Source: Streptococcus oralis subsp. tigurinus
GTDB taxonomy: Bacteria; Bacillota; Bacilli; Lactobacillales; Streptococcaceae
Length of the DNA: 64,000 nt
Direction of reading: 5' to 3'
Assembly: GCF_002356415.1 (NCBI RefSeq)
Contig: NZ_AP018338.1
Coordinates: 1,364,001-1,428,000 of the forward strand
Made by a program: the position numbers and the translations under genes. This document shows, piece after piece, positions 1-64,000 of this stretch (positions within the stretch are counted from its first letter, which is position 1; each line of letters opens with the position of its first letter). The notes beneath the pieces are model-generated. The model was not told where the DNA came from, searched no databases, and saw only the letters and a list, made by a program, of their open reading frames with translations.

Positions 1-202
1 ATACTCTTCGAAAATCTCTTCAAACCATGTTAGATTCGCCTTGCCGTGGATTGGTATGGTTACTGGCTTCATCAGTTCGATCCACAACCTCAAAACAGTG
101 TTTTGAGCTGACTTCGTCAGTTCTATCTACAACCTCAAAGCCGTGCTTTGAGCAGCCTGCGGCTAGCTTCCTAGTTTGCTCTTTGATTTTCATTGAGTAT
201 TA
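1..202. repeat. BOX element (boxA - two boxB - boxC)
   Basis: The left end reads ATACTCTTCGAAAATCTCTT and the right end is the inverse of ATACTCAATGAAAATCAAAG, the conserved termini of pneumococcal BOX elements. Between them lie a GCCTTGCCGT block like the BOXA1R priming site and two boxB-like units built on hairpins around CAAAACAGTGTTTTGAG and CAAAGCCGTGCTTTGAG. The element begins at or before the window edge. Its right end abuts the TAA stop of the oxidoreductase gene on the minus strand. Confidence 0.9.
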
Positions 203-1303
203 TTCGCTTTTTACTCGTTTGACATAGTTTTCAATTGGATAGTTTACTGGGTCCAGAGTCAATTCCTTGTCTTGGATCAGTTGAGCTAAATGATAACCAA
301 TGATAGGGCCGGTTGTGAGGCCTGATGAACCTAGACCACTAGCCGCATAGACACCTGCTAAACCAGGTACTTGCCCAAAGAAAGGTGAGAAATCACGAGT
401 ATAGGCACGGATTCCCACACGCTCAGCTCTGGAAGTCGCTTTAGCTAAGGCTGGATAGTGAGGCAAGGCCGCATCCTCCATTTGTTGGAGCAAGGTTTCA
501 TCTACCGTCAAATCAAATCCCATGTCATTTTCATGAGTAGCGCCTAAGGACAATTTCCCACCTGCAAAAGGAATCAAATCCCACTCCCCTTCTGGCATGA
601 CAACAGGGTATGATTCTAGATCTTCGGAGAGTTGATAATCTCGGAGTTGCCCCTTTTGGGGACGAACATCTACCTCATATCCTAAAGGCTCCAAAATGTC
701 CCCCAACCAAGCTCCTGTCGCCAAAATAACCCGTTCAAACACCTCTTCGCCAATCTGATAGCCGGATGCTAAAGGTATCAGACTCACTTTTTCTTTGACC
801 AACTTGACCTGACTGGCTTCTAGCAAACGAGTCACTAAGAGGTGGCCATCTACTCTCGCCCCACCAGAAGCATAGAGCAGGTGGTCAAATCCCTGCAAAC
901 CAGGAAATAATTCATTAGCTGAGGCTTGGTCCAGAATAGCTAACTGGCCTATCAAGGGAGATTCTTCTCTGCGCTGGAGGGCTAGTTCATAGAGTTCTTC
1001 CAACTTGGATTCGTCCTTTTTCAAGAGAAAAACTCCTGAGCGTTGGTAAAAGTCGATTTCCTGACCAGACTTTTCTAAATCAGCCAACAAATCCATATAA
1101 AAGTCAGCCCCCAAGCGTGCCATCTTGTACCAAGCTTTATTGCGGCGTTTTGAAAACCAAGGACTGATAATTCCTGCTGCAGCCTTGGTTGCCTGACCTT
1201 GACCATGGTCAAAAACGGTCACCTCTAGGTCGCTTTCTTTTGAGAGATAGTAGGCAGCTGTTGCTCCCACAATCCCTGCTCCAATAATGGCAACTTTTTT
1301 CAT
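200..1303 (-). CDS. FAD-dependent amino-acid oxidoreductase (DadA/ThiO-like)
   Basis: A 367-residue cytosolic flavoprotein of the D-amino-acid/glycine oxidase (DAO) family. The N-terminal VAIIGAGIVGATAAYYLS is the FAD-binding Rossmann motif. The C-terminal GVYAASGLGSSGLTTGP segment is the family's second FAD contact. The substrate cannot be read from sequence. I start it at the ATG of MKKVAI, because the upstream in-frame codon is GTG and overlaps the Shine-Dalgarno GAAGG. It lies 16 nt downstream of the Nif3-like gene and is probably the last gene of a trmK-nif3-oxidoreductase operon, as in pneumococcus. Its stop codon touches a BOX element. Confidence 0.85.
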   Translation of the reverse strand: MKKVAIIGAGIVGATAAYYLSKESDLEVTVFDHGQGQATKAAAGIISPWFSKRRNKAWYKMARLGADFYMDLLADLEKSGQEIDFYQRSGVFLLKKDESKLEELYELALQRREESPLIGQLAILDQASANELFPGLQGFDHLLYASGGARVDGHLLVTRLLEASQVKLVKEKVSLIPLASGYQIGEEVFERVILATGAWLGDILEPLGYEVDVRPQKGQLRDYQLSEDLESYPVVMPEGEWDLIPFAGGKLSLGATHENDMGFDLTVDETLLQQMEDAALPHYPALAKATSRAERVGIRAYTRDFSPFFGQVPGLAGVYAASGLGSSGLTTGPIIGYHLAQLIQDKELTLDPVNYPIENYVKRVKSE

Positions 1304-1319
1304 TGTCTTCACCTTCTAA

Positions 1320-2117
1320 CTAGATATGGTGGAAAGGATTAGTTGATGCCTGACTAGGCAAGATATCAATAGTCCAGCCCTTTTCTGACTTCCATTGAGT
1401 AAGTAGTGCTGCGATTCTTTCCACAAAGAGAACTTCAATATAGTGGCCTGGGTCCAATGCCAACAAGCCATCAGACAGCATATCCTGAGCAGTGTGGTAG
1501 TAGATATCACCAGTGATGTAGACATCTGCCCCCTTTGCCAAAGCATCAGGATAGAAAGACTTACCACTACCACCGCAAATGGCAACTCTTGAAATTTCCT
1601 TCTTCAAATCACTCTCTTGATAATGTACCATTCGAAGACTATCTAGACCAAAGACTTGCTTAACATGCTGGGCCAATTCCCCAAATATCTGAGGCCGAAT
1701 ATTTCCAATACGACCAATTCCACGTTCAGGGCCTGTTTCCTGCAGATAAGTCGTCTCCTCAATGCCTAGCATCTGGCAGAACCAGTCATTGAGACCATTT
1801 TCAACGATGTCAATATTGGTATGGCTGACATAAACTGCGATGTCATGCTTGATGAGATCAATGTAAATCTGATTTTGCGGACGGCTAGCAACCAAGTCTT
1901 TGATGGGACGAAAAATCGGCGCGTGCTTGGCGATAATCAAATCCACACCCTTCTCAATGGCTTCAGCCACCGTCTCTTCACGAATATCCAGAGCAACCAT
2001 GACCCTTTGGATATCCTTGTCTAGAGTCCCGATTTGCAGACCACGACTGTCTCCCTCCATAGAAAATTCTTGCGGACAAAAGGCTTCATAACGTTTAATC
2101 ACTTCACTTGCTAGCAT
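1320..2117 (-). CDS. Nif3-like dinuclear metal centre protein
   Basis: A 265-residue member of the Nif3/DUF34 (YqfO) family. Visible hallmarks are the N-terminal GLQIG segment, [10 protein letters not shown] (the metal-binding His loop), YVSHTNID and the C-terminal DPGHYIEV. The family forms toroidal hexamers with a two-metal site. A role as GTP cyclohydrolase-like or metal-handling enzyme has been proposed, but no firm function can be given. Its start overlaps the 3' end of trmK by 14 nt, so the two are translationally coupled. This linkage of nif3 and trmK is common in Firmicutes. Confidence 0.88.
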
Positions 2118-2781
2118 GGAGAACCTCCTTGATGGCTTGAATTTTATCTGCTAGGACTTGACGTTCCTCCAGATTTTTTTCTGGGATTTGGTTAAGGGCA
2201 AATTCTAGCTTAGTAGCTTCTTTTTGCCATTTTTTGATAAAGACTGGGCTGACTTCTTTGGACAAGAAGGGACCAAAGCGAACATCACTTGCTGATAGCT
2301 TCATTTGTCCCGCTTCCACCACCAAAATCTCGTAGAATTTGCCTGCTTCTTCTAGGATGCTTTCTGCTACGATTTGAAAACCGTGGTCTTGTAGCCAGAT
2401 GCGCAAGTCGTCTTCACGATTATTTGGCTGGAGGATTAAACGTTCTACACTCGCAAGCTTATCCAATCCTTCTTCCAATATCCTAGCAATCAAACGGCCA
2501 CCCATACCTGCAATGGTGATAACCGATACTTGGTCGACATCTTCAAAGGCTGCTAAGCCATTGGCTAAACGAACTTGGATTTTCTCCTTTAGACCGTGAG
2601 CCTCAACATTTTTGACCGCAGACTGATAGGGTCCTTCCACAACCTCACCTGCAATGGCACTTTTAATTTGGCCTCTTTCGACCAAATCGATAGGTAGATA
2701 AGCATGGTCACTCCCCACATCTAGTAAAATCGCCCCCTGTGGCACAAAGGAAGCCACCAATTCTAATCTCTTTGAAATCAT
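2104..2781 (-). CDS. trmK: tRNA (adenine(22)-N1)-methyltransferase TrmK
   Basis: A 225-residue class I SAM-dependent methyltransferase. The SAM-binding motif [13 protein letters not shown] lies near residues 19-31 and [15 protein letters not shown] near residue 90, followed by [11 protein letters not shown]. These match the TrmK/YqfN family, which methylates A22 of tRNAs carrying a purine at that position. A C-terminal helical stretch follows. It is the first gene of the operon with the Nif3-like protein. A hairpin terminator lies upstream, between it and the IS200 element. Confidence 0.88.
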
Positions 2782-2850
2782 CTTCTCTCACTTTCCAAAA
2801 CTCTATTACCTCTTATTATACCACATTTCAGCTAGCAATCTTGCACCTAA

Positions 2851-2880
2851 AAAGACCGCAATCCACAGATTGCAGTCTTT
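2851..2880 (-). terminator. Hairpin terminator, probably for the P-type ATPase gene
   Basis: AAAGACCGCAAT pairs with ATTGCAGTCTTT (one mismatch), and a T-rich run follows on the minus strand (GGTCTTTTTAGG). No minus-strand gene other than the P-type ATPase lies just upstream on that strand. The terminator is now separated from the ATPase stop by the IS200 element, so the insertion appears to have split gene and terminator. Confidence 0.6.
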
Positions 2881-2887
2881 CTTTATT

Positions 2888-3640
2888 ATGTGACTACTAG
2901 TCCGTCTCGCTCCGCAAGGTGCGAGACAAATAAACCACCCGCTATGCGGGTGCGCATCGAAGGTTATACCAAAAAACTCCAAACGCGATACAATAAAGGT
3001 GTTCAAGCCAATTGTAAAGCGAAAGGAGAAAAATATGGCACAAAAGGCACATAGTTTATCACACACAAAGTGGATGTGTAAATATCACATTGTGTTCACC
3101 CCTAAGTATAGACGAAAAGTAATTTATAATCAATATCGAAGCAGTTTGGGAGAAATATTCCATCGATTATGTAGTTATAAAGGTGTTGAGATTATCGAAG
3201 GTCACTTAATGCCAGACCATGTACATATGTTAGTCAGTATTCCACCGAGGATAAGTGTTTCAAGTTTCATGGGGTATTTAAAAGGTAAAAGTGCACTCAT
3301 GATGTTTGACAAACACGCCAACCTCAAGTACAAGTTTGGGAATCGGCATTTCTGGGCAGAAGGTTATTATGTAAGTACAGTAGGGCTTAATGAAGCCACA
3401 ATTAAGAAATATATTCAAGAACAGGAAAAGCATGATATAGCACTAGATAAATTAAGTGTAAAAGAATATGAGGATCCCTTTAGGGATAGTGGTAAGTAGT
3501 ACCAAGGTCTCTTTAAGAGGCAAGTGACGAGTCAAGAGCAATGAGGCTTGAACAACGTGAAAGCCAGCGTCTTTAGGCGCTGGCTGGTGATTTGGGCTTA
3601 TAGCCCTGGTGCAAACCACCCGTTAGACGGGTGGTTATGA
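2888..3640 (+). mobile_element. IS200-type insertion sequence (IS200/IS605 family)
   Basis: A single Y1-transposase gene is flanked by subterminal hairpins instead of terminal inverted repeats. The left hairpin CACCCGC-TAT-GCGGGTG is at 2936-2952, with a second stem GTCTCGC/GCGAGAC at 2904-2927. The right hairpin AACCACCCGT-TAG-ACGGGTGGTT is at 3614-3636. An internal stem with AGCCAGCG/CGCTGGCT arms lies near 3570. Exact cleavage points cannot be fixed by eye, so the ends are approximate. There is no tnpB, as expected for IS200. Confidence 0.85.
3035..3499 (+). CDS. tnpA: IS200 family Y1 transposase TnpA
   Basis: A 154-residue, apparently complete HUH/Y1 transposase that would catalyse single-strand 'peel and paste' transposition. 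The metal-binding HUH motif is visible in MPDHVHMLV (about residues 60-68). The catalytic tyrosine is probably in IKKYIQEQ near the C terminus. The N terminus SHTKWMCKYHIVFTPKYRR is typical of the family. The start is the ATG preceded by GAAAGGAGAAA. The length is normal, so the copy could be active. Confidence 0.93.
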   Translation: MAQKAHSLSHTKWMCKYHIVFTPKYRRKVIYNQYRSSLGEIFHRLCSYKGVEIIEGHLMPDHVHMLVSIPPRISVSSFMGYLKGKSALMMFDKHANLKYKFGNRHFWAEGYYVSTVGLNEATIKKYIQEQEKHDIALDKLSVKEYEDPFRDSGK

Positions 3641-5986
3641 TTTTCTGGCTTGGTAACGACTGGTTAGAATGAAAATCACTGTAAATACCAGCATCATGGC
3701 CCCATAAACAGGCAACGTTTGTCCAGTCAAGGTTGAAATCTCAAGCAGTTTTTGAATCCGTGGGAAGAGAGCTGTTGCTAGGAAACCTCCTACAGACCAA
3801 ACAACCAAGAGAACACGCCAGAGGGTAAATGGCATGCAGGCTCTAAATACGGATAAGAAACCAATTGATCCAAGTAGATAATAGAGTAGGGTTGAGATTT
3901 CTATCTCAGACCAACCTTGACTACTTCCAAATATTTTCACAAAAAGAACGCTGAAGACGACCATAAGAGCACTTGGTAGGGCACGAAGCATGGATTTTCT
4001 GAGGAAGTTTGGTTCAACAGGCTTGATATTTCGCTCAAAAGTCAGAACGAATGGTGGGAAACCTTCCACAAACTGGTCAATCATGGTAATCTGGATCGGA
4101 ATGAAAGGGAAAATCAAAATCCACTCAGACCGCCCTAGTAAAACACTAGCAATACAAATCACCGCAAGCAAGAAGGAATAAATCGTCTTAATCAAGAAAA
4201 TCGGTGCGATGTGGGCGATGTTATTGACCACACGACGACCTTCAAAGAGAATCTCAGGAACATCATTAAAGTCTGAGTTCAAAAGAACCAGATTGGCAAT
4301 CTGACGAGTCGCCGGATCTCCCTCCGCCATTACAATCGAACAATCTGCTTCACGAAGAGCCAGAATATCATTGACTCCGTCCCCTGTCATGGCCGTTGTA
4401 TGCCCTGCTTTTTTCAGCGTTTGGATGATGAGTTTCTTTTGATGAGGGGAAACACGTCCGAAAATAGCTGTCTCTTCAGCCATGGCAATCAATTCCTCAT
4501 CCGTGATTTTTGAACAATCTACATAGCTGTGATAGTCTGCAAAACCAGCCTTCTGGGCAATGCTGGAAACCGTGACTGGATTATCACCAGAGATAATCTT
4601 GAGGCCTACTTCCTGGGAACGAAGATAGTCTAGGGTCTCAGCCGCTCCTTCTCGAATCGGATCCAAGATCTCCAGCAGTGCCAAGGCTTGAATATCAGAT
4701 GGTTTCTGGGGCTTGTGATGGTCTAGTTTTTCCTGACTGAGAGCCAAGACTAAGACACGTGACCCTCTCTCCAAGGCCTCTCTGGCTTCAGGGACTTCAG
4801 AGTCCAACAACATCTCAGGTGCCCCTAAAAAAACCGTCCCCAAACCTTCTAACTCCATAGCTCCCCACTTACGGTCGCTTGAGAAAGGAAGATTCGAAAT
4901 CATAGGGTAAGCAACCTTTCCTTGGAAACGCTGGCGAATAGCCTGAGCTGTTGGATTTTTATCCTCACTATGAGCTATGTAGCTGGTCAGAATGTTAGTA
5001 ATAGCCTCATCACCATAAGTTTCCGTCAGAGGAAGAACCGCCTCCACCTGCATCTTTCCTTGGGTGATGGTGCCCGTTTTGTCCAGACAGAGCATATCCA
5101 CGCGCGCCAAGGTCTCGACAGAGTACATCTCCTGCACCAAGACCTTTTTCAAGCCCAGCTTAATCACCGCAGTCAAGAGCGAAGTAATGGTCAAAAGGGC
5201 GATTCCCTTAGGCAACATTCCCAAAAGGGCAGTCGATGAATTTACAACAGATGACTTGAGGGGCAAACCCTTTAAAATCAAGGCTTCTAACAAGAGAGCT
5301 AGACCAAAGGGAATGATAATCTTCCCAGTAAAACCGGCTAGCTTGTCTAGCGATTTCATGATACGGGAGTTGATTGGTTTCACTGTCTTAGCTTCCAGCA
5401 TGAGTTTGGCAGCATAGTTTTCTGTCCCGACATGGTGGACTTGAGCCAAAACTGCGCCACTGGCTAGGAAACTCCCTGATAAAAGCAAGGCATCCACTTC
5501 CTTTTGCACCAAATCACTCTCACCCGTCAACATGGCTTCATTGACTTCCGCAAAGCCTTCCAGAACCAAGGCATCACTAGGAATCTGCTCCCCAGCAGAC
5601 AAACGAATAACGTCTCCTAGCACCAATTCTTCCGGATTAAGAGCGACTTCTTGACCATCACGAATGGTTTTGACCTTTTCCTTGGTCATGAGATTGAGCT
5701 TGTCCACCATGTGTTTGGCCCGTAGCTCGGTCACAATTCCAGAAAAAGCATTAAAGCAGATAACAGCAAAGAAGACCAGATTGCTCCAAGCCTGCACAAA
5801 GGCCAGCGCTAGGGCAATAACAAAGTTCAACGCGTTAAAAAGTGTAAAAACATTTCGTTTGATGATTTGCCAAGTACTGGTACTGGCCGAAGCGGTAAAG
5901 TCATTGACCAAACCTTGAGCCTGTCTTTCCTTGACTTCTCTTTGGGTTAATCCCATTATCTTATTTTTATCCATAAATTCTATCAT
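3635..5986 (-). CDS. P-type cation-transporting ATPase (E1-E2 family)
   Basis: A membrane ion pump of about 783 residues. The catalytic set is complete: TGES in the actuator domain (AMLTGESDL), the phosphorylated Asp in LCLDKTGTITQG, and the hinge TGDGVNDILALREAD. The fourth-helix motif reads MLPKGIALLT where CtpE-like calcium pumps have PEGL, so ion specificity is uncertain. About ten membrane segments are expected: two pairs before the P-domain and six C-terminal. The start could also be the ATG at 5974 (MDKNK). The last codons SerTer coincide with the right-end hairpin of the IS200 element, so the native C-terminal end may have been altered. Confidence 0.88.
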   Translation of the reverse strand: MIEFMDKNKIMGLTQREVKERQAQGLVNDFTASASTSTWQIIKRNVFTLFNALNFVIALALAFVQAWSNLVFFAVICFNAFSGIVTELRAKHMVDKLNLMTKEKVKTIRDGQEVALNPEELVLGDVIRLSAGEQIPSDALVLEGFAEVNEAMLTGESDLVQKEVDALLLSGSFLASGAVLAQVHHVGTENYAAKLMLEAKTVKPINSRIMKSLDKLAGFTGKIIIPFGLALLLEALILKGLPLKSSVVNSSTALLGMLPKGIALLTITSLLTAVIKLGLKKVLVQEMYSVETLARVDMLCLDKTGTITQGKMQVEAVLPLTETYGDEAITNILTSYIAHSEDKNPTAQAIRQRFQGKVAYPMISNLPFSSDRKWGAMELEGLGTVFLGAPEMLLDSEVPEAREALERGSRVLVLALSQEKLDHHKPQKPSDIQALALLEILDPIREGAAETLDYLRSQEVGLKIISGDNPVTVSSIAQKAGFADYHSYVDCSKITDEELIAMAEETAIFGRVSPHQKKLIIQTLKKAGHTTAMTGDGVNDILALREADCSIVMAEGDPATRQIANLVLLNSDFNDVPEILFEGRRVVNNIAHIAPIFLIKTIYSFLLAVICIASVLLGRSEWILIFPFIPIQITMIDQFVEGFPPFVLTFERNIKPVEPNFLRKSMLRALPSALMVVFSVLFVKIFGSSQGWSEIEISTLLYYLLGSIGFLSVFRACMPFTLWRVLLVVWSVGGFLATALFPRIQKLLEISTLTGQTLPVYGAMMLVFTVIFILTSRYQARKS

Positions 5987-6047
5987 ATCATTTTTTTAAA
6001 AAGAATTCTAATCTAATCTAAAACTGTTGGCTGACAACTGAAAAAGT

Positions 6048-6076
6048 TTGCCAGTAATCTTTTGATAAGGTATAAT
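6048..6076 (+). promoter_or_regulatory. Promoter of the acyltransferase gene
   Basis: The -35 box TTGCCA (6048-6053) and the -10 box TATAAT (6071-6076) are separated by exactly 17 nt. They lie about 30 nt before a strong ribosome-binding site (GAAGGAG) and the start of the gene. Confidence 0.8.
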
Positions 6077-6106
6077 AATAAAAGCAATACAATCGAAGGA
6101 GATCTC

Positions 6107-6856
6107 ATGTTTTATACTTATTTGCGTGGACTAGTCATGCTAATCTTGTGGTCTATCAATGGCAATGCCCACTATCACAATACTGATAAAATTCCTAGTC
6201 GAGACGAAAACTATATCCTCGTTGCACCTCACCGTACCTGGTGGGATCCTGTTTACATGGCCTTTGCAACCAAACCAAAACAGTTCATCTTTATGGCAAA
6301 AAAAGAACTGTTTAACAACCGCATCTTTGGCTGGTGGATCCGTATGTGTGGTGCCTTTCCTATCGACCGGGAAAAACCTAATGCCTCTGCCATCAAGTAC
6401 CCTATCAACGTCCTCAAAAAAAGCGACCGCTCTCTCATCATGTTCCCAAGCGGGAGCCGTCACTCAAACGATGTCAAAGGGGGCGTAGCCTTGATTGCCA
6501 AAATGGCCAAGGTCCGTATCATGCCTGTCACCTACACAGGGCCCATGACCTTGAAAGGCTTGGTTAGCCGTGAACGTGTCGATATGAACTTTGGAAATCC
6601 TATCGATATCTCAGACATCAAGAAGATGAATGATGAAGGAATCGAAATGGTTGCAGATCGTATCCAAGCAGAATTCCAACGTTTGGATGAAGAAACCAAA
6701 CAATGGCACAACGATAAAAAACCAAACCCACTCTGGTGGTTTGTCCGAATCCCAGCCCTCATCCTTGCTGTGATTGTTGGTATCCTAACGATTATCTTTA
6801 CCTTCATCGCAAGCTTTATCTGGAATCCAGATAAGAAGAGAGAGAAACTTGGTTAA
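6107..6856 (+). CDS. Lysophospholipid acyltransferase family protein (PlsC-like)
   Basis: A 249-residue membrane-associated acyltransferase. The catalytic HX4D motif is in VAPHRTWWDP, followed by the block GAFPIDREKP and the FPSGSRH block that corresponds to the FPEGTRS substrate site of 1-acyl-glycerol-3-phosphate acyltransferases. A hydrophobic C-terminal helix (IPALILAVIVGILTIIF) anchors it. The start is the ATG after GAAGGAGATCTC, not the upstream in-frame codons. It is monocistronic, on the opposite strand to its neighbours, with its own promoter and terminator. The exact acyl acceptor is inferred from the family. Confidence 0.85.
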   Translation: MFYTYLRGLVMLILWSINGNAHYHNTDKIPSRDENYILVAPHRTWWDPVYMAFATKPKQFIFMAKKELFNNRIFGWWIRMCGAFPIDREKPNASAIKYPINVLKKSDRSLIMFPSGSRHSNDVKGGVALIAKMAKVRIMPVTYTGPMTLKGLVSRERVDMNFGNPIDISDIKKMNDEGIEMVADRIQAEFQRLDEETKQWHNDKKPNPLWWFVRIPALILAVIVGILTIIFTFIASFIWNPDKKREKLG

Positions 6857-6863
6857 AAAATAC

Positions 6864-6895
6864 AATTATCCCTTGGAAAAAGCCAAGGGATAATT
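6864..6895 (+). terminator. Terminator after the acyltransferase gene
   Basis: AATTATCCCTTGG pairs perfectly (13 bp) with CCAAGGGATAATT and is followed by TCTTTTATTT. It lies between convergent genes and could also act for the iron operon on the minus strand. Confidence 0.85.
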
Positions 6896-6898
6896 CTT

Positions 6899-7591
6899 TT
6901 ATTTGATTTTCCATTTTGGGGACAACCAGTTGGAAAAGGCTAGAAATCGCTCAGCCACTTGCTCATGATGCCCATAGGTATCAAAGACAAACTGACCAGT
7001 CGGATAACGTTTCTGAAGACTGGTATGGATCTGCTCAGCATAGACTGGTGCTTGAGCCAAGCGATTGGTATGATGGGCTCCTTCTGTTTGACCATTCTGT
7101 AAATACAACAAACAGTCCAGATTCTTCAACTGTTGTTCCTTGCAGTAAGTCGTAAAATCAGGATACCAAAAGGAACCGCAGATAGAGAAGATACAGGAGA
7201 CCTTGTCAAAGCTGAATAGACTGTAGACTGCCGCCAGTCCACCTAATGAGTATCCTCCATAGGCAAGGCGATTTTTGTCCAGGCGATAAAGCGACTGCAA
7301 CTTGTCTAAAAGACCTCCAAATAAATGACTATGATAGGCATTTGCCTGACCGCCAAAATCTGGAGCTCCCTCTCTCAGAGCAGCTGCCTTCCATGGAGTG
7401 TAGTCGTTTAGGCGATTTTCAGAAGTCAAACCCACTAAAATCACAGATTCTGAAAGGGAAGATAGAAAATCCAAGTTTCCATCATTCAAGAGAATAGCTG
7501 GATAGGTTTGATTGGGGTCATAGGTCGAAGGAAGACTGACCTTGACTTGGATCCCTTCCCAATCAAACTCATTATTTATTGATAAAGTCAT
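6899..7591 (-). CDS. Alpha/beta-hydrolase, siderophore-esterase-like
   Basis: A 230-residue esterase of the Fes/IroE/BesA-like (esterase D) type. The nucleophile elbow is YGGYSLGGLAAVYSL (Ser in GYSLGG), a core strand reads YPAILLNDGN, and a C-terminal His occurs in DTYGHHEQVAERF. The start chosen (MTLSINN) overlaps the 3' end of the binding-protein gene by 20 nt, indicating coupling. As the last gene of a siderophore-type ABC operon, it probably hydrolyses imported ferric-siderophore esters in the cytoplasm (no signal peptide). That role is inferred from family and context. Confidence 0.75.
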   Translation of the reverse strand: MTLSINNEFDWEGIQVKVSLPSTYDPNQTYPAILLNDGNLDFLSSLSESVILVGLTSENRLNDYTPWKAAALREGAPDFGGQANAYHSHLFGGLLDKLQSLYRLDKNRLAYGGYSLGGLAAVYSLFSFDKVSCIFSICGSFWYPDFTTYCKEQQLKNLDCLLYLQNGQTEGAHHTNRLAQAPVYAEQIHTSLQKRYPTGQFVFDTYGHHEQVAERFLAFSNWLSPKWKIK

Positions 7592-8582
7592 TGATTTTCT
7601 CAAGGGAATCAATCACTGCTGGACCATAATCCATCAACTCATCGTAAGAGATGGTCATGATTTTTTGATTCTTAATTGCAGGAACGTTTTCCAAAACTTC
7701 ATTTGCTTTCATCAACTCTACTGCGTTGGCATCCAATTTTTTATTACGGTCGCTGGTTACATAGATAATCAACTCAGGATCCATTGACACGAGATTTTCC
7801 AAGGTCAAGCCTGATGTTCCCGTTGCAACGTTGGTATAACCAAGTTGATTCAACAAGCTCTCTTGCAAAGCAGACTTGTAAGCACCGAAGGTTTCGTCAT
7901 TATAAGCAACCATAATCAAAGCCTTTTTCTTTTCACCTTGGCTTGCTGGGTTTGATTTCTTAACAGCATCAATTTTAGCTTGTAATTGAGCTGCATATTC
8001 ATTGGCCTTGTCCTGCACATTAAAAATCATTCCAAGATTTTTGACATCTTCTACAATATTTCCCAAATCTTGCTGAATCGTTGAGAGAGAGGCTTTTTGT
8101 GTATAGACTGGGATTTTGTTTTCATTCCAAGTGCTAACTGTCCCCAAAGATTTTTCAGAAAACATCATGTTTCGACCCATCACAGCATCTGGCTCATATG
8201 AAAGGACTGTCTCTTGAGAGACTGTTTTTTTATCCCCAATTTGAGGAATCGTCGCAATCGCGTCCTTGTATTTGTCCGTCACAGCATTATCAGGGTTAAG
8301 CATGCCAACAATTTTATCCTTCAAGCCTAGCTCCAATAAGATTTCAGTGGTTGACAGATTGTTGGTGATAACTTTTTCAGGTGCCTTCTCAAAAACTTGT
8401 TCGACTTCGTTTCCCTTAGCATCATAGGTCTTGACCGTGAGTGGATAAGTCGTCTCTGCGCTTGCCTTTTGACTTGTTTCTGTGCTAGATTGTGTGGTTG
8501 CTTTTTCTGTAGTAGTATTGCCACAAGCTGCCATGGTTAGGGTAGCTACTGTTACGAGTAAAATGCTTAGTGTTTTTTTCAT
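7572..8582 (-). CDS. Iron-siderophore ABC transporter, substrate-binding lipoprotein
   Basis: A 336-residue lipoprotein. The signal peptide ends in the lipobox LTMAACG, with Cys19 as the lipidation site, followed by a Thr/Ser/Gln-rich linker. The mature part is a periplasmic-binding-protein type III fold (FecB/FepB/FatB-like): AEKVITNNLSTTEILLELGL-like opening, EPDAVMGRNMM, and a long helix rich in Lys/Ala. Which siderophore is bound cannot be read. It follows the permease and ATPase genes in the same operon, with a 19 nt gap to the ATPase gene. Confidence 0.87.
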   Translation of the reverse strand: MKKTLSILLVTVATLTMAACGNTTTEKATTQSSTETSQKASAETTYPLTVKTYDAKGNEVEQVFEKAPEKVITNNLSTTEILLELGLKDKIVGMLNPDNAVTDKYKDAIATIPQIGDKKTVSQETVLSYEPDAVMGRNMMFSEKSLGTVSTWNENKIPVYTQKASLSTIQQDLGNIVEDVKNLGMIFNVQDKANEYAAQLQAKIDAVKKSNPASQGEKKKALIMVAYNDETFGAYKSALQESLLNQLGYTNVATGTSGLTLENLVSMDPELIIYVTSDRNKKLDANAVELMKANEVLENVPAIKNQKIMTISYDELMDYGPAVIDSLEKINDFINK

Positions 8583-8601
8583 CTTGTTTTCCTTTTCATT
8601 C

Positions 8602-9357
8602 TTATAAATAGTGAATCATAGCTTGCTGATCCTCGGTCCAAGTAACCTGACTTTGAACTCCGTATACAGTTTGCAATGACTCAGGGGTGATGGTCTCCTT
8701 TGGAGTTCCCTGATAAAGGATTTCCCCCTCTTTCATCAGATAGAGATAATCCGAATAGCGACAAGCAAGTTGAATATCATGTAGGACAGCTAAAACATTG
8801 ATATTGAGATTTTTCACAATAGCTAACAAGTCTAGCTGATACTTGATATCCAAGTGATTGGTAGGTTCATCCAGGAGCAAGAGAGTCGGTTCTTGCGCCA
8901 AGGCGCGTGCTAATAAGGCTCGTTGTTTCTCCCCCCCTGACAGAGACGAATAGAGACGAGTTTTCTTCTCAAGCATATCCACCTTGACGAGAGCATCTTG
9001 AACGAGGGCATAATCCCTTTCCTTTTCCTTCTGTAAAAAAGAGAGGTGAGGCGTTCTTCCCAGCAAGACGATTTCCTCAACTGTACAATCAAACTGCAAT
9101 TGATTAAACTGGGTAACAACTGCCATTTGCTTGGCTGTTTCTTTGAGTGACCAATGCTCCAGTGGCTTTCCATCTAGGCTTATCAAGCCTTTGTCTGCCT
9201 TTTCCTGACGATAGAGGAGTTTAAGCAGGCTAGTTTTTCCACTTCCATTTGGTCCTAGTATCGTGTGAAATTGATGCCCCTCAACCTTAAGAGAAACTCC
9301 TTTGAGAATTTTTTTCTCTCCTATTCCAAAATGGATATCCTGACAAATCAAGTCCAT
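8602..9357 (-). CDS. Iron-siderophore ABC transporter ATPase (FecE/FepC-like)
   Basis: A 251-residue ABC ATPase. Walker A is GPNGSGKTSLLKLL, the Q-loop is in AVVTQFNQLQF, the signature is YSSLSGGEKQRALLARAL, Walker B is LLLLDEPTNHLD and the switch His is in VLAVLHDIQLA. The spacing and NHLD motif are those of iron/B12 importers. It drives uptake through the adjacent FecCD-type permease, with which its start is almost contiguous (1 nt gap). Confidence 0.9.
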   Translation of the reverse strand: MDLICQDIHFGIGEKKILKGVSLKVEGHQFHTILGPNGSGKTSLLKLLYRQEKADKGLISLDGKPLEHWSLKETAKQMAVVTQFNQLQFDCTVEEIVLLGRTPHLSFLQKEKERDYALVQDALVKVDMLEKKTRLYSSLSGGEKQRALLARALAQEPTLLLLDEPTNHLDIKYQLDLLAIVKNLNINVLAVLHDIQLACRYSDYLYLMKEGEILYQGTPKETITPESLQTVYGVQSQVTWTEDQQAMIHYL

Positions 9358-9358
9358 A

Positions 9359-10405
9359 TCAGGCCCTCACCTCCCTTCGCCTACCTCCAACAATGTAGAT
9401 AAAGAAGGGAGCACCTACTAAGGCTGTAAAAATACCAATAGGCAACTCTGCGTTTGGAATGATGATACGAGAGAGTACATCTGCCCAGACCACAAAGAGG
9501 GCACCCAGTATGGTCGCAACAGGAAAAAGTCTCCTGTAATTCGTTCCTACTAAGCCTCGAGCTAAGTGAGGAGTAATGAGACCAACAAATCCAATAATCC
9601 CACAAGTTGCCACCAAGACTGCTGTCAGCACAGCCACCATGGTCACATAAAGATACCAATAGAAGCTTAAGGGAATCCCCAAAGTTAAAGCAGCCTCATC
9701 TCCCATCATCATCGCATTGAAAACACGATACTGGGTAGCGAAAAATAGAAAGGCCATTCCTACTACTATAGTTGGCAGGACTAAGTCAGACCAAGTAGTC
9801 CCGGCAAGTGAGCCCATAGTCCAAAACTTAATGGTCATCACACTGTCCGCATTAGCGCCGACTGAGATAATAAAGTTGGAAAAAGCCAAAAAGAGAGCAT
9901 TGACCACCGTTCCTGATAAGATCAGACTAGATGTTGTCATCCTGCCCTGCATAGAGGCAATGATAAGGACAGCGATTGTTGCCAAAATAGCTCCAAGGAA
10001 AGCTCCAAGGCTAATCACCAATTTTAAACCAAGAATGATACTTAGGGTTGCACCCAGAGTTGCACCCGCAGAGATTCCTAAGACATAGGGCTCAGCAATG
10101 GGGTTGTTTACTGTGGACTGCATCACGCTACCACACATGGAAAGACCAGCCCCTACTATCAGACCGAGTAATACTCGGGGGAATCTCATATTCCATACAA
10201 TGGCAAGAGTGGACTTGGAAACCTCTCCTATCTCAAGCGGAAAACCCAACCTACTCAAAATAATCCGATAGGTATCTCCTAGATCAATCGCAACGGATCC
10301 CATAGAAACTGCCAGAAAGAGGGAAATCCCTAAAACAGCTAGCAAAACACCTAAAAGTAACACAAATTGCAGGTCCCGTCGGCTTCCAGAAAATTTGGAA
10401 AGCAT
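9359..10405 (-). CDS. Iron-siderophore ABC transporter permease (FecCD family)
   Basis: A 348-residue integral membrane protein with about ten transmembrane helices. Family landmarks are the RFPRVLLGLIVGAGLSMCG opening, NPIAEPYVLGISAGATLG, and GIIGFVGLITPHLAR, the cytoplasmic coupling region. A single permease gene implies a homodimeric channel. It is the first gene of the four-gene operon and is preceded by AAAGGAGG and a clear promoter. Confidence 0.9.
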   Translation of the reverse strand: MLSKFSGSRRDLQFVLLLGVLLAVLGISLFLAVSMGSVAIDLGDTYRIILSRLGFPLEIGEVSKSTLAIVWNMRFPRVLLGLIVGAGLSMCGSVMQSTVNNPIAEPYVLGISAGATLGATLSIILGLKLVISLGAFLGAILATIAVLIIASMQGRMTTSSLILSGTVVNALFLAFSNFIISVGANADSVMTIKFWTMGSLAGTTWSDLVLPTIVVGMAFLFFATQYRVFNAMMMGDEAALTLGIPLSFYWYLYVTMVAVLTAVLVATCGIIGFVGLITPHLARGLVGTNYRRLFPVATILGALFVVWADVLSRIIIPNAELPIGIFTALVGAPFFIYIVGGRRREVRA

Positions 10406-10454
10406 GCAATCCTCCTTTGATAGAATCTTAAAAATTTAGAAAATTCTCATAAAA

Positions 10455-10483
10455 AGTATACCATATTTTTAACTATGGAACAA
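10455..10483 (-). promoter_or_regulatory. Promoter of the siderophore ABC operon
   Basis: On the minus strand TTGTTC (10478-10483) and TATACT (10455-10460) are separated by 17 nt, followed by a leader containing the palindromic AGAATTTTCT. No iron-regulator box could be assigned with confidence. Confidence 0.65.
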
Positions 10484-10508
10484 GCTGAGAAAAATAAATA
10501 TAGTTGGT

Positions 10509-10570
10509 CTTACAGTGCTAATAATCGTAACCGAAGATTATACTTGGGTATATCGAGGTAAAGTGACAAC
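10509..10570 (-). repeat. Structured repeat X, copy 1
   Basis: This copy resembles the element at 11690-11747. It shares CTTACAGTGCTA, GTAACCGAAGAT, TATCGAGGTA and GTGAC, and contains a small hairpin (on the minus strand GATATAC-CCAA-GTATAATC). It sits just past the cadD terminator on the minus strand. The function is unknown. Confidence 0.5.
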
Positions 10571-10576
10571 ATAAAA

Positions 10577-10598
10577 AGCCCTCTAAAATTAGAGAGCT
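10577..10598 (-). terminator. Terminator of cadD
   Basis: On the minus strand AGCTCTCT-AATTTT-AGAGGGCT is followed by TTTTTATG, about 40 nt after the cadD stop. Confidence 0.8.
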
Positions 10599-10638
10599 GA
10601 TTTGAACCCGGGCTAAAATCCTAGTGAAACAAAAAAAT

Positions 10639-11250
10639 CTACACGATCAGAAAAGTCTCTATCGTGCCATTTTCATACATGATATATAGTCCAAGTAGAA
10701 TGAATACTATGGGCACAATGATTCGCTCGTATTTTTCAATTGTCTCGAATATTAACGGAATAGAGGATAACATCCGACTAATCTCGCAAAAGATAATTAT
10801 GCCGATTACAAACACAAGCAACGCCACGAGGGTCTGTGACCAATCTAACGAAGCAAAATAAGGTATATAGATACCTAAATTATCTCCGCCAGACGCAATT
10901 GTCAGCAATGTAACTGTCCAAAACAGTTGATTTGCCTTGCTTTGTTCTAATCTTTCAATAATTTCTTCCTCTTCTTCCTCACCTTCTCCAACAATTGCAA
11001 AGCGAATCCCTAAATAGATAGGGATTAAACCAAGCAATCCAACCATCCATTCTTCAGGCACGAAATTAACGACATAAGCAGCAACTAAACTCGCCCCTAC
11101 AAGTAAGCCTGTGCCTAGATATTGCCCCGCATAAATATGCCATTTCTGTTTATTCTGTGATAGCTGTGCAAATAAAATAATTAAAATAATTAAATAATCG
11201 ATACTGGTGGAAATATAAACACCAATAGCAGATAGGATTGTCTGTCCCAT
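10639..11250 (-). CDS. cadD: CadD-family cadmium resistance transporter
   Basis: A 203-residue membrane protein with five or six hydrophobic segments. The sequence ISTSIDYLIILIILFAQ at the N terminus and TIASGGDNLGIYIPYFASL in the second half match the CadD/LysE-like cation exporters of Gram-positive bacteria. An acidic loop (GEGEEEEEEIIERLEQ) separates the two halves. No ArsR-type cadX/cadC regulator gene is adjacent. Instead a 24-codon Cys-rich upstream ORF ends 29 nt before the start. Direct repeats bracket the gene, which suggests it is a cassette. Ribosome-binding site AGGAGG. Confidence 0.87.
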   Translation of the reverse strand: MGQTILSAIGVYISTSIDYLIILIILFAQLSQNKQKWHIYAGQYLGTGLLVGASLVAAYVVNFVPEEWMVGLLGLIPIYLGIRFAIVGEGEEEEEEIIERLEQSKANQLFWTVTLLTIASGGDNLGIYIPYFASLDWSQTLVALLVFVIGIIIFCEISRMLSSIPLIFETIEKYERIIVPIVFILLGLYIMYENGTIETFLIV

Positions 11251-11256
11251 AAAAAC

Positions 11257-11296
11257 CTCCTGTATTAGTCAGTAATAAATCAGCAGATTTTAGGAG
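11257..11296 (-). promoter_or_regulatory. Possible translational attenuator of cadD
   Basis: On the minus strand CTCCT (11292-11296, within the Ser-Pro codons of the upstream ORF) is complementary to AGGAG (11257-11261), the core of the cadD ribosome-binding site. A small AAATC-TGCT-GATTT hairpin lies between them. A ribosome stalled late in the upstream ORF would cover CTCCT and release the cadD site. The pairing is only 5-6 bp and was assessed by eye. Confidence 0.5.
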
Positions 11297-11354
11297 AGCA
11301 CAGACACATTAATTTAGCTATCGCTAGTGGGTAATGTCGAACGTAGGAAAGCAT
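11280..11354 (-). CDS. Cys-rich 24-residue leader peptide upstream of cadD
   Basis: This short ORF starts at an ATG preceded by GAGGAGGAG at good spacing and encodes 24 residues starting MLSYVRHYP and ending KLMCLCSPKIC. Three of the last eight residues are Cys. It ends 29 nt before cadD. The strong ribosome-binding site, the position and the clustering of Cys at the end suggest a regulatory leader peptide rather than a functional protein. No homologue is known to me. Confidence 0.6.
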   Translation of the reverse strand: MLSYVRHYPLAIAKLMCLCSPKIC

Positions 11355-11418
11355 TTTACTCCTCCTCAAAACGTAGTTACAAAGTAATTTCTAACTGGAA
11401 TTCGGTGACTACTTCCAT

Positions 11419-11444
11419 GTAAAGTATAACATACTATACTTTAC
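11419..11444 (-). promoter_or_regulatory. Palindrome and probable cadD promoter
   Basis: GTAAAGTATA and TATACTTTAC form a perfect 10-bp inverted repeat with a 6-nt spacer. On the minus strand it includes a TATACT -10 box, with a weak TTTACG/TTACGA -35 at 17-18 nt. The dyad could be the operator of a metal-responsive repressor encoded elsewhere. Confidence 0.55.
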
Positions 11445-11480
11445 TTCGTAAAGTGTGGGCTCTCCGAGGGGGCTTGCAGA

Positions 11481-11511
11481 CAGTTACTCGGCTTGAAAAG
11501 CCGAGTAACTG
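11481..11511. repeat. Perfect inverted repeat upstream of cadD
   Basis: CAGTTACTCGGCTT and AAGCCGAGTAACTG form a 14-bp perfect stem with a 3-nt loop. No T-run follows on either strand, so it is not a standard terminator. Confidence 0.6.
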
Positions 11512-11594
11512 CGCACCTTCATGGTGTCATTAGCTGATACCATTTGAGGTTTTTGTAGTCTCCAAAATTGTGACCGATAAAACCTCAATAAAAA

Positions 11595-11616
11595 AGCCCT
11601 CTGATAACAGAGAGCT
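11595..11616 (-). terminator. Terminator in the rpsO-cadD interval (1)
   Basis: On the minus strand AGCTCTCT-GTTATC-AGAGGGCT is followed by TTTTTTATTG. It is nearly identical to the cadD terminator. With about 40 bases of adjoining sequence (containing CCTAGTGAAACAAAAAA) it forms a direct repeat around cadD. Confidence 0.75.
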
Positions 11617-11653
11617 GATTTGAACTAGAGCCAGAATCCTAGTGAAACAAAAA

Positions 11654-11671
11654 ATCTCCCCAAAGGGAGAT
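11654..11671 (-). terminator. Terminator in the rpsO-cadD interval (2)
   Basis: On the minus strand ATCTCCC-TTTG-GGGAGAT is followed by TTTTTG. It lies just downstream of structured repeat X copy 2. Confidence 0.75.
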
Positions 11672-11689
11672 GATTTGGTTTATTTTACC

Positions 11690-11747
11690 TTACAGTGCTA
11701 GAAACCGTAACCGAAGATAATACTTTAGTATATCGAGGTAGGGTGAC
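11690..11747 (-). repeat. Structured repeat X, copy 2
   Basis: Closely related to 10509-10570. The central hairpin on the minus strand is GATATAC-TAAA-GTATTATC. It lies between two terminators, so any minus-strand transcript of it would be short and discrete. It may be a small RNA or a relic. Confidence 0.5.
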
Positions 11748-11758
11748 AAAAGTAAAAA

Positions 11759-11781
11759 AGCTCTCTGAATATCAGAGAGCT
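11759..11781 (-). terminator. Terminator of rpsO
   Basis: AGCTCTCTG pairs with CAGAGAGCT (9 bp, 5-nt loop) and is followed by TTTTTTAC on the minus strand, about 110 nt after the rpsO stop. Confidence 0.8.
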
Positions 11782-11797
11782 CAAGTCTTGCTGGATA

Positions 11798-11878
11798 AAA
11801 CGTTTATAGACTAGGCGACGAGGCGAAGATTGTACTAATGGTACATCGAGCTGAAGCCAACGAAGTATAGAAACGTTT
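11798..11878 (-). repeat. Long imperfect hairpin downstream of rpsO (repeat X-like)
   Basis: AAACGTTT at both ends frames an 81-nt dyad (TATAGACT near AGTATAG). The core on the minus strand reads CTCGATGTAC-CATTA-GTACAATCTTCG, matching the core of repeat X but with GTAC/GTAC in place of ATAC/GTAT. That substitution keeps the pairing. It would be transcribed as the rpsO 3' UTR. Confidence 0.5.
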
Positions 11879-11889
11879 TAGACGCAAGA

Positions 11890-12159
11890 TTAGCGACGAA
11901 GTCCAAGAGAGTTGATTAACTCACGGTAACGGTTAACGTCGTTTTTACGCAAGTATGCAAGCAAGTTACGACGGCGACCGATTTTCTTCATCAATCCACG
12001 GTAAGTAGCGTGGTCTTTTTTGTGTTGTTTGATGTGTTCGTTAAGATGGTTGATTTCCCAAGTAAGGACAGCAACTTGAACCTCTACTGAACCTGTATCA
12101 CCTTCGTGACGTGCATATTGTGCGATGATTTCATTTTTTTTCTCTTTTGAGATTGCCAT
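11890..12159 (-). CDS. rpsO: 30S ribosomal protein S15
   Basis: An 89-residue, full-length S15, binding 16S rRNA in the platform of the small subunit. The family blocks [31 protein letters not shown] and [13 protein letters not shown] are intact. The gene is monocistronic with a consensus promoter and a long leader that can fold around GCAGG/CCTGC. S15 often autoregulates through its leader, but I cannot show that here. Confidence 0.97.
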
Positions 12160-12249
12160 GATGTTTCTCCTTTTTATTTGGCTTCATCCGAGTGGCAGGT
12201 TGGCATGCCTGCAACCAAGAAGAAGTTATTTGTCTTTCCGACAGTTCTT

Positions 12250-12278
12250 ATTCTACCAAGAAGCAGATACTTTGTCAA
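12250..12278 (-). promoter_or_regulatory. Promoter of rpsO
   Basis: On the minus strand TTGACA (12273-12278) and TAGAAT (12250-12255) are separated by 17 nt. A second good promoter (TTTCCA, 17 nt, TATAAT) lies about 120 nt further upstream. Between them is a 9-codon ORF with an AAAGGTGG site at 12304-12333. Confidence 0.8.
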
Positions 12279-12416
12279 CTGATTTACTTTTTAAAAACTT
12301 GACTTACTCTACTGATTTCAGAACTTCGAGCATATCCACCTTTCTTACAATCAAGTCACTCTTTACTATCATTATAACGCTTTTTCAACTAGTTGGAAAC
12401 CAGAAGCAAAAACAAA

Positions 12417-12440
12417 AAAGCCTAGGAATTCCTAGGCTTT
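12417..12440 (-). terminator. Terminator of gpmA
   Basis: AAAGCCTAGGAATTCCTAGG continues to CTTT as a perfect 24-bp palindrome, followed on the minus strand by TTTTGTTTTTG just after the gpmA stop. Confidence 0.88.
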
Positions 12441-12451
12441 CTGTTTATAGA

Positions 12452-13144
12452 TTATTTTCCAAGGTAGTATTCTTTTACGACGTTCAATTTTTCGTCGAAT
12501 TCGAATACCAATGGTGGGAAGTTAGGGATTTCTACACCCATGATTTCATCATCTGACAAGTGTTTGATATGTTTTACAAGGGCACGGATTGAGTTACCGT
12601 GAGCTCCTACGAATACGTTTTTACCATCTTTAAGTGCTGGAGCGATTTTGTCTTCCCAGAATGGAAGGGCACGTTCCAAAGTCACTTTCAAGTTTTCAGC
12701 ATCTGGAATGACTGAGTCGTCAAGTGAAGCGTAACGACGGTCAGTGTGAGCTGAGTATTCATCATCATGAGGCATTGCAGGAGGCAATACATCGTATGAA
12801 CGACGCCAGATGTGAACTTGCTCATCACCAAATTGTTCAGCGGCTTCAGCTTTGTTTTTACCAGTCAAACCACCATAGTGACGTTCGTTCAAGCGCCATG
12901 ATTTTTCAACTGGAACCCAGAGTTGGTCAGCAGCTTCAAGAGCCAAGTTTGTTGTTTTGATCGCACGTTTCAATACTGAAGTGTAAGCTTGGTCAAATTC
13001 GATACCAGCTTCCTTGATCAATTTACCAGCGTCAATCGCTTGTTGTGTTCCTTTATCAGACAAATCAACATCAGCCCAACCAGTGAAAAGGTTAGCTTTG
13101 TTCCATTCAGACTCACCGTGGCGAGCAAAAACCAATTTTACCAT
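12452..13144 (-). CDS. gpmA: 2,3-bisphosphoglycerate-dependent phosphoglycerate mutase
   Basis: A 230-residue glycolytic enzyme interconverting 3- and 2-phosphoglycerate. The phosphohistidine motif ARHGESEWN is at the N terminus, [12 protein letters not shown] is the substrate loop, and the second catalytic His is in [14 protein letters not shown]. Length is normal. It is monocistronic with its own terminator. Confidence 0.96.
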
Positions 13145-13466
13145 TAGATGGATTCTCCTTTTATTTTTCGAGGTTTCCCTCGTTTATCTATTCTATTTTA
13201 CACAATTTTTCACAAAAAAGCTAGTTAAAATCAACTAAAAAGAGAAGAGCTTATCAGTCTTCTCTATAATTAGTAGAAATATAAAATTATGAGAAAACTG
13301 AATAGTTGATTATGTTAATTATCTACACGGACAGGCTAGAAAGAACTTCATTTGAGGAAATGGACTAGTAAATTTTCCCATGATAAAACGCATAATATCA
13401 AAGCACTTGAACTCTTGATATTATGCGTTTTTATGATTTTAGCGACCTTTCTCAGTCTCTTTCTGA
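13145..13466. other. Intergenic region gpmA-ileS
   Basis: About 320 nt without a convincing gene. It contains the gpmA leader, an 8-bp hairpin AGAGAAGA/TCTTCTCT (13242-13266) followed by TTTTTAG on the minus strand, and the strong ileS terminator. The ORF at 13352-13543 runs antisense through the terminator and ileS and is not supported. Confidence 0.6.
13385..13431 (-). terminator. Terminator of ileS
   Basis: AAAACGCATAATATCAA pairs perfectly with TTGATATTATGCGTTTT (17 bp, 13-nt loop), giving T-runs in both directions. It lies 36 nt past the ileS stop. Confidence 0.9.
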
Positions 13467-16259
13467 TTATTTCGCTTCAAATCCTTCTGCAACTGCATCC
13501 GCAAAGTTTTCTTCTACGATGCTTGCACAGTGGTCACAGATAACTGCGTGGTAGCTGCGTTCTGCAGTAGTTGGGTCGATACGACGGCAACGGTCACAAA
13601 CTTCACCTGCAGCGCGTTCAACTGTAAAGGCAACATCCTCAAAGCTAACTGCGCCTTCTGGAGCTGTACCTTCAGCGATGTTCAATTCTGACACGATCAA
13701 AAGTTGAGCTACATTGCTATCCACTGCTCCAAGAAGAGTTTTCACCACTTCATTTGGATAAACTGTCAAGTGTGCTTCGAGTGATTTACCGATAACTTTT
13801 GCATTACGCGCTTCTTCCAAGGCTTTTTGAGCTTGTCCACGGAAATCCATGAAGGCTGACCATGTATCCAAGATTTCTTCTTGGTTGGCAAAAGTTTCTG
13901 CTTCTGGCAATTCTGACAATTGAACAAATTCTTCAGCTTCAAACTCAAGATATGACCAGATTTCTTCTGCAGTGTGAGGAAGGATTGGTGTCAAGAGTTT
14001 GGTGATTTTGACAAGAACGTCATAGAAGACTGTCTGCATTTGACGGCGTTCGAGTGATTTGGCACCTTCGATGTAAACAACGTCTTTAGCGAAGTCAAGG
14101 TAGAAGGCTGACAAATCAACGTTGATGAAGTTCACCAAGGCCTTGTAAATTGTCAAGAATTCAAAGTTGGCATAAGCATCACGAATCGTTTTCACAAGCT
14201 GGTTAAAGCGAATGGTCATGTACTTGTCAACAGAACGAAGCTCATCGTAAGCTACTGCGTCTTGAGCTGGGTTAAAGTCAGATGTATTGGCAATCAAGAA
14301 GCGAAGTGTGTTCCGGATCTTACGGTAAGTTTCAGAGACTTGGCTCAAGATATCCATAGAGATACGCACGTCGTTGCTTGAGTCCACACTTGTTACCCAG
14401 AGACGCAAGATTTCCGCACCAAATTGTTTTTCAACATCACTTGGAGCAATGGTATTTCCAAGAGATTTAGACATCTTCTCACCTTTACCATCAAGCGCAA
14501 ATCCTTGTGACAAGATTTGTTTGTAAGGAGCAACGCCATGGTTAGCAACAGATGTGATAAGTGATGAGTTGAACCAACCACGGTACTGGTCAGAACCTTC
14601 AAGGTAAAGATCTGCTGGGTAAGTCAACTCTGGACGGTTTACTACAACACCATTCCATGACGAACCTGAGTCAAACCAAACGTCCATGATGTCTGTTTCT
14701 TTTTTGAACTCGCCATTTGGTGAACCTGGATGCGTAAATCCTTCTGGCAAGAGATCCTTTGCATCACGTTCCCACCAGATGATAGAACCGTGTTCCTCAA
14801 AGAGTTGAGCCACGTGCTCAATCGTTTCAGCTGTCATGATTGGTGTTCCGTCTTCTGCATAGAAGATAGGAAGTGGAACTCCCCAAGCACGTTGACGAGA
14901 GATGACCCAGTCGCCACGGTCGCGAATCATGTTGTAAAGACGCACTTTCCCCCATTCTGAGTGGAACTTCACTTTTTCAATTTCGTCCAAGATTTCTTGG
15001 CGGAATTTAGATACAGAGGCAAACCATTGTGGAACTGCACGCCAGATGATTGGTTTTTTCGTACGCCAGTCAAATGGGTACGAGTGAGAGATTTCTTCTT
15101 GAGCAAGGAGCAAATCGCCCAGTTTTTCGATAACAGTCGGCACAACCTTGTCATAGAACTGACCCGCAAATTCAGGACCAGCATTTTCCATCATAATACC
15201 GCGTTCGTTAACTGTTACAGCAACTTCAAGGCCATTGGCAACACCAACATTGTAGTCGTCCTCACCAAAACCAGGGGCTGTATGGACGATACCTGTACCA
15301 GAGTCAGTCGTAACGTGGTCACCAAGGATTACCAACTCATCTACAGCTGTATCCCATGGGTGAGCTGTCACAATTTTATTCAATTCTTGACCACGGTAGG
15401 TCGCCAAGACCTGAACATCAGTCCAACCAAACTTTTCAGACAAACTAGTCAACAATTCTGCAGCAACCACAAACTTACGAGATTCGCCAGCTGGTTGTAC
15501 CAATACATAATCAATATCTGCTCCAACTGTCAAACCACGAGATGCTGTGATAGTGAATGGAGTTGTTGTCCAGACGACGATATAAGTATCTGTATCTAGG
15601 ACACCTTTGCCATCTTTGACGCGGTTAGCATAGTAAAGGGAAGTTGAAAGCAAGTCATGGTATTCAATTTCCGCTTCTGCAAGAGCTGACTCAGATGACC
15701 ATGACCAGTAAACCGGCTTGGCGCCACGGTAGATGTAGCCTTTCTTAGCCATTTCACCAAAGACACGGATTTGAGCCGCTTCATAGTCCGGAGTCAAGGT
15801 CACATAAGGGTTTTCCCAGTCACCAGAAACACCCAAACGTTTAAAGTCTTCGCGTTGTTTATCTACCTGAGAAAGAGCATACTCGCGGCAAAGTTTCAAG
15901 TACTCAACCAAGTCCATTTCTTTACGTTTCACGCCTTGTTTTGCCAAGACTTGCTCGATTGGCAGACCATGAGTATCCCAACCAGGAATATAAGGTGCGT
16001 AAAATCCTGACATAGACTTAGAACGAACAATAATATCTTTGGAAATCTTGTTCATGGCATGTCCAACGTGGATATTTCCGTTTGCATACGGAGGTCCATC
16101 ATGCAAGGTGAAATGCGGTTTTCCTTGGTTCAATTCTTGACGACGTTGGTAAAGTTTTGCATCTTCCCATTCCTTTTGCCAAAGTGGCTCTTTGGTAGGA
16201 AGTCCTGCACGCATTGGGAAAGCTGTTTTCCCAAGGTTAAGGGTATCTTTGAGTTTCAT
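13467..16259 (-). CDS. ileS: Isoleucyl-tRNA synthetase
   Basis: A 930-residue class Ia synthetase charging tRNA-Ile. The HIGH-type motif is in [13 protein letters not shown], the editing (CP1) domain lies in the middle ([15 protein letters not shown]), and KMSKS is in [12 protein letters not shown]. The C-terminal zinc finger has CDRCRR and CDHC. The length is typical of the bacterial mupirocin-sensitive type. Expression is controlled by the T-box leader just upstream, whose specifier appears to be ATC. Confidence 0.97.
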
Positions 16260-16269
16260 GGTATCTCCT

Positions 16270-16505
16270 TAATAAATATTAACAAATTAAAAACCACGAC
16301 TTCCAAAAAGGACGAAAATCGTGGTACCACCTTTGTTCGAAAAAAGACAGGGTCTCTTTTCCTCTTTTCCCGTAACGTGGGGAACGTCCAGTCTTACTGT
16401 TTTCAGACTGGATTCGTTGAGAGGATAATCTAACGACTAGGGATTGCAGGGCTCACACCATCTCCCGCTCGCTGAAAATATAGTTGGTTAGATTTTGTTC
16501 TCACA
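16270..16505 (-). ncRNA. T-box leader of ileS
   Basis: The minus strand contains the invariant T-box AAGGTGGTACCACG (complement at 16320-16333), preceded by a long stem I. The terminator ACCACGA/TCGTGGT followed by TTTTTAAT (16290-16325) overlaps the T-box, so binding of uncharged tRNA would shift it to the antiterminator. The stem I loop holds GATTATCCTC, giving ATC as the Ile specifier codon. Transcription probably starts from a TATAAA near the divIVA stop. Confidence 0.92.
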
Positions 16506-16512
16506 TTTACTT

Positions 16513-17307
16513 TTATAGGATAAGAACAGATTCTTTGTTTACATCTTCCTCAGTTGCTGCAGTAGTTTCTACGTCAACTGACTCTTTATGTTGTTCACTT
16601 TCATCTGTCTGTTGATTTTGTTGAGCCTCAAACTCAGCCAATTCTTTATTTCCAGCCTCGATACGAGCTTGCAACTCAGCAACCTCTTCTGGTGTGAATT
16701 GACGAGTCATATCAATTGGCTCTTCCTCTGGTTGAGAAGGAATAGTTTCACCAAGAACTTCACCCACCACTTCTTTAAAGGCTTCATCGCTTGTTTGAAG
16801 ATACGTTGCTGTTGGGCGAAGAATGTCTTCCCAATCAGATGACTCAACAATAGCCAATTGACTTTCAATCGTAGACTTGAGGCGTTGATGGAATACACGA
16901 CTCTTGTTCTTCAACTCTTCTGTCTCAACAGCCACTTTCTTAGCGTTATCTGTTGCCTGACGGAGAATTTCATTTGCCTTGTATTTTGCTTCTTCTAGCA
17001 AACGCTGAGCGTCCTGTTCAGCTTGTTGAATAATATTGTTCGAACGTTCTTGAGCAGCCTGTTTGACACGCTCCGCAGTATCTTGAGCAATCAAAACTGA
17101 CTGACTCAAGGAATCTTTCATCTCATCAAAGTAAGACAAACGTTCTTCCAAACTCTTGATGTGTGTTTCTTTGTCGTGATTACTACGAACCAAATCTTCA
17201 TAGTCACGAACAACGATATCAAGAAATTCATCTACTTCTTCTGGGTCAAAACCTCTAAATCTTGTACCAAAGGTTTTATCTTTAATTTCTAACGATGTAA
17301 TTGGCAT
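16513..17307 (-). CDS. divIVA: Cell division protein DivIVA
   Basis: A 264-residue, membrane-curvature-binding scaffold of septum and poles. The conserved N-terminal domain MPITSLEIKDKTFGTRFRG with EEVDEFLD is followed by long coiled-coil segments (roughly residues 25-170) and an acidic, Gln/Glu-rich C-terminal tail. I start at MPITS with GAGGAAAAGT upstream. It is the last gene of the ftsA-ftsZ-ylm cluster and follows a short DivIVA-like gene. Confidence 0.93.
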   Translation of the reverse strand: MPITSLEIKDKTFGTRFRGFDPEEVDEFLDIVVRDYEDLVRSNHDKETHIKSLEERLSYFDEMKDSLSQSVLIAQDTAERVKQAAQERSNNIIQQAEQDAQRLLEEAKYKANEILRQATDNAKKVAVETEELKNKSRVFHQRLKSTIESQLAIVESSDWEDILRPTATYLQTSDEAFKEVVGEVLGETIPSQPEEEPIDMTRQFTPEEVAELQARIEAGNKELAEFEAQQNQQTDESEQHKESVDVETTAATEEDVNKESVLIL

Positions 17308-17323
17308 ACTTTTCCTCACTTAC

Positions 17324-17578
17324 TTAATAAAAAATAGAATCATTAATTGCTTCTGGTTCTTGCTCGCTTGTTACTGTTCTCTTAGGAATATCATTCGTAT
17401 AATAGGAAAGACGTTCTTCTAGTTTTTTGATATAGAGTTCAGTTTCATCTTTGTATCGAATCATCTCCTCTAATTCAAAGTAAATCTTATCAAGAAAGAG
17501 GTCAACTTCTTCCTGATTGTAGCCTCTGAATGTTCTTGAGAAAGCTTTATCACTTATTTCTTGTGGTGTAATCGACAT
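17324..17578 (-). CDS. Short DivIVA-domain protein (paralogue)
   Basis: An 84-residue protein beginning MSITPQEISDKAFSRTFRGY with QEEVDLFLDKIYFELEEMI. This is the DivIVA N-terminal lipid-binding domain plus a short coiled coil and a tail (EPEAINDSIFY). It lacks the long coiled coil of the next gene, from which it is separated by 16 nt. It may be a GpsB-like partial paralogue or the product of a tandem duplication that lost its C-terminal part. GpsB proper normally lies elsewhere. Confidence 0.8.
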   Translation of the reverse strand: MSITPQEISDKAFSRTFRGYNQEEVDLFLDKIYFELEEMIRYKDETELYIKKLEERLSYYTNDIPKRTVTSEQEPEAINDSIFY

Positions 17579-17586
17579 ATTTTTTC

Positions 17587-18378
17587 TCACTTGCTTAAAA
17601 GTAGCCGAACTGTTAGTTTTTTCTTATCCTTTTTGGTCTGACCATTGTCTTTGACAACTTTCAAACGACCAAACTTTCTCACACTGATCAAATCTCCAAC
17701 TGCAACCTGGTAATCAGATTTTTCAACCACATGATAATTTATCTGGACAGATTTTTTCTCAATCAGTTGACTAGTTTGATTTCTAGATAATTTCAGGGCA
17801 CTTGATAAGAGGGCATCCAATCGAAAACTTGAAACTAAAATTTCTCGTTCTCTAAAGTCAATTTTAGATATAATCCTATCGGTAAAAGGACGTTCCTCCA
17901 GCGATACAGGAAGTCTGCCAATCTTTCTTATTCCATCCTGAAAAAGAGGAATAAAATCACGATTGACAAAAATCTGTGCTCTCTTTTCATCTACCAAGAT
18001 ATCACCAAATAATTTACGGTCAATTCCTAGCTGATTGATGATTGTTCCCAATATTTTTCCATGACTCAGTTGTTCAAACTTACTCGGATAGCAAATCTCT
18101 AACAAGGTTATTTCAAAATCTGATATCTCCGGTTCAAAGTAATCTGGATAGAGAAGAACACGAACTGACTCAGTCGGAAGAAAATCACCACTACTTTGGT
18201 AACCCAGTCCATATGTTCCAGCTAGCACCCTCAAAATCTGTTCCTGATGGGGATTGATAAAAGGAGTAAGTACCGGTGCGTAGGTATCTTCTACCCGCTT
18301 GATCCACTCTAAACCCTTATCAATAAAGGGAATATCATCTTGGGAAAAATGCTGATAAATGGCTCGATTTACTGTCAT
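17587..18378 (-). CDS. ylmH: YlmH, S4-domain RNA-binding protein
   Basis: A 263-residue protein with an N-terminal YlmH domain and a C-terminal S4 RNA-binding domain (FRLDALLSSALKLSRNQTSQLIEKKSV-like region, with VGDLISVRKFGRLKV). YlmH-type proteins have been linked to rescue of stalled ribosomes. The start MTVNRAIYQHF is chosen because its ATG forms an ATGA overlap with the ylmG stop. The upstream extension has no ribosome-binding site. Confidence 0.9.
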   Translation of the reverse strand: MTVNRAIYQHFSQDDIPFIDKGLEWIKRVEDTYAPVLTPFINPHQEQILRVLAGTYGLGYQSSGDFLPTESVRVLLYPDYFEPEISDFEITLLEICYPSKFEQLSHGKILGTIINQLGIDRKLFGDILVDEKRAQIFVNRDFIPLFQDGIRKIGRLPVSLEERPFTDRIISKIDFREREILVSSFRLDALLSSALKLSRNQTSQLIEKKSVQINYHVVEKSDYQVAVGDLISVRKFGRLKVVKDNGQTKKDKKKLTVRLLLSK

Positions 18379-18635
18379 AATAATAGGACTAGTCGTGTTA
18401 AGAGATTTCCAACAAACTGAATCAGAATCAGCGCTGCCCAAACCGTAAAATCAAGGCCAGCAAATTGTAGATTGAGCTTACGAAGGGGCTCAATAACTGG
18501 ACGAGCAAGTCTGATAACTAGGCGACCTAGCTGGCTTTCATAGGCATTTGGAAACCATGAAAGAAGAGCAAATGCAACGAGAATGATGGAGTAAATGCTA
18601 ACCGCATTTTGGATTAAACGGATTAAGAAAATCAT
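18375..18635 (-). CDS. ylmG: YggT/YlmG family membrane protein
   Basis: An 86-residue membrane protein with two hydrophobic segments (SIYSIILVAFALLSWF and FTVWAALILIQFVGNLL) joined by the conserved RLVIRLARPVIEPLRKL. It belongs to the division cluster and is implicated in membrane or nucleoid organisation in related organisms. The molecular activity is unknown. It overlaps both neighbours by a few nucleotides. Confidence 0.9.
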   Translation of the reverse strand: MIFLIRLIQNAVSIYSIILVAFALLSWFPNAYESQLGRLVIRLARPVIEPLRKLNLQFAGLDFTVWAALILIQFVGNLLTRLVLLL

Positions 18636-19165
18636 TATCTTGCTCTATTTCGTTTAATATCAAAACCAAACTCAGCGCTTTGTGATTCATCTGGAAGTTT
18701 GATATCTTCAATGTTCACGATAACGTTGACAGGAGTCAATAGATACATCGTACTCGCGACTTTTTTCATATTTCCAGCCAAGACATGACGGGCTCCATCC
18801 AAGTAATCAAGGCAACGACGGGCTTGAACCTCTGTCATATATTGGAAATCAATCAAAATACTTTCATTTCCAGCCAACAAATCTACAATCTCAGTTGCAT
18901 CTTCATATTTTCTTGGATAGCGAACGTCGATTGTTACTTTCTCATCAGAACGATGGCTTTGCATCGCCAATTCTTGCTGACGCGCATGAAGACGAGTAAT
19001 ATTTGCATCTTTTGCTGATCCTGACTGAGCAGGTGCTGGTAATTCTTTAGAAGATGAGACGGCTGGACGAACTGTTTCCTCTTGTTGAGGCTGGTAGTTA
19101 GTTGTTTCCTCTCCATCTTCTGTGAAATAATCTATAAATTTATCGAATTTATCTTTTAAAGACAT
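18635..19165 (-). CDS. sepF: Cell division protein SepF
   Basis: A 176-residue FtsZ-interacting, membrane-associated protein that aligns FtsZ filaments. The N-terminal amphipathic helix [14 protein letters not shown] is the membrane anchor. A Pro/Ser/Gln-rich linker follows. The C-terminal SepF domain has [30 protein letters not shown] and FLLTPVNV-like strands (here [11 protein letters not shown]). Confidence 0.93.
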
Positions 19166-19174
19166 AGCTCTCTC

Positions 19175-19846
19175 CTATTTAAAAAATGCTGTACCGATTC
19201 GAACAAAGGTTGAGCCGAACTGAATGGCTTCTTTGAAATCACGACTCATTCCCATACTGAGTTCTGTCATCGGCATATTAGGGATTTGTTTTTCTCTAAT
19301 TTCTGCCTGCAGAGCTTGTGTTTCTTTGAAAATTTCTTTCAAGTTCTCACTGTCTGCCTCAAAAGGAGCCATGGTCATTAAACCAACATACTCAATCTGA
19401 TCTAACTTAGCCAATTCTGGCAAAAGTTCTAGCAATTCTTCTTTCGAAAACCCATGCTTGCTTTCTTCCCCGGAAATATTGACCTGTAAGAAACACTTGA
19501 TAACATGATCTGTTCTCTTTTGAATTTCCTGGGCTAACTTTAGGGAGTCTAAAGCATGAAAGTAATCCACATATGGGATTACTTCTTTTACTTTCCGTCT
19601 CTGTAGTGTTCCTATTAAATGCCAAGTGACTGGGTAATCTTTCAGGGCCTGATATTTTTCTAAAAATTTATCAACCCGATTTTCACCGATATGATGGATG
19701 CCAAGCGGAAGCAAGGCTTCCGCTGTTTGTACATCTACATATTTTGTCACTGCGATTACTGAAACAGCATCTAGATTACGGTTGGCTTTTTGACTAGCAT
19801 CAGCAATTTGCTGAAAAACTAATTCAGTATTTTTTTTCAAATTCAT
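19175..19846 (-). CDS. ylmE: YggS family PLP-binding protein
   Basis: A 223-residue alanine-racemase-like barrel that binds pyridoxal phosphate and contributes to PLP homeostasis. The PLP lysine is in VSVIAVTKYVD, and other blocks are IHHIGENRVDKFLEKY, WHLIGTLQRRKV and MTELSMGMSRDFKEAI. It lacks the C-terminal domain of true racemases, as expected. It lies 4 nt after ftsZ. Confidence 0.92.
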   Translation of the reverse strand: MNLKKNTELVFQQIADASQKANRNLDAVSVIAVTKYVDVQTAEALLPLGIHHIGENRVDKFLEKYQALKDYPVTWHLIGTLQRRKVKEVIPYVDYFHALDSLKLAQEIQKRTDHVIKCFLQVNISGEESKHGFSKEELLELLPELAKLDQIEYVGLMTMAPFEADSENLKEIFKETQALQAEIREKQIPNMPMTELSMGMSRDFKEAIQFGSTFVRIGTAFFK

Positions 19847-19849
19847 TGA

Positions 19850-21112
<1,263 letters not shown>

Positions 21113-21122
21113 TTATCCTCTT

Positions 21123-22493
21123 TTATTCATCAAACATGCTTCCGATTAAACCACGGAAACGTTCTGTTAGCTTCGGTTTACTTTGAGAACTTGCTTGGAA
21201 TTCTTCCTTGGGAGCAACTGGAGCTTCCTGTACAGTTTCAACTGGAGTTGTCTGTGTTGGGCTTGGTTGCGCCCCAGGATTCAAACGTTGATTTGGAATG
21301 CCAAAGTTAATTGGTTTTTGACGAAGGAATTCATCTCCTTTAACTGCTTTTTGAGCAAGAAGATTGACTTCAGTCAATTTACCAGCAAACTCAGATAAAC
21401 TAATTACGTGAGCAAATGCAGGGTTGCGAATTCCAACCTGATTTGGTACATAGAGTTTTACACGAACACCAAATACTTCTTGAGCTAATTCAACAACGCC
21501 CGGCAAAATTGCATTTCCACCGATAAGGACGATACCTCCTGGCAAATCTAACAAGTGTCTTCTTTCCAACTCTTGTTTGATTTGGTCAAAGATATGTTTG
21601 ATGCGTGCTGAGATAATTTCTGCTAAGTAGCTCTCTGTCACTTCAACAGGCTCTACTTCACCAATTACTTCAACTTGGAAAGTTTCGTTACTTGCTAGTG
21701 GAACATAAGCTTCACCATAGTTCAGTTTCAAACTTTCTGCAATCTTTTGAGATGTTTTCAAGACTTTAGAAATGTCTTTAGTAACGTAATCTCCACCTTC
21801 TTGGTAGATGTTGGTGAATTGCAATTCTTGATTGCGGATAGTCGCTACAGTAGTCTGACCTCCACCCATGTCAATGACAGTCGCACCAAATTCACGTTCG
21901 CCTTCATTGAGAACTGAGTTTACAATCGCCAAAGGTGAAATAATCACATTATCAACCTGGATACCTACACGTTCGACTGTCTTGCGAAGATTATGTAGAA
22001 TCGTACGAGGACCTGTGTAAAGCAGACCACGCATTTCCAAGCGAACACCCATCATACCACGAGGGTCACGGATTCCTTGGAAACCATCCACGATGAATTC
22101 TTCTGGAATAAAAGTAATCACTTCACGATCAGGAGTCATGCTCTTTGTCAAAGCTGATTTAACAACATCTTCAACATCCTGATCTGTGATTTCTTTTGTA
22201 TCTGATGTAACAGGAATCATTCCTTGTGTTGGTTCGACCTGCAGAAGATTTGCTGGAAGACCAACGTTGACAGACTTGATAGAAATGCCTGCTTTCTCTT
22301 CTGCCTGTGTGATTGCGGATTTGATTGCTGAAGCAGCTGCTTCAATATCAACAATAATTCCGTCTTTTACACCTTTACTTTTGGCATTACTAACACCAAT
22401 TACATTTACTTCGCCATCTCTATGCTCAGCAACTAACACCTTAATGGAGCTAGTTCCGATATCTAAGCCTGTAAAAAAACCATCTCTAGTCAT
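21123..22493 (-). CDS. ftsA: Cell division protein FtsA
   Basis: A 456-residue actin-like ATPase that tethers FtsZ to the membrane. FFTGLDIGTSSIKVLV is the phosphate-1 motif, TVIDMGGGQTTVA is phosphate-2 and GGIVLIGGNAILPGV is the adenosine motif. The C-terminal amphipathic helix KLTERFRGLIGSMFDE is the membrane-targeting sequence, after a Pro/Gln/Thr-rich linker. It is the first gene of the cluster. A TATAAT -10 with an extended TGT lies at 22571-22576 on the minus strand. Confidence 0.96.
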   Translation of the reverse strand: MTRDGFFTGLDIGTSSIKVLVAEHRDGEVNVIGVSNAKSKGVKDGIIVDIEAAASAIKSAITQAEEKAGISIKSVNVGLPANLLQVEPTQGMIPVTSDTKEITDQDVEDVVKSALTKSMTPDREVITFIPEEFIVDGFQGIRDPRGMMGVRLEMRGLLYTGPRTILHNLRKTVERVGIQVDNVIISPLAIVNSVLNEGEREFGATVIDMGGGQTTVATIRNQELQFTNIYQEGGDYVTKDISKVLKTSQKIAESLKLNYGEAYVPLASNETFQVEVIGEVEPVEVTESYLAEIISARIKHIFDQIKQELERRHLLDLPGGIVLIGGNAILPGVVELAQEVFGVRVKLYVPNQVGIRNPAFAHVISLSEFAGKLTEVNLLAQKAVKGDEFLRQKPINFGIPNQRLNPGAQPSPTQTTPVETVQEAPVAPKEEFQASSQSKPKLTERFRGLIGSMFDE

Positions 22494-22726
22494 TACATCG
22501 CATCCTCTCTATCTTCCAAGTTTCTCACTTCTATTTAATAACTATGTTTGGGCATAGCTATTCAAAGAATATTATAACACAAAAAAACTAATCATGCTTA
22601 GTTTTTCGTAAATTTCCTGCATGTTTTTTGAGAAAATATTAGAAACTTTTTCTTCTGGAAAAAGTTTTTGATGTTCTTGTCAACAATTCGATAATATTTA
22701 TAACCCATCAAAAAAAGAAGGTCTAT

Positions 22727-23431
22727 TTAGACCTTCTCTTGAATAAATTCTTCCGATTTTTGCTGTAAAAAAATCTCTAGCAATTTTGCTGTTACGCAAA
22801 TTGCTATCACGATAACGCTCGAAACAATAAGGTAATTCAAAAGTTGTCCTTGATTCCCAACAAGTGGCGGTCTTGTTAAGAAACCATAATCCCCACTGAC
22901 AACTAAATTAACAACCCATATCAAAGCGTTCAAGGTGAAGGTAATCACCGCTACATTTTTGAAGTTGAGCAAGGAAGCTTCATAGTTTTTAAACAAGTAT
23001 AAGAGGGCATTTCCCAAAAGTGCCACATGTCCGATAATGAAGGACAGGATGGTCACGTGTGGAAACGGATAAGGATCAAATAGTGGATAAGTCAGAGCCG
23101 CTGTTGCCCCAAAGGTTCCTAGAAGGGCAAAGTATTGCTTGTACTTAGAGGTTCCCGGGATCAGGAGCAAGACAAACATGGCGATACGACAATGATAGAA
23201 AGGTAAACTTTCTGACAGGGGCAGATGGTTTCCCCAATACCAGCCATACAGAACAATCAGTTGAACAGATTGAAGAATCTGAATAAATCGTTGGTAAGCC
23301 ACTTTGTCGCGAAAACGATAAGAAGCGTAGAAAGTAAAGGCCAGTAAACATAACAAACCAATATACCAGTGGAGTTCAAACTGGGGCGGTTCTGATATCT
23401 GCGTGGTAAATAATTTATCCCACAAATTCAT
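22727..23431 (-). CDS. TIGR02206 (YwaF-like) integral membrane protein
   Basis: A 234-residue membrane protein with about six or seven hydrophobic helices. Motifs such as LHWYIGLLCLLAF, LPLSESLPFYHCRIAMF and VGNQGQLLNYLIVSSVIVI match the YwaF/TIGR02206 family. Its function is unknown. It stands alone, with a TATAAT about 140 nt upstream (near 23565) and no obvious partner gene. Confidence 0.75.
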   Translation of the reverse strand: MNLWDKLFTTQISEPPQFELHWYIGLLCLLAFTFYASYRFRDKVAYQRFIQILQSVQLIVLYGWYWGNHLPLSESLPFYHCRIAMFVLLLIPGTSKYKQYFALLGTFGATAALTYPLFDPYPFPHVTILSFIIGHVALLGNALLYLFKNYEASLLNFKNVAVITFTLNALIWVVNLVVSGDYGFLTRPPLVGNQGQLLNYLIVSSVIVIAICVTAKLLEIFLQQKSEEFIQEKV

Positions 23432-23635
23432 ATTCTATTCCTCATTCATCTAGCTAAGTGAAAATAGAGGATCCACTCTCTCCTAGCTTTCTTTGTTCTC
23501 ATTTTTATCAGATTTGATTCCAGAACATGTCTTAGAATCTTAAGGTGTTCATTTCTCAACCTATTATATCATTTGTATTGCAGAAATGCACCTTGCAGAT
23601 ACCCTTTTTTGATTTGTCAACTTCTCTAGCATAAA

Positions 23636-24247
23636 CTAATCAACATATTGGTCTCTTTGTCCTTTATAAACCTGCCAAATAATCTCCATTTGCTCCTTGG
23701 TGATGCGTTTTTCAGATAAGACTGGCAATTGGTCAATGGCAAAAAATTGAAGCTCAGCAATTTCTTGATTCTCTTGAAATTGTCCATCAAGAAGCTTACA
23801 TTCAAAGACAAACTTTGCATATTGTTTGCTCTGCAGTTGGAAACGATTAGTATCAAAAACTGCAAGTAACCTTTCAGCTTTTGCTGTAAAGCCGGTTTCT
23901 TCTTCAATTTCTTTAAGAATATTTTCGGTTGGAGAGTAGCCGACTTCACCAAAACCACCTGGCAAAGCCCAACTATCCTCCCCTTTTCCTCTAACTAAAC
24001 AGACTTTTTCATCCTCAACAATCCAAGCACGGACGTCCATCAGAGGAGTTGCATAAGCGGACGTTGGTTTCAAGACTTCTGCCACTTCTTCTGCATCGAG
24101 GTCTGATACCTGATTCAACATTTCAGATAACAGACTTCGCAAGTCCTCGTAGCGCTCACGGTCGAAAGGATCTTTTGTAAAGGTTAATCCAGTATCCGTA
24201 ATGGCTAGCATTCTTTGCAGATACTTGGTAAAATCACTTGCATTCAT
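23636..24247 (-). CDS. Nudix hydrolase with N-terminal extension
   Basis: A 203-residue Nudix hydrolase, probably a nucleotide-sugar or ADP-ribose-type pyrophosphatase. The Nudix box is GGFGEVGYSPTENILKEIEE followed by ETGF, matching GX5EX7REUXEEXGU with Lys in place of Arg at the REU position. The first 65 residues form the helical Nudix_N domain seen in this subfamily. It overlaps murF by 14 nt, suggesting co-translation as the last gene of a ddl-murF-nudix unit. Confidence 0.88.
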   Translation of the reverse strand: MNASDFTKYLQRMLAITDTGLTFTKDPFDRERYEDLRSLLSEMLNQVSDLDAEEVAEVLKPTSAYATPLMDVRAWIVEDEKVCLVRGKGEDSWALPGGFGEVGYSPTENILKEIEEETGFTAKAERLLAVFDTNRFQLQSKQYAKFVFECKLLDGQFQENQEIAELQFFAIDQLPVLSEKRITKEQMEIIWQVYKGQRDQYVD

Positions 24248-25607
24248 TTTCTAAACTTTCTACCAGCTTGGCTAGATTCATGGAGTTAGAGCCTTTGAGC
24301 AAAATTTGGTCATTGGCACCGAGTCTTTCCTTAACTTGCTTGACAAGGTCTTCAAATTGATCTTCGCTCGCAGTTTTCTTAAAGTAGAATACATGACCGA
24401 TTGGGAACATTTGACTAGCCAGTTGTGCCAATTCGGCAATGTCTTCTCCGTAGAAAATAACGGTATCCAGCACATCTGGCGAGAGGCTCAAAATCATCTG
24501 GTTATGGAGTTGAACAGACTGGTCACCAAGTTCCTTCATGTCCGCTAAGACAGCGATTTTCTTGCCCCCTTCATTAGCTGGGATGGCAGAGAATGTCTCC
24601 AAAATCAACTTCATAGCAGTTGGATTGGCATTGTAGACATCTGACAGGATATCTGCTCCATTGGCTGCTTTCTTCCACTCAGTACGATTACGGGTCAATT
24701 CTAGGTTCTGAAAGGCCTGATGAATCTGTTCCTCTGAAACTCCTTCTTGTAGGGCAACATAAGATGCAATCATAGCATTGGTGGCATTGTACTTACCTGT
24801 CACTGGCAAATCGAGGGTTTGTTCCAAAAAATTAGCCTTAAAGGTCAGACTATCCTTGCGCTCAATCAAGTCTGTAATTTCCAGCTCTGCTCCTTGCCCA
24901 AAACGAACCACCTTTTTATCAGTTGGCAAGTAGTCCTCTACGATAGGGTCAGCTGGAGCCAAGAGCAAGGAACCAGGTGCCATACCGTCTGCAATTTGCA
25001 TCTTCCCTTTAGCGATTTCCGAACGGTCTTTGAAAAAGGCCAAATGGGCTTCTCCAACCAAGGTCACGATGGCTGTCTTTGGATGAGCCAATTCAGACAA
25101 GAGATGAATATCCCCCAAGTGATCCTGCCCCATCTCCAAGACCAACTTTTCTGTCCCTTCAGGCATGTGGAGAACTGTGTAGGGAAGTCCAATCTCGTTA
25201 TTGTAATTGCCTTGAGTTTTGTAGGTCTTGTAGGTTGTTGATAGCAAGTGCGCCAACATATCCTTGGTCGTTGTTTTACCATTTGAACCCGTTACCGCAA
25301 AGACATCAACTGCTGTTTTTTCAAGATAGTAGGCAGCTAGGGTTTGAAAGGCAGACAAAACGTCATCTACTAAAATGTAGGGATGATTTGCAACCTCTTT
25401 CTCAGACAAGGTTACTGCTGCACCATTTTCAAAAGCTGTTTCGATAAAGTCATGACCATCACGTGCACCTTTGAGGGGCACAAACAAATTTCCCGTCCCA
25501 ATCAAACGACTGTCAAACTCAGCCTTTTCTAACTGGGCATCCTCAAAGATACTGACATCATTTTTAGCTCCAACAGCTTGGGCGACTTCATGGATTGTTA
25601 GTTTCAT
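24234..25607 (-). CDS. murF: UDP-MurNAc-tripeptide--D-Ala-D-Ala ligase MurF
   Basis: A 457-residue Mur ligase adding D-Ala-D-Ala to the cytoplasmic peptidoglycan precursor. The ATP motif is AVTGSNGKTTTKDML, with LEMGQDHLGDI and TRNRTEW as family blocks and DVYNANPTAMKLIL in the C-terminal domain. It lies downstream of ddl, which makes the D-Ala-D-Ala substrate. A long hairpin separates the two genes. Confidence 0.95.
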   Translation of the reverse strand: MKLTIHEVAQAVGAKNDVSIFEDAQLEKAEFDSRLIGTGNLFVPLKGARDGHDFIETAFENGAAVTLSEKEVANHPYILVDDVLSAFQTLAAYYLEKTAVDVFAVTGSNGKTTTKDMLAHLLSTTYKTYKTQGNYNNEIGLPYTVLHMPEGTEKLVLEMGQDHLGDIHLLSELAHPKTAIVTLVGEAHLAFFKDRSEIAKGKMQIADGMAPGSLLLAPADPIVEDYLPTDKKVVRFGQGAELEITDLIERKDSLTFKANFLEQTLDLPVTGKYNATNAMIASYVALQEGVSEEQIHQAFQNLELTRNRTEWKKAANGADILSDVYNANPTAMKLILETFSAIPANEGGKKIAVLADMKELGDQSVQLHNQMILSLSPDVLDTVIFYGEDIAELAQLASQMFPIGHVFYFKKTASEDQFEDLVKQVKERLGANDQILLKGSNSMNLAKLVESLENECK

Positions 25608-25624
25608 TTCTACTCCTTTAAAAA

Positions 25625-25679
25625 GGGTTGAAGTCCGAGAACTCTAATCACCTACAGTGACGATTCTGGCTTCTACCCC
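25625..25679 (-). terminator. Long hairpin between ddl and murF (attenuator-like)
   Basis: On the minus strand GGGGTAGAAGCCAGAA pairs with TTCTCGGACTTCAACCC (with interruptions), with an inner TCAC/GTGA stem, and is followed by TTTTTAAAG. It precedes the murF ribosome-binding site and could reduce read-through from ddl. Structure judged by eye. Confidence 0.55.
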
Positions 25680-25689
25680 TTCTTTCATT

Positions 25690-26733
25690 TTATAGCAAAT
25701 GCGCTTCGTGCTTGTTAAAGCTCTCCTTAGCAAGGTCAACCAAACGCTCGATTAGTTCTGGATAGCTGATTCCCATATTGTCCCAAAGTAGTGGGTACAT
25801 AGACCACTGGGTAAAACCTGGCATGGTATTGAGCTCGTTTAGGAAAACCTCGCCCTTATCTGTATAGAAGAAATCACAACGAGATAGACCAAGGCCACCG
25901 ATCGCACGGAAGGCAGTTTCTGCATTTTGACGCATGACAGCTACTACATCATCACTAATCTTGGCTGGGATGTCCATGGTAATCTTGTTGTCAATATACT
26001 TGGCATCGTAGTCGTAGAAAGCAACGTCCTTGACCACTTCACCAGGAAGCGTGCTCTTAACATCGTAGTTTCCCAAGAGACCAACCTCGATTTCACGGGC
26101 ATTCACTCCTTGCTCAACCAAGACACGGCTGTCATATTGGAAGGCAAGTTCCAAAGCTTGACGGAGTTCTTCTTGGTTTTCAGACTTAGAAATACCGACA
26201 CTTGAACCCATGTTTGACGGTTTCGTGAAGACTGGATAAGTCAATTTTTCTTCAACTTCAGCGATTTTAGCAGTCACATCATCACCTTCAACGATGGCCA
26301 CATAAGGAACTTGGGCAATCCCTACAGATTCTAAAACTCGCTTGGTCGTGATTTTATCCATGGCAAGGCTTGATGACAAGATATTGCAGCCGACATAGGG
26401 CATTTTCAAAACTTCAAGAAATCCTTGAACAGAACCATCTTCTCCCATCGGACCATGAAGGACTGGGAAGACCACTGCACCTTCTTCGTAGATGGCACTT
26501 GGCGCTATTTTCTTGCCCCAGTCAATAGTCGCATTTGTCATGAGACGATCCTCTTGACCTGGAGTCCGGCTAAATTCCTGTGTTTTGATAAAGTCACCTG
26601 ACTGGCTGATAAAGAAAGTCTTGACTGTGAAACGGTCGTAGTTGACCGCACGCATAACACTTTCAGCTGACAATACAGACACTTCACGTTCTGCACTGCG
26701 TCCGCCGTATAAAAGAATAATTGTTTGTTTCAT
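25690..26733 (-). CDS. ddl: D-alanine--D-alanine ligase
   Basis: A 347-residue ATP-grasp ligase forming D-Ala-D-Ala. The opening [38 protein letters not shown], the lid [14 protein letters not shown] and the C-terminal [18 protein letters not shown] are diagnostic. The residue set is the D-Ala type and no D-Lac-type lid residues are seen, so it is vancomycin-sensitive as far as can be judged. Confidence 0.96.
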
Positions 26734-26835
26734 ATTGTTTGTCCTAATTCTAATAGAATATTCGTTCTTTAGTATATCATATTTGCTTCTTTTTTAAAAC
26801 TTGAAGCTAATACTGATCTTCAAAAAACATAAAAA

Positions 26836-26862
26836 GAGACCGATAAAAACAAAGTCGGTCTC
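26836..26862 (-). terminator. Terminator of pbp2B-recR
   Basis: On the minus strand GAGACCGA pairs with TCGGTCTC, followed by TTTTTATG, about 45 nt after the recR stop. Confidence 0.82.
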
Positions 26863-26906
26863 CTCGATTTTTGTATAATGAATTGAGTTTGTAAACTGGT
26901 CTTCAC

Positions 26907-27503
26907 CTACAACTCTGTCCGATTTTCAATGGCTCGTAAAAGTGTGACCTCATCCGCATACTCGATATCTGCTCCCACGGCTAGGCCTCGTGCTAGGCGA
27001 GTGACCTTGATACCAGCTGGTTTGAGCAAACGAGAGAGGTACATAGACGTCGCTTCCCCATCTGCTGTCGCATTGGTTGCCACGATTACCTCTGAAACCT
27101 CACTATCCATGAGACGGGTCATGAGGCTCTTGAGATTGATATCGTCTGGACTGATACCATTCATAGGAGAAATGAGACCGTGCAAGACATGATAGAGTCC
27201 GTGGTATTCTTGGATATTTTCCATAGCAGCCACATCGCGACTATCCTCTAGCACTAAGATCGTTGTCTGGTCTCGAGTCGGATCTGTGCAGATAGAGCAG
27301 GGATCATCATCGGTCAAGCGACCACAGATGGAACAATAGGTCAATTCCCGCTTGGCAGATAGGAGATTTTTTGCAAATTCATTGACATCGTCATCAGACA
27401 TTCCAATGGTATAGAAGGCGAGACGAGTAGCCGTTTTGATCCCGATACCTGGAAGCTTCGAATAGCTATCAATTAACTTGGCAATAGGTGTTGGATACAG
27501 CAT
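26907..27503 (-). CDS. recR: Recombination mediator RecR
   Basis: A 198-residue RecFOR-pathway protein. The helix-hairpin-helix is [15 protein letters not shown], the zinc finger is [16 protein letters not shown], and the Toprim domain has [14 protein letters not shown] and [15 protein letters not shown]. It follows pbp2B by 10 nt, the usual streptococcal pairing. Confidence 0.96.
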
Positions 27504-27513
27504 AAGTTCCTTT

Positions 27514-29556
27514 CTAATTCATTGGATGTTGTTGGTTATAAAGATTGATGATATCACGCGCAATTGAAGGTCCGACACCATTTGTTAGGTTGGTGTTATG
27601 AGGAAAGACGACTGCGACCGCGATTTGAGGATTATCGGACGGAGCATAAGCAACTGCGTTGGTATTATTGGCCTTTTGACCGCCATTAACATAACTTTCG
27701 GCCGTCCCCGTTTTCCCGCTGATGGAAACGGCTGCGCCATTTGAAAAGGCACGACCAGTTGTCAGAGCGCTCGTTCCATGCGAAACTTGATAGAAACCTT
27801 GGTGCAAGAGGGCCATATCCGCTTCTGAGATATTGATCTTGTTCAGTTCCTTGGTGGCTGTTTCTTGAACTAGATTACCTAAGCCACCTTGTTCATTGTT
27901 TCCATAAACTCCCTCAACGATGTGAGGAGCCAATCGTACGCCATTGTTTGCAATGGTTGCGACATACTGGGCTAACTGCATAGGTGTGTAGTTATCAAAC
28001 TGGCCAAAGGCGTTATTAATATAGTTGGCCAAATCAAATTCTTTTGGTGTAAATCCTGTAGATTCATCTGGGAGGTCAATCTCTGTTGAAGCTCCAAGTC
28101 CATATTCCCCAAAGGTTGATCGCAACTTGCCCATTGCAGTTTCTAACTGATCAGTTGCGACTATCATATTTGGCTGGTAGGACTGCCCCATGATCCCTAG
28201 CGCAGTCTGAACCATGTAGGTATTAGAAGAGTACTCTAGAGCCTCAACTGCTGTGATAGGGAAGGAGCCATAGGACAAGGTATACCATGAATTGATCGGA
28301 GCCGAACCTTGGAAAACAATCGGCTGATCTGTCAAAGTTTGATTTCCTGACAAGACCCCATTTTCCCAACCAGAGCTAAGGGTTGCTGCCTTAACGACAG
28401 ATCCTGGAACAAAGACATTGGTTATCGTTCCTAGCGAATCTGAACTTAATTCACCGGATTCGACATCATGCTTGACACCCGACATCGCTAGAACTGCACC
28501 GGTTTTAGGATTGAGGGCTACAGCGTAGACTCCTTCAGAGTATTTGGCTCCACCGTTACCCAACTCTGAGTTGAAGTAGCTCTTGAGTAGATCATCTACA
28601 CCATTCTGAAAAGTTAGGTCAATCGTTAGTTTGATGTTGTTTCCTTTGCTTCCTTCTTCGACATTTTCTACACTTTCCATATTCCCGTGTTTGTCGAGGT
28701 GGATTTCCTTGACGGAGCGTTTGCCTTGAAGAACATCTTCATATTGCTTTTCAAGATAGGAAGTTCCCACTCGGTCATTGAGAGAATACCCTTTTTTCAA
28801 ATAAGCGTCCACTTCCTCCGCTGGAAGACCTGATTTTTCACTTGATACACTACCTACAATTGAAGACAAAGAAGTGTCTAGGACTTTCCGATCCCATGAA
28901 GTTGAAATACTAATCCCTGGTAATTCCTTGGATGCTGATGCAACGAGAGCAACTTGGGTATCATTCAAGGCATCCGTAGAAATGGTGCCCGTCGCAAAAT
29001 TTTCAACGGCATTGAGCTGACTAAAGAGATAGATTTCCTTTTTCTGGTCATCTGTATAATTGAGTTGACTCACGTCAATACTTTCAACTGCATTATTGTA
29101 GAGAGTCGCTTCAGATAAGCGGTTCCCATCTGAATCTAGGCGTTTATCACTTGGCAAGGATTCGACTGTTGTTTTGTAAACGTCCTGGTCCGCCAAGTAG
29201 TAGTCTGCAATCTGACGGTCTGTCAAATTAGGGGAGGTCACATTCACATATGTGAGAAGTTTCTTGGCTGTCTCCTTCAATTCTGCTGCTGTCATTTTAT
29301 TGTTTCGTGTGAAAGAAACAACCTGCTTGACAGTGTTTTCTACCAAGGGTTTCCCTGCCGCATCATAGATCTGTCCACGAGCTGAACTGGTTGTTACCCT
29401 TGTCTGGCTGGCTGAGGCCAATTTTGTTTCATAGAAATCTTTATTGAGCACCTGCATGTATAACAATCGACCAATAATGGCCATAAACAAGAGGATAACA
29501 ATGGCAAACAGTAAATTAAGCCGAATAGGAATCGAATGGCTATTGAATTTTCTCAT
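27514..29556 (-). CDS. pbp2B: Penicillin-binding protein 2B (class B transpeptidase)
   Basis: A 680-residue, monofunctional transpeptidase for peripheral cell wall synthesis and a penicillin-resistance determinant. An N-terminal membrane anchor ([19 protein letters not shown]) is followed by a dimerisation domain and the transpeptidase domain with SVVK ([11 protein letters not shown]), SSN ([11 protein letters not shown]) and KTG (SGKTGTAES). The Thr after SSN is the penicillin-susceptible residue (Ala in many resistant strains). By memory the protein differs at many positions from the pneumococcal reference. Confidence 0.95.
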
Positions 29557-29729
29557 ACAACTAAGACTCTTTTCTAGAAAAATTTCCGATTTTCACCTTT
29601 ATTTACATATAAAATAATAGAGCAAACAGGTGAAGCTCAGTACTTTTCATTGTACCATATTTTACGGAGAAACTCTTGGAAAAGTCGAAGCATTTTTTGA
29701 CTTTCAACTGAAAATGCCTTTTTATTTGG

Positions 29730-29781
29730 TTATCCTAACTTCTATGATATAATGATAGTAATAGTTAGGAAAGCGTTAACC
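29730..29781 (+). promoter_or_regulatory. Promoter and cre-like site of the RpiR regulator gene
   Basis: A TATAAT -10 lies near 29748, with a TTGGTT -35 about 16 nt upstream. GGAAAGCGTTAACC (29768-29781) matches the CcpA box TGNAARCGNWWNCA at 12 of 14 positions. It lies downstream of the start point, where CcpA would act as a roadblock. Confidence 0.55.
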
Positions 29782-29812
29782 TTTAAGACTTTGACTCATA
29801 AAAAGGAGCCTC

Positions 29813-30664
29813 ATGAACAAGCCAGATATCGCAACCATAATCGACCTCCATTTTGAAGAATTAACCGAGCTCGAGCAAGAAATCGCTCGCTATTTTTTAC
29901 AACCTGAAACGAGTCAAGATGATCTTTCTTCTCAGCAAGTTACCCAGAAATTACATATCTCCCAAGCAGCATTGACCCGCTTTGCCAAAAAGTGTGGTTT
30001 TACAGGTTACCGAGAATTCGTCTTTCAATACCAGCATCAGGCTAGTAAACCGGACACTCATTTCCACAAACATAGTCCTTTGACCAAACGTGTTTTGCGA
30101 AGCTACAGTATCATGCGAGAACAAACGCAGGATTTGATTGACGAAGAACAACTGGAACGCGTTGCCCAGTTAATCGAAGATGCTGAGCGTGTCTACTTCT
30201 TTGGAACAGGTAGTTCCGGTCTTGTCGCTCGTGAAATGAAACTGCGTTTCATGCGTCTGGGTGTAGTCTGTGAAGCCTTAACCGATCAGGACGGCTTTGC
30301 ATGGACGACCAGCATCATGGATGAAAATTGTCTAGTACTCGGTTTCTCACTTTCTGGTACAACTCCTTCTATTTTAGACAGTCTATTAGACGCAAAAGAG
30401 ATGGGGGCCAAGACCATCCTCTTTACCAGCGCTCCAAACAAAAATAGTCAGGCCTATACAGAGACCGTTCTTGTTGCTAGCCACAGCCAGCCTTCCTACA
30501 TTCAACGGATATCCGCTCAGCTCCCCATGCTCTTCCTTATAGATTTGGTTTATGCCTACTTTTTGGAAATCAATCGTGAAAGCAAGGAGAAAATCTTTAA
30601 TAGCTATTGGGAAAATAAAAAACTCAATGGCTATCGTAGACAAAAACGCGTTAGAAAATCCTAG
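29813..30664 (+). CDS. RpiR-family regulator of sialic-acid genes (NanR-like)
   Basis: A 283-residue transcription factor. The N-terminal helix-turn-helix (VTQKLHISQAALTRFAKKCG) is followed by a C-terminal SIS sugar-phosphate-binding domain (VYFFGTGSSGLVAREM; LVLGFSLSGTTPSILD). It lies convergent with the nan genes at the position of pneumococcal NanR. As I recall, NanR activates the nan promoters in response to sialic-acid breakdown products. Candidate targets here are the TGAAAGTAGTTTYA sites. Start supported by AAAAGGAGCC. Confidence 0.87.
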   Translation: MNKPDIATIIDLHFEELTELEQEIARYFLQPETSQDDLSSQQVTQKLHISQAALTRFAKKCGFTGYREFVFQYQHQASKPDTHFHKHSPLTKRVLRSYSIMREQTQDLIDEEQLERVAQLIEDAERVYFFGTGSSGLVAREMKLRFMRLGVVCEALTDQDGFAWTTSIMDENCLVLGFSLSGTTPSILDSLLDAKEMGAKTILFTSAPNKNSQAYTETVLVASHSQPSYIQRISAQLPMLFLIDLVYAYFLEINRESKEKIFNSYWENKKLNGYRRQKRVRKS

Positions 30665-30687
30665 TTTGGTTGAACCAAACTAGGATT
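30657..30687. terminator. Bidirectional terminator shared by convergent genes
   Basis: AATCCTAGTTTGGTT pairs with AACCAAACTAGGATT, with TGTTTTGTTTT on the plus side and TTCTAACG on the minus side. Both flanking genes end inside it, with TAG stops at 30662-30664 (+) and 30680-30682 (-) in symmetrical positions. Confidence 0.85.
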
Positions 30688-31564
30688 GTTTTGTTTTGAA
30701 ATGATAATAGGCACCCAACATACCTGCTGTGTTTTGGTGATGGGCAAATTCTAATCGTGTTTTTTCAGCTAGGCTTGGCACCAAGGCCGCCTTCAAGGCT
30801 GTGCGGATCTTCGGTTTGAGGATAGCCTCTTGCCCCATGATCCCGCCACCGAGAATGACCACTTCTGGATTGGCAACGTAGCAAATATTTGCCAGACCTT
30901 TCCCAAGGTAGTCTACCATGCGGTCAATACCAGCCATACAAATCTTGTTTCCTTCAGTAGCTTCCTTGAAAATGCGTCGGCCATTCCACTGATCAACTGG
31001 ATCGCCATGACCTGTTGCTACATATTCTACCAAGGCTGTCGTAGAAGCCAAGTCTTGGAAAGCTCCATCCTGCATGTGCATATAACCAACTTCGCAAGCT
31101 GAGTTGCTAAATCCATGGAAAACTTTCCCATCCATAATCAAGCAACCACCGATACCTGTTCCAATGGTCAAACAAAGTGTCACACTCGCTCCCTTGCCTG
31201 AACCAGATACTGCCTCAGCAAGACCTGCACAGTTGACATCATTTTCAATTTCGCAAGGAATCGCAAAGCTAGTCTCGATTTCCTTCTTGAACTGGGTTCC
31301 TGCATAGTTGGGAATCTGAGGACCAGCATAGAAGATTTCACCCTTATCAGGATCCACCATCCCTGCAGAAGAAATGGCAACACCTGCTACTGGGCCCTTT
31401 TCTAAATAGCTGGCTACGATATCTTTTGTCTTTTGTAAGATATGGGGTCCACCCTTATGCGCCTCAGTTGGCATTTCATGCGATTCAACAAGTTGGCCTT
31501 CTTGGTCGATCAAACCATATTTGATGTTGGTTCCGCCAATATCAATTGCAACGTAGTGTGTCAT
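30680..31564 (-). CDS. nanK: ROK-family sugar kinase (N-acetylmannosamine kinase)
   Basis: A 294-residue kinase with the ATP-binding loop AIDIGGTNIKYGLID and CLTIGTGIGGCLIMDG. Its place next to the lyase and epimerase genes suggests it phosphorylates ManNAc to ManNAc-6-P. The classical ROK zinc cluster (CxCGxxGCxE) is missing: the region reads CEVGYMHMQDGAFQDLAST. This is a streptococcal variant whose substrate is inferred from context. It follows the lyase gene by 17 nt. Confidence 0.82.
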   Translation of the reverse strand: MTHYVAIDIGGTNIKYGLIDQEGQLVESHEMPTEAHKGGPHILQKTKDIVASYLEKGPVAGVAISSAGMVDPDKGEIFYAGPQIPNYAGTQFKKEIETSFAIPCEIENDVNCAGLAEAVSGSGKGASVTLCLTIGTGIGGCLIMDGKVFHGFSNSACEVGYMHMQDGAFQDLASTTALVEYVATGHGDPVDQWNGRRIFKEATEGNKICMAGIDRMVDYLGKGLANICYVANPEVVILGGGIMGQEAILKPKIRTALKAALVPSLAEKTRLEFAHHQNTAGMLGAYYHFKTKQS

Positions 31565-31581
31565 AAATACCTCCTTATGGA

Positions 31582-32499
31582 TTAGAGGAAGCGCTCCTTG
31601 GTTTCACGAATCAAGGCTGCAGCTGCTTCTACAACTGGTCGATCTTCTTCAGTCACTGGTGTCAATGGTGAACGAACTGATCCAATGTTAAGTCCCTCAT
31701 TGATTTTCAAGACTTCTTTGATCACACCGTACATATTTCCATGTGCAGCAGTCAATTTACCAATGATTGCGTTGATAGCATACTGCAATTCACGCGCTGT
31801 TTCCAAGTCTTTTTCAGCAATCAACTGATTTAGTTTCAAGAAGAGTTCTGGCATCGCACCATAAGTACCACCGATACCAGCTTTGGCACCCATGAGGCGA
31901 CCACCTAGGAACTGTTCATCTGGACCATTAAAGACGATATGGTCTTCCCCACCAAGGCTAACAAAAGTTTGGATATCTTGAACTGGCATAGAAGAGTTCT
32001 TCACACCGATAACACGAGGATTTTTCAACATTTCAGTGTAGAGACTTGGAGTTAAAGCAACTCCTGCCAATTGAGGAATGTTATAAATCACGTAGTCTGT
32101 ATTTGGAGCTGCAGAACTGATATCGTTCCAGTATTTAGCAACTGAGTATTCTGGCAAGCGGAAGTAAATCGGTGGAATCGTTGCAATGGCATCTACACCC
32201 AAGCTTTCTGCGTGGCGAGCAAGTTCCATACTGTCTTTGGTATTGTTGCAAGCTACGTGAGCGATGATGGTCAATTTGCCCTTGGCAACTGCCATGACTT
32301 CTTCCAAAATCAACTTGCGGTCTGCCACACTTTGGTAGATACATTCACCAGAAGAACCATTGACATAGAGACCTTGAACTCCCTTATCAATGAAGTATTG
32401 AACCAAGGCGCGCGTACGCTCTGGACTGACTTCTCCTTGATCATCATAACATGCGTAGAAGGCTGGAATGACACCTTCGTATTTTTTTAAATCTGACAT
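31582..32499 (-). CDS. nanA: N-acetylneuraminate lyase
   Basis: A 305-residue class I aldolase of the DapA/NAL family, cleaving Neu5Ac to ManNAc and pyruvate. The Schiff-base lysine is in VIGVKNSSMPVQD, the catalytic Tyr is in YVIYNIPQLAG, and GSSGECIYQS is the carboxylate-binding loop (lyase type). The symbol follows general bacterial usage; in pneumococcus nanA denotes a sialidase, which is not encoded here. First gene of the lyase-kinase unit, with its own regulated promoter. Confidence 0.92.
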   Translation of the reverse strand: MSDLKKYEGVIPAFYACYDDQGEVSPERTRALVQYFIDKGVQGLYVNGSSGECIYQSVADRKLILEEVMAVAKGKLTIIAHVACNNTKDSMELARHAESLGVDAIATIPPIYFRLPEYSVAKYWNDISSAAPNTDYVIYNIPQLAGVALTPSLYTEMLKNPRVIGVKNSSMPVQDIQTFVSLGGEDHIVFNGPDEQFLGGRLMGAKAGIGGTYGAMPELFLKLNQLIAEKDLETARELQYAINAIIGKLTAAHGNMYGVIKEVLKINEGLNIGSVRSPLTPVTEEDRPVVEAAAALIRETKERFL

Positions 32500-32557
32500 A
32501 GATTTTCTCCTAAGATTTCTTTTTTCTGCTGAGAGCAGTTCTATTCTTTACAAGTTT

Positions 32558-32656
32558 AGTATACACCTTGTGAAAATCGCTTTCAATATCTTGTATACAC
32601 TTAGATTTTAGTTTCTACTTGTATTTTAGAAACTGTAACGATTGAAAGTAGTTTCA
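32558..32656 (-). promoter_or_regulatory. Promoter and operator region of the lyase-kinase operon
   Basis: On the minus strand TTGAAA (32581-32586) and TATACT (32558-32563) are separated by 17 nt. The -35 starts a cre-like TTGAAAGCGATTTTCA. The inverted repeat TGAAAGTAGTTTCA (32643-32656) begins 57 nt beyond the -35. The sequence between them, including TAGATTTTAGTTTC, is similar to that of the epimerase promoter. Confidence 0.8.
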
Positions 32657-32669
32657 GAAACAAGCCATC

Positions 32670-33314
32670 CTACTGGTATTTAGCGAAAATTTTCTCCATC
32701 AATCCTGCTTGGAGAAAGACTAGCAAACCAAAACCAAAGAGGATAAAAGCTGATCCTCCCAAGAGGAGAGTGAAGGCGGATAGATAAAGAACCATCACAA
32801 TGAGAAAGAGAATGGCTAACATGAGGAAGAACCACGGAAAGTTAAAACTTGCCAAGATAAGCCCTTTTTGCAGCACTTCTTTCCAAGACAAATCATAGCG
32901 CGCAGCGATGGGATAACTAGCCAGCATCACGAGAGTGAGGAAGATGAGAATCCCCAAACAAATAGCTTTCACAATCTGGAAAGGCAAAGCTGTCTGGCCC
33001 CAGAAAAGATAGAGATCTAAAAGGCTCAGCAAAACAATGCCCAATTCTAGCAAACCTAACTGGAAACCCAGTTTCAGATTTTGCTTGAAGGCCCTTATAT
33101 AAGTTCTAAAGACTGGTACCCGTCTGCTTCTCTTAATCTCAAACATAGTCTCATAGAGGCTGATTTTTGCCACTCCAATCGTCACGATAGGCAAACAAGA
33201 GACAACAAAAAGAAGATTGGCTGTCACGATATCCAAGACCTTCTCACTGAAACGCATGAGAAAATTATCTGTATCAAATGCTGCCTTGATCAGGCTTACT
33301 CCTTTTTGTGCCAT
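32670..33314 (-). CDS. YesL-like (DUF624) membrane protein
   Basis: A 214-residue membrane protein with about five hydrophobic helices. The N-terminal region (MRFSEKVLDIVTANLLFVVS, followed by CLPIVTIGVAKISLYETMF) matches the YesL/DUF624 family found with carbohydrate ABC transporters. No activity is established. It belongs to the satBC-YhcH-YesL run of the sialic-acid locus. Confidence 0.78.
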   Translation of the reverse strand: MAQKGVSLIKAAFDTDNFLMRFSEKVLDIVTANLLFVVSCLPIVTIGVAKISLYETMFEIKRSRRVPVFRTYIRAFKQNLKLGFQLGLLELGIVLLSLLDLYLFWGQTALPFQIVKAICLGILIFLTLVMLASYPIAARYDLSWKEVLQKGLILASFNFPWFFLMLAILFLIVMVLYLSAFTLLLGGSAFILFGFGLLVFLQAGLMEKIFAKYQ

Positions 33315-33334
33315 GTTTGCTCCTCCTGATTCTT

Positions 33335-33787
33335 TTAATCAATCAAAATTTTAAAGAGATATTTGCGAACCTTCTCTTCCATACCTGCATAGCCATTTGG
33401 CTGATGCGGTTCTCCTGGGAAGAAAATCGCAAAATTGTGATAGCCCAACAAGAGTGGGTAGCGTTCATGACAATGAACAAAACCAATGTCACTCGCTTCA
33501 TCGAATGCTACCGCTTCGTCTTTGATACGTGAACCGTAGCTCGAATATTCATGTCCTTCTACCAGCAAATGCAAATCTGCATAGTGTTTATGGTGCTCAA
33601 ACTGATCATTTTCAGCTTGATTGAGGACATTTTCCTGAACAACTAGAAAGACCTTGTCCCCGTCAATCTCATACTTACCGAGTTCGAAAGAATCTTTACG
33701 GTGCTGATAGAGATAGTCGATAACCTTGTCAAGATTGGGATGGATTCCCTTGTAAAAGGCGATGTTTTTCAAATCGTCAAAAATCAT
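33335..33787 (-). CDS. YhcH/YjgK/YiaL (DUF386) family protein
   Basis: A 150-residue cupin-like protein. VLNQAENDQFEHHKHYADLH carries the metal-binding His cluster, and a second metal-site region is around FFPGEPHQPN. E. coli relatives in nan operons (YhcH/NanQ) have been assigned sialic-acid anomerase activity. A role in processing sialic acid or a derivative is therefore likely here. Confidence 0.85.
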   Translation of the reverse strand: MIFDDLKNIAFYKGIHPNLDKVIDYLYQHRKDSFELGKYEIDGDKVFLVVQENVLNQAENDQFEHHKHYADLHLLVEGHEYSSYGSRIKDEAVAFDEASDIGFVHCHERYPLLLGYHNFAIFFPGEPHQPNGYAGMEEKVRKYLFKILID

Positions 33788-33835
33788 TCTGTTTCCTTCG
33801 TTTCTGATAGTTAACTAAAATCATAAATTAAGTTG

Positions 33836-33895
33836 ATAAGTGTCTGACAAAACTTCACGAAGTAACTGCATACTCTCCATTTTGTAGACACTTAT
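33836..33895. repeat. 60-nt inverted-repeat element
   Basis: ATAAGTGTCT and AGACACTTAT are perfect terminal inverted repeats, and the pairing can continue through ACAAAA/TTTTGT. The centre includes ACTTCACGAAGT, itself a dyad. It looks like a small dispersed repeat or a stable RNA hairpin upstream of the YhcH gene. No T-run is present. Confidence 0.5.
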
Positions 33896-33956
33896 GAAAC
33901 TATATTTCTCTTAGTCTATAACATATTCTTCTGAATTTTGATAGACAGTTTTTCCT

Positions 33957-34062
33957 ATACTCAATGAAAATCGAAGAACAAACTAGGAAGCTAACCGCAG
34001 GCAATACTTAAGTATGGCAAGGTGATGCTGACGTAGTTTGAATTCGATTTTCGCAGAGTATT
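33957..34062. repeat. BOX element (boxC-boxA, no boxB)
   Basis: It opens with TATACTCAATGAAAATCGAA, continues with ACTAGGAAGCTAACCGCAGG, contains GGCAAGGTGATGCTGACG (boxA core) and ends TCGCAGAGTATTA. It is short because boxB is absent. It directly abuts the stop of the satC permease gene. Confidence 0.88.
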
Positions 34063-34900
34063 ATCCTTTAACAGCTCCCATAGTAATACCCTGAGTGAAG
34101 GATTTTTGGAAGACAAGGAAGACTGTTACGATTGGCACTGCTGCAAGAGCTGCACCCGCCATGATCAAACCGTAGTTGGTTGCCATTTCGGCCTGCATGG
34201 TCGCAACCCCGAGTGAGATAGTCAAATTTTGACGTGAAGTCAACATAACCAACTGCATAAAGTAGTCGTTCCAAGTATTGATGAAGGTAAAGATTGCAAG
34301 AGCTGCAAATCCTGGTTTCACGATAGGGAAGGCTACGCTCCAGAAGGTACGAATCTCACCACAACCGTCGATTTTAGCTGATTCAAGCAATTCTGTAGGG
34401 ATGTTTTCGCTGAACTGTTTCATGAGGAAGACCCCAAATGGCCATCCAATCAAAGGCAAGATAACTGCCCAAAGAGTATCGTGAATTCCCATGAAGTTGA
34501 CGATACGTACCAATGGTACAAGGACAACTTGTTTTGGAAGTGCCATGGCAGCGATAAAGACTGCAAAGAGAATGCGTTGACCATAGAAACGTTTTTTAGC
34601 CAAGACATAACCTGCTAGAGAAGAGGTTGCACAGACTAGGAACATAGTTACTAGTGAGATAAATACAGAGTTCCACATCCACTGCATAGCAGGGTTTTGC
34701 ACCATGAGTTGTTGGAAGTTTTCCATGGTTGGCATTTTAGGGAACCACTGTGGCGGAATCATAATGGTATCAGGCTGTGATTTGAAGGCCCCTGTCAAGA
34801 TCCAGTAGAATGGAAAGATGAACAGTACGGTCAACAAGAGCAAGATAATCGTTGAAATAACAGTGAAAGCTGTTAAAGGTTTCTTTTGTGTAGGTTGCAT
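34061..34900 (-). CDS. satC: Sialic-acid ABC transporter permease (SatC-like)
   Basis: A 279-residue MalG-type permease with six membrane helices and the EAA coupling motif ESAKIDGCGEIRTFWSVAFP. It starts 15 nt after the partner permease. Together with SatB and the binding protein SatA it would import Neu5Ac. No ATPase gene is in the cluster, as in pneumococcus, where a shared MsmK-type ATPase encoded elsewhere energises several sugar importers. Confidence 0.85.
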   Translation of the reverse strand: MQPTQKKPLTAFTVISTIILLLLTVLFIFPFYWILTGAFKSQPDTIMIPPQWFPKMPTMENFQQLMVQNPAMQWMWNSVFISLVTMFLVCATSSLAGYVLAKKRFYGQRILFAVFIAAMALPKQVVLVPLVRIVNFMGIHDTLWAVILPLIGWPFGVFLMKQFSENIPTELLESAKIDGCGEIRTFWSVAFPIVKPGFAALAIFTFINTWNDYFMQLVMLTSRQNLTISLGVATMQAEMATNYGLIMAGAALAAVPIVTVFLVFQKSFTQGITMGAVKG

Positions 34901-34915
34901 AACTGTCTCCTTTCT

Positions 34916-35812
34916 TTAGTATTCTACGTCGTTTCCGAGGATCTTGAATTGAGCAAAGCTGACAATGGCAATCATCACTGCTAAGAAGACACCGATGGTA
35001 TTGGCATAGCCGTACTCTGTCAATTGGAAGGCTTTTTCGTAAAGGTAGTACATCAAGGTACTTGTTGAGTAGTTTGGACCACCAGATGTCAACAACTGAA
35101 TCAAGGCGAAACATTGGAATGAGTTGATGGTTGTGATGATTGCGATGTAAAGAGTTGTTGGAAGAAGGCTAGGCCATTTGATCTTCCAGAAGACTTGAAA
35201 TTCAGTCGCACCGTCAACACGCGCTGCTTCAACAAGTGAGTTATCAATATTCCCCATAGCAGCGATATAAAGGATAATCGGTTGACCAACAGATGTTGTC
35301 AAAAGGATAATCATAATCGCTAGCAAAGCCCAGTTTTTGTCACCCAGCCAAGAAATGTTTTGGCTGATGATGTGGCTTGACTTAAGGACAAAGTTTAAAA
35401 TCCCTGATAGTGGATCATAGATCCATTTCCATACAACCGTTACGGCAACACTACCTGTAACTACAGGAAGGAAGAAGACGAAACGATAAAAAGAACGGGC
35501 AATGGCATTTTGATGATAGGTTTGAGATGCTACAAAGAGAGAGAAGAGAACCACAATCGGAACAGATCCAATAACCAGGATAACGGTATTGATCAAAGAC
35601 TTCACAAAGACAGGGTCTTTAAACATGCGAATGTAGTTGTCCAAGCCCACAAACTCAAATTTAGTCATGGAGTAGTTAAAGAAACTTGTAATGAATCCCA
35701 TAATCATAGGAGCCAAGACAAAGATGACAAAGAAGAATAACACTGGTGCTAGGAAAGCGTAGGAAATCACTGTTTCCCGCATACGAATTTTATTGACTTT
35801 CACAGTCGGCAC
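34916..35812 (-). CDS. satB: Sialic-acid ABC transporter permease (SatB-like)
   Basis: A 298-residue MalF-type permease: six helices, a first periplasmic segment with PMIMGFITSFFNYSM, and the EAA motif EAARVDGATEFQVFWKIKWP. It is paired with SatC. A GC-rich hairpin in the preceding intergenic region separates it from satA, which may set a higher level of the binding protein. Confidence 0.85.
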   Translation of the reverse strand: MPTVKVNKIRMRETVISYAFLAPVLFFFVIFVLAPMIMGFITSFFNYSMTKFEFVGLDNYIRMFKDPVFVKSLINTVILVIGSVPIVVLFSLFVASQTYHQNAIARSFYRFVFFLPVVTGSVAVTVVWKWIYDPLSGILNFVLKSSHIISQNISWLGDKNWALLAIMIILLTTSVGQPIILYIAAMGNIDNSLVEAARVDGATEFQVFWKIKWPSLLPTTLYIAIITTINSFQCFALIQLLTSGGPNYSTSTLMYYLYEKAFQLTEYGYANTIGVFLAVMIAIVSFAQFKILGNDVEY

Positions 35813-35942
35813 CTCTCTTTCAAATAGAATAGTTTTTGATTTTCTTGAACTGTTTTAAAACCAAAATGAAATTTTTTAAGATTCGCTTATGTAAGAACTT
35901 CATTTTAATTTCGTGACAGTTCCTTACATTTCAAACAAAAGT

Positions 35943-35981
35943 CCCCCTTTTCTTACACCGTGGTGCTCAGGGAAAAGGGGG
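35943..35981 (-). promoter_or_regulatory. GC-rich hairpin between satA and satB
   Basis: CCCCCTTTTC pairs with GAAAAGGGGG (10 bp). On the minus strand it is followed only by ACTTTTGTTTG, so it is a partial terminator or an mRNA-stabilising 3' hairpin rather than a full stop. Such structures often follow binding-protein genes. Confidence 0.65.
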
Positions 35982-36001
35982 GAATCAATCTGACTTAGTG
36001 C

Positions 36002-37396
<1,395 letters not shown>

Positions 37397-37443
37397 TTAT
37401 TTTGTTCGACGCATCGACCACTCTCCTCTGTTTTGAGATTATG

Positions 37444-38142
37444 TTATTTAAGACCGGCAACAAAGCGTTCCGTAATCTCTTTTGGTCTAGTAATCGCTCC
37501 ACCAACAACGATACCTCGCACCCCATATTCAAGGATTTGCTTAGCTTGTTCTGGTGTATGAATTTTCCCTTCAGCGATGACATCCACACCGGCTTCACAC
37601 AGCTTTTTGATCAGTTCAAAGTCTGGACCATCCACTTTCGGACTATAAGAGGTGTAACCTGACAGGGTTGTTCCAACAAAATCAATTCCGGCTTCAACTG
37701 CTGCTATTCCCTCTTCAAACGTGCTGGTATCAGCCATTAAGAGTTGATGCGGATATTTTTTTTTGACTTGTCGGATGAAGTCTTGGATTTCCAAACCGTC
37801 GTAACGTTCACGTTTGGTACAATCCAGAGCAATGACCTCAATGTCTAGTTCAGCCAGTTCATCAACTTCTCTCATCGTAGCTGTAATGAAAGGCTCCTGT
37901 GGCGGATAGTCACGTTTGATAATACCGATAATCGGAAGTTTCGTAACCTCCTTAATCTCCTTGATATCGCGAACACTGTTTGCTCGGATACCGACTGCTC
38001 CACCTTGCTCAGCCGCTTTGACTAGCAAGGGAATGACTCCTCCCGCTTCTGTATAAAGCGGTTCGTGAGGAAGTGCCTGGCAAGAGACAATGATTCCATC
38101 TTTGATTTGTTCAATCAAGGCTTCTTTGCTGATCTGTGGCAT
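37444..38142 (-). CDS. nanE: N-acetylmannosamine-6-phosphate 2-epimerase
   Basis: A 232-residue TIM-barrel enzyme converting ManNAc-6-P to GlcNAc-6-P. Family blocks are [43 protein letters not shown] and [14 protein letters not shown]. The ATG at 38142 is chosen, with GGGAGGAAAGAGG just upstream; the longer ORF start lies within the promoter. It heads the nanE-satABC transcription unit. Confidence 0.93.
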
Positions 38143-38175
38143 CCTCTTTCCTCCCTTTCTTGTTCTTATGGGCTT

Positions 38176-38275
38176 ATTATATATCATTTGTTAAGCGCTT
38201 TCAATAGGTTGTGATAGAATAGATTTCAGTTTCAAAACTATTTTATAGAACAGACTATCCTGAAAGTAGTTTCAG
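38176..38275 (-). promoter_or_regulatory. Promoter and operator region of nanE-satABC
   Basis: On the minus strand TTGAAA (38199-38204) and TATAAT (38176-38181) are separated by 17 nt. A cre-like TTGAAAGCGCTTAACA covers the -35. The perfect dyad CTGAAA-GTAG-TTTCAG is at 38260-38275, its TGAAAG beginning 57 nt from the -35 edge, exactly as in the lyase promoter. TAGATTTCAGTTTC between them is also shared. Confidence 0.82.
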
Positions 38276-38342
38276 AGAGCCATCTATTTTAAATAATTTT
38301 TATTAAAAAACAAAAAAGAGAGCTCCTGGGCTCTCTCATTCA

Positions 38343-39323
38343 TTATCTTGCGTACTTAAAAGGAATCTCACTACCACAGAGCCAGTTATAAACTTGGTCA
38401 TTGACAAAAACATTCATGGCTTCGTGGGCATACTCAGGCATGATGCGATAGGCCTTTTCGCAAATTAGACGATTGTAAATTGCAAACTGGGTAATAGGAT
38501 AGCAAACATCGTCATCCAAGCCCGTAATCATCTTGACCTCACCTTGAATGCGATGGGCAAGATTTTTCACATCGATGTAGGCAAGGGTCGCCATGATTTC
38601 CTCCTCTGTTTCATGGAAAGGATCGTGGAACTTGAAATAACGGAAGAGTTCATCATAGGCTTCACTGGTATTGCCAATCTCAATCACTCGTCTAAAGTCA
38701 GACAAGAAAGGATAGATGGCAACTGTTTTCTGAATCCTAGGATTGAGCGCCGCTGCAACCAGGGCTAAAGCCCCTCCCTGTGAGGCGCCATAGCTAGAAA
38801 GTCTTTCCTCATCTACCTGAGGTAGACTAGCAACAATTTCGATCAACTGGTAAATATCCAGATAGACATCCTTATAAAAGAGATGTTCCCGACCTTCCAC
38901 AGCACCACGGATGATATGCCCCTTCACCGTATTTCCTAGTGGAGAGCGCAAGCCGTCTTGCGAATAGCCCGACTGGCCCCGCACATCCATGGAAACAACA
39001 CCGTAACCAGCCACCGTATAGGCCAGCATGTCAGCCCAGTCCCAACCACGCCCCATGTATCCATGGAAATGGAAGATTAGCGGAACCTTCTCCTCAGTCT
39101 TTGGAAGGACGACGCGTGCATAGACCTTGCCTTCATTAGTTCCCTCAAAGGTCAGTTCATAGCACCTTACTTGAGGAATATGGAAATCCTTTTCCTCCCA
39201 CTGGTAGGCAGGAAGGACTGAAACTTTTTTGACTTCCTCATTCCAAAAAGCATCAAAATCTTCTGGGACCTCATCCCTTCCTTTATAAGTCTTGATTTCT
39301 TCTAGCAAAGCTGGGTTTTTCAT
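38343..39323 (-). CDS. axe1: Acetyl xylan esterase / cephalosporin-C deacetylase family
   Basis: A 326-residue CE7-type alpha/beta hydrolase. The nucleophile is in SSYGASQGGALAL, the RGQ motif is in SMDVRGQSGYSQDG, and the catalytic His is in PEYAHEAMNVF. There is no signal peptide. Beside a sialic-acid locus it may remove O-acetyl groups from imported sugars. The promoter carries a near copy of the nan operator, supporting a link. The true substrate is unproven. Confidence 0.87.
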   Translation of the reverse strand: MKNPALLEEIKTYKGRDEVPEDFDAFWNEEVKKVSVLPAYQWEEKDFHIPQVRCYELTFEGTNEGKVYARVVLPKTEEKVPLIFHFHGYMGRGWDWADMLAYTVAGYGVVSMDVRGQSGYSQDGLRSPLGNTVKGHIIRGAVEGREHLFYKDVYLDIYQLIEIVASLPQVDEERLSSYGASQGGALALVAAALNPRIQKTVAIYPFLSDFRRVIEIGNTSEAYDELFRYFKFHDPFHETEEEIMATLAYIDVKNLAHRIQGEVKMITGLDDDVCYPITQFAIYNRLICEKAYRIMPEYAHEAMNVFVNDQVYNWLCGSEIPFKYAR

Positions 39324-39341
39324 AGCATGCTCCTTTTAATT

Positions 39342-39455
39342 TGTAATCGTTATCATAACTGTAGCATATCTAGAAAAGCAATGCAAGAAAGAATGGTAAA
39401 CAGAAAGTGATTTTAAATTCTCCTCCCTCAAACGCATCGTTTGAAAGTAGTTTTA
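39342..39455 (-). promoter_or_regulatory. Promoter, cre site and operator-like repeat of axe1
   Basis: On the minus strand TTGCAT (39381-39386), 17 nt and TACAGT (39358-39363) with extended TGC. A cre-like TGTAATCGTTATCA (39342-39355) matches 13 of 14 positions. TGAAAGTAGTTTTA (39442-39455) differs at one base from the nanA and nanE sites and begins 56 nt from the -35. Confidence 0.7.
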
Positions 39456-39481
39456 AAATCTTAAACTTCTAATCCTCCGTT

Positions 39482-39964
39482 TTACATATGATCCTTCACA
39501 GCAACTGCTACCATTTTGGCTTTGGCACGGACTTTAGTAGCCACTGTCATCTCCATAGCAATAATTGCTTTTCTTTCCCCTAATTCCTCCAGAGTAGAAG
39601 TGACCACAATTTCATCTTCAATTGGACTAGGACTAAGGTAATCAATCTCCAAGCGAGCTGTAATAAAACGTCCTATCACAGTTGATTCCGTCAGTTCCAA
39701 CCCTTTTTGATGATGGGCAAACCAAGCTGCTGAGGCCGTGCCATGGCAATCAAAAATAGTCGCTATCATTCCTCCAAAGACATTTGAAGGAACTCCACCA
39801 GTATAAGCATTCTCAAGCTTTATACGACTAATACAACTACTCCCATCTACACTTGGATAGGTTTTTAAATGTAAACCTAAATCATTCTTTGGACCACATC
39901 CCCAACAATGCTGGAATCGTTCTCCATACCTATCCTGGATAGCAATCGTTCTGGTTTCTAACAT
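39482..39964 (-). CDS. PaaI-type hotdog-fold thioesterase
   Basis: A 160-residue acyl-CoA thioesterase-like protein. The core is VPSNVFGGMIATIFDCHGTASA (the hotdog helix, here with Asp as likely catalytic residue), preceded by an unusual Cys-rich FQHCWGCGPKNDLGLHL. The substrate is unknown. The start MLETRT has GGAGG upstream at 10 nt. It is monocistronic. Confidence 0.75.
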   Translation of the reverse strand: MLETRTIAIQDRYGERFQHCWGCGPKNDLGLHLKTYPSVDGSSCISRIKLENAYTGGVPSNVFGGMIATIFDCHGTASAAWFAHHQKGLELTESTVIGRFITARLEIDYLSPSPIEDEIVVTSTLEELGERKAIIAMEMTVATKVRAKAKMVAVAVKDHM

Positions 39965-40095
39965 TCTTTTCACTCCTCCTTATTCAGATGGAGTCATTAT
40001 ATCAAGCTTCAGTCAAAGAGTAAATAGGCTTGGAGACTAATATCTTTTTATCACTTGACTAAGTTTGATTTATAGCCGACCATTTTATAAAAATA

Positions 40096-40115
40096 AAAGA
40101 GCGTTTCCGCTCTTT
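40096..40115 (-). terminator. Terminator of the 23-residue mini-gene
   Basis: AAAGAGCG-GAAA-CGCTCTTT on the minus strand is followed by TATTTTTAT, five nucleotides after the TGA of the small ORF. Confidence 0.8.
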
Positions 40116-40120
40116 GTGTA

Positions 40121-40192
40121 TCAATAGGTGCTAGCTCCTTTCTCTAGTTTGAAAGTCTGAAATTTCTTTTGGTAGGTCACTTTAATCGTCAT
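40121..40192 (-). CDS. Small ORF, 23 residues, independent transcription unit
   Basis: ATG with GAGG seven nucleotides upstream, 23 codons (MTIKVTYQKKFQ ... ASTY), TGA, then an immediate intrinsic terminator. A TATACT box lies about 40 nt upstream, although its -35 is weak. The peptide is basic and not hydrophobic, so it is unlikely to be a bacteriocin or a SHP-type pheromone. I recognise no family; its MxIxV...LExGAS pattern resembles the start of a ThiS-like domain, which may be chance. Confidence 0.5.
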   Translation of the reverse strand: MTIKVTYQKKFQTFKLEKGASTY

Positions 40193-40273
40193 ATGAGAGT
40201 CCTCGTTTCTTTTTGATGACTCTAGTATAAGACCCAAACCTAAAAGCTAGCTTAAGTTTTCCTTAGAGAAAGC

Positions 40274-40427
40274 TTATACTCAATGAAAATCAAAGAGCAA
40301 ACTAGGAAACTAGCCGCAGGTTGCTCAAAGCACTGCTTTGAGGTTGTAGATAGAACTGACGAAGTCAGGAACCATATATACGCCAAGGCGACGTTGACGT
40401 GGTTTGAAGAGATTTTCGAAGAGTATT
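40274..40427. repeat. BOX element (boxC-boxB-boxA)
   Basis: Opens ATACTCAATGAAAATCAAAG, has CTAGCCGCAGG, one boxB unit (CAAAGCACTGCTTTGAGG), CCAAGGCGACGTTGACG (boxA core) and ends TTTTCGAAGAGTATTA. It directly abuts the recG stop codon. Confidence 0.92.
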
Positions 40428-42441
40428 AATCTAGATGTTCTTTCTTTTCCAGATGGAGAGCAATCATACGCCATTCTGGATCCTCTTGCCAACCTTCTAT
40501 CGAACTAATGTAGCTGGCAACCTTCCTAGCTTCTTCTAAAATCGGAAAATCTTCGATGATATCCGCCACTTGAAATTCTGGTAGTCCTGATTGTCTGGTT
40601 CCAAAAATCTCACCAGAACCACGCATTTTCAAATCTTCCTCCGCAAGGACAAATCCATTGGTCGTTTCTGTCATGATACGCATGCGATCCTTCCCAGACT
40701 CCGTCTTGGGATTAGCAACGAGAACAGTATAGGACTGCTTGTCCCCTCGACCAACACGGCCTCTGAGCTGGTGAAGCTGGCTGAGACCGAACCGATCGGC
40801 ATCCATGATGATCATGACTGTCGCATTGGGAACATTGACCCCAACCTCGATAACAGTTGTAGATACTAGAATATCTGTTTTTCTCTCTTTGAAATCCTGC
40901 ATAATCTGGTCTTTTTCGTCACTCCTTATCTTACCATGTAAAAGAGCCACTTCAGCCTTACCTGCAAAATGAGCTGTCAACTCCTCTGATAAAGCAATAG
41001 CATTTTTCAAATCCAGAGCTTCCGATTCTTCAATCAAGGGAGAGATGACGTAGGCTTGAGAACCTTTTTGAATTTCTCCCTCTAACCAAGTCAGCACCTG
41101 AGGTAGTTGCTCATGCTTGATCCAACGTGTCACAATGGGTTTCCGACCCGCGGGCATCTGGTCGATAATGGAAACATCCATATCACCAAAGGCTGTGATG
41201 GCCAAAGTTCGTGGAATGGGAGTTGCCGTCATCATGAGGACATCAGGATTGTCCCCTTTTTCACGTAAAATACGCCTTTGCCCCACACCAAAACGATGCT
41301 GCTCATCGATGATAATCAAACCAAGACGAGCATAATCTACCCCATCCTGAATCAGTGCATGGGTTCCGATAATCAAATCAGCCTCACCCTTTGCTATGGT
41401 CTCCAAGACTTCTCTTTTTTCTGCAGCTTTCAAGGATCCAGTCAAGAGAGCGAGTTTCAAGTCTGGAAAGAGACCCTGTAGACTTTCAAAGTGTTGCTCT
41501 GCTAGGATTTCTGTTGGCACCATGAGAGCTGCCTGATAGCCAGACGTCACCGCCGCAAACATGGCCAAACCAGCAACCACCGTTTTTCCGCTCCCCACAT
41601 CTCCTTGCAGGAGACGATTCATGTGATGGTCCGACTTCATGTCGGTCAAGATTTCCTGCAAACTTTTTTCCTGAGCTTGAGTCAGGGAAAATGGCAGATT
41701 TTCTTTAGCAGCTGTCACCTTTTCCTTAGACCAATTCAGAACCAGACCGCTTCCCTGAACTCTATTTTCAGACTTGAGTGACTGCAACTGCATCTGAAAA
41801 TAAAAGAGTTCCTCAAATTTGATCCGACGAAGGGCCTGCTTGTATTCTGCCAAATCCTTAGGAAAATGCATGGCACGGACAGCCTGACAACGGGACATGA
41901 GTTTGTATTTATCAAGTAAAGACTGGGGAAGATTTTCCTCTATCAAGAGGTCCAACCCCTGATCAAAGGCTGTCTTAATGACCTTGACCAGACTGGCCTG
42001 ACTGATTCCTTGAGCCAGACGATAAACCGGTTGGAGGTCATCTTCCACTTGAGCTAGAACCTTCATCCCAGTCAAACTGGCCTTGGCACGGTCCCATTTC
42101 CCAAAGACAGCAAGAGTTGCACCTAACTCTATCTTATCAGCCAGATAGGGTTGGTTAAAAAAATTCACCGCAAAAACGACCTCTCCCTGCTTGAGGCTAA
42201 AACGCAGGCGATTGCGCTTGAAACCATAATACTGGACACTGGCAGGAGTCACTACCTGACCAGACAGAACAGCCTTTTCTCCATCTTCCAACTCTAGCAC
42301 CTGCTTGGTCTTGAAATCTTCATAACGGAAAGGAAAGTAGAGCAAGAGGTCTTGCAAGTTTTCAATTCCTAGTTTGGCGTATTTCTCTGCTGACTTTGGT
42401 CCCACACCAGGTAAGACATGCAAGGGTTGGTGTAAATTCAT
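40426..42441 (-). CDS. recG: ATP-dependent DNA helicase RecG
   Basis: A 671-residue fork-reversal helicase. The N-terminal wedge domain is followed by Walker A LLQGDVGSGKTVVAGL, DEQH box IIIDEQHRFGVGQR, motif III MMTATPIPRTL, and QLHQLRGRVGRGDKQSY (motif VI). I start at MNLHQPLHVLPG, which gives the usual streptococcal length and has GGAGTGGAG upstream; the longer ORF start overlaps alr. Confidence 0.96.
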   Translation of the reverse strand: MNLHQPLHVLPGVGPKSAEKYAKLGIENLQDLLLYFPFRYEDFKTKQVLELEDGEKAVLSGQVVTPASVQYYGFKRNRLRFSLKQGEVVFAVNFFNQPYLADKIELGATLAVFGKWDRAKASLTGMKVLAQVEDDLQPVYRLAQGISQASLVKVIKTAFDQGLDLLIEENLPQSLLDKYKLMSRCQAVRAMHFPKDLAEYKQALRRIKFEELFYFQMQLQSLKSENRVQGSGLVLNWSKEKVTAAKENLPFSLTQAQEKSLQEILTDMKSDHHMNRLLQGDVGSGKTVVAGLAMFAAVTSGYQAALMVPTEILAEQHFESLQGLFPDLKLALLTGSLKAAEKREVLETIAKGEADLIIGTHALIQDGVDYARLGLIIIDEQHRFGVGQRRILREKGDNPDVLMMTATPIPRTLAITAFGDMDVSIIDQMPAGRKPIVTRWIKHEQLPQVLTWLEGEIQKGSQAYVISPLIEESEALDLKNAIALSEELTAHFAGKAEVALLHGKIRSDEKDQIMQDFKERKTDILVSTTVIEVGVNVPNATVMIIMDADRFGLSQLHQLRGRVGRGDKQSYTVLVANPKTESGKDRMRIMTETTNGFVLAEEDLKMRGSGEIFGTRQSGLPEFQVADIIEDFPILEEARKVASYISSIEGWQEDPEWRMIALHLEKKEHLD

Positions 42442-42458
42442 GCTCCACTCCTTTCTTT

Positions 42459-43562
42459 TTAATAATATTCTCTCGGAATGCGGTCGCTGAGGAGACAAAC
42501 CACCTCATAGTTAATAGTTCCACGATAGGTCGCTACCTGAGTAGCTGTGATTTCCTGGTCACCGTTGGAGCCAATTAAGGTTACTTTTGTTCCTAGAGGG
42601 TAAACCTTAGGTAATAGAATGGTGATTTGATCCATTGAAACCCGACCGACGATTGGGCACGCTTGTCCATCTACCAAGACGGAGAAATTCTGCATGTCTC
42701 GTGTCCAACCATCCGCATAACCGATTGGCACCGTCGCAATGACTTGCTCACTATCCGCCTGATAGGTCGCCCCATAGCCCATGCAAGCTCCAGCCGGAAC
42801 TGTCTTGACATGAACAAGGGCAGACTCCAAGGTCAAGGCTGGAGTCAAATCATAGGGCAAGTCCAAGACCTCTCCACTAGGATTCAGGCCATACATGGCA
42901 TCTCCCATACGAACCGCATTGAAAATAGTCTCTGCATGCCAGAGGGTCGTTGCTGAGTTGCTGGCATGAATCAGCTCTGGAACATCCTTCATACTTGCCA
43001 AAATAGTTTTAAATCGTTCTAACTGGGTATTAAAATAAGTGTCTGATTCTTCATCTGCAGTCGCAAAGTGGGTAAAAATTCCCTCAACACGAGCGCCGTG
43101 TTGTTGGAGCAAGGCATGAGCCTGATCCGCTTCACTGGCTTCTCTAAAACCAATTCGTCCCATTCCTGAATCAATCTTGAGGTGGACAGTTAAGCCAGAT
43201 AAATCTGTCTCCCTAGCTAAGAGCGCTTGAATCCACTCCAGCCCAGCCACTGTCATGGTGATGTCGTATTCTTTAGCTAGGTCAACGGCTTCTAGCTCAG
43301 AAACTCCTAAGATGAGAATTTTCTTGTTAAGTCCAGCCTGACGAAGTTCAATAGCTTCATCAATATTGGAAACACAAAATCCATCAACATCATTTTGAAT
43401 AGCCTTGGCAACAGCAACTGCTCCATGACCATAGGCATTGGCCTTGACCACTGCCCACTTGAGCGTTCCTTCAGGGATATGATCACTCATTTGCTGGATA
43501 TTTTGTCGAATGGCTCCCAGATATATCAGAGCCTTGGTCGGTCTATGTGGACTAGCTTTCAT
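42459..43562 (-). CDS. alr: Alanine racemase
   Basis: A 367-residue PLP enzyme making D-Ala for the cell wall. The PLP lysine is in [13 protein letters not shown] near residue 40, and the catalytic Tyr is in [15 protein letters not shown] is the C-terminal dimer motif. The start ATG, after GGAGGAAAATC, overlaps the acpS end by 11 nt. Confidence 0.95.
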
Positions 43563-43914
43563 GATTTTCCTCCAAAATGACACTGGCTGTCACAAACTGA
43601 TCTGTGTGGCTGATAGATAGCCAAATCTTTCCTGAAAATGGTGCCTGACTAAAATAAGGCGCGCCTCGTTCATTGTTCAAAACTTCCAAATCCTGAAAGG
43701 TCAGTTTGCCAATTCCTGTCCCCATAGCCTTGGAAAAAGCCTCCTTAGCCGACCAACGACCTGCCAAGTATTCGATTTGTCTGCGCCCTTTGAGACTGGC
43801 AAAACGCTCCATTTCTTTAGGGGTCAGCACGCGCTTAGCAAAGCCCTCACGTCGTGTAACTGCGTTTTCTATCGAAGCCAATTCTTCGATGTCAATTCCG
43901 TGTCCAACTATCAT
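43552..43914 (-). CDS. acpS: Holo-[acyl-carrier-protein] synthase
   Basis: A 120-residue phosphopantetheinyl transferase activating ACP for fatty acid synthesis. [13 protein letters not shown] carries the metal-binding Asp and [20 protein letters not shown] the catalytic Glu/Lys. The MIVGHG start gives the normal length; an upstream in-frame ATG at 43920 (MSM) is equally possible. Confidence 0.94.
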
Positions 43915-43959
43915 ACTCATCAAAAGGAGCTGAGATTCCCCCAACTCCATCCTTTTCAC

Positions 43960-44991
43960 TTATTTTGTTAAGGTAGTATAAATTTCTTCTACCAAGGCTA
44001 CTGTATTTTCCCAACCTAGACAAGGGTCAGTTATGGAGCAGCCAAAGACCTCTGGTTGGTTTTGACGACCATCTGCTAGGTAAGATTCGATCATAAAGCC
44101 TCGAACCGTCTTTTTAATCTTTTCATTCCAGTCACGATTCAGCAAGGATTGGCGAACAATGCGGATTTGTTCCATATACTGCTTGCCAGAATTGTCATGA
44201 TTGGTATCGATGATGATAAAGGGCTTTTCAAGTCCCATGGTCTCATAACGGTTGATAGCGTTTAAGAGGGTTTCATAGTAGAAGTTGGGTTCATTTTTAC
44301 CATATTCGTTCATGGCGCCACGAAGAATAACGTGGGCCAAGGGATTTCCTGAAGTCTCCACTTCTTGGCCATGGTAAAGGAAGGTTTGCTTGTTTTGAGC
44401 TGCATAGATAGCATTAAACATAACCCCAAGGTTTCCGGATGTCGGATTTTTCATCCCAACTGGAGCATCAATCCCAGAGGCTACAAAGCGGTGTTCCTGG
44501 TCTTCCACTGAACGAGCTCCTACAGCATGGTAGCTGACCAGATCATCGACCAAAAGGAGATTAGACGGATAAAGCATCTCGTCAGCCGTAGTCAATCCCG
44601 TCTCCGTAATCACACGGTAGTGGAGCTGACGAACAGCCTGCAAACCATTGATGAGACTAGGAGCCTCACTAGCATTTGGCTGATGAATCAAACCCTTATA
44701 GCCATCTCCATTGGTACGAGGTTTAGCTGTATAGACACGCATGACGATAAAGATTTTATCCGCAACTTTTTTCTGCAAGTCAGCTAAACGGCGGGCATAT
44801 TCCAAAACAGCCTCTTCATTGTCAGAAGAGCAAGGTCCCATTACCAAAAGAATTCGGTCGTCCTCACCCGAGATGATGGCTGCCAACTCTTGATCTCGCA
44901 CTTCCTTATAACGCAAGACTTCAGGTGACAACTGGGTCGCAGCCTTGATTGCTTCAATATCAATTTCTTGACCTTTTTCGATAAATGCCAT
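43960..44991 (-). CDS. aroG: DAHP synthase, second copy
   Basis: A 343-residue 3-deoxy-7-phosphoheptulonate synthase of the AroFGH (type I-alpha) class, the entry step of aromatic amino acid synthesis. Blocks: VMGPCSSDN, MRVYTAKPRTNGDGYKGL, IDTNHDNSGKQ and the Cys of EVFGCSITDPCLGW. It starts 1 nt after the first copy and is very similar to it. The two isoenzymes probably differ in feedback inhibition. Confidence 0.94.
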   Translation of the reverse strand: MAFIEKGQEIDIEAIKAATQLSPEVLRYKEVRDQELAAIISGEDDRILLVMGPCSSDNEEAVLEYARRLADLQKKVADKIFIVMRVYTAKPRTNGDGYKGLIHQPNASEAPSLINGLQAVRQLHYRVITETGLTTADEMLYPSNLLLVDDLVSYHAVGARSVEDQEHRFVASGIDAPVGMKNPTSGNLGVMFNAIYAAQNKQTFLYHGQEVETSGNPLAHVILRGAMNEYGKNEPNFYYETLLNAINRYETMGLEKPFIIIDTNHDNSGKQYMEQIRIVRQSLLNRDWNEKIKKTVRGFMIESYLADGRQNQPEVFGCSITDPCLGWENTVALVEEIYTTLTK

Positions 44992-44992
44992 C

Positions 44993-46024
44993 TTACTCTC
45001 CTAGCGTTTGGTAAATTTCGCGAACAAGTGCTTCTGTGTTGTCCCATCCTAGACACGGATCTGTAATGGACTTACCAAAAACTTCTGGCTCATTTTGACG
45101 TCCATCTTCTAGATAGGACTCAATCATAAAACCACGAACATATTTTTTGATCTTCTCATTCCAGTCACGGTTAATCAAGGTCTGACGAACGATACGGATT
45201 TGATCCATGTACTGCTTGCCCGAATTATCATGATTGGTATCGATGATGATAAAGGGATTTTCCAAGCCCATCTTTTCATACTGATCAATGGTATCCATCA
45301 AATTGTCATAGTAGTAGTTAGGAATATTTTTCCCGTATTCATTCAAGGCACCGCGAAGAATGGCGTGGGACAATGGATTCCCTGTTGTTTCCACCTCTTT
45401 ACCGAGGAAAAGGAAACTCTGTTTATTTTGCGCTGCGTAAATCCCGTTAAACATAACATTGAGATTTCCAGATGTTGGATTTTTAAATCCTGTTGAAAAG
45501 TCTGCTCCACTCGCTACAAAACGGTGCTGTTGATCCTCTACAGAACGAGCTCCAACAGCCATATAAGAAATCAAATCATCCACCAGCGGAAGATTTTCAG
45601 GATAAAGCATCTCATCCGCTGTTGTCATACCAGTCTCGGTAATCACACGGTAGTGCAGTTGGCGAACAGCCTTGATTCCATTGATCAAGCTAGGTGCTTC
45701 TTTAGCATTTGGTTGATGAATCAAGCCCTTATAGCCATCTCCATTGGTACGAGGTTTAGCTGTATAGACACGCATGACCATAAAGATACGGTCTTTGACC
45801 TCTTCTTGCAAGGCAGACAGGCGCTTAGCATACTCGAGGACTGCCTCTTCATTATCAGATGAACATGGTCCAATCACCAAAAGAATACGCTGGTCTTCTC
45901 CACGGATGATAGCTTCCAATTCCTGATCACGTTGTTTTTTTCTCGCAAGAGCCGCCCCCTCTAATTTAGACAAGGCGCGAACTTCTTCAATGTTAATTTT
46001 AGGACTTTTAGCTTTAAATACCAT
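44993..46024 (-). CDS. aroF: DAHP synthase, first copy
   Basis: A 343-residue paralogue of the next gene, with identical catalytic blocks (VIGPCSSDN, MRVYTAKPRTNGDGYKGL, IDTNHDNSGKQ). Differences concentrate in the N terminus (MVFKAKSPKINIEEVRAL) and mid-protein. It follows secA by 79 nt. No T-box or TRAP site is visible in the leader. Confidence 0.94.
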   Translation of the reverse strand: MVFKAKSPKINIEEVRALSKLEGAALARKKQRDQELEAIIRGEDQRILLVIGPCSSDNEEAVLEYAKRLSALQEEVKDRIFMVMRVYTAKPRTNGDGYKGLIHQPNAKEAPSLINGIKAVRQLHYRVITETGMTTADEMLYPENLPLVDDLISYMAVGARSVEDQQHRFVASGADFSTGFKNPTSGNLNVMFNGIYAAQNKQSFLFLGKEVETTGNPLSHAILRGALNEYGKNIPNYYYDNLMDTIDQYEKMGLENPFIIIDTNHDNSGKQYMDQIRIVRQTLINRDWNEKIKKYVRGFMIESYLEDGRQNEPEVFGKSITDPCLGWDNTEALVREIYQTLGE

Positions 46025-46103
46025 GATTCATCTCCTTATAAAGCAAACGGACACCAAGCAAAAAATGATTTTTACCAGGTATCCGCCTGTATCTTATCTC
46101 ATA

Positions 46104-48617
<2,514 letters not shown>

Positions 48618-48721
48618 GATTTTCCTTACTTTTTATTCTGAATATTTTAGAATGTTCTTTTCATTTTAGCATATTTACTGTTATTTTTCAAGAAAGAATC
48701 CTTGTTTTACAAAGGGGAAAA

Positions 48722-48747
48722 AAGGACTAGCTACTAGTCTAGTCCTT
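48722..48747 (-). terminator. Terminator of the 96-residue membrane protein gene
   Basis: AAGGACTAG pairs with CTAGTCCTT, followed on the minus strand by TTTTCCCC. A TCATTTTTT run on the plus side means it could also work in the other direction. Confidence 0.75.
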
Positions 48748-48760
48748 CATTTTTTAATGT

Positions 48761-49051
48761 TTAATTTCCCAAGAATACAGGCAGTATCCCAAAATACCAA
48801 AAGAGATTGATCCAGAAGGCCAAGCAAAAGATAATTCCAAAGATGAGAAGACTGATTTTTTTAATCAGCACGGAGTATAGGATGGATAAAACGCCAAAGA
48901 CCACGAAGAGTTTTTTCATAACGAAATAATATACTGAAATTCCTCCTATTTGCCAATCCCAAGGAAGGAAAAACATGAGGAACCAGAGAAGGCAAATCGT
49001 AAGGATATATCTCTTGTAGTGCGCTTCAAGAAAGGCTTTTGTTTTCTCCAT
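48761..49051 (-). CDS. Small hypothetical membrane protein
   Basis: A 96-residue protein with three predicted hydrophobic helices (YILTICLLWFLMFFLPW, LFVVFGVLSILYSVLI and SLLIFGIIFCLAFWINLFWYF). It is not recognised. ATG preceded by TGGAGGTTTGCT. It has its own terminator and lies between secA and lemA. Confidence 0.6.
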   Translation of the reverse strand: MEKTKAFLEAHYKRYILTICLLWFLMFFLPWDWQIGGISVYYFVMKKLFVVFGVLSILYSVLIKKISLLIFGIIFCLAFWINLFWYFGILPVFLGN

Positions 49052-49182
49052 AGCAAACCTCCATTTGAGTCACTGTCTCTTCCCTTTTATTATACCAAAA
49101 AAACCTAGAAAAAGCTTTCCAGGTTCGGTTTGAAATCACTAGTCATACTAGAGAAATTCCTTTATTCATAGGCTGATTCACT

Positions 49183-49779
49183 TTATTGACTGGATGAAGA
49201 GGTTCCAAAATCGACCTTAGGAACTGTCTTGGCTTCTTCTGTTTCTTTAAAGGTTTCAGCTTCTTTGAAGTTCATCATATTCGCAAAAAGCACGGTTGGA
49301 AAACTTCTCAACTTTTGATTGTACTCAGCTGCAACCTTATTATAGTCCTTGCGTGCTACAAAAATACGATTTTCACTGCCTGAAAGTTCGACCATTAGTT
49401 GCTCAACATTTTGATTGCTCTTGAGTTCTGGATAATTCTCCGTCAAGGAAATCAAGCGGGAAAGAGCTGAGCTCAACTCTCCCTGAGCCTTTTGGTTTTC
49501 TTCCGATGTCACTGAGCTACTACCGATTTTAGCTCTAGCATCAGCAATCTTGGTAAAGACTTCGGTTTCATGATTCATTTGTCCTTTAACGGACTCCACC
49601 AAGTTACCAATCAAGTCCGAACGACGTTGGAGGGCTGTCGAGACATCGGCCTGAGCCTGCTCCACTTTAGTCTGTTCACCAACCAGACCATTATAGGTCG
49701 TCACTGCGGAACAACTTCCCAGAACTAGTAGTCCAAAAAAGATCGCCACTATTGAGAGAATTACTTTATTTTGTTTCAT
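49183..49779 (-). CDS. lemA: LemA family protein
   Basis: A 198-residue protein with an N-terminal hydrophobic segment containing a lipobox-like LGSCSA and the LemA domain: YNGLVGEQTKVEQAQADVS, LQRRSDLIGNLVESVKG, and the RDYN-type KDYNKVAAEYNQKLRSFP. The exact function is unknown. It sits 150 nt downstream of the TPM-domain gene, a pairing widespread in bacteria. Confidence 0.9.
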   Translation of the reverse strand: MKQNKVILSIVAIFFGLLVLGSCSAVTTYNGLVGEQTKVEQAQADVSTALQRRSDLIGNLVESVKGQMNHETEVFTKIADARAKIGSSSVTSEENQKAQGELSSALSRLISLTENYPELKSNQNVEQLMVELSGSENRIFVARKDYNKVAAEYNQKLRSFPTVLFANMMNFKEAETFKETEEAKTVPKVDFGTSSSSQ

Positions 49780-49929
49780 ATCAAAACCTTAACACTTTCT
49801 TTTATCAACTTTTCTGAGAAAATACTCAGATTTTAAATCAATTTCCCAAACTTTGTTTTTATTTTTAATTAAGGAGTGAACTGTTGCAAAGGAATCACCT
49901 TACTGTATGGAGAAGCAATATATGATCAC

Positions 49930-50781
49930 TCACCAGTCATCAGACGAACCACCGCCATCAAAGCCACCGCCGTCCCAGCCTCCAGATGAGTCGGAGCCTG
50001 AGTCAGACCAAGAAGATCCTGAATCTGATGAGTCACCGCCCCACCAGCCACCGCCAGAATCATCTCCATGTGAACCGCCACCACGGCCTCCAGATATAAA
50101 TCCGATAATCATAACGATGAAGTAAATGAGAATTCCAAATCCGATAACTCCGTCGCTCGAACTGCTTTTTCGGTTCCGTTTTGAAGATTGACTCTCAGCT
50201 GTATACTTTTCAATTTCTCTTAGACGACTAGAATTAGTAGCATAGTCGTAACTACTTCTAGAACTTGAAGAAGTCGTACTCGATCCACTATAAAACATGT
50301 AGTTGAGATTGTTTGCTATAGAAAGAACTCCATTGCTGTAGTCTCCCTTTTGAAAGTAAGGTCGTGCTGTTTTCAAAAATCTATTGGTCTGATAGTCTGT
50401 GATTTTACTGGCCACATTATTGCTTGTTTCAATCCGTGATTTTCTATCCTCAACAGCGACCACAATCAAGGCGCCGTTGTTGTCTCCCGAGTAGCCAATC
50501 TTCCAAGCTCTAGCTGTTTCGTTGGCTACAGTTTCGATTGTTTCTCCATCCAGGCTTTTCACAACGTAAACGCCCATCTGGAATTTTTCTGCTTTTTGAC
50601 TATTTACCTTATTCAAGCCTTGGATCAGTCTGATTGTATCATCAGTCAGATAGTGATTGGGATCATAGATTCCGTACTCAGGTTTTTCAGGTGCTGTGAA
50701 TGCTGACAAGAAGAGAAAGACCATCAGCAACCCAAGCAAGCGAACCAACAAACTATGTTTAAATAATCTGCCTTTTTTCAT
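49930..50781 (-). CDS. TPM-domain membrane protein (YgcG-like)
   Basis: A 283-residue protein. A signal peptide (LLGLLMVFLFLSAFTAPEKP) is followed by a TPM/Psb32 domain (DDTIRLIQGLNKVNSQ; ALIVVAVEDRKSRIETSN), one membrane helix (GFGILIYFIVMIIGFI) and a striking Gly/Ser/Asp/Trp-rich tail (GGGWWGGDSSDSGSSW). Low-complexity tails of this type are normal in the family. Function unknown; paired with LemA. Confidence 0.85.
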   Translation of the reverse strand: MKKGRLFKHSLLVRLLGLLMVFLFLSAFTAPEKPEYGIYDPNHYLTDDTIRLIQGLNKVNSQKAEKFQMGVYVVKSLDGETIETVANETARAWKIGYSGDNNGALIVVAVEDRKSRIETSNNVASKITDYQTNRFLKTARPYFQKGDYSNGVLSIANNLNYMFYSGSSTTSSSSRSSYDYATNSSRLREIEKYTAESQSSKRNRKSSSSDGVIGFGILIYFIVMIIGFISGGRGGGSHGDDSGGGWWGGDSSDSGSSWSDSGSDSSGGWDGGGFDGGGSSDDW

Positions 50782-50954
50782 AATAACCTCCCTGATAAAG
50801 GAAAATTGATTTAAGGAATTATAGCATTTTGATTTTTACAAAAAAAGTGCATTTTCATTACAAATAGATTACAAAAGCTAGGAAAATGATTGAAATTTGA
50901 TGACAGATTCTCCTCCAATTTGATAGGTTCTTTTCTCCCTTTTTAGATAGAAAA

Positions 50955-50978
50955 AAAGAAGACTATGAAGTCTTCTTT
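50955..50978 (-). terminator. Terminator of der
   Basis: AAAGAAGAC pairs with GTCTTCTTT, with T-rich sequence on the minus strand, about 30 nt after the der stop. Confidence 0.8.
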
Positions 50979-51009
50979 TAAGTTATTCTTATTGGAAAAT
51001 AAGCAAGGG

Positions 51010-52320
51010 TTACTTGCGTTTTCTTGCAATCAAGTGAATCGGTGTTCCCTCAAAGACAAAGGCCTTTCGGATTTGATTTTCTAAGAAACGCAAGTAAGAG
51101 AAGTGCATGAGTTCTTCTTCATTGACAAAGATGACAAAGGTTGGTGGCTTGGTTGCCACTTGGGTTGCGTAGAAAATCTTGAGGCGTTTTCCTTTGTCTG
51201 TCGGTGTTGGATTGATAGCAATGGCATCCATAATCACATCGTTCAAGACTGCTGATGAGATACGGGTGTTTTGACTTTCACTGATTTGCTTGATCATCTC
51301 AGGCAGTTTATGGAGACGTTGCTTGGTAAGAGCGGATACAAAGACAATCGGTGCATAAGGCAGATATTGGAACTGCTCACGGATATCCTCTTCCCATTTC
51401 TTCATGGTGTGGTTGTCTTTCTCAAGGGTATCCCACTTATTGACCACGATGATCATCCCTTTACCGGCTTCATGAGCAAAACCTGCGATACGCTTGTCGT
51501 ACTCACGAATACCTTCTTCGGCATTGAGGACCATCAAGACCACGTCAGAACGGTCAATAGCACGCATGGCACGCATGACAGAGTATTTCTCCGTATTTTC
51601 ATAGACTTTACCAGACTTGCGCATACCAGCTGTATCAATCATGGTAAACTCTTGTCCATCCGTATCTGTAAAGTGGGTATCAATGGCATCACGCGTTGTT
51701 CCAGCTACTGGACTAGCAATGACACGATCTTCCCCCAAAATAGCGTTGATCAAACTTGATTTTCCAACGTTTGGACGGCCAATCAAGCTGAATTTGATCA
51801 CGTCTGGATTTTCTTCTTCAACTTCATTTGGTAGATTTTCCACGATGGCATCAAGCACATCCCCTGTTCCGATACCGTGGACAGACGAAATTGGCAGGGG
51901 TTCGCCTAATCCTAGCGCATAGAAATCAAAGATATCATTTCGCATTTCTGGGTTGTCAACCTTGTTAACGGCAAGGATAACAGGTTTATGGGTTTTATAG
52001 AGTTTACGGGCAACGTATTCATCCGCATCCGTAATTCCTTCTTTCCCAGACACCACAAAGACGATGACATCAGCTTCTTCCATAGCAATTTCTGCTTGGT
52101 GCTTGATTTGCTCCATAAAGGGAGCATCGACATCGTCAATCCCTCCCGTATCAATCATACTAAAGGAACGATTGAGCCACTCACCCGTTGCATAGATACG
52201 GTCACGTGTCACGCCCTCGACATCTTCTACGATTGAAATTCGCTCACCAGCGATCCGATTAAATAGGGTTGATTTCCCAACATTGGGACGTCCCACAATG
52301 GCAATAGTTGGTAAGGCCAT
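51010..52320 (-). CDS. der: Ribosome-associated GTPase Der (EngA)
   Basis: A 436-residue GTPase for 50S assembly with two G domains: [12 protein letters not shown] (G1 of domain 1), NKVDNPE (G4), [12 protein letters not shown] (domain 2) and NKWDTLEK, followed by the KH-like domain ([21 protein letters not shown]). Complete and of normal length. Confidence 0.97.
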
Positions 52321-52333
52321 GTTTTCTCACTTT

Positions 52334-53047
52334 CTACAATAACTTTTTCTGTTCTAGATTCTTCCGAGTTGAACGAGGTTCGGCTTGGCCAAACTGCTCT
52401 GCCAAACGTTGACTCCAAGAGGTCGTCGCACGCGCACCAGCATAGTCTGCCTGAACTTGATCATAGTCCAAAATCGCTGCTACGGGCTGTTCTTGGTATT
52501 CTTCTTCAAATACCACTTGGTTCAAAGGTAGTCTTGGTTTGACCTCATGTTGTTGATTTGGCACGCCAAGGGCAATCCCAAAAACAGGGTAGGTATAGTC
52601 AGGCAGGTTAAAAAGCGCTGCCACTTCTTCTGACTTGTAACGGACCAAACCGATGATAACACCACCATATCCCAGACTCTCTGCTGCAAGCAAGGTGTTT
52701 TGGCCAGCAAGAGCCGCGTCCACAGACGTGATAAGGAGACCTTCCACTCCTTGAGGTTGGAAAGTGTCCGTATGAAGGCTTGCTCCCTTTTCCGCTCGAT
52801 TCAAGTCACCGACAAAGAGCAAAAAGGCTGCTGACTGGCGAATGGCTTCCTGGGGAACTAATTCATAAAGAGCATCTTTCTTCTCTTGACTGCGCACAAG
52901 AATCACAGAATAGGATTGGAAATTTTTCCAAGATGACGCCATTTGCCCAGCAGTCAAAATCTCGTCCAAGTCTGCTTGAGGAATTTCTTGCTCCTTAAAG
53001 CGACGAACTGAAGTATGAGATTTCATCAGTTTAATGGTTTCTGTCAT
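52334..53047 (-). CDS. NADPH-dependent nitroreductase (NfsA/NfrA type)
   Basis: A 237-residue FMN oxidoreductase. FMN-binding blocks are HTSVRRFKEQEIP, GQMASSWKNFQSYSVI and LAAESLGYGGVIIGLVRYK. The physiological substrate is unknown (quinones, nitroaromatics or flavin are usual). It lies between dnaI, which it overlaps by 4 nt, and der. Confidence 0.88.
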   Translation of the reverse strand: MTETIKLMKSHTSVRRFKEQEIPQADLDEILTAGQMASSWKNFQSYSVILVRSQEKKDALYELVPQEAIRQSAAFLLFVGDLNRAEKGASLHTDTFQPQGVEGLLITSVDAALAGQNTLLAAESLGYGGVIIGLVRYKSEEVAALFNLPDYTYPVFGIALGVPNQQHEVKPRLPLNQVVFEEEYQEQPVAAILDYDQVQADYAGARATTSWSQRLAEQFGQAEPRSTRKNLEQKKLL

Positions 53048-53940
53048 CGGCGATTTTCTCCTTCTAGTCTCGTTTCCTCTGCTAAATAACGGATTCGTTC
53101 CATGACCCGTCTAGCTTCCCAAGTCTCATCATTTCCATTCTTTCCTTTGGCAAAATGTTTTTCCAAATCTTGGAAATTAAAGTTGGAAGTAAAGAAGGTC
53201 GGCAAATCTTCCTGCATACGATACTGGAGAATAACTTGGAGAATCTCATCACGCACCCAAGGGGTAGACTGTTCTGCACCAATATCATCCAAGACCAAGA
53301 CTTCTGCTAACTTGATTTCATCCACCAAGGTCTTCACAGATCCTTCACCGATGGCATTTTTTACATCAATGACAAAGCTGGGATAGTGGAGAATGGTTGT
53401 TGAAGCACCACGTTTTTCAGATAGGTCATGAGCAAGAGCCGCCATCATGAAACTCTTACCGACACCAAAATCTCCATAAAGATAGAGACCTTTTCGGATA
53501 CTAGGGTAAAGGTCAACAAAGGCATAGAGTCTCTCAAAGATCGGCAAACGGCCTAGATCATCCAGGTCAATCTGAGCCAATTTCGCTTTCTTGAGACTTG
53601 CTGGTAGATTGATCAACTTGAGACGACTCTTGATTGCCGCCTCTTTTTCAGCCGCGATTAGTTCTGGTGTTTCTTCATAAGATACATCTGCATAGCCGTG
53701 ATTCATAACCAAGATAGGCTTGTAGCCACGCGCTATATAGTCAGCATCCCCACGAAGAAACTTATCCCGTTCTGTGATATATTGGTTGAACTTGGAAATG
53801 CTGCGATTTAACTCCTCTGGACTGAGGGATTCTTTCTGGATAAAAGCCGCTACATCAGGGTCCTTCATGATCTGCTGGACCAAGTCTTGATACTGAAAAC
53901 GACTTGTCTGACGTTTGATTACATCACCAACACTTTCCAT
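53044..53940 (-). CDS. dnaI: Primosomal protein DnaI (helicase loader)
   Basis: A 298-residue AAA+ helicase loader that delivers the replicative helicase at oriC. The N-terminal helicase-binding domain is followed by Walker A YLYGDFGVGKSFMMAALAH, Walker B VLVLDDIGAEQS and sensor FFTSNF. It directly follows dnaB with no gap. Confidence 0.95.
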   Translation of the reverse strand: MESVGDVIKRQTSRFQYQDLVQQIMKDPDVAAFIQKESLSPEELNRSISKFNQYITERDKFLRGDADYIARGYKPILVMNHGYADVSYEETPELIAAEKEAAIKSRLKLINLPASLKKAKLAQIDLDDLGRLPIFERLYAFVDLYPSIRKGLYLYGDFGVGKSFMMAALAHDLSEKRGASTTILHYPSFVIDVKNAIGEGSVKTLVDEIKLAEVLVLDDIGAEQSTPWVRDEILQVILQYRMQEDLPTFFTSNFNFQDLEKHFAKGKNGNDETWEARRVMERIRYLAEETRLEGENRR

Positions 53941-55104
53941 CTAGTCTCCTCCTTCTTCTAATCGGGCTAACATTTCTTGTTTTTTGCGTTCTAGTTCCAG
54001 ACGAGTTTCCTCACTGGTTTGATTCTTGTATTCTGGATTGCTCCACTTGGGAACATTGGTCTTAGTCGAGCTAGTTTTCGATTTTTGGTCTTCCTGACCT
54101 TTTTGCTGACGCTCTCGAATCCGAAGCACGGCTTCCTCTGCTGTCCGAATTTTTTGATAAGCATAGTCATTTGCGACCTTCATGGCATATTTTTCATTAA
54201 CATTAGCCGAATCAACCTTGTTAAAGGTTAGAAGCAAGACGATATTGATGACTTCGTCCAACAAGCCTAAAGATGCCATCTGGTGAAGGAGTTCTCTTTC
54301 ACTTTGGGTGATGTTTCCCTTACGTGTTTGCTTGATTTCGGCTAAAAATTCCAGGGGAGTTTTATTTTTGGCTTCCCTGATAATGGTCATTTCTTTGGGG
54401 CTAAAGTCAGAAGATGCTGGCTTTTGCGCAATCTTTTCACGCATGCGTTTGACTGAAATAACCTGAGCCACCGCTGTCGCCTTAGCTAATTGATAGGTTT
54501 CAAACCAGGTCCATTTTTTTTCATCTGCGATGGCAAACAATTCCAAAACATCCGCCTGCTCGTCTTTAAAACGCAAGCCATCTCGAGCCATCAGCCGCTG
54601 AAAATGTTCCAAGTCAAAATCATTTTTTAACTTGCTTTTAGACTCGATTGGTGTCACTTCTTCAGTCAGGGTTGGAAAGACTTGACTCAAAGCAACCGAG
54701 AGTGCTTCTCCCTCACTTGGAGCCTGCTGCATAGCAGAAACAGCTGTATCCCCAATCTTTTTCTCTAATAATCTGCTATAGACAGAATGACTTAGAAATT
54801 CCTGACTGGAGAGGGGAGGATGAAGCTGTAATTCATAGGTTTCTCCCTTTTGATAAAGGGTCAACAAATCCAAGGCAGACAAGACTTTGAAGGATTGGAG
54901 CAAGGTCGGCATGCCAAAGTTCAAATGGTTGAGGATATGAGAAAAGAGGTGTTCCTTCTGCCCACCATCCCAAAAGGTAATGGCATATAGATAGAGGCTC
55001 AGTGCCTCCTGACCGATAATCGGGAGGTAGCACTGCACCAGAGAAGAGGTATCTTGTGACACCCGATTATTCTTTAGAAAAGAAAAACGGTCATTTGGCT
55101 TCAT
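53941..55104 (-). CDS. dnaB: Replication initiation and membrane attachment protein DnaB
   Basis: A 387-residue DnaB/DnaD-superfamily primosome protein (not the helicase). The two DDBH domains can be recognised by MARDGLRFKDEQADVLELFAI and by EKYAMKVANDYAYQKIRTAEEA near the C terminus. A Lys/Gln/Ser linker leads to the tail KKQEMLARLEEG. Linked to nrdR upstream and dnaI downstream as in all streptococci. Confidence 0.93.
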   Translation of the reverse strand: MKPNDRFSFLKNNRVSQDTSSLVQCYLPIIGQEALSLYLYAITFWDGGQKEHLFSHILNHLNFGMPTLLQSFKVLSALDLLTLYQKGETYELQLHPPLSSQEFLSHSVYSRLLEKKIGDTAVSAMQQAPSEGEALSVALSQVFPTLTEEVTPIESKSKLKNDFDLEHFQRLMARDGLRFKDEQADVLELFAIADEKKWTWFETYQLAKATAVAQVISVKRMREKIAQKPASSDFSPKEMTIIREAKNKTPLEFLAEIKQTRKGNITQSERELLHQMASLGLLDEVINIVLLLTFNKVDSANVNEKYAMKVANDYAYQKIRTAEEAVLRIRERQQKGQEDQKSKTSSTKTNVPKWSNPEYKNQTSEETRLELERKKQEMLARLEEGGD

Positions 55105-55578
55105 TTACTTTTCCTTTTTCTTTTTTGAGGACTGGGTGATCTGCTGGAGCAGACTCTCCAACTCACTCACATCCTTAAAGCTACGATAAACACTGGCAAA
55201 ACGAACATAGGTAATCTCATCCAGCTCTGCCAATTCTTCCATGACTAAAGATCCAATATATTCACTTTGGATCTCATTCTCACTGCGACTACGGAGTTTT
55301 TGCTCGATACGATTGACCACCATGTTGATTTCATCACTTGACACAGGACGCTTCTGGGCTGAACGGATAATCCCATTAAAGATTTTATCTCTCGAAAACT
55401 GTTCTCGCGTACCGTCTTTTTTGACGACAACTAGCGTTCTTTCTTCTACTCGTTCATAGGTTGTAAAACGATGCTGACACTCGTCGCACTCACGTCTTCG
55501 ACGGATGGTATTTCCTTCTTCGGCTTGTCGACTATCAACAACACTAGACTTGGTAGCCCCACATTTTGGACAACGCAT
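55105..55578 (-). CDS. nrdR: Transcriptional repressor NrdR
   Basis: A 157-residue ATP/dATP-sensing repressor of ribonucleotide reductase genes. The zinc ribbon is [17 protein letters not shown] with [15 protein letters not shown], followed by the ATP-cone. It starts at MRCPKC (GGAGGGAAATGC upstream). It is divergent from the GntR-ABC operon. Confidence 0.96.
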
Positions 55579-55652
55579 GCATTTCCCTCCTTGTCGTTTT
55601 CTTTTCATTATACCATTTTTTGAGCAATTCCCAAAACAATTCTTATTTTTAC

Positions 55653-55681
55653 TTGACAAGTTTTTTGTTTTATTGTATTAT
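55653..55681 (+). promoter_or_regulatory. Promoter of the GntR-ABC operon
   Basis: TTGACA (55653-55658), 17 nt, TATTAT (55676-55681). The ribosome-binding site GAAAGGAGA is 25 nt downstream. Confidence 0.85.
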
Positions 55682-55714
55682 TTGATTAGAACAAAAAGAC
55701 ATAGAAAGGAGACT

Positions 55715-56083
55715 ATGATGTCCTGGTCATTTGATAATACAAAACCCATTTATTTACAGATTATGGAAAAAATTAAACTACAGATTGTTTCCCATGAACT
55801 GGAACCCAACCAACAGCTCCCAACCGTAAGAGATTTGGCGAGCGAGGCTGGGGTCAATCCCAATACCATCCAGCGCGCCTTGTCTGACCTTGAACGTGAA
55901 GGATTTGTATACAGCAAGCGAACAACTGGTCGTTTTGTCACCGAGGATTTGGACCTCATCGTTCAGTCCCGCAAACAACTTTCCGAAGAGCAACAGCAAC
56001 ACTTCGTCTCTTGCATGCTTCAATTTGGCTACAAAAAAGAAGAACTGCCAAATGTATTAAGCGACTATATTAAAGGAGTTTAA
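55715..56083 (+). CDS. GntR-family regulator (YtrA subfamily)
   Basis: A 122-residue regulator with an N-terminal winged helix (PIYLQIMEKIKLQIVSHEL; LPTVRDLASEAGVNPNTIQR) and a short helical tail in place of a ligand domain. This is the YtrA type, typically controlling a downstream ABC transporter. The gene order GntR-ATPase-permease supports autoregulation of the operon. ATG at 55715 or 55718. Confidence 0.92.
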   Translation: MMSWSFDNTKPIYLQIMEKIKLQIVSHELEPNQQLPTVRDLASEAGVNPNTIQRALSDLEREGFVYSKRTTGRFVTEDLDLIVQSRKQLSEEQQQHFVSCMLQFGYKKEELPNVLSDYIKGV

Positions 56084-56087
56084 GACT

Positions 56088-56783
56088 ATGACACTACTAG
56101 CACTTGAAAATGTATCAAAATCATATGGAGTAACTGCGGCACTTGACAATATCTCACTAGAGATCTCAGCTGGAAAGATTGTCGGGCTCCTCGGACCAAA
56201 CGGATCCGGAAAAACAACCCTGATCAAACTGATCAATGGCCTCCTTCAGCCAGATAAAGGACGTGTTCTCATTAACGGACAGGATCCAAGTCCTGCTACC
56301 AAGGCGATTGTCTCTTATCTACCAGACACAACTTATCTCAATGAGCAAATGAAGGTTAAAGAAGCCCTTACTTACTTTAAAACCTTCTATCAGGATTTCA
56401 ATCTTGAACGCGCCCAACATCTGCTTGCAGACCTTGGCATTGATGAAAATAGTCGCTTAAAGAAATTATCAAAAGGAAACAAGGAGAAGGTCCAACTAAT
56501 CCTCGTTATGAGCCGTGAAGCCCGCCTCTATGTTCTTGACGAACCAATCGGAGGTGTGGATCCAGCTGCCCGTGATTATATCCTCAACACCATCATCAAC
56601 AACTATTCCCCAACTTCTACAGTCCTGATTTCAACCCACTTGATTTCAGATATTGAGCCAATCTTAGATGAGATTATCTTCCTCAAAGATGGAAAAGTCG
56701 TTCGCCAAGGAAATGTTGATGATATTCGTTACGAGTCAGGTGAATCAATTGACCAGCTCTTCCGCCAGGAATTTAAAGCCTAA
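56088..56783 (+). CDS. ABC transporter ATP-binding protein
   Basis: A 231-residue ABC ATPase. Walker A GLLGPNGSGKTTLIKL, signature KKLSKGNKEKVQLIL (degenerate, with SKGNK instead of SGGQ), Walker B LYVLDEPIGGVDPAAR. The degenerate signature and GVDP motif are usual in YtrB-like exporters. Substrate unknown; cell-envelope stress or peptide antibiotics are typical inducers in the family. Confidence 0.9.
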   Translation: MTLLALENVSKSYGVTAALDNISLEISAGKIVGLLGPNGSGKTTLIKLINGLLQPDKGRVLINGQDPSPATKAIVSYLPDTTYLNEQMKVKEALTYFKTFYQDFNLERAQHLLADLGIDENSRLKKLSKGNKEKVQLILVMSREARLYVLDEPIGGVDPAARDYILNTIINNYSPTSTVLISTHLISDIEPILDEIIFLKDGKVVRQGNVDDIRYESGESIDQLFRQEFKA

Positions 56784-56798
56784 GCAAAGGAGATTATT

Positions 56799-57527
56799 AT
56801 GTTTTGGAATCTAGTTCGTTATGAATTTAAGAATGTCAATAAATGGTATTTAGCGCTCTATGGAGCTGTGCTTGCAATTTCAGTTTTAATTGGAGCTTTT
56901 CTTGGTAGTCTTAGCCAGAGTTACAATTCTAACAATGCTGTTTATTTCATCTTCTTTTTGGTACTAGTCTTTGGAGGACTCAGCGTCACTCTTTGGATTG
57001 CAACAATCTTTTTAATCATCCGAAGATTCAAGGGGAGTGTTTATGACCGCCAAGGGTACTTGACCCTGACTTTACCTGTCTCTGAGCATCAAATCATCAT
57101 CGCAAAACTTTTAGGTGGTCTTGTCTGGTCCATCTTAAGCTATATCGTCTTTATCTTGAGTGTAATGATTATCTTCTTCTTAACACCAATAGAAAAAGAC
57201 TTCACTGTCCTCTATAACTTCATTTCCCCTTACCTCAGCTACGGCTGGCTGTATGCCCTATCACTATTTGTCAGTTCGATTACATGGATTTTATCCATTT
57301 ACCTCTCCATCTCAATCGGACAACTCTTTAATGAGTATCGAACAGCTATGGGAATTCTAGCCTATATCGTCATTGCCATCGTCATTGGTTATGTTTCTCT
57401 CTTCTTCCGAATTGAAAATGACTTTAACATGATGATTGGTACAGAAATCTTGCGCGATCTCTTTTTATCGGCTATCTACTATCTCGGTACCTACTATATT
57501 TTGAAAAACAAGGTTAATTTGCAATAA
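56799..57527 (+). CDS. ABC transporter permease
   Basis: A 242-residue membrane protein with six hydrophobic helices, preceded by AAGGAGATTATT. It opens MFWNLVRYEFKNVNKWYLALYG, as in ABC-2 type permeases, and has the DRQGYLTLTLPVS loop. It completes the GntR-ATPase-permease operon. Confidence 0.88.
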   Translation: MFWNLVRYEFKNVNKWYLALYGAVLAISVLIGAFLGSLSQSYNSNNAVYFIFFLVLVFGGLSVTLWIATIFLIIRRFKGSVYDRQGYLTLTLPVSEHQIIIAKLLGGLVWSILSYIVFILSVMIIFFLTPIEKDFTVLYNFISPYLSYGWLYALSLFVSSITWILSIYLSISIGQLFNEYRTAMGILAYIVIAIVIGYVSLFFRIENDFNMMIGTEILRDLFLSAIYYLGTYYILKNKVNLQ

Positions 57528-57528
57528 A

Positions 57529-57557
57529 AAACGCCCAGCTTACAAGAGCTGGGTTTT
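57529..57557 (+). terminator. Terminator of the GntR-ABC operon and lrgB
   Basis: CCCAGCT pairs with AGCTGGG, flanked by AAAAAAC and TTTTGCTTT, so it can act in both directions between convergent genes. Confidence 0.8.
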
Positions 57558-57560
57558 GCT

Positions 57561-58256
57561 TTAACTCAATATCAAACTGGCTACAATAGGGCTAACAAAA
57601 ACATAGAGAATACCGGTGACACCGATGGCCAAGCCACCCATGGCTCCTGCTACCGAGCCGTATCGAAAGGCTGTTCCTGTTCCGACTGCATGACCTGTTC
57701 CACCGAGGGAAAGACCAACTGCCACTGGGTCGTCAATTTTCAACCACTTCAAAAGGGTTGGACCGATGACACTGGTTAAAATCCCAGTCGCCACTACAAC
57801 CACCAAGGTCACGGTCGTCAGACCTTGCAATTTTTCTGTTATTCCCACTGCCATAGCAGTTGTTACTGACTTGGGAAAGAGAGAAATGGCTAGGAAAAAG
57901 TCCATGCCAAATATTTTCGCCACTATGGCGGTGAAGCTAGTATTGACAACTACTGCTAGCAGACTACCAAAGAGAATACTCCGAGCATGGTGCTTCATCA
58001 AGTGAAAACTCTTATAAAGCGGAATCCCTAGAGCCACTGTCGATGGGACAATCAAATTATTCAGATAAACCCCACCTTGGTAATAATCTTGATAAGAAAT
58101 CCCCGTCGCCTTAAGGAAAATAATGATAAAAATAGCCGACAACAGCAAGGGTGTTGTCAATGGATGTGGAAAACGTCTGTAAATCAGCATTCCCACTAGA
58201 TAAGCTAGGATAGATAATGCAATCCCAAACAGAGGATTCGATACAAATTCACTCAT
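57561..58256 (-). CDS. lrgB: LrgB family protein (antiholin-like / pyruvate uptake)
   Basis: A 231-residue membrane protein with several hydrophobic segments. FPKSVTTAMAVGITEKLQGL and GLSLGGTGHAVGTGTAFRYG are the conserved core of the LrgB/CidB family. LrgAB modulates autolysis and, in streptococci, has been linked to pyruvate uptake. Overlaps lrgA by 4 nt. Confidence 0.92.
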   Translation of the reverse strand: MSEFVSNPLFGIALSILAYLVGMLIYRRFPHPLTTPLLLSAIFIIIFLKATGISYQDYYQGGVYLNNLIVPSTVALGIPLYKSFHLMKHHARSILFGSLLAVVVNTSFTAIVAKIFGMDFFLAISLFPKSVTTAMAVGITEKLQGLTTVTLVVVVATGILTSVIGPTLLKWLKIDDPVAVGLSLGGTGHAVGTGTAFRYGSVAGAMGGLAIGVTGILYVFVSPIVASLILS

Positions 58257-58627
58257 TTGGCATCTCCTTTCTCATAATCTCCCTCAAATCGTCTCTTGAT
58301 AAACTGAACCACTAGGGCGATGAGGATAATGTTGATGACAGCCGCAAAAAAAACAATCAAAACGATGGGCAAGAGATAAGGAGCAATCACATCGAACTTT
58401 TCCATGATTCCCACTGCTGGCGGCAAAAAGAGAATGGTCATATTGGCCAGCAGAAAATTCCCCACCATGTTGACATGCCTGGTCCTTAACCACTTGAACT
58501 GCAGGGCTAGAAAGAGAATCATCAAGCCGATAATACTGCCTGGGATGGGCAGATGAAAGAAACTGGAGATTCCCTCACCGATCAATGAAATCACAAAGAG
58601 AATCATTAATTGAACATATAATTTCAT
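58253..58627 (-). CDS. lrgA: LrgA family holin-like protein
   Basis: A 124-residue protein with four hydrophobic helices. FHLPIPGSIIGLMILFLAL and FLPPAVGIMEKFDVI are diagnostic of LrgA/CidA. Start MKLYVQLM is preferred over the upstream ORF extension. No lytSR genes lie in the window. Confidence 0.9.
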   Translation of the reverse strand: MKLYVQLMILFVISLIGEGISSFFHLPIPGSIIGLMILFLALQFKWLRTRHVNMVGNFLLANMTILFLPPAVGIMEKFDVIAPYLLPIVLIVFFAAVINIILIALVVQFIKRRFEGDYEKGDAK

Positions 58628-58711
58628 TCTAAACTCCACGAAATAGACTTCTTGCATACCAGTTTACTCTTTTTTCAGAAAATTTCAAGGAAATATCGAA
58701 ATTCTTCTTTC

Positions 58712-58755
58712 TTGCAAGGATTAGTTAAAAGTAGTATAATCATTGCATGCGCAAT
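58712..58755 (+). promoter_or_regulatory. Promoter and operator of the MarR gene
   Basis: TTGCAA (58712-58717), 17 nt, TATAAT (58735-58740). The perfect dyad ATTGC-ATGC-GCAAT lies at 58742-58755, over the expected start point. A related site precedes the DUF4649-trxA operon. Confidence 0.75.
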
Positions 58756-58823
58756 CATCTTGTGTTACAAAGATAATCAGTAATGACTTTGTGATTTTTA
58801 CTTTTAAAAGAAAGGAGAAAGCA

Positions 58824-59204
58824 ATGACCTATTTGGAAAAGTGGTTTGACTACAACCACCGTCAAAAAGAAATGGAAGCCTTGTTGGAAGAAACTATTGC
58901 CCAGCAGAGTGAACAAAGGTTGACCTTGAAAGAGTTTTACCTGCTCTACTATCTGGACCTAGCTGATGAAAAATCTTTACGACAGATTGACCTGCCAGAT
59001 AAACTCCATCTCAGCCCGAGCGCTGTTTCTCGAATGGTGGCACGATTAGAAGAGAAAAACTGTGGCTTGCTTAGTCGCAGATGTTGCGATCAGGATAGAC
59101 GAGCAAGTTTTATCTGTCTGACTGACGAGGGACAAACCACCCTAGCTTACCTGCAAAAAGCCGTCGAAGAAAGACTGGAAATGAGTCTTGATTTCATTTC
59201 TTAA
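58824..59204 (+). CDS. MarR-family transcriptional regulator, Cys-rich wing
   Basis: A 126-residue winged-helix repressor. The recognition helix is LHLSPSAVSRMVARLE and the wing is SRRCCDQDRRASFICLTDEG (the DxR motif region). Four cysteines (EKNCG, RRCCD, FICL) lie near the wing, which suggests thiol-based sensing. Start at the ATG after AAAGGAGAAAGC. It is followed by the DUF4649 and thioredoxin genes, which have their own promoter with a similar operator. Confidence 0.87.
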   Translation: MTYLEKWFDYNHRQKEMEALLEETIAQQSEQRLTLKEFYLLYYLDLADEKSLRQIDLPDKLHLSPSAVSRMVARLEEKNCGLLSRRCCDQDRRASFICLTDEGQTTLAYLQKAVEERLEMSLDFIS

Positions 59205-59221
59205 TCAGATTTTTTAAAAAA

Positions 59222-59272
59222 GTTGCGTGCGCAATCATTTTTCTTGACATTCTTTTTTACAAGGAGTAAAAT
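59222..59272 (+). promoter_or_regulatory. Promoter and MarR-type site of DUF4649-trxA
   Basis: TTGACA (59244-59249), 17 nt, TAAAAT (59267-59272). GTTGC-GTGC-GCAAT (59222-59235) lies just upstream of the -35 and shares TGCGCAATCAT with the MarR promoter site. Confidence 0.75.
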
Positions 59273-59302
59273 AAAGTCATCATTAAACAAAGGAGTTATA
59301 AA

Positions 59303-59524
59303 ATGATTGAAATTACCTATCTAGATGCCAGCAAGAATGAAAGAACTGTTACCTTCGATTCTTATGAAGACTTTGATCGTTCACAACAGGCTTGCCTTAT
59401 CGGTATCGCAGACTACTACCCTGTCCAAAAATTAACTTACAACGGTCATGATTTGGACTACCATGGGACTTACGGAGATATCTTCTTCTATCTCAAGAAA
59501 CAAGATTTAAGCCAATATAACTAA
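59303..59524 (+). CDS. DUF4649 family protein
   Basis: A 73-residue small acidic protein (MIEITYLDASKNERTVTFDS; YHGTYGDIFFYL). The family is confined to streptococci and relatives and its function is unknown. It is 15 nt upstream of trxA and shares its promoter, so it may be related to redox homeostasis. Confidence 0.82.
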   Translation: MIEITYLDASKNERTVTFDSYEDFDRSQQACLIGIADYYPVQKLTYNGHDLDYHGTYGDIFFYLKKQDLSQYN

Positions 59525-59539
59525 AAAAGGAGAAATACA

Positions 59540-59854
59540 ATGGCAAAAGCAATTACAGATGCAACATTTGAACAAGAAACAAAAGACGGTTTGGTTTTGG
59601 TAGATTTCTGGGCAACTTGGTGTGGTCCATGTCGTATGCAAGGTCCAATCTTGGACAAATTGTCTGAGGAACTTTCAGAAGATGTCTTGAAAATCGTTAA
59701 AATGGATGTTGATGAAAATCCAAACACGGCTCGTGCTTTTGGAATCATGTCTATCCCAACCCTTCTCTTCAAAAAAGACGGCCAAGTGGTGAAACAAGTT
59801 GCAGGTGTTCATACTGCAGAACAAATCAAGGCCATCGTTGCTGAATTGAGCTAA
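59540..59854 (+). CDS. trxA: Thioredoxin
   Basis: A 104-residue thioredoxin with the active site FWATWCGPCRMQGP and the cis-Pro in GIMSIPTLLFKK. It reduces protein disulphides in the cytosol. It is co-transcribed with the DUF4649 gene and followed by its own terminator. Confidence 0.97.
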   Translation: MAKAITDATFEQETKDGLVLVDFWATWCGPCRMQGPILDKLSEELSEDVLKIVKMDVDENPNTARAFGIMSIPTLLFKKDGQVVKQVAGVHTAEQIKAIVAELS

Positions 59855-59861
59855 TCACACT

Positions 59862-59893
59862 AGAGACCAAGTGCTTCATTTGGTCTCTTTTTT
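59862..59893 (+). terminator. Terminator of trxA
   Basis: AGAGACCAA pairs with TTGGTCTCT and is followed by TTTTTCTTG. The right arm and T-run (from GGTCTC onward) are also found at 63095, as the first bases of the duplicated queC segment. Confidence 0.82.
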
Positions 59894-59901
59894 CTTGCCC
59901 T

Positions 59902-59930
59902 TTGCCATTTTTCAAAAAATATGCTAGACT
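59902..59930 (+). promoter_or_regulatory. Promoter of the truncated queC copy
   Basis: TTGCCA (59902-59907), 17 nt, TAGACT (59925-59930) with extended TGC. The same promoter occurs at 63115-63143 in the intact copy. Confidence 0.75.
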
Positions 59931-60019
59931 GTAGGTAGAATATTACGATGTTTGGGACATGCCATCGCTAAAAAAAACCTCTACTTGGTATTTTTTAGCT
60001 CCCCTCAAGGGAGCTTTTT
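59931..60019 (+). ncRNA. Riboswitch-like leader, left copy (preQ1-I-like candidate)
   Basis: CGATG (59946-59950) pairs with CATCG (59963-59967) around the loop TTTGGGACATGC. A run of eight A follows, then CC (59978-59979) that can pair with GG of the loop. This is the H-type pseudoknot layout of preQ1-I aptamers. GCTAAAAAA (59967-59975) can alternatively pair with TTTTTTAGC (59991-59999), which blocks the terminator AGCTCCC/GGGAGCT-TTTTT (59997-60019). Not folded computationally. Confidence 0.6.
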
Positions 60020-60056
60020 GCGTGCTCTGAACATTTCCCATTTTAGAAGGAGTACT

Positions 60057-60407
60057 ATGAAACGTCATTCAGCCTTGGTCGTCTTTAGCGGCGGTCAAGA
60101 TTCCACAACCTGCCTCTTTTGGGCCAAAAAACACTATGAAACAGTCGAAGCCGTCACCTTTGCCTACGGCCAACGCCATCATCTCGAAATCCAAGTTGCT
60201 AGAGAAATCGCTAAGGAACAAGGAATTCGTCATCATGTATTATTTATAGACTCATACCATACGTGGTGGAAACAAGGTAAATCTTATTTATGTAGGCTTG
60301 TTGACGTATTAAATATTGGCCTTGTGGATGAAGTAATAATAGGTAAAGAAGTACTACAAAGATGGCCGGAATTGTTGAGTGAAATAATTCAAGATACTCC
60401 TACTTGA
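60057..60407 (+). pseudogene. queC: Truncated queC copy with foreign 3' end
   Basis: The first 60 codons match the intact queC at 63270 ([29 protein letters not shown]). After EQGIRHH the frame continues into 56 unrelated residues ([15 protein letters not shown] ... EIIQDTPT). The zinc-binding Cys motif and most of the fold are lost, so it cannot be a working 7-cyano-7-deazaguanine synthase. Whether the added tail is a fragment of another gene is unknown. Confidence 0.88.
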
Positions 60408-60935
60408 AAATTATAATTCTGACTTTTCCATTGATTTTACATTTTAATTTAAAATAAAAAGAGATAAGAATTTGAACTGCATCCCAAAAGTTAGACAAAA
60501 AATCTAACTTTTGGGGTGTTTTTTTTGTTACACTATATTTTACAATTTATCCAAAAAAGGTAGAGTTTGAATTGAAATACAGTGCAATATATTGCATTTG
60601 GCAAAAAGAAAAAACGCTTGAAATCAGCGTTTTTCTTATGTATTGATTCGTATTGAATGCTTACTTCACTTCTGTAAAAATTAACTTATACTCTTACAAA
60701 GCTTATTCTGATAGACTTTATAAGCGTCTGCGGAAAAAAGGTAGAGAAAAAGGTAGAGATTCATACAGTGTCTAGATTTTCCAAAAATACTTTATTAAAC
60801 TTAAAACCTGGTTTGACACGGTTTGATTTCAAGTAATCTATAAATAACTTTACATCAAAATTTAGCAGACTAGTACTGCTTTTTTATTTCAAAAAAATTG
60901 AATAAATTTGTTTGGAATAGGGAAATTTATTATTC
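60408..60935. other. Island segment without intact genes (left part)
   Basis: AT-rich DNA. It holds a strong terminator hairpin (60483-60528), a second hairpin AAACGCTTGAAATCAGCGTTT (about 60631-60652), and a repeated GGTAGAG motif (three times between 60560 and 60760, twice followed within 30 nt by ACAGTG). A 34-residue open stretch at 60761-60865 on the minus strand (LNFDVKLFIDYLKSNR ...) has no start and looks like a gene remnant. Confidence 0.5.
60483..60528 (+). terminator. Strong hairpin terminator after the queC fragment
   Basis: CCCAAAAGTTAGA pairs perfectly with TCTAACTTTTGGG (13 bp), followed by GTGTTTTTTTTG. The stem sequence recurs in the terminator at 61961-62003, and it also resembles ends of IS3-type elements. 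Confidence 0.82.
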
Positions 60936-61315
60936 CTATAAAGAGCCATCTAAATATTTACTTAGCTGAGAATTTATAAAACTGGTTGCTACACTTTTAA
61001 TTACTTCCAAAGTCATAGGTAGAGCATTTTCTTTGATATTAGTCTTAGTCCTATTCCACATAGTGTTTTCTCTTATTTTATCTAGAAAATCATGCCCCTC
61101 CCAAGTCAAAGCACCGACACTAAAAAATAGATTCCATCATTAGCATACGTTGGTTTATAACTTTTTATTAATCCTGCTTCAAACAACAAGTCGCAATGAT
61201 AGGCTATTGTCTCTATATCATATCCGTCAATTTGTAAATTAGACAACCCAGTTGATCTATATTCATCCTCAATTTTAAAAAGTATCAAACGATATAAATC
61301 CATATCTCTCTTCAT
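60936..61315 (-). pseudogene. DUF2513 family protein, frameshifted
   Basis: The 5' part starts MKRDMDLYRLILFKIEDEY and runs to NDGIYF, matching the start of the phage/ICE-associated DUF2513 family. One base appears to be missing from the T-run near 61121-61126. Restoring it joins a second part, GALTWEGHDFLDKIREN to YLDGSL, ending in TAG at 60936-60938, for a normal family length of about 126 residues. As written, the frame stops early (LVSVL). It could be a real lesion or a homopolymer sequencing error. Function unknown. Confidence 0.8.
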
Positions 61316-61419
61316 CTTAATAATCTCTACACAGTAACATATATTCATAGTGTACAACTTATTAATAGAAGGGTCAAGTGGTAAATCAGTGGATTTTATC
61401 CAAATATATACAGTTCTTT

Positions 61420-61448
61420 TTTCCGAAAAAATTTATATTTTTCGGAAA
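61420..61448. promoter_or_regulatory. Perfect inverted repeat, candidate operator
   Basis: TTTCCGAAAAA and TTTTTCGGAAA (11 bp, 7-nt spacer) about 105 nt upstream of the DUF2513 start. The form suits a phage-type repressor site, but no repressor gene is present. Confidence 0.45.
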
Positions 61449-61960
61449 GTTAATAAAACCTTTGAACTTGAACATAAATAATGACTCTATAAGAGGAGGT
61501 TTTTATATTTTTTATGATCAAAATCAGTTAGTTCAAAGAAGTTGATCGTTTCATTATTGTTTACCTAATTTGGACTATTAAGTTGTATAACATGATTAAT
61601 CTGAGGATTAGTTGATTTTTAAAACGATGATTTTATGACATAGAGTAGCTAGATATGAATTAAGGATGACGGTTTTAAGTGGAAAAAGAAACGAGTATAT
61701 TTCAGAGTGATGAGTTTGATGATTATTATAGAAGTGTATTAAATGGTGGTAAATATGTTAATCCCGATTGTAGGGAAGACATTGATACACCCTACTATAA
61801 TTTTTTAGCAGAATAAAGAAGAAATTGAAATCCTATATTTCTTGATATAAAGCGACTCTAAAGGATTTAGTTTCACCTTAATTTGTCAGTGACCTTTAAA
61901 ATTTTTTTAATCCATATACTTACTTCCTAAAATCATAGATCGTACCATTATTCTCAAAGT

Positions 61961-62003
61961 AAAAAAGACCCCAAAAGTTAGAAATAATCCAACTTTTGAG
62001 GCG
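61961..62003 (-). terminator. Terminator of the choline-binding protein gene
   Basis: On the minus strand CCTCAAAAGTTGGA pairs with CTAACTTTTGGGG (with G-T pairs) and runs into TCTTTTTTAC, 10 nt after the stop. Confidence 0.8.
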
Positions 62004-62011
62004 TTAATCAA

Positions 62012-62953
62012 TTAAGGCTCATTATTGATAACAGAGCCACCACTACTGAATGTATAAGAAACACCGTCTATAATTAGAGTTTTATTACTTGCAAATGCAC
62101 CACCATCGTTAGGATCTGCATAATATCTACTTCCGTTAAACTCAAGCCAACCCGTTTTCATCTCAAAAGTAACTGGGTCGAAATAATATTGTTTTCCATC
62201 TAATAATATCCACCGACCTACAAATGCCTTACCAAATTCGTCAAAGCAATACGTTTTCCCATCTATCGTTTGCCAACCTGACAATCGTTCTCCACTTTCT
62301 GGGTCGTAATAATACCATATTGATTTACCATTTGAATCTTCTAATAACACCCAACCCGTTTTCATATCACAATTAACTGGGTCAAAATAATAAAATTTTC
62401 CGTCTATTTTGTGTGAGCCTTTAAGTGCAGAATATTTAAAGTAATACCATTTCCCATCTATATTTTTCCAACCTTCTGGTAGTGCTCCGCTGACAGGATC
62501 GAAATAATACCAACTTGGATCAGGAGTTTCTAATAACATCCAACCCGTTTTCATCTCGTAAGTAACTGAGTCAAAATAATATTGTTTTCCACCTATATTA
62601 TGCATACCCCCGCGTAGACCATCTGAATAAAGGTAATACCATTTCCCATCTACATTTTGCCAGCCTGTTTTTAAATCACCATTCACTGGATCGTAATAAC
62701 TCCATTGTTTTACTAGTTTGCCTCCACTAGTATACTCATCTAATTGCCAGCCAGTTACCATATATCCTCTGTTATCAAACCTATACCATTTTCCGTCAAT
62801 TTCAGTTCGAGCACCTCTGATATAATACGAACCATTAGGGTATGTATACCACCAACCAATATTATCTCTATGCCAATCAGCCTTTACTTGAGACATTGGA
62901 ATTAAAAGCGATATCACAATCGCACTAGCAAGCAATAGCTTATTTTTTTTCAT
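62012..62953 (-). CDS. Choline-binding protein made only of cell-wall-binding repeats
   Basis: A 313-residue secreted protein. The signal peptide (LLLASAIVISLLIPMSQVKA) is followed directly by about a dozen aromatic/Gly repeats of the CW_binding_1 type (GWWYTYPNGSYYI, IDGKWYRFDNRGYMVTGW, VDGKWYYLYSDG, MKTGWMLLE ...). These should bind phosphocholine on teichoic acids. No enzymatic domain is present, as in CbpF/CbpJ-like proteins. Some repeats are longer (DPVNGDLKTGW, DPESGERLSGW). Start at the ATG after AAGGAGGGAAAGAA, not the overlapping TTG. Confidence 0.9.
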   Translation of the reverse strand: MKKNKLLLASAIVISLLIPMSQVKADWHRDNIGWWYTYPNGSYYIRGARTEIDGKWYRFDNRGYMVTGWQLDEYTSGGKLVKQWSYYDPVNGDLKTGWQNVDGKWYYLYSDGLRGGMHNIGGKQYYFDSVTYEMKTGWMLLETPDPSWYYFDPVSGALPEGWKNIDGKWYYFKYSALKGSHKIDGKFYYFDPVNCDMKTGWVLLEDSNGKSIWYYYDPESGERLSGWQTIDGKTYCFDEFGKAFVGRWILLDGKQYYFDPVTFEMKTGWLEFNGSRYYADPNDGGAFASNKTLIIDGVSYTFSSGGSVINNEP

Positions 62954-62991
62954 TTTCTTTCCCTCCTTGCGCAATCTTTATATCCGCTTTC

Positions 62992-63020
62992 ATTGTACCA
63001 TGTTTATCACTATTAATCAA
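62992..63020 (-). promoter_or_regulatory. Promoter of the choline-binding protein gene
   Basis: On the minus strand TTGATT (63015-63020), 17 nt, TACAAT (62992-62997) with an upstream TGG. It lies about 40 nt from the start codon. Confidence 0.7.
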
Positions 63021-63114
63021 CTGATGTCAAGATATAGGAAGCTCACTATCAATGAATTCAAGAAATAACTTAAAATTAATAAAAGAGGCACTTAGGTCTC
63101 TTTTTTCTTGCCCT

Positions 63115-63143
63115 TTGCCATTTTTCAAAAAATATGCTAGACT
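63115..63143 (+). promoter_or_regulatory. Promoter of queC
   Basis: TTGCCA (63115-63120), 17 nt, TAGACT (63138-63143), extended TGC. Confidence 0.78.
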
Positions 63144-63232
63144 GTAGGTAGAATATTACGATGTTTGGGACATGCCATCGCTAAAAAAAACCTCTACTTG
63201 GTATTTTTTAGCTCCCCTAAAGGGAGCTTTTT
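63144..63232 (+). ncRNA. Riboswitch-like leader of queC (preQ1-I-like candidate)
   Basis: Same aptamer-like pseudoknot (CGATG/CATCG, A8 tail, CC pairing with loop GG), antiterminator (GCTAAAAAA/TTTTTTAGC) and terminator (AGCTCCC/GGGAGCT-TTTTT) as the left copy, with one base change in the terminator loop. Location before a queuosine-precursor operon suits preQ1 sensing, with ligand binding favouring termination. The fit to the published consensus is partial. Confidence 0.65.
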
Positions 63233-63269
63233 GCGTGCTCTGAACATTTCCCATTTTGGAAGGAGTACT

Positions 63270-63923
63270 ATGAAACGTCAATCAGCCTTGGTCGTCTTTA
63301 GTGGCGGTCAAGATTCCACAACCTGCCTTTTTTGGGCTAAAGAACACTATGAAGCAGTCGAAGCTGTCACCTTTGCCTACGGCCAACGCCATCATCTCGA
63401 AATCCAAGTTGCCAAAGAAATCGCTAAGGAACAGGGTATTCGTCATCACATCCTAGATATGTCTCTGCTGGGACAAATCACTGAAAATGCGCTGACCTCT
63501 GATATGGAAATCGAGCAAAAAGAGGGAGAGGTTCCCAATACCTTTGTTGACGGTCGCAACCACCTCTTTCTTTCCTTTGCAGCAGTTCTTGCCAAACAAC
63601 TTGGTATTAAAGACATCGTGACAGGTGTCTGCGAGACAGATTTCTCAGGCTACCCTGACTGCCGGGATATCTTTGTCAAATCCCTTAATGTTACTCTCAA
63701 CCTTGCCATGGATTATGACTTTGTTATCCAAACACCTCTCATGTGGCTTGACAAGGCTGAAACTTGGGAATTAGCCGACCAACTCGGTGCCTTTGACTAT
63801 GTTCGTGAAAAGACCTTGACCTGCTACAACGGAATTATCGGAAGTGGCTGTGGAGATTGCCCAGCCTGCCACCTACGTCAGCATGGTTTAGATGTTTATC
63901 TTTCACAGAAAGGAGAGGGCTAA
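63270..63923 (+). CDS. queC: 7-cyano-7-deazaguanine synthase
   Basis: A 217-residue PP-loop ATPase making preQ0 in queuosine biosynthesis. The PP-loop is [28 protein letters not shown] and [15 protein letters not shown] are family blocks, and the zinc site is [15 protein letters not shown]. Start at MKRQSA with GGAAGGAGTACT. Its stop overlaps the queD start (TAATG). It is complete, in contrast to the fragment at 60057. Confidence 0.96.
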
Positions 63924-64000
63924 TGTTTTTCGCACCTAAAGAAATCAAACAGGAAACTGGGGAGTCTCTCGTCTACAATCCTCACAGAACCTTAGTTTCA
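63923..64000 (+). CDS. queD: 6-carboxytetrahydropterin synthase QueD, 5' part
   Basis: The ATG overlaps the queC TAA by one base. The 26 codons visible ([14 protein letters not shown] ... NPHRTLVS) match the start of streptococcal QueD, the second enzyme of the preQ0 pathway. The rest is outside the window. Confidence 0.8.
   Translation, partial: MFFAPKEIKQETGESLVYNPHRTLVS

Follow-up and report, generated by a model that had tools for sequence, protein, structure and literature searches.

The cadD locus of Streptococcus oralis subsp. tigurinus raises the question of what controls the gene when no ArsR-type gene adjoins it. We analysed a window of 64,000 nucleotides (contig NZ_AP018338.1, positions 1,364,001 to 1,428,000; all coordinates below are positions within the window), in which cadD occupies 11250-10639 on the minus strand. 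Its 203-residue product is a CadD-family cadmium transporter that matches PF03596 with an E value of 4e-93 and TIGR00779 over its cut-off, and the closest named CadD records are from S. oralis, a Streptococcus, S. pseudopneumoniae and S. mitis. A preliminary description of this DNA had reported that an ArsR-type regulator is missing here and had proposed that a short ORF rich in Cys codons replaces it. The absence was confirmed by a PF01022 (ArsR) profile search of the whole genome, which gave four matches, three of them over the cut-off and none in the window. We found that the Cys-containing leader is real and conserved. Locus comparison and folding models indicate that it is probably translated and probably gates cadD translation, by way of an attenuator anatomy that is predicted from the models, and analogy makes metal sensing by the nascent peptide an attractive possibility. 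The earlier interpretation as a whole is partly supported.

Organization of the cadD locus

Read along the minus strand, the locus runs from an oriT-like site with a promoter through the leader SD, the leader ORF and a 29-nt spacer to cadD and a terminator-like hairpin (10598-10577, from a pattern scan only). The leader SD GAGGAGGAG (11367-11359) precedes an ORF of 24 codons and a TGA stop (MLSYVRHYPLAIAKLMCLCSPKIC, 11354-11280), which starts with ATG at 11354-11352 and stops at 11282-11280. Between this stop and the cadD ATG at 11250 lie 29 nt (11279-11251), which include the cadD SD AGGAGG (11261-11256). The sequence thus bears out the ORF with a strong SD that had been placed 29 nt before cadD.

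The three Cys codons said to lie among the last eight were found at codons 17 (TGT, 11306-11304), 19 (TGC, 11300-11298) and 24 (TGC, 11285-11283), a stretch spanning 11306-11283. Such an arrangement is rare, as at least three Cys in the last eight codons were seen in only 2 of the 895 ATG ORFs of 12-60 codons in the window and, of the ten short window ORFs preceded by an SD, in this leader alone. A known Rfam leader over the ORF region was ruled out, since covariance models over 11250-11420 gave no match up to E 1. Weak Rfam matches were obtained elsewhere. One is a ribosomal S15 leader match upstream of rpsO (12103-12219, minus strand), which scored 33.7 against a curated cut-off of 39.5 bits. 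Another, to PyrR, came from one of two copies of a repeat that flanks the cassette; imperfect intergenic pieces of 82-86% identity lie on either side (10509-10636 and 11591-11764) with their pieces in opposite order.

The leader accompanies one class of cadD

A CadD relative was present in 179 of the 284 genomes of the genus. Sixty-five streptococcal loci, one per genome and 89-100% identical by tblastn, form a close class; among the matches listed, the remaining CadD rows were at most 53% identical. The leader lies directly upstream of cadD in 64 of these 65 loci, and its DNA, searched as a 170-nt query, had matches in 65 of the 284 genomes, the identical 65 that carry close-class cadD. In the exceptional genome (G233, loci L061 and L114) an element of about 47 kb breaks cadD near its start, after about codon 9, and so separates the leader from most of the gene, which lies beyond the far end of the element. 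No leader was seen by eye in 15 more distant streptococcal CadD loci (L066-L080). Since rpsO lies inside the examined stretch in 57 of the 65 streptococcal loci, most loci share one chromosomal place. A second short leader match in genome G156 was set aside; by eye, it falls inside a long unrelated frame on the opposite strand and looks like chance.

Leader DNA was found in 28 of 395 genomes drawn from the order, 22 of them from the genus and six others. The named non-streptococcal loci include Enterococcus, Lactobacillus gallinarum and Marinilactibacillus contigs, some of which are the six genomes just mentioned, and the leader-carrying hosts comprise streptococci, enterococci, Lactococcus, lactobacilli and Marinilactibacillus. 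Plasmid records also match the leader query, seven over at least 80% of its length and two over about 80%. Eight records matching leader DNA, of 1298 plasmid records with a CadD relative, supplied the plasmid loci, with match H9 left out.

For the comparisons below, 111 loci were merged into 78 distinct stretches (64 streptococcal and 14 other), the other 33 loci being repeats. This set includes L140, which a first motif had missed. It omits L061, where the inserted element displaces the region upstream of cadD, L114, where the leader stands without a full cadD beside it, and L135, whose cadD fell below an 85% identity filter. By eye, the leaders of L114 and L135 are intact. In L135, from an Enterococcus faecium plasmid (2723-3343), the N-terminal part of the annotated CadD is foreign sequence.

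We also inspected fetched loci whose CadD is 61-64% identical. By eye, most of them have, in the place taken by the leader here, an ArsR/CadC-like frame just before cadD, which makes the suggestion that the leader replaces such a regulator a reasonable one. In seven loci (L095-L100 and L102) these frames read MCVC by eye, which may be compared with MCLC in the leader. The idea prompted by this likeness, that the leader is a decayed CadC fragment, was dropped.

The leader is probably under coding constraint

The 24-codon ORF is intact in all 78 distinct loci. Its 23 distinct sequences hold 14 synonymous and 10 amino-acid-changing codon variants, and a share of 14/24 exceeds the expected synonymous share of 0.24-0.30 with a P of 0.0003-0.004, a value that is only indicative because the variant types are not strictly independent events. 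The one variant of the stop codon, in L017, keeps a stop. In an alignment of 63 distinct regions the leader SD is conserved and no gap falls within the ORF; gaps occur before the ORF, in the spacer and in a T run. Near-identity of the loci by itself proves little because divergence is small, cadD dS being about 0.015-0.12 in usable pairs (L139 and L145, whose codon comparisons were out of frame, were excluded). With the ORF intact in 78/78 loci and a synonymous excess, chance is an improbable origin for it. These comparisons suggest that the leader is probably a conserved, translated peptide.

Conservation of the Cys codons, which the preliminary description had named as a check, held for Cys17 and Cys19 in 78/78 distinct loci and for Cys24 in 74/78, with Tyr in the other four. 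The invariance of Cys17 and Cys19 is not telling alone because 18 of the 24 leader residues never change, and Cys24 does vary.

The predicted promoter lies inside a MobV-type oriT

Upstream of the leader, a promoter scan, similarity to DNA upstream of a MobV relaxase gene and a pMV158-like layout together point to a MobV-type oriT with a predicted promoter inside it (11454-11419, minus strand). Its inverted repeats are ACTTTAC-GAA-GTAAAGT and GTAAAGTATA-N6-TATACTTTAC, and the overlapping inverted repeats with nick-proximal TTATACT that are characteristic of MobV oriT sites are present in the window. The nick is predicted between 11430 and 11429. The predicted promoter consists of a -35 TTTACG (11452-11447) and an extended -10 TATG-T-TATACT (11433-11423). 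If transcription begins at the same distance from the nick as at the pMV158 Pmob1 start (PMC8264293), the start would be at 11416. Of the 78 stretches, 71 contain the oriT core motif as defined for this search, 72 the first inverted repeat and 77 the -10 TATACT. We had considered the promoter palindrome as a repressor operator; the plasmid matches and the pMV158 papers displaced this in favour of a MobV oriT.

A 220-nt query that included the promoter matched in part in 645 plasmid records. Beyond the nine with the leader, the records among the matches listed align with the first 75 nt of the query only. On the E. faecalis plasmid p2 the oriT part matches just upstream of a MobV relaxase gene, and a Lactobacillus intestinalis plasmid carries oriT, leader, cadD and mobV in this order, with mobV spanning the record ends. 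According to two reports, three inverted repeats overlap one another in the oriT of pMV158, where ACTTTA recurs, and Pmob1 has a -10 TATAcT beside the nick and is repressed by MobM (PMC5863519, PMC8264293). The site described here is alike in its overlapping inverted repeats, its repeated ACTTTA and its extended -10 TATACT by the nick. It differs in that it precedes the leader and cadD, in a genome without a Mob_Pre match. That profile likewise gave no match in the named control genomes and found MobV in both of two plasmid records.

The placement of the promoter within a MobV-type oriT makes a mobilizable plasmid the probable source of the cassette, as judged from these similarities, and a resident MobV relaxase could in principle bind the oriT that overlaps the predicted cadD promoter. 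Several further features of the upstream region were recorded. A hairpin-rich sequence upstream of oriT (11481-11511) is partly common to the Enterococcus and Marinilactibacillus loci and matches five plasmid records over 40-48% of the query. The L. amylovorus plasmid locus (L142) has neither the oriT core nor the TATACT -10 upstream of the leader, and in L. paracasei (L141) the unit TTATACTTTACTTGG stands threefold upstream of the leader. The sole phage record that matches the oriT-promoter part is Streptococcus phage PhiSdyV1524-fexAoptrA (H41; 11313-11381, 87% over 69 nt).

The leader 3' end is predicted to mask the cadD SD

Both the minimum-energy fold and the 63-sequence consensus gave a hairpin that begins at leader codon 17 and extends into the first codons of cadD. 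One strand of this predicted hairpin (11306-11239) is formed by codons 17-24 and the stop, the other by the cadD SD and cadD codons 2-4. It pairs UGUCUGU:ACAGACA and AAAAUCU-G-CUG:CAG-G-AGGUUUU, with small differences in the part between these two helices; the arms of interest are the first of these helices and AAAAUCUGCUG:CAGGAGGUUUU. In the model the cadD SD itself pairs with leader codons 23-24 and the stop (11287-11282), with one mismatched G, and not with the Ser-Pro codons.

The preliminary description had assigned the masking to CTCCT, and this sequence is indeed present in codons 20-21 (TCT CCT, 11296-11292) and complementary to AGGAG. However, the pairing probability in the predicted ensemble of the hairpin region is at most 0.0001 per pair. 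Forcing the helix changed the energy from -43.4 to -37.3 kcal/mol over the whole region and from -22.1 to -16.0 kcal/mol for the hairpin, and this helix was rejected as the SD mask, being disfavoured by about 6 kcal/mol. The idea that the leader masks the SD and that a ribosome opens it is retained in the model, with codons 17-24 and the stop, not CTCCT, as the masking segment.

The local hairpin has a z score of -2.84, with 3 of 200 shuffles as good; over all 186 nt of the leader the fold does not stand out, 21 of 200 shuffles being as good. When both coding parts were recoded synonymously, the cadD SD was cheaper to open in 488 of 500 sequences. When leader codons alone were recoded 11 of 300 sequences were as masked, and 53 of 300 when cadD codons alone were recoded. 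Among the 43 window frames with an ATG and an SD, cadD ranks first in opening cost, at 10.32 kcal/mol; the next frame has 8.85 and the median is 2.99. None of the 47 pairs of the consensus hairpin is altered on both sides, and column shuffling matched the observed pair measures in 490-500 of 500 cases, which gives no sign of covariation in this alignment. The leader's own SD is partly paired in the model, and with an opening cost of 5.6-6.35 kcal/mol leader translation may therefore be modest.

A ribosome late in the leader is predicted to open the SD

We modelled the ribosome as an unpairable footprint, tried four footprint edges and took P+14 as the main one. At this edge the cost of opening the cadD SD is 8.7 kcal/mol without a ribosome and falls to 5.2 with Cys17 and 3.7 with Cys19 in the A site. 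It falls further with later positions in the A site, to 1.9 at codon 20, 1.2 at codons 23-24 and 1.0 kcal/mol at the stop. Edges shorter than P+14 gave the same order of opening by position. Because the P+17 edge, 3 nt longer, gives 4.6 for Cys17, 1.8 for Cys19 and 1.9 kcal/mol for the stop, the preference for late positions depends on the assumed footprint.

The mean over 63 variants at P+14 followed the same course, from 7.96 kcal/mol without a ribosome through 4.16 at Cys17, 3.35 at Cys19, 2.39 at codon 20 and 2.27 at codon 24 to 1.60 at the stop. Scatter among the variants is wide: costs span 3.7-10.8 kcal/mol when no ribosome is present and reach 7.11 when the A site is at codon 24. Stalling at Cys codons, which had been put forward as the event that opens the cadD site, does give a graded opening at Cys17 and Cys19, but at P+14 the stop opens the site more. 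By footprint arithmetic, a ribosome at the stop would reach about 11271 and a 30S subunit on cadD about 11270; the two could therefore just fit together. The modelled leader design favours a ribosome late in the leader. This is a better fit for coupling, or for an arrest that requires Cys17 and Cys19 to be part of the chain beforehand, than for a ribosome waiting for Cys-tRNA.

Proposed gating of cadD and its trigger

Locus comparison and the folding model together make it fairly probable, in our judgement, that the leader and its hairpin gate cadD translation through the anatomy of attenuation or coupling, whatever the signal. The transcript of this mobile cadD cassette would start, probably, at the promoter inside the MobV oriT and would carry a translated 24-codon leader and a hairpin over the cadD SD, whose 5' arm would come from the leader itself, namely from its 3' end with codons 17-24 and the stop. 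With no ribosome on this arm, cadD initiation would be hindered; a ribosome reaching or pausing at the last leader codons would melt the arm and free the cadD SD. If a ribosome on the last codons frees the SD in this way, cadD translation would depend on leader translation. Leader translation, a regulated pause and a metal- or thiol-related signal are all three inferred. Plain coupling, a nascent-chain sensor and Cys-codon starvation are versions of the trigger that overlap with gating, and our estimate for gating concerns the anatomy.

Plain translational coupling is a serious possibility, though short of an even chance. The leader would then just deliver SD-opening ribosomes, with no metal or amino-acid signal, and control, if any, would lie at the promoter. 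A ribosome that translates the leader normally finishes at the very position at which the model opens the SD, and in pMV158 a MobM-type relaxase is reported to repress Pmob1 (PMC5863519). Coupling, however, leaves both the Cys cluster, found in one of ten SD-preceded short ORFs of the window, and the constraint on the peptide sequence unexplained.

A nascent-chain metal sensor, modelled on known copper systems, is rather unlikely on our present estimate. Cd2+ (or Zn2+) would bind polymerised Cys17-x-Cys19 near the peptidyl transferase centre and hold the ribosome at codons 20-25, which would melt the hairpin and turn the exporter on. The 24-codon leader might then do the job of CadC or CadX on a plasmid-derived MobV cassette, a role we put forward with the same reserve.

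The trigger in the preliminary description was starvation at Cys codons, in which cadmium drains cysteine or thiols, ribosomes wait at the Cys codons and the cadD SD opens. This account gains from the position of all three Cys codons in the SD-masking arm, from the opening, partial as it is, when the A site holds Cys17 or Cys19 (5.2 and 3.7 against 8.7 kcal/mol at P+14; 4.6 and 1.8 at P+17) and from the Cys-rich upstream ORFs known in mycobacteria (PMC4633059). Against it, Tyr replaces the best-placed residue, Cys24, in 4 of the 78 distinct loci, and a ribosome held at Cys17 or Cys19 leaves the SD less open than one at a late position, both at three of the four edges and on the 63-variant mean. 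Both the model and the locus comparison point to starvation as the weaker trigger, and we consider it distinctly unlikely.

Transcription attenuation, with the inner hairpin (codons 22-24 with the SD) and the T run as a terminator that leader ribosomes would prevent, seems very improbable. The inner stem has -8.3 kcal/mol and a T run of 4-8 precedes cadD in the alignment, but the inner hairpin is absent from the terminator scan output, its loop is long and the T run lies partly in the stem and is broken by C or G in some loci. Coincidence, in which the ORF and hairpin are chance features of a conserved promoter region in a recently spread cassette, is just as hard to credit: low divergence, which leaves the stretch nearly identical in any case, and absent covariation would agree with it, but the synonymous excess, the stop-for-stop change in L017, an ORF without gaps and SD masking beyond most recodings (12 of 500 as masked) argue against it.

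If the leader that gates cadD also senses metal, it would be a very small ribosome-acting metal sensor in Gram-positive bacteria, would extend the copper precedents CruR and CutF to a toxic cytosolic metal and would explain how the cadD class of 65/284 streptococcal genomes works without an adjacent repressor. Even if the trigger is plain coupling, a testable leader is now defined on a mobile resistance cassette. The MobV-type oriT is of interest in its own right, as the promoter that overlaps it in these genomes probably drives a metal-resistance gene.

Comparison with known systems

The erm and cat attenuators have a short leader ORF whose 3' part is one arm of a hairpin masking the SD of the next gene, and their trigger is an antibiotic that stalls the ribosome. 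The leader described here would resemble them, its 3' end being an arm of the predicted hairpin over the next SD. It differs in that the antibiotic stall there is known, while a pause in the leader is a proposal.

In mycobacteria, Cys-rich upstream ORFs have been reported (PMC4633059). The likeness lies in a short ORF with a C-terminal Cys cluster before a gene that it possibly controls; the mycobacterial example precedes cysteine-metabolism genes, whereas the leader here precedes a cadmium exporter. Among streptococci, the repressor CadX controls the CadD transporter of the S. suis cadDX system, as summarized in PMC11430099. CadX is a DNA-binding repressor, and none adjoins cadD here. Cd is reported to have raised the cadD transcript of S. 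pneumoniae D39 about 3.6-fold, an increase not seen on addition of Mn (PMC4366526). The main text of a study of pneumococcal small ORFs (PMC9426450) does not mention cadD, cadmium or cysteine. No earlier report of the leader came to light in the part of the open literature on cadmium, cadD, leader peptides, Cys codons and pneumococcal small ORFs that was consulted.

The closest parallel in principle is with CruR (DUF2946) of Bordetella pertussis and CutF of Rhodobacter capsulatus. Two reports describe both as nascent proteins whose Cys motifs sense copper and whose stalling governs the gene that follows (PMC9973294, PMC9426467). For CutF, a stem-loop is described that shields the downstream SD (PMC9426467, PMC9973294). 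The leader shares with them an upstream ORF, a Cys motif in the nascent product and a position before a metal gene. As described there, CruR and CutF carry CXXC or CxxxC together with an arrest motif at the C terminus, either RAPP or proline-rich; copper is their signal, and CutF is exported. The leader has 24 residues, Cys-x-Cys and one Pro near its end. Neither a CXXC or CxxxC motif nor a RAPP or proline-rich arrest motif is present in the leader, which offers CLC and SPKIC only. By analogy, it is possible that the nascent Cys-x-Cys of the leader senses Cd as CruR and CutF sense copper.
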